Positions 1 through 7,323 of a stretch of 7,323 bases of DNA are shown in pieces. Location: positions 1 to 7,323 of the forward strand of contig JAODBP010000349.1 of the NCBI GenBank assembly GCA_025464025.1. The letters run 5' to 3'. Made by a program: the position numbers and the translations under genes. The stretch is from Actinomycetes bacterium. Lineage in GTDB: Bacteria; Actinomycetota; Acidimicrobiia; Acidimicrobiales; CADCSY01. A model generated the notes under the pieces. That model did not search any database, had not been told where the DNA came from, and saw nothing but the letters and a program-made list of their open reading frames with translations. Each line of letters starts with the position of its first letter. The first letter of the stretch is position 1.

Positions 1-343
1 CCACCAGGCGGATCGCGTTGACGGCTTGCAGCCACGCACACACCTCATCCACGCAGAGCTCCGATAGGCCGAGCGAGGCGATCACCGTCTCGATGGCGGC
101 GCGGCGCGCGGTGCGCAGCTCGTCGCCGGCGAGGAGCTGGAACGCGGCCTCGAACTCGGGATCGTCGAGGTACGCGGGGGGCTGGAGCCGACGCAACGCC
201 GGGTCGTCGGGGCTTGCCTCGATGACCTCGTCGAGTTGGGCGAGCAGGCCCCGAAGCGAGTCCCGGCCTTCGTCGGACAGCACGAGGTCGAAGCGACCGT
301 CGCGGCGCCGGCGGACCACCGAAGGCGGGTTGAAGAAGCGCAC
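1..343 (-). CDS. DUF2017 family protein, partial (C-terminus off the left edge)
   Basis: This open frame, absent from simple ATG-based calling, reads leftward from GTG at 343-341 for 114 complete codons and leaves the window without a stop. It begins VRFFNPPSVVRRRRDGRFDL and contains PALRRLQPPAYLDDPEFEAA (about residues 50-70), then a GDELRTARRAA segment and a C-terminal AWLQAVNAIRLV. This pattern of an Arg-rich start, an LRRL.PPAY.DDPE core and a helical W..A.N..RLV end matches the actinobacterial DUF2017 family as I remember it. The usual ending (LGTRLxV-like) would lie just outside. No biochemical function is established for the family. The start lies 8 bases after the clpS stop, so the two are probably cotranscribed and translationally coupled; a neighbouring clpS is common in Actinobacteria. 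An in-frame GTG at 379 is possible but would overlap clpS. The family call is fairly secure; the function is unknown. Confidence 0.8.
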   Translation of the reverse strand, partial: MRFFNPPSVVRRRRDGRFDLVLSDEGRDSLRGLLAQLDEVIEASPDDPALRRLQPPAYLDDPEFEAAFQLLAGDELRTARRAAIETVIASLGLSELCVDEVCAWLQAVNAIRLV

Positions 344-351
344 GCGGTCCG

Positions 352-651
352 CTACTCGTCGTGCTGCATGGTGGCCCACAACCCATGCTCGTGGAGGCGG
401 AAGACGTCGAGCTCGGCCTTCTCGCGAGGGCCGGAGGACACCACCGCTCGCCCCTTGTGGTGCACGTCGAGCGTGAGCGACGTGGCCTTCGCCTTCGAAT
501 AGCCGAACAACTTCTGGAAGACGAGGATCACGTACTCGATCGTGTTGATGGGGTCGTTCCACACCAGGACGATCCAGGGGAGGTCGGTGTCGACATCAGC
601 GTCCGGGGACGAGGTCTCCGTCGGCGACGCGAGCGGTCCGGTGGGCGGCAC
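352..651 (-). CDS. clpS: ATP-dependent Clp protease adaptor ClpS
   Basis: ClpS binds proteins with N-degron residues and delivers them to ClpA or ClpC for degradation by ClpP in the cytoplasm. From GTG at 651 the product is 99 residues, the usual length. A flexible acidic N-terminus (1-24) precedes the core PWIVLVWNDPINTIEYV, with the Asn32-Asp33 pair of the N-degron pocket. FQKLFGYSKAKAT and DVHHKGRAVVSSGPREKAEL follow, with the pocket His64 of the family's VHxxG motif, and then HEHGLWATMQ. No in-frame ATG, GTG, TTG or CTG exists between 651 and the conserved core, so this GTG is the shortest credible start. It overlaps the last 56 bases of ctaA in another frame. No clear Shine-Dalgarno site precedes it. 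An in-frame ATG at 756 would lengthen the overlap and add an unconserved Arg/Cys-rich stretch, so I rejected it. DUF2017 follows closely. Confidence 0.93.
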   Translation of the reverse strand: MPPTGPLASPTETSSPDADVDTDLPWIVLVWNDPINTIEYVILVFQKLFGYSKAKATSLTLDVHHKGRAVVSSGPREKAELDVFRLHEHGLWATMQHDE

Positions 652-1615
652 CTGACGATTGTGCCGGACCGGGCACCTGATCCTCCACCGCGGCGTCGAT
701 CGGCCTCTGCATGTGCAGCGCGACCTGCAGCACGGCGATCCACACCAGGCACGCACCGACGACGTGGAGCCCCACCAGCGCGGGCGGGACGCCGCTGAAG
801 TACTGGGTGTAGCCGAGCGCCGCTTGCAGGGTGAGCACCGTGAGCAGCGCGCGCACCGCTCCCTCGATCGGTCGCCCGGCGTGGTGGCGGCGCAACTGCA
901 CGAGCACCCAGATGGTGGCGCCGAGGAAGGCCAACATCGCCGTGCCGTGGATCCGGGCGGCGTCGTGCGCGTGGATCGGCAGGCGGTCGATCGGCACGCC
1001 CTGGTTCTCGCCGCTGTGAGGTCCCGACCCCGTGACGATCGTGCCCGTGAGGAGGACGATGCCGGCGAGCACCGCCAGCGCGCGGCCCCACGCGAGCAGC
1101 GCGGGCGTGACCACCGGACGTACGGCCACGCCGTCGGGCCGGCCGGCCCGCACGTTCAACACGACCGCATCGAGCAGCAGGGCCATCGACGCCACGAAGT
1201 GCCCTTGGACCACCCACGGGTTCAGGTGCGACACCACCACGAACTTGCCCAGGATGATCTGGGCGACCACGCCGGCCACGAGCCCCCCCGAGAGCCAGGT
1301 GAGGTCGCGTCGCCGCGGCGAGCGCCGCGTCGATGCGAGCACCGCGGCGATCACCACCACCGACACCACGCCGGTGAGCGCCCGGTTGCCGAACTCGATG
1401 TCGGCATGGAGACCGCTGGTGGCCACGAAGTGCTGGTCGGTGCATCGGGGCCAGTCGCTGCAGCCGAGGCCCGAACCGGTGAGCCGCACCGCGGCCCCCG
1501 TGACCACGATCAGGGCGAGCAGCGCCACCGCCAGCAACGTGACCCGCCGGTAGCCCTCGGGCGAGACGGGCCGGCGGATGCGCTCGAGCGCGGCGCCGAG
1601 CGGGCGGGTGGACAC
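596..1615 (-). CDS. ctaA: Heme A synthase (COX15/CtaA family)
   Basis: CtaA is a membrane protein that oxidises the C8 methyl of heme O to a formyl group, giving heme A for aa3-type oxidases. The 339-residue product has about eight TM segments in two four-helix halves. Signature GAAVRLTGSGLGCSDWPRC covers residues 40-58, with Cys52 and Cys58 in the first outer loop. Glu74 lies in IEFGNR. Likely heme-ligand histidines are His139 (VVQGHF), His223 (RIHGTAM) and His284 (GLHVVGA). The second half carries TGSGPHSGE (196-203). The position expected for the first-half His after the Glu is Asn77 here, so only three of the four B. subtilis-type ligands are visible. The start is GTG at 1615, immediately preceded by a -10 hexamer suitable for a leaderless transcript. 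The hydrophilic C-terminus (about 305-339) overlaps clpS. It is divergent from ctaB. Confidence 0.96.
   Translation of the reverse strand: MSTRPLGAALERIRRPVSPEGYRRVTLLAVALLALIVVTGAAVRLTGSGLGCSDWPRCTDQHFVATSGLHADIEFGNRALTGVVSVVVIAAVLASTRRSPRRRDLTWLSGGLVAGVVAQIILGKFVVVSHLNPWVVQGHFVASMALLLDAVVLNVRAGRPDGVAVRPVVTPALLAWGRALAVLAGIVLLTGTIVTGSGPHSGENQGVPIDRLPIHAHDAARIHGTAMLAFLGATIWVLVQLRRHHAGRPIEGAVRALLTVLTLQAALGYTQYFSGVPPALVGLHVVGACLVWIAVLQVALHMQRPIDAAVEDQVPGPAQSSGAAHRTARVADGDLVPGR
658..663 (-). promoter_or_regulatory. Possible leaderless -10 element for clpS inside ctaA
   Basis: On the minus strand CACAAT lies exactly six bases (CGTCAG) before the clpS GTG. This is the same -12 to -7 placement as the TANNNT hexamers before ctaA and ctaB. 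The first base departs from the TA consensus and no -35 is evident. It lies within the ctaA coding region. If real, clpS could be transcribed separately from ctaA as a leaderless mRNA, which would fit its lack of a Shine-Dalgarno sequence. Weak evidence. Confidence 0.25.
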
Positions 1616-1621
1616 GGCGAG

Positions 1622-1627
1622 AGGCTA
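1622..1627 (-). promoter_or_regulatory. Predicted -10 element of ctaA (leaderless)
   Basis: The minus strand reads TAGCCT, then CTCGCC, then the GTG start of ctaA. The hexamer fits the actinobacterial TANNNT -10 consensus at -12 to -7 if the transcript starts on the G of GTG. No Shine-Dalgarno sequence is present, which agrees with leaderless translation. The -35 is not clear (a TTGGTG lies about 19 bases upstream). Confidence 0.55.
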
Positions 1628-1717
1628 CGGCCGACCCGTCGGCGGCCACCAAGCGGGGCGGACCAGCGGGCCGGGACCCGGCCCCGACCCGACTCGTTCT
1701 GCTTCGGGTGCCCCTCG

Positions 1718-1723
1718 TAGGGT
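1718..1723 (+). promoter_or_regulatory. Predicted -10 element of ctaB (leaderless)
   Basis: TAGGGT is followed by GGCCCC and then the GTG start of ctaB. The spacing is identical to that of the opposing ctaA promoter. The overlapping AGGGTGG could also act as a Shine-Dalgarno site if transcription starts further upstream, so the two readings compete. No clear -35 is visible. Confidence 0.5.
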
Positions 1724-1729
1724 GGCCCC

Positions 1730-2626
1730 GTGCTCCAGCCGGCCCCGACGAAACTGCGCCGACGCGCCGCCGGCTACGTCGCCCTCACCAAGCCTCGCAT
1801 CATCGAGCTGCTGCTCGTGTCCACCGTGCCCACCATGGTGGTCGCCAACCACGGCATCCCGTCGGGGTGGCTGATCCTCAACACGATCATCGGCGGCGCC
1901 CTCGCCGCGGGTGGCGCCAACGCCATCAACATGTACGTCGACCGCGACATCGACGCGGTGATGGTCCGGACCAAGAACCGCCCGCTGGTGACCGGCCTCA
2001 TCGCGCCGCGCAACGCCCTGGTGTTCGCCATCTCGCTGGAGGTCCTGGCGTTCGCCTGGTTGTGGGGCTGGGTCAACCTGCTCAGCGCCGTGCTGGGCGT
2101 GGCTGCCTGCCTCTTCTACGTGTTCGTGTACACGCTCTGGCTGAAGCGCACCTCCACCCGCAACATCGTGATCGGCGGGGCCGCCGGGGCCGTGCCCGTG
2201 CTGATCGGGTGGTCCTCGGTCACCAACAGCCTCGGCTGGGCCCCCGTGGTGCTGTTCGCCGTCATGTTCTATTGGACGCCCCCGCACTTCTGGGCGCTGG
2301 CCGTCAAGTACAAGGACGACTACTCGGCGGCCGACGTGCCGATGCTGCCGTCCGTGGCCAGCATGCGGGTCACCTCCGAGCGCATCCTCGGCTACACGCT
2401 GTTCCTCTGGGGGCTGACCCTCGTGTTCGGCCCGGTGGCCGACATGGGCGCCCTCTACCTGGTCGCCGCCACCGTCCTCGGCGGCGTCTTCACGTGGCTC
2501 GCCCTCCGCCTGCTGCGCTCGGAGTCGACCGCGGACGCCATGCGCGTCTTCGGCTGGTCGATCACCTACGTCACGCTCCTCTTCGGCGCCATGGCCGCCG
2601 ACCAGCTCATCCGGTCTGGCTTGTGA
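1730..2626 (+). CDS. ctaB: Heme O synthase (protoheme IX farnesyltransferase)
   Basis: CtaB is an integral membrane prenyltransferase of the UbiA superfamily. It attaches a farnesyl group to the 2-vinyl of heme B to form heme O, the substrate of CtaA. The 298-residue protein is of normal length with about nine TM helices. The early motif LTKPRIIELLLVSTVP (19-34) is typical of the family. The first Asp-rich motif is N67-MYV-D71-RDI-D75 followed by RTKNRPL (80-86), which binds the Mg-diphosphate. The second conserved loop is YWTPPHFWALA (181-191) with KYKDDY and DVPMLP (193-207). GTG at 1730 is chosen because it immediately follows a -10-like hexamer and places the conserved TKPR at the usual distance from the N-terminus. 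Divergent from ctaA and upstream of the oxidase subunit genes, it probably has its own transcript and may read through into them. Confidence 0.96.
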   Translation: MLQPAPTKLRRRAAGYVALTKPRIIELLLVSTVPTMVVANHGIPSGWLILNTIIGGALAAGGANAINMYVDRDIDAVMVRTKNRPLVTGLIAPRNALVFAISLEVLAFAWLWGWVNLLSAVLGVAACLFYVFVYTLWLKRTSTRNIVIGGAAGAVPVLIGWSSVTNSLGWAPVVLFAVMFYWTPPHFWALAVKYKDDYSAADVPMLPSVASMRVTSERILGYTLFLWGLTLVFGPVADMGALYLVAATVLGGVFTWLALRLLRSESTADAMRVFGWSITYVTLLFGAMAADQLIRSGL

Positions 2627-2660
2627 GTGCAGCGTTTCGAACGGTCCGAGCGGGCCTGTG

Positions 2661-2666
2661 TAGAGT
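2661..2666 (+). promoter_or_regulatory. Predicted -10 element for the oxidase subunit operon
   Basis: TAGAGT in the 85-base gap between ctaB and the next gene fits the TANNNT consensus and is preceded by TGTG. A start near 2673 would leave an untranslated leader of about 39 bases, unlike the leaderless ctaA and ctaB. The leader contains a short inverted repeat, CCTCG-AC-CGAGG (2686-2697), whose right arm includes the only GAGG near the ATG. No convincing -35 is seen. Confidence 0.4.
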
Positions 2667-2711
2667 CCGCCGCGGCTCCCTGACTCCTCGACCGAGGTTC
2701 ACCGCACGCAC

Positions 2712-4283
2712 ATGGCCATGACCGAGACGAGACCCGCGCCCGAGGCCACGGCCGAGGCGCCGCCGCAGGCTGTCCCGGCCGATCCCGCAGGGCTGGCCGG
2801 CTGGCTCAGCACCTCCGACCACAAGCGGGTCGGACGGCTGTGGATCGCCACGTCCCTGCTCTTCCTCCTCCTCGGGGGCGTCCTCGTGGCGCTCCTCGGG
2901 ATCGAGGGGACCAAGAGCGGGCTCGACATCTTCGACACGGGCAGCTTCTCCCAGGCCTCGACGCTCAGCACCGAGGCGCTGGTGCTGCTGTTCCTGGCCC
3001 CGCTGTTCCTGGGCATCGCCACCTTCGTGGTGCCGCTGCAGGTCGGCTCGCCCGAGATCGCCTTCCCCCGTGGCTCGGCCACCGCCTACTGGCTCTACCT
3101 GGTCTCGGCCGGCGTGCTGGTGGCGTCGTACCTGGCCGACGGCGGGCAGACCGGTGGCTCCCGCGATGCTGCCGACCTGTGGCTCCTGGCCATGATGGGC
3201 GTGCTCGTCGCCCTCTGCATCGGCCTGGTCAGCGTGCTCACCACCGCCCTCGCCATGCGGGCGCCGGGCATGAGCCTGCTCCGGGCCCCGGCCTTCACCT
3301 GGTCGACGCTCGTCGGCGGCAGCCTCCTGCTGCTGAGCATGCCGGTCCTCGTGGCCGACCTGGCCGACATGTACGTGTCGCACCACTTCGGCGGCGACCT
3401 CGGCGACTACCAGCGCCAGATCGCCTGGATCTGGTCGATCCCGACCGTGTACCTCCTGGCCGTCGGCGCCGTCGGCGTCGCGCTGGAGATCGTGCCGGTC
3501 CTCGCCAAGAACCGCATCAAGCCCTACGAGGCCGCGCTCGTCGTCGTCGGGTTGCTCGGCATCGTCGGCGTCGGGGCCTGGGCCCAGAACGAGAAGACGT
3601 TCGACGACTTCCTCTACGTCGCCATCGGCCTGGCCGCCGTGCTGCCGGCCCTCGCCCTGCTCGGCCTGGTCGGCAACACCCTCCGCGGCGGCAAGCCGGC
3701 CCCGAAGGCCGCCCTGCTCTTCGCCGTCGGCACCGTCCTGCTCCTCCTCCTCGGCGCCGTGGCCGGCGCCCTCGAGTCGATCGACGGCCTGCACCTGCAC
3801 AACACGACCTGGGAGCTGGGCCAGACCCACCTCGTCGTCCTCGGCGCCGGCACCGTCGGTGGCCTCGGGGCGCTGTGGTGGTGGGCGCCGAAGCTCTGGG
3901 GCGTCGAGCTGCCCGAGAGCGCCGGCATCCTCGCCTTCCTCGCCTCGTTCGGCGGCGCCGTGCTGCTGGCTGCCGGCGAGCTCGTCAACGGCCTCAGCAA
4001 CGACCTGCCGCTGGGGGCCCGGGACTTCAGCGGTGACAGCGTGAAGGTGCTGAACGGCATCAGCGCCGCCGGTGGCGTGCTCGTCACCTTGGCTGGCCTG
4101 CTGGTCGTGCTCGTGCTGCTGGGCGCGGCACGGAAGCGCACCCGGGTCGTCACCGCGGACAACCCGTGGGGCGGCTACACGCTGGAGTGGGCGACGACCT
4201 CGCCACCCCCGCCCGCCAACTTCTCGGCGCCGGTCCCGGTCGTCGCCTCCGCCACGCCGCTGCTCGACGAGGTGACCGCCTGA
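2712..4283 (+). CDS. Heme-copper oxidase subunit I-like protein lacking nearly all metal ligands
   Basis: This 523-residue protein has the subunit I architecture but probably no catalytic centre. It keeps WLSTSDHKRVG (31-41), VVPLQVGSPEIAFPR (106-120), AMRAPGMSLLRAPAFTWS (181-198), about 12 TM helices and the C-terminal DNPWGGYTLEWATTSPPP (483-500) typical of the family. By hand alignment the TM2 heme a His is Ser86. The CuB GHPEVY motif is S-I243-PTVY, and the CuB HH pair is Gln292-Asn293. The K-channel Lys is Leu316. In the ligand helix LHDTYFVVAHFH reads LHNTTWELGQTH, so the a3 ligand is Gln371 while His373 and Tyr247 survive. The propionate-binding PRR is SND (429-431). The frame is intact with neighbour-like composition, and it overlaps the next gene by one base, so it is not a decaying pseudogene. 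ATG at 2712 is chosen (2718 is possible); no good Shine-Dalgarno site is seen. Role inferred as structural, assembly or regulatory. Confidence 0.88.
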   Translation: MAMTETRPAPEATAEAPPQAVPADPAGLAGWLSTSDHKRVGRLWIATSLLFLLLGGVLVALLGIEGTKSGLDIFDTGSFSQASTLSTEALVLLFLAPLFLGIATFVVPLQVGSPEIAFPRGSATAYWLYLVSAGVLVASYLADGGQTGGSRDAADLWLLAMMGVLVALCIGLVSVLTTALAMRAPGMSLLRAPAFTWSTLVGGSLLLLSMPVLVADLADMYVSHHFGGDLGDYQRQIAWIWSIPTVYLLAVGAVGVALEIVPVLAKNRIKPYEAALVVVGLLGIVGVGAWAQNEKTFDDFLYVAIGLAAVLPALALLGLVGNTLRGGKPAPKAALLFAVGTVLLLLLGAVAGALESIDGLHLHNTTWELGQTHLVVLGAGTVGGLGALWWWAPKLWGVELPESAGILAFLASFGGAVLLAAGELVNGLSNDLPLGARDFSGDSVKVLNGISAAGGVLVTLAGLLVVLVLLGAARKRTRVVTADNPWGGYTLEWATTSPPPPANFSAPVPVVASATPLLDEVTA

Positions 4284-4882
4284 TGACCGCCCTGGCCCTC
4301 CCGCCGGCTGCCCCCGCGCCCCGCCGCAACGTGGCGCTGGTCGGCACCATGTTCGCCATCGCCGCCGGCGTGATGCTGATGGGCGGCCTGCTGGCCGCCT
4401 ACTTCGCCGCCCGCCAGGTGCACCCGCACGGCAAGCCGTGGGTGCCCGACGGCGTGACGCTGCCGAACGTGGCGCTCGCCGTCACCTACTCGTCGCTGCT
4501 GATGTCGTCGTTCACGGCCCAGTGGATCGTGTCGGCCATCAAGCTCGACGACCGCCGGCAGGCCTACGTGGCCACCGGCCTCACCCTGCTGTTCGGGGCC
4601 GCCTTCATCAACGGCCTCACCTTCTGCTGGACCCAGCTCGGCGCCGGGGCCGGCGACGGGGGCTTCATCGACCGGATGTTCGCCGTCACCGCGGTGCACC
4701 TCCTGCTCGTCGTCGCCGCCATCGTCTACCTCGTCGTGATCGGCTTCCGGGCGCTCGGCGGCCAGTTCGGCCCCCGCAGCTCCGAGGCCGTCGTCGGCGC
4801 CGTGGCGTTCTGGCACTTCATCGTGTTCGCCGGCGTCGCCGTGTGGTGGTGCGTCTGGTTCCTCGAGGGGGGTCCGGGCTGA
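4283..4882 (+). CDS. ctaE: Cytochrome c oxidase subunit III, short 5-TM form, divergent
   Basis: Subunit III stabilises the core oxidase and binds lipids near the D-channel; it carries no metal. The 199-residue product has five TM segments (about 17-43, 62-86, 94-117, 131-156 and 167-194), the short type lacking the first two helices of the mitochondrial form. Recognisable family signatures are MLMGGLLAAYFAAR (31-44) and AFWHFIVFAGVAVWW (175-189) with the conserved Trp177-His178. The TM glutamate usual in the first helix (family pattern SExxxF, the carboxyl equivalent to bovine E90) is Gly29 here, and a second common Glu in the middle helix appears as Cys115. Translation starts at ATG 4283, which overlaps the previous stop (TGATG) and has GAGGTGA seven bases upstream. 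The coupling suggests it works with the ligand-poor subunit I-like protein. I am confident in the family, less so about which subunit I it partners. Confidence 0.85.
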   Translation: MTALALPPAAPAPRRNVALVGTMFAIAAGVMLMGGLLAAYFAARQVHPHGKPWVPDGVTLPNVALAVTYSSLLMSSFTAQWIVSAIKLDDRRQAYVATGLTLLFGAAFINGLTFCWTQLGAGAGDGGFIDRMFAVTAVHLLLVVAAIVYLVVIGFRALGGQFGPRSSEAVVGAVAFWHFIVFAGVAVWWCVWFLEGGPG

Positions 4883-5646
4883 TGACCACCGTTGCCGCCA
4901 GGTTCTGGTTCGCGGTCGCTGCGCTGGCGTTCGTCGGCTTCATCGCTTACGAGCTCGCCAGCTCCGGGGAGTGGTTCGGCTCGTTCGTGCTCATCACGAT
5001 CGTGGTCGTCGCCGGCATGCTCGGCGTGCTCGCCACCGCCGTCCGCGACGGCGACGTCGCCGCCACCGCGTCGGCCGAGATCCCCGTCCGCCGGTCGCTG
5101 CCCGCGGCGTGGCCGGCCCTCGCCGCCGTCGGCGCCGGCACCTCGATCGTCGGGCTCGCCGGTCGCAACGCCCTGCTCTACGTCGGCTTCGGCGTGCTCG
5201 GCTTCGTGCTCATCGAGTGGCTGGTCCAGGCCTGGGCCGAACGGGCCACCGGCGACCTCGAGTACAACCGCGGCCTTCGCCACCGGATCATGTCGCCGGT
5301 CGAGATCCCGCTGCTCGCCATGCTGGTGATCGCCACCTTCCTGATCAGCGCCTCCCGGGTGCTGCTGGCGCTGCCCAAGACCGGCTCGACGATCTTCGCC
5401 ATCGCCGCCGCCGTCGTGGTGCTCGCCGTGGCCTCGCTGTTCGCGGCCAAGCCCCGCCTCGGCTCCTCCGTCCTCGCCGGCGTCCTGGCGCTCGGCGCCG
5501 TGGCCCTCATCGCCGGCGGCATCGCCGGTGGGGTGGCCGGCGAGCGCCACGTGGAGAAGCACCACGAGGAGGGCTCGAGCGCCACCTCGACCGAGACCAC
5601 CACCAGCACCACCGTCAGCTCGACCTCGGCGACGACCACGCCGTGA
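4882..5646 (+). CDS. Unrecognised 7-TM membrane protein with His/Glu motif and Ser/Thr-rich tail
   Basis: I do not recognise a named family. The 254-residue protein has about seven TM segments (roughly 7-25, 33-54, 76-95, 97-117, 141-164, 168-188 and 194-219). A hydrophilic loop, RATGDLEYNRGLRHRIMSPV (121-140), separates the first four from the last three. The last helix is Gly/Ala-rich and runs into ERHVEKHHEE (221-230), followed by a 24-residue tail made almost entirely of Ser and Thr. The His/Glu cluster could bind a metal such as copper, but that is only a guess. The ATG overlaps the subunit III stop (TGATG) and has a GAGGGG Shine-Dalgarno nine bases upstream, and the next gene is subunit II, so it belongs to the oxidase operon. 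A subunit IV-like accessory protein or an assembly factor are the plausible roles. Confidence 0.75.
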   Translation: MTTVAARFWFAVAALAFVGFIAYELASSGEWFGSFVLITIVVVAGMLGVLATAVRDGDVAATASAEIPVRRSLPAAWPALAAVGAGTSIVGLAGRNALLYVGFGVLGFVLIEWLVQAWAERATGDLEYNRGLRHRIMSPVEIPLLAMLVIATFLISASRVLLALPKTGSTIFAIAAAVVVLAVASLFAAKPRLGSSVLAGVLALGAVALIAGGIAGGVAGERHVEKHHEEGSSATSTETTTSTTVSSTSATTTP

Positions 5647-5657
5647 AGTCGGGACTC

Positions 5658-5667
5658 GAGGAGAAGG
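5658..5667 (+). promoter_or_regulatory. Ribosome binding site deciding the ctaC start
   Basis: GAGGAGAAGG lies five bases before ATG at 5673. It favours that ATG over the in-frame GTG at 5643, which overlaps the previous stop as GTGA. The ATG start also gives a well-proportioned lipoprotein signal peptide with the lipobox Cys at residue 26. Confidence 0.7.
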
Positions 5668-5672
5668 ACCAG

Positions 5673-6734
5673 ATGACGAAGTCCCCCCGCCTCCGCCGGG
5701 CCGGCCAGGTCGTCCTGGGGTTGGCGCTGACCTTGATCGTGGCCGGGTGCGCGTCGAACGCGCCGCAGGACACGCTCAAGCCGCAGGGCAAGTACGCCCG
5801 CGAGATCGACGACCTGTTCAAGCCGGTCTTCCTCGTCGCCGTGGCCGTGTTCATCCTCGTCGAGGGCATCGTCCTCGTGGCCGTGATCCGGTTCCGCCGG
5901 CACAAGGACGACGAGGACCTGCCGGAGGACTTCCCCGAGCAGGTCCACGGCAACTTCCGGCTCGAGATCGGCTGGACGATCCTCCCGGCGGTGATCCTCG
6001 CCGCCGTGGCCGTGTTCACGATCCCGGTGATCTTCGACCTGAACGCCCACCCGGCCAACTCGATGAACGTCAGCGTCACCGGCCAGAAGTACTGGTGGGG
6101 CTACCAGTACCCGGTGCAGGACGCGTACGGCATCGACAAGGTGATCACCACGGCCAACGAGCTCCACATCCCGGCCGGCAAGGAGATCTACCTCACGCTG
6201 ACGTCGAAGGACGTCATCCACTCCTTCTGGGCGCCCCGCCTCAACGGCAAGCACGACGTCGTGCCCGGCCGGGTCCACACCTGGCTCCTGCAGGCCGACA
6301 AGCCGGGCGTCTACTCCGGCCAGTGCGCCGAGTTCTGCGGCACCTCCCACGCCAACATGCGCCTGAAGGTCGTGGCCCACGACCAGGCCAGCTGGGACAA
6401 GTGGGTCGCCACCATGGAGACCCCGGTGACCAAGCCCACCAGCGGCATGGCGGCCGAGGGCTTCGACCTGTTCCAGACGAAGGGCTGCTCCGGCTGCCAC
6501 AAGGTCGACGGGGAGTGGGACGAGATCGCCAAGGGCAACCCGTCGGCGCCGAACCTCACCAAGCTCTTCACCCGCGACTGCTTCGCCGGCTGCATCTACA
6601 ACCTCGACGATCGCAACGAGCTCGAGGCGTGGCTCCGCAACCCGCAGCGCAAGGCGGGTTCGCTGATGAAGATCGGTCCCCTCTCCGAGGACGAGATCGA
6701 TCGCCTGTACGCCTACCTCCAGACCTTGAAGTAG
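5673..6734 (+). CDS. ctaC: Cytochrome c oxidase subunit II with fused cytochrome c domain (caa3-type), predicted lipoprotein
   Basis: Subunit II accepts electrons at the outer face and passes them through CuA to subunit I. The 353-residue protein starts with a lipoprotein signal ending LIVAGC (Cys26), followed by two TM helices (about 51-73 and 100-121). The cupredoxin domain has the aromatic KYWWGYQYP (139-147) and all CuA ligands: His183 (IHSFW), then C218-A-E220-F-C222-xxx-H226-xx-M229. A C-terminal cytochrome c domain (about 258-353) has the heme motif C272-SG-C275-H276 and a likely axial Met332. Such a fusion is the hallmark of caa3-type oxidases and lets soluble donors be bypassed. Unusual extra cysteines Cys303 and Cys307 (RDCFAGC) lie between the two heme ligands and may form a disulfide. 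Expected to be anchored in the membrane with the catalytic part outside. Canonical subunit I follows after 10 bases. Confidence 0.96.
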   Translation: MTKSPRLRRAGQVVLGLALTLIVAGCASNAPQDTLKPQGKYAREIDDLFKPVFLVAVAVFILVEGIVLVAVIRFRRHKDDEDLPEDFPEQVHGNFRLEIGWTILPAVILAAVAVFTIPVIFDLNAHPANSMNVSVTGQKYWWGYQYPVQDAYGIDKVITTANELHIPAGKEIYLTLTSKDVIHSFWAPRLNGKHDVVPGRVHTWLLQADKPGVYSGQCAEFCGTSHANMRLKVVAHDQASWDKWVATMETPVTKPTSGMAAEGFDLFQTKGCSGCHKVDGEWDEIAKGNPSAPNLTKLFTRDCFAGCIYNLDDRNELEAWLRNPQRKAGSLMKIGPLSEDEIDRLYAYLQTLK

Positions 6735-6744
6735 GGGATTCCCA

Positions 6745-7323
6745 ATGGCACCGAACGACGACGGACCCCTCGAGCTGCCGGCAGGCGACGAGCCCGAACC
6801 GCGCCAGCCCCTCGGCAGCTTCCGCCGGCCGACCTCGACCACGGGCTGGCGCTCGTGGATCACCACGGTCGACCACAAGAAGATCGGCATCATGTACGGC
6901 GCCACGGCGCTGGTGTTCCTGGGCATCGGTGGCCTCGAGGCCCTGATGATCCGGGCCCAGCTGGCCCAGCCCAACGGGCAGGTGCTCAGCCCGGAGGCCT
7001 ACAACCAGGCCTTCACCATGCACGGCACCACGATGGTCTTCTTCGTGATCATGCCGCTGCTGGCGGCCTTCTCGAACTACCTGATCCCGCTCCAGATCGG
7101 TGCCCGTGACGTCGCCTTCCCGCGGCTCAACGCGCTGTCGTACTGGATCTTCCTCTTCGCCGGCCTGTTCGTGTACTCCGGCGTGATCCTCCACGCCATC
7201 CCCGACAACGGCTGGTTCAACTACGCGCCGAACTCGGGCCTGGCCTACAGCCCGGGCCACGGGATCGACTTCTGGGACCTCGGCCTCCAGATCGCCGGCA
7301 TCGCCTCGCTCGTCGGCGCCGTG
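6745..7323 (+). CDS. ctaD: Cytochrome c oxidase subunit I, canonical, partial (C-terminus off the right edge)
   Basis: This is the catalytic subunit that holds heme a and the heme a3-CuB centre where O2 is reduced. Only the first 193 residues are in the window and the frame stays open to the last base. After a hydrophilic Pro/Glu-rich N-terminus come SWITTVDHKKIGIMY (37-51), then FTMHGTTMVFF (90-100) with the low-spin heme a ligand His93, then PLQIGARDVAFPRLNALSYW (115-134). Asp122 and Asn129 match the D-channel entrance residues (R. sphaeroides D132 and N139). The GWFNYAPNSG loop and SPGHGIDFWDLGLQ (169-182) follow. The remaining ligands (CuB His, HH pair, HFH) lie outside the window. ATG at 6745 has AGGGGA six bases upstream. 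In every position I can compare it keeps what the upstream paralogue has lost, so it is presumably the functional subunit. Confidence 0.96.
   Translation, partial: MAPNDDGPLELPAGDEPEPRQPLGSFRRPTSTTGWRSWITTVDHKKIGIMYGATALVFLGIGGLEALMIRAQLAQPNGQVLSPEAYNQAFTMHGTTMVFFVIMPLLAAFSNYLIPLQIGARDVAFPRLNALSYWIFLFAGLFVYSGVILHAIPDNGWFNYAPNSGLAYSPGHGIDFWDLGLQIAGIASLVGAV

What the first reader, a model, noticed from the sequence alone, without database searches (positions are those of the whole stretch)
2712..4283. Full-length oxidase subunit I homologue with almost all heme and copper ligands replaced
Hand alignment to the subunit I family, including the genuine copy starting at 6745, gives the following. 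The heme a His of TM2 is Ser86. The CuB His is Ile243, and the CuB His-His pair is Gln292-Asn293. The heme a3 His is Gln371 and the K-channel Lys is Leu316. The Arg-Arg propionate clamp is Asn430-Asp431, and the D-channel Asp is Glu115. Only His373 (second heme a ligand position), His363 (Mg-site position) and Tyr247 remain. The ligand helix aligns without gaps over 33 residues, so the losses are not alignment artefacts there. The scaffold, flanking motifs and C-terminal DNPWGGYTLEW motif are preserved, which implies selection for structure without catalysis. I do not know of a described role for such a protein. Possible roles are a subunit of an enlarged oxidase, an assembly or heme-delivery factor, or a membrane proton or ion path.
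Basis: partly seen in the sequence, partly recalled or inferred. Interest (0 to 1): 0.82.

Follow-up and report, generated by a model that had tools for sequence, protein, structure and literature searches.

The report
Dead oxidase twin in oxidase operon
Beside the genes of a working oxygen-consuming enzyme, this bacterium and its relatives keep a second, full-size copy of the enzyme's main part that has lost most of the amino acids that hold the metal centres but is still under selection, so it is probably a building block of an enlarged enzyme rather than a second enzyme.

Summary
Confirmed and widened. ORF 2712-4283 (I*) has a full-length A-type oxidase subunit I fold (pLDDT 92; 2.5 A over 492 residues to a M. 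smegmatis oxidase) with no CuB or heme a3 ligand and one of two heme a histidines. It is not a decaying copy. It belongs to a clade (44 of 44 sampled members on one side of a fully supported branch). Among 138 close relatives the CuB histidines are gone, yet 97 keep both heme a histidines; the window's subclade lost one later. dN/dS is 0.10-0.27 in the three closest pairs. The gene sits in a conserved operon: ctaB - I* - III* (degenerate subunit III) - CtaF-like fusion - coxB - coxA - coxC. In 149 genomes of one class, the 27 with the linked coxA type are exactly the 27 with the full-length fusion, and I* was found in all 27. I* distances track those of coxB and coxA. Best explanation (0.6): I* and III* form a non-catalytic half of an enlarged caa3 oxidase, as CydB stands beside CydA. 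That complex is inferred, not shown. Seven searches of an open-access paper library found no description of such a protein.

The parts
596..1615 (-). ctaA, heme A synthase (COX15-CtaA), divergent from the operon
   Evidence: PF02628 E 4.1e-24; same place beside ctaB in most full loci
1730..2626 (+). ctaB, heme O synthase
   Evidence: NF003349 387.9 bits, cut-off 246
2712..4283 (+). I*: full-length subunit I fold without CuB and a3 ligands; Ser86, Ile243, Gln292-Asn293, Gln371; His373 kept
   Evidence: TIGR02891 234 bits, far below its cut-off of 670.75
4283..4882 (+). III*: degenerate subunit III; start codon overlaps the stop of I* by one base
   Evidence: PF00510 29.6 bits, cut-off 23.8; junction
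4882..5646 (+). Seven-helix protein: CtaF-like (subunit IV) N-terminal half fused to a 3-TM part that in some relatives ends in a cupredoxin domain, absent here; start overlaps the stop of III*
5673..6734 (+). coxB: subunit II with CuA motif and a fused cytochrome c (CSGCH)
   Evidence: TIGR02866 196.9 bits, cut-off 147.7; PF00034; motifs
6745..7323 (+). coxA: genuine subunit I, first 193 residues, cut by the window end
   Evidence: PF00115 E 2.9e-41

Best explanation
I* is a permanent, non-catalytic subunit of an enlarged caa3-type cytochrome c oxidase. Shown: a subunit I copy that lost the CuB set, then in most lines the a3 ligand, and in several lines heme a ligands too, has stayed under purifying selection in a fixed operon with a degenerate subunit III (III*), a CtaF-like subunit IV fusion and the working II-I-III genes. 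Inferred: I* with III* and the IV fusion docks on the active II-I-III core, giving a pseudo-symmetric assembly with a working half and a scaffold half, as CydB stands beside CydA in cytochrome bd. The scaffold would hold the oxidase in its oligomeric or supercomplex state and, where a cupredoxin is kept, place that donor near CuA. Lines that keep both heme a histidines may still bind one low-spin heme there; the window's line, with one His, probably binds none, or a lipid or quinone in its place.
For: Full subunit I fold without the sites. 44 of 44 I* rows on one side of a branch with support 100, and the 23 coxA linked to an I* also one clade with support 100. dN/dS 0.10-0.27 in close pairs. 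Gene order I*-III*-IV-coxB-coxA in 20 of 20 chosen loci. In 149 class genomes the 27 with the linked coxA type equal the 27 with the full-length IV fusion, and I* was found in all 27. One-base stop/start overlaps at I*-III* and III*-IV suggest coupled translation. Distances over 24 loci: I*-coxB 0.91, I*-coxA 0.87, coxA-coxB 0.91, I*-ctaB 0.75; with ctaB held constant 0.84, 0.76, 0.84. Precedent: CydB shares the CydA fold, carries no heme and holds ubiquinone-8 at the heme positions (PMC6853902, passages).
Against: No expression, purification or multi-chain model. All genes compared share one operon, so correlated distances do not prove contact. I* evolves much faster than CoxA (mean tree distance 2.13 against 0.66), which also fits a looser role. 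Two more distant I* pairs give dN/dS 0.50 and 0.57. ctaB, an assembly gene, lies in the same operon, so operon membership alone does not make I* a subunit. One extra coxA of the linked type in G144 stands alone (L093).
Confidence: 0.6

Rival explanations
1. I* is an assembly factor: a template or heme A carrier that helps CoxA mature together with CtaA and CtaB and is absent from the finished enzyme.
For: It lies directly behind ctaB, with ctaA divergent. Most close relatives keep both heme a histidines (97 of 138), as a heme carrier might.
Against: The heme a ligands were lost repeatedly while the gene stayed, so heme handling cannot be its general task. It has its own III* partner and follows coxB and coxA in its evolution more than it follows ctaB (0.91 and 0.87 against 0.75).
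Confidence: 0.2
2. I* is a redox part: a single-heme electron wire or store that passes electrons, in some lines from its own cupredoxin, to the working half.
For: Both heme a ligands in 97 of 138 close relatives. L079 and L080 keep both heme a His, the a3 His and the heme a Arg and have a fused cupredoxin with a copper motif.
Against: The window protein has one heme a ligand. Of 28 more distant I* loci readable at both columns, only 3 keep both. The Arg-Arg clamp is gone in the I* rows and the heme a Arg in all but L079 and L080. So it cannot be the general role.
Confidence: 0.12
3. I* with III* forms a separate membrane proton or ion path.
For: Membrane fold kept.
Against: Channel residues are replaced: D-channel Asp is Glu in 80 of 119 rows and K-channel Lys is Leu in 105 of 119; in the wider set the D-channel column varies over many residues, and there is no conserved charged replacement that I recognised.
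Confidence: 0.05
4. I* is a decaying pseudogene or an assembly artefact.
For: Fast evolution and scattered ligand losses.
Against: dN/dS well under 1, one clade, fixed operon in 27 sampled genomes, gap-free ligand helix, confident fold.
Confidence: 0.02

Closest known systems
A-type heme-copper oxidase subunit I (CoxA/CtaD, PF00115, TIGR02891)
   Same: Fold over the whole length, flanking motifs, C-terminal TLEW motif; sequence relative at E 6.8e-52.
   Different: CuB and a3 ligands, one heme a ligand, Arg pair and channel residues replaced; scores 234 bits against a cut-off of 670.75.
CydB of cytochrome bd oxidase (PMC6853902, passages)
   Same: A cofactor-poor subunit of the same fold beside the catalytic subunit; a resemblance in kind only.
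   Different: Unrelated protein family; CydA-CydB contact is seen by cryo-EM, I-I* contact is not.
CtaF, subunit IV of actinobacterial aa3 oxidase (gene at 4882-5646)
   Same: Profile positions 5-111 match the mycobacterial polypeptide 4 over most of its 139 residues; PF12270 in 3 of 64 members.
   Different: Fused to a further 3-TM part, with a cupredoxin in some relatives; the match is weak, and two designed proteins score between the CtaF chains.

Membership tests
A-type oxygen reductase subunit I, as an enzyme | Subunit I fold | tested here: met
A-type oxygen reductase subunit I, as an enzyme | Three CuB histidines | tested here: not met
   Ile243, Gln292, Asn293; His at the three positions in 0, 0 and 1 of 138 relatives
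A-type oxygen reductase subunit I, as an enzyme | Heme a3 histidine | tested here: not met
   Gln371; His in 6 of 138 relatives
A-type oxygen reductase subunit I, as an enzyme | Two heme a histidines | tested here: not met
   Ser86 and His373 in the window; both present in 97 of 138 relatives
A-type oxygen reductase subunit I, as an enzyme | K- and D-channel residues | tested here: not met
   Leu316 and Glu115
Subunit III (III*, 4283-4882) | Pfam gathering score of PF00510 | tested here: met
   29.6 bits, cut-off 23.8
CtaF, subunit IV (4882-5646, N-terminal half) | Homology to CtaF over its length | tested here: inconclusive
Subunit of an enlarged caa3 oxidase | Present in the purified complex | not testable with these tools
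   No biochemical data
Oxidase assembly factor | Needed for assembly but absent from the mature enzyme | not testable with these tools
   No biochemical data

The most novel reading that the evidence does not exclude
This class of bacteria has a two-headed cytochrome oxidase in which a second I-III-IV module, once an oxidase in its own right, has become a heme a-only electron store or wire, fed by its own cupredoxin, in some lines and a bare scaffold in others such as this one. It would be the first heme-copper oxidase that I know of with a catalytic and a dead subunit I in one complex.
Probability: 0.25. Interest if true: 0.88.

Novelty: new variant of a known kind. Interest (0 to 1): 0.72.

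Why it matters
Subunit I is used as a marker of oxygen reduction, and these proteins carry names such as 'cytochrome c oxidase subunit 1' in databases, so oxidase counts may be inflated in these bacteria. If I* is in the complex, the I-II-III core has a natural variant with a dead twin, and the surviving series (CuB lost, then a3, then heme a) is a natural experiment on which residues of the fold serve structure and which serve chemistry.

Tried and rejected
Pseudogene or sequencing error: rejected by dN/dS, clade structure and operon conservation. Other His taking over the sites: rejected, only His373 lies inside a membrane helix. NO reductase or another ligand-swapped enzyme: the a3-CuB set is missing rather than swapped. 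Own-genome search: none held. Ilumatobacter as named host: the length of a G034 contig (4,830,181 bases) reminded me of I. coccineus from memory; a paper search did not bear it out, so it is not claimed. The other three were about Ilumatobacter (62, 84) and cytochrome bd (65). Passages only were read in PMC8239418, PMC9145763, PMC7618691, PMC6853902 and PMC8756737. Most subscription journals, and preprints, are not in that library. Cupredoxin and heme a: five I* with a partner bearing a cupredoxin domain (L079, L080, and P0104, P0090, P0117, paired with P0213, P0206, P0237 only by equal contig length) all keep both His; the pairing is weak, two of the three paired partners lack the copper motif, and kinship was not controlled, so it is only a lead.

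Full report
What is there. The window holds the left part of a cytochrome oxidase locus: ctaA on the minus strand, then on the plus strand ctaB, the finding (here I*), a subunit III-like gene (III*), a seven-helix protein, coxB with CuA and cytochrome c motifs, and an ordinary coxA cut by the window end. Where a source names the organism of a close relative it is mostly an Acidimicrobiales, Acidimicrobiia or Actinomycetota bacterium; one record, L002, is labelled Acidobacteria.

It is a family. The protein search scored 7999 candidates (a cap), found 912 relatives at E 1e-3 or better and listed 120. I aligned the window with 118 of those 120, leaving out two short ones (P0038, P0103). Of the 119 rows, 90 have the TM2 His, 104 the second heme a His, 97 Gln at the a3 position, and 110 Val, Leu or Ile at the first CuB position. 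With 19 further proteins from a profile search, 138 rows: both heme a His in 97, His at the three CuB positions in 0, 0 and 1, His at a3 in 6. So the usual state among close kin is heme a ligands kept, a3-CuB gone, and Ser86 is a later loss in the window's subclade.

More distant members come from whole genomes. One search lists 32 rows as I*; three (L030, L031, L033) are broken genuine oxidases and are dropped, and L021 is cut by its contig. Of the remaining 28, three keep both heme a His (L002, L079, L080), four have His at a3 (L070, L072, L079, L080), none has His at the first CuB position, one has it at the second (L075) and one at the third (L081). L079 and L080 are least changed: both heme a His, the a3 His and the Arg near heme a remain, and CuB reads R, A, G. 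That Arg is present in 64 of 64 genuine rows and in no other I* row.

One clade. In a tree of 92 rows (44 I*, 48 genuine; 16 Thermaceae rows left out beforehand as near-copies) all I* are on one side of a branch with support 100, with L079 and L080 nearest the genuine side. The 23 coxA linked to an I* are one clade, support 100, with the coxA of L079 and L080 again first to branch (quick search, midpoint root). On that tree the TM2 His needs at least six changes, the second heme a His three, the pair three. The single change for CuB follows from my scoring every I* as lacking the CuB set, which ignores the lone His in L075 and L081. Four I* rows have long branches and unsure places.

Selection. 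NG86 dN/dS of I* is 0.27 (window-L001, 87% identity; ctaB of the same pair 0.30), 0.14 (L071-L073; coxA 0.054) and 0.10 (L076-L078; coxA 0.013). More distant pairs give 0.50 (window-L002) and 0.57 (L083-L084; coxA 0.13). High GC at third positions in some pairs makes these rough.

Operon and co-occurrence. Twenty regions were fetched because one search showed two subunit I matches about 4 to 5 kb apart; all 20 have I*-III*-IV-coxB-coxA, 19 with ctaB in front and 18 with coxC behind (L077 and L079 end first). As those were chosen, I then used the class sample of 149 genomes. The profile of the linked coxA gives 28 genes in 27 genomes at 993.8 bits or more, the next at 940.7. The IV-fusion profile gives 27 genomes above 200 bits, the next at 58.5. 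The two sets of 27 are the same. I* was found in all 27: on the coxA contig in 23 (in G038 only its last part), and in G001, G015, G026 and G097 on another contig that ends inside the operon. Nine other class loci fetched for comparison have coxB-coxA-coxC without I* in the stretch held (L103-L111); the rest of the 122 were not examined one by one. A lone extra coxA of the linked type in G144 is an exception (L093). In 396 genomes drawn from the phylum, the 20 with a full-length IV fusion all bear handles of the class draw; others match only parts of it, up to 94.6 bits. So the operon looks confined to this class in the sample.

The companions. The N-terminal part of the 4882-5646 protein resembles CtaF, subunit IV; each line of evidence is weak alone. 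Its model is of middling quality (pLDDT 74.5, pTM 0.43). The C-terminal part resembles separate proteins with copper-binding domains encoded near coxA in other class genomes. In L079, L080 and 8 of 120 listed relatives the fused protein carries a C-x(2-4)-H-x(2-4)-M copper motif; the window's copy ends before it. III* passes the Pfam subunit III threshold. The simplest history, inferred, is that a second I-III-IV set stood in tandem with II-I-III and lost its chemistry.

How it probably works. The stops and starts of I*-III* and III*-IV overlap by one base. Tree distances of I* over 24 loci (L084 left out for want of ctaB) correlate with coxB 0.91 and coxA 0.87, against 0.91 for coxA-coxB and 0.75 for I*-ctaB; with ctaB held constant the first three are 0.84, 0.76 and 0.84. 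I read this as support for a shared complex, not proof, since the genes share one operon. The proposed complex has a working and a scaffold half; cytochrome bd is the precedent, where CydB shares the fold of CydA and holds ubiquinone-8 at the heme positions (PMC6853902, passages).

Limits. No expression data, purification or multi-chain model. Paper searches cover an open-access library only.

Noticed in passing
L080:7058-7978 (-) and L079:5629-6633 (+): The IV-fusion protein carries a C-terminal cupredoxin domain (PF13473) with a copper motif in these loci; the window's copy ends before it, and in L075 and L084 the tail shows no such Pfam match.
   Followed up: partly
L093:6700-9027 (-): A lone second coxA of the linked type (776-residue frame) in G144, with no coxB, coxC, ctaB or I* recognised in the 14 kb held.
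   Followed up: partly
window 2712-2735 and I* N-termini: An N-terminal TETRP motif lies in the first 20 residues of 76 of 119 close I* rows, in a part that the model leaves disordered; it may be a docking or processing signal.
   Followed up: partly
window 2-756 (-): Minus-strand frames here look like a ClpS-type adaptor and a neighbouring conserved protein; this is from memory of the motifs, with no search made.
   Followed up: no
L033:7983-10405 (+): The coxA of the record named Thermus parvatiensis RL is split over two overlapping frames, a frameshift or sequencing error.
   Followed up: no
L002: A record labelled Acidobacteria bacterium SM_70_13 carries the whole operon and groups with the window's kin in the tree; the label may be wrong.
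   Followed up: no
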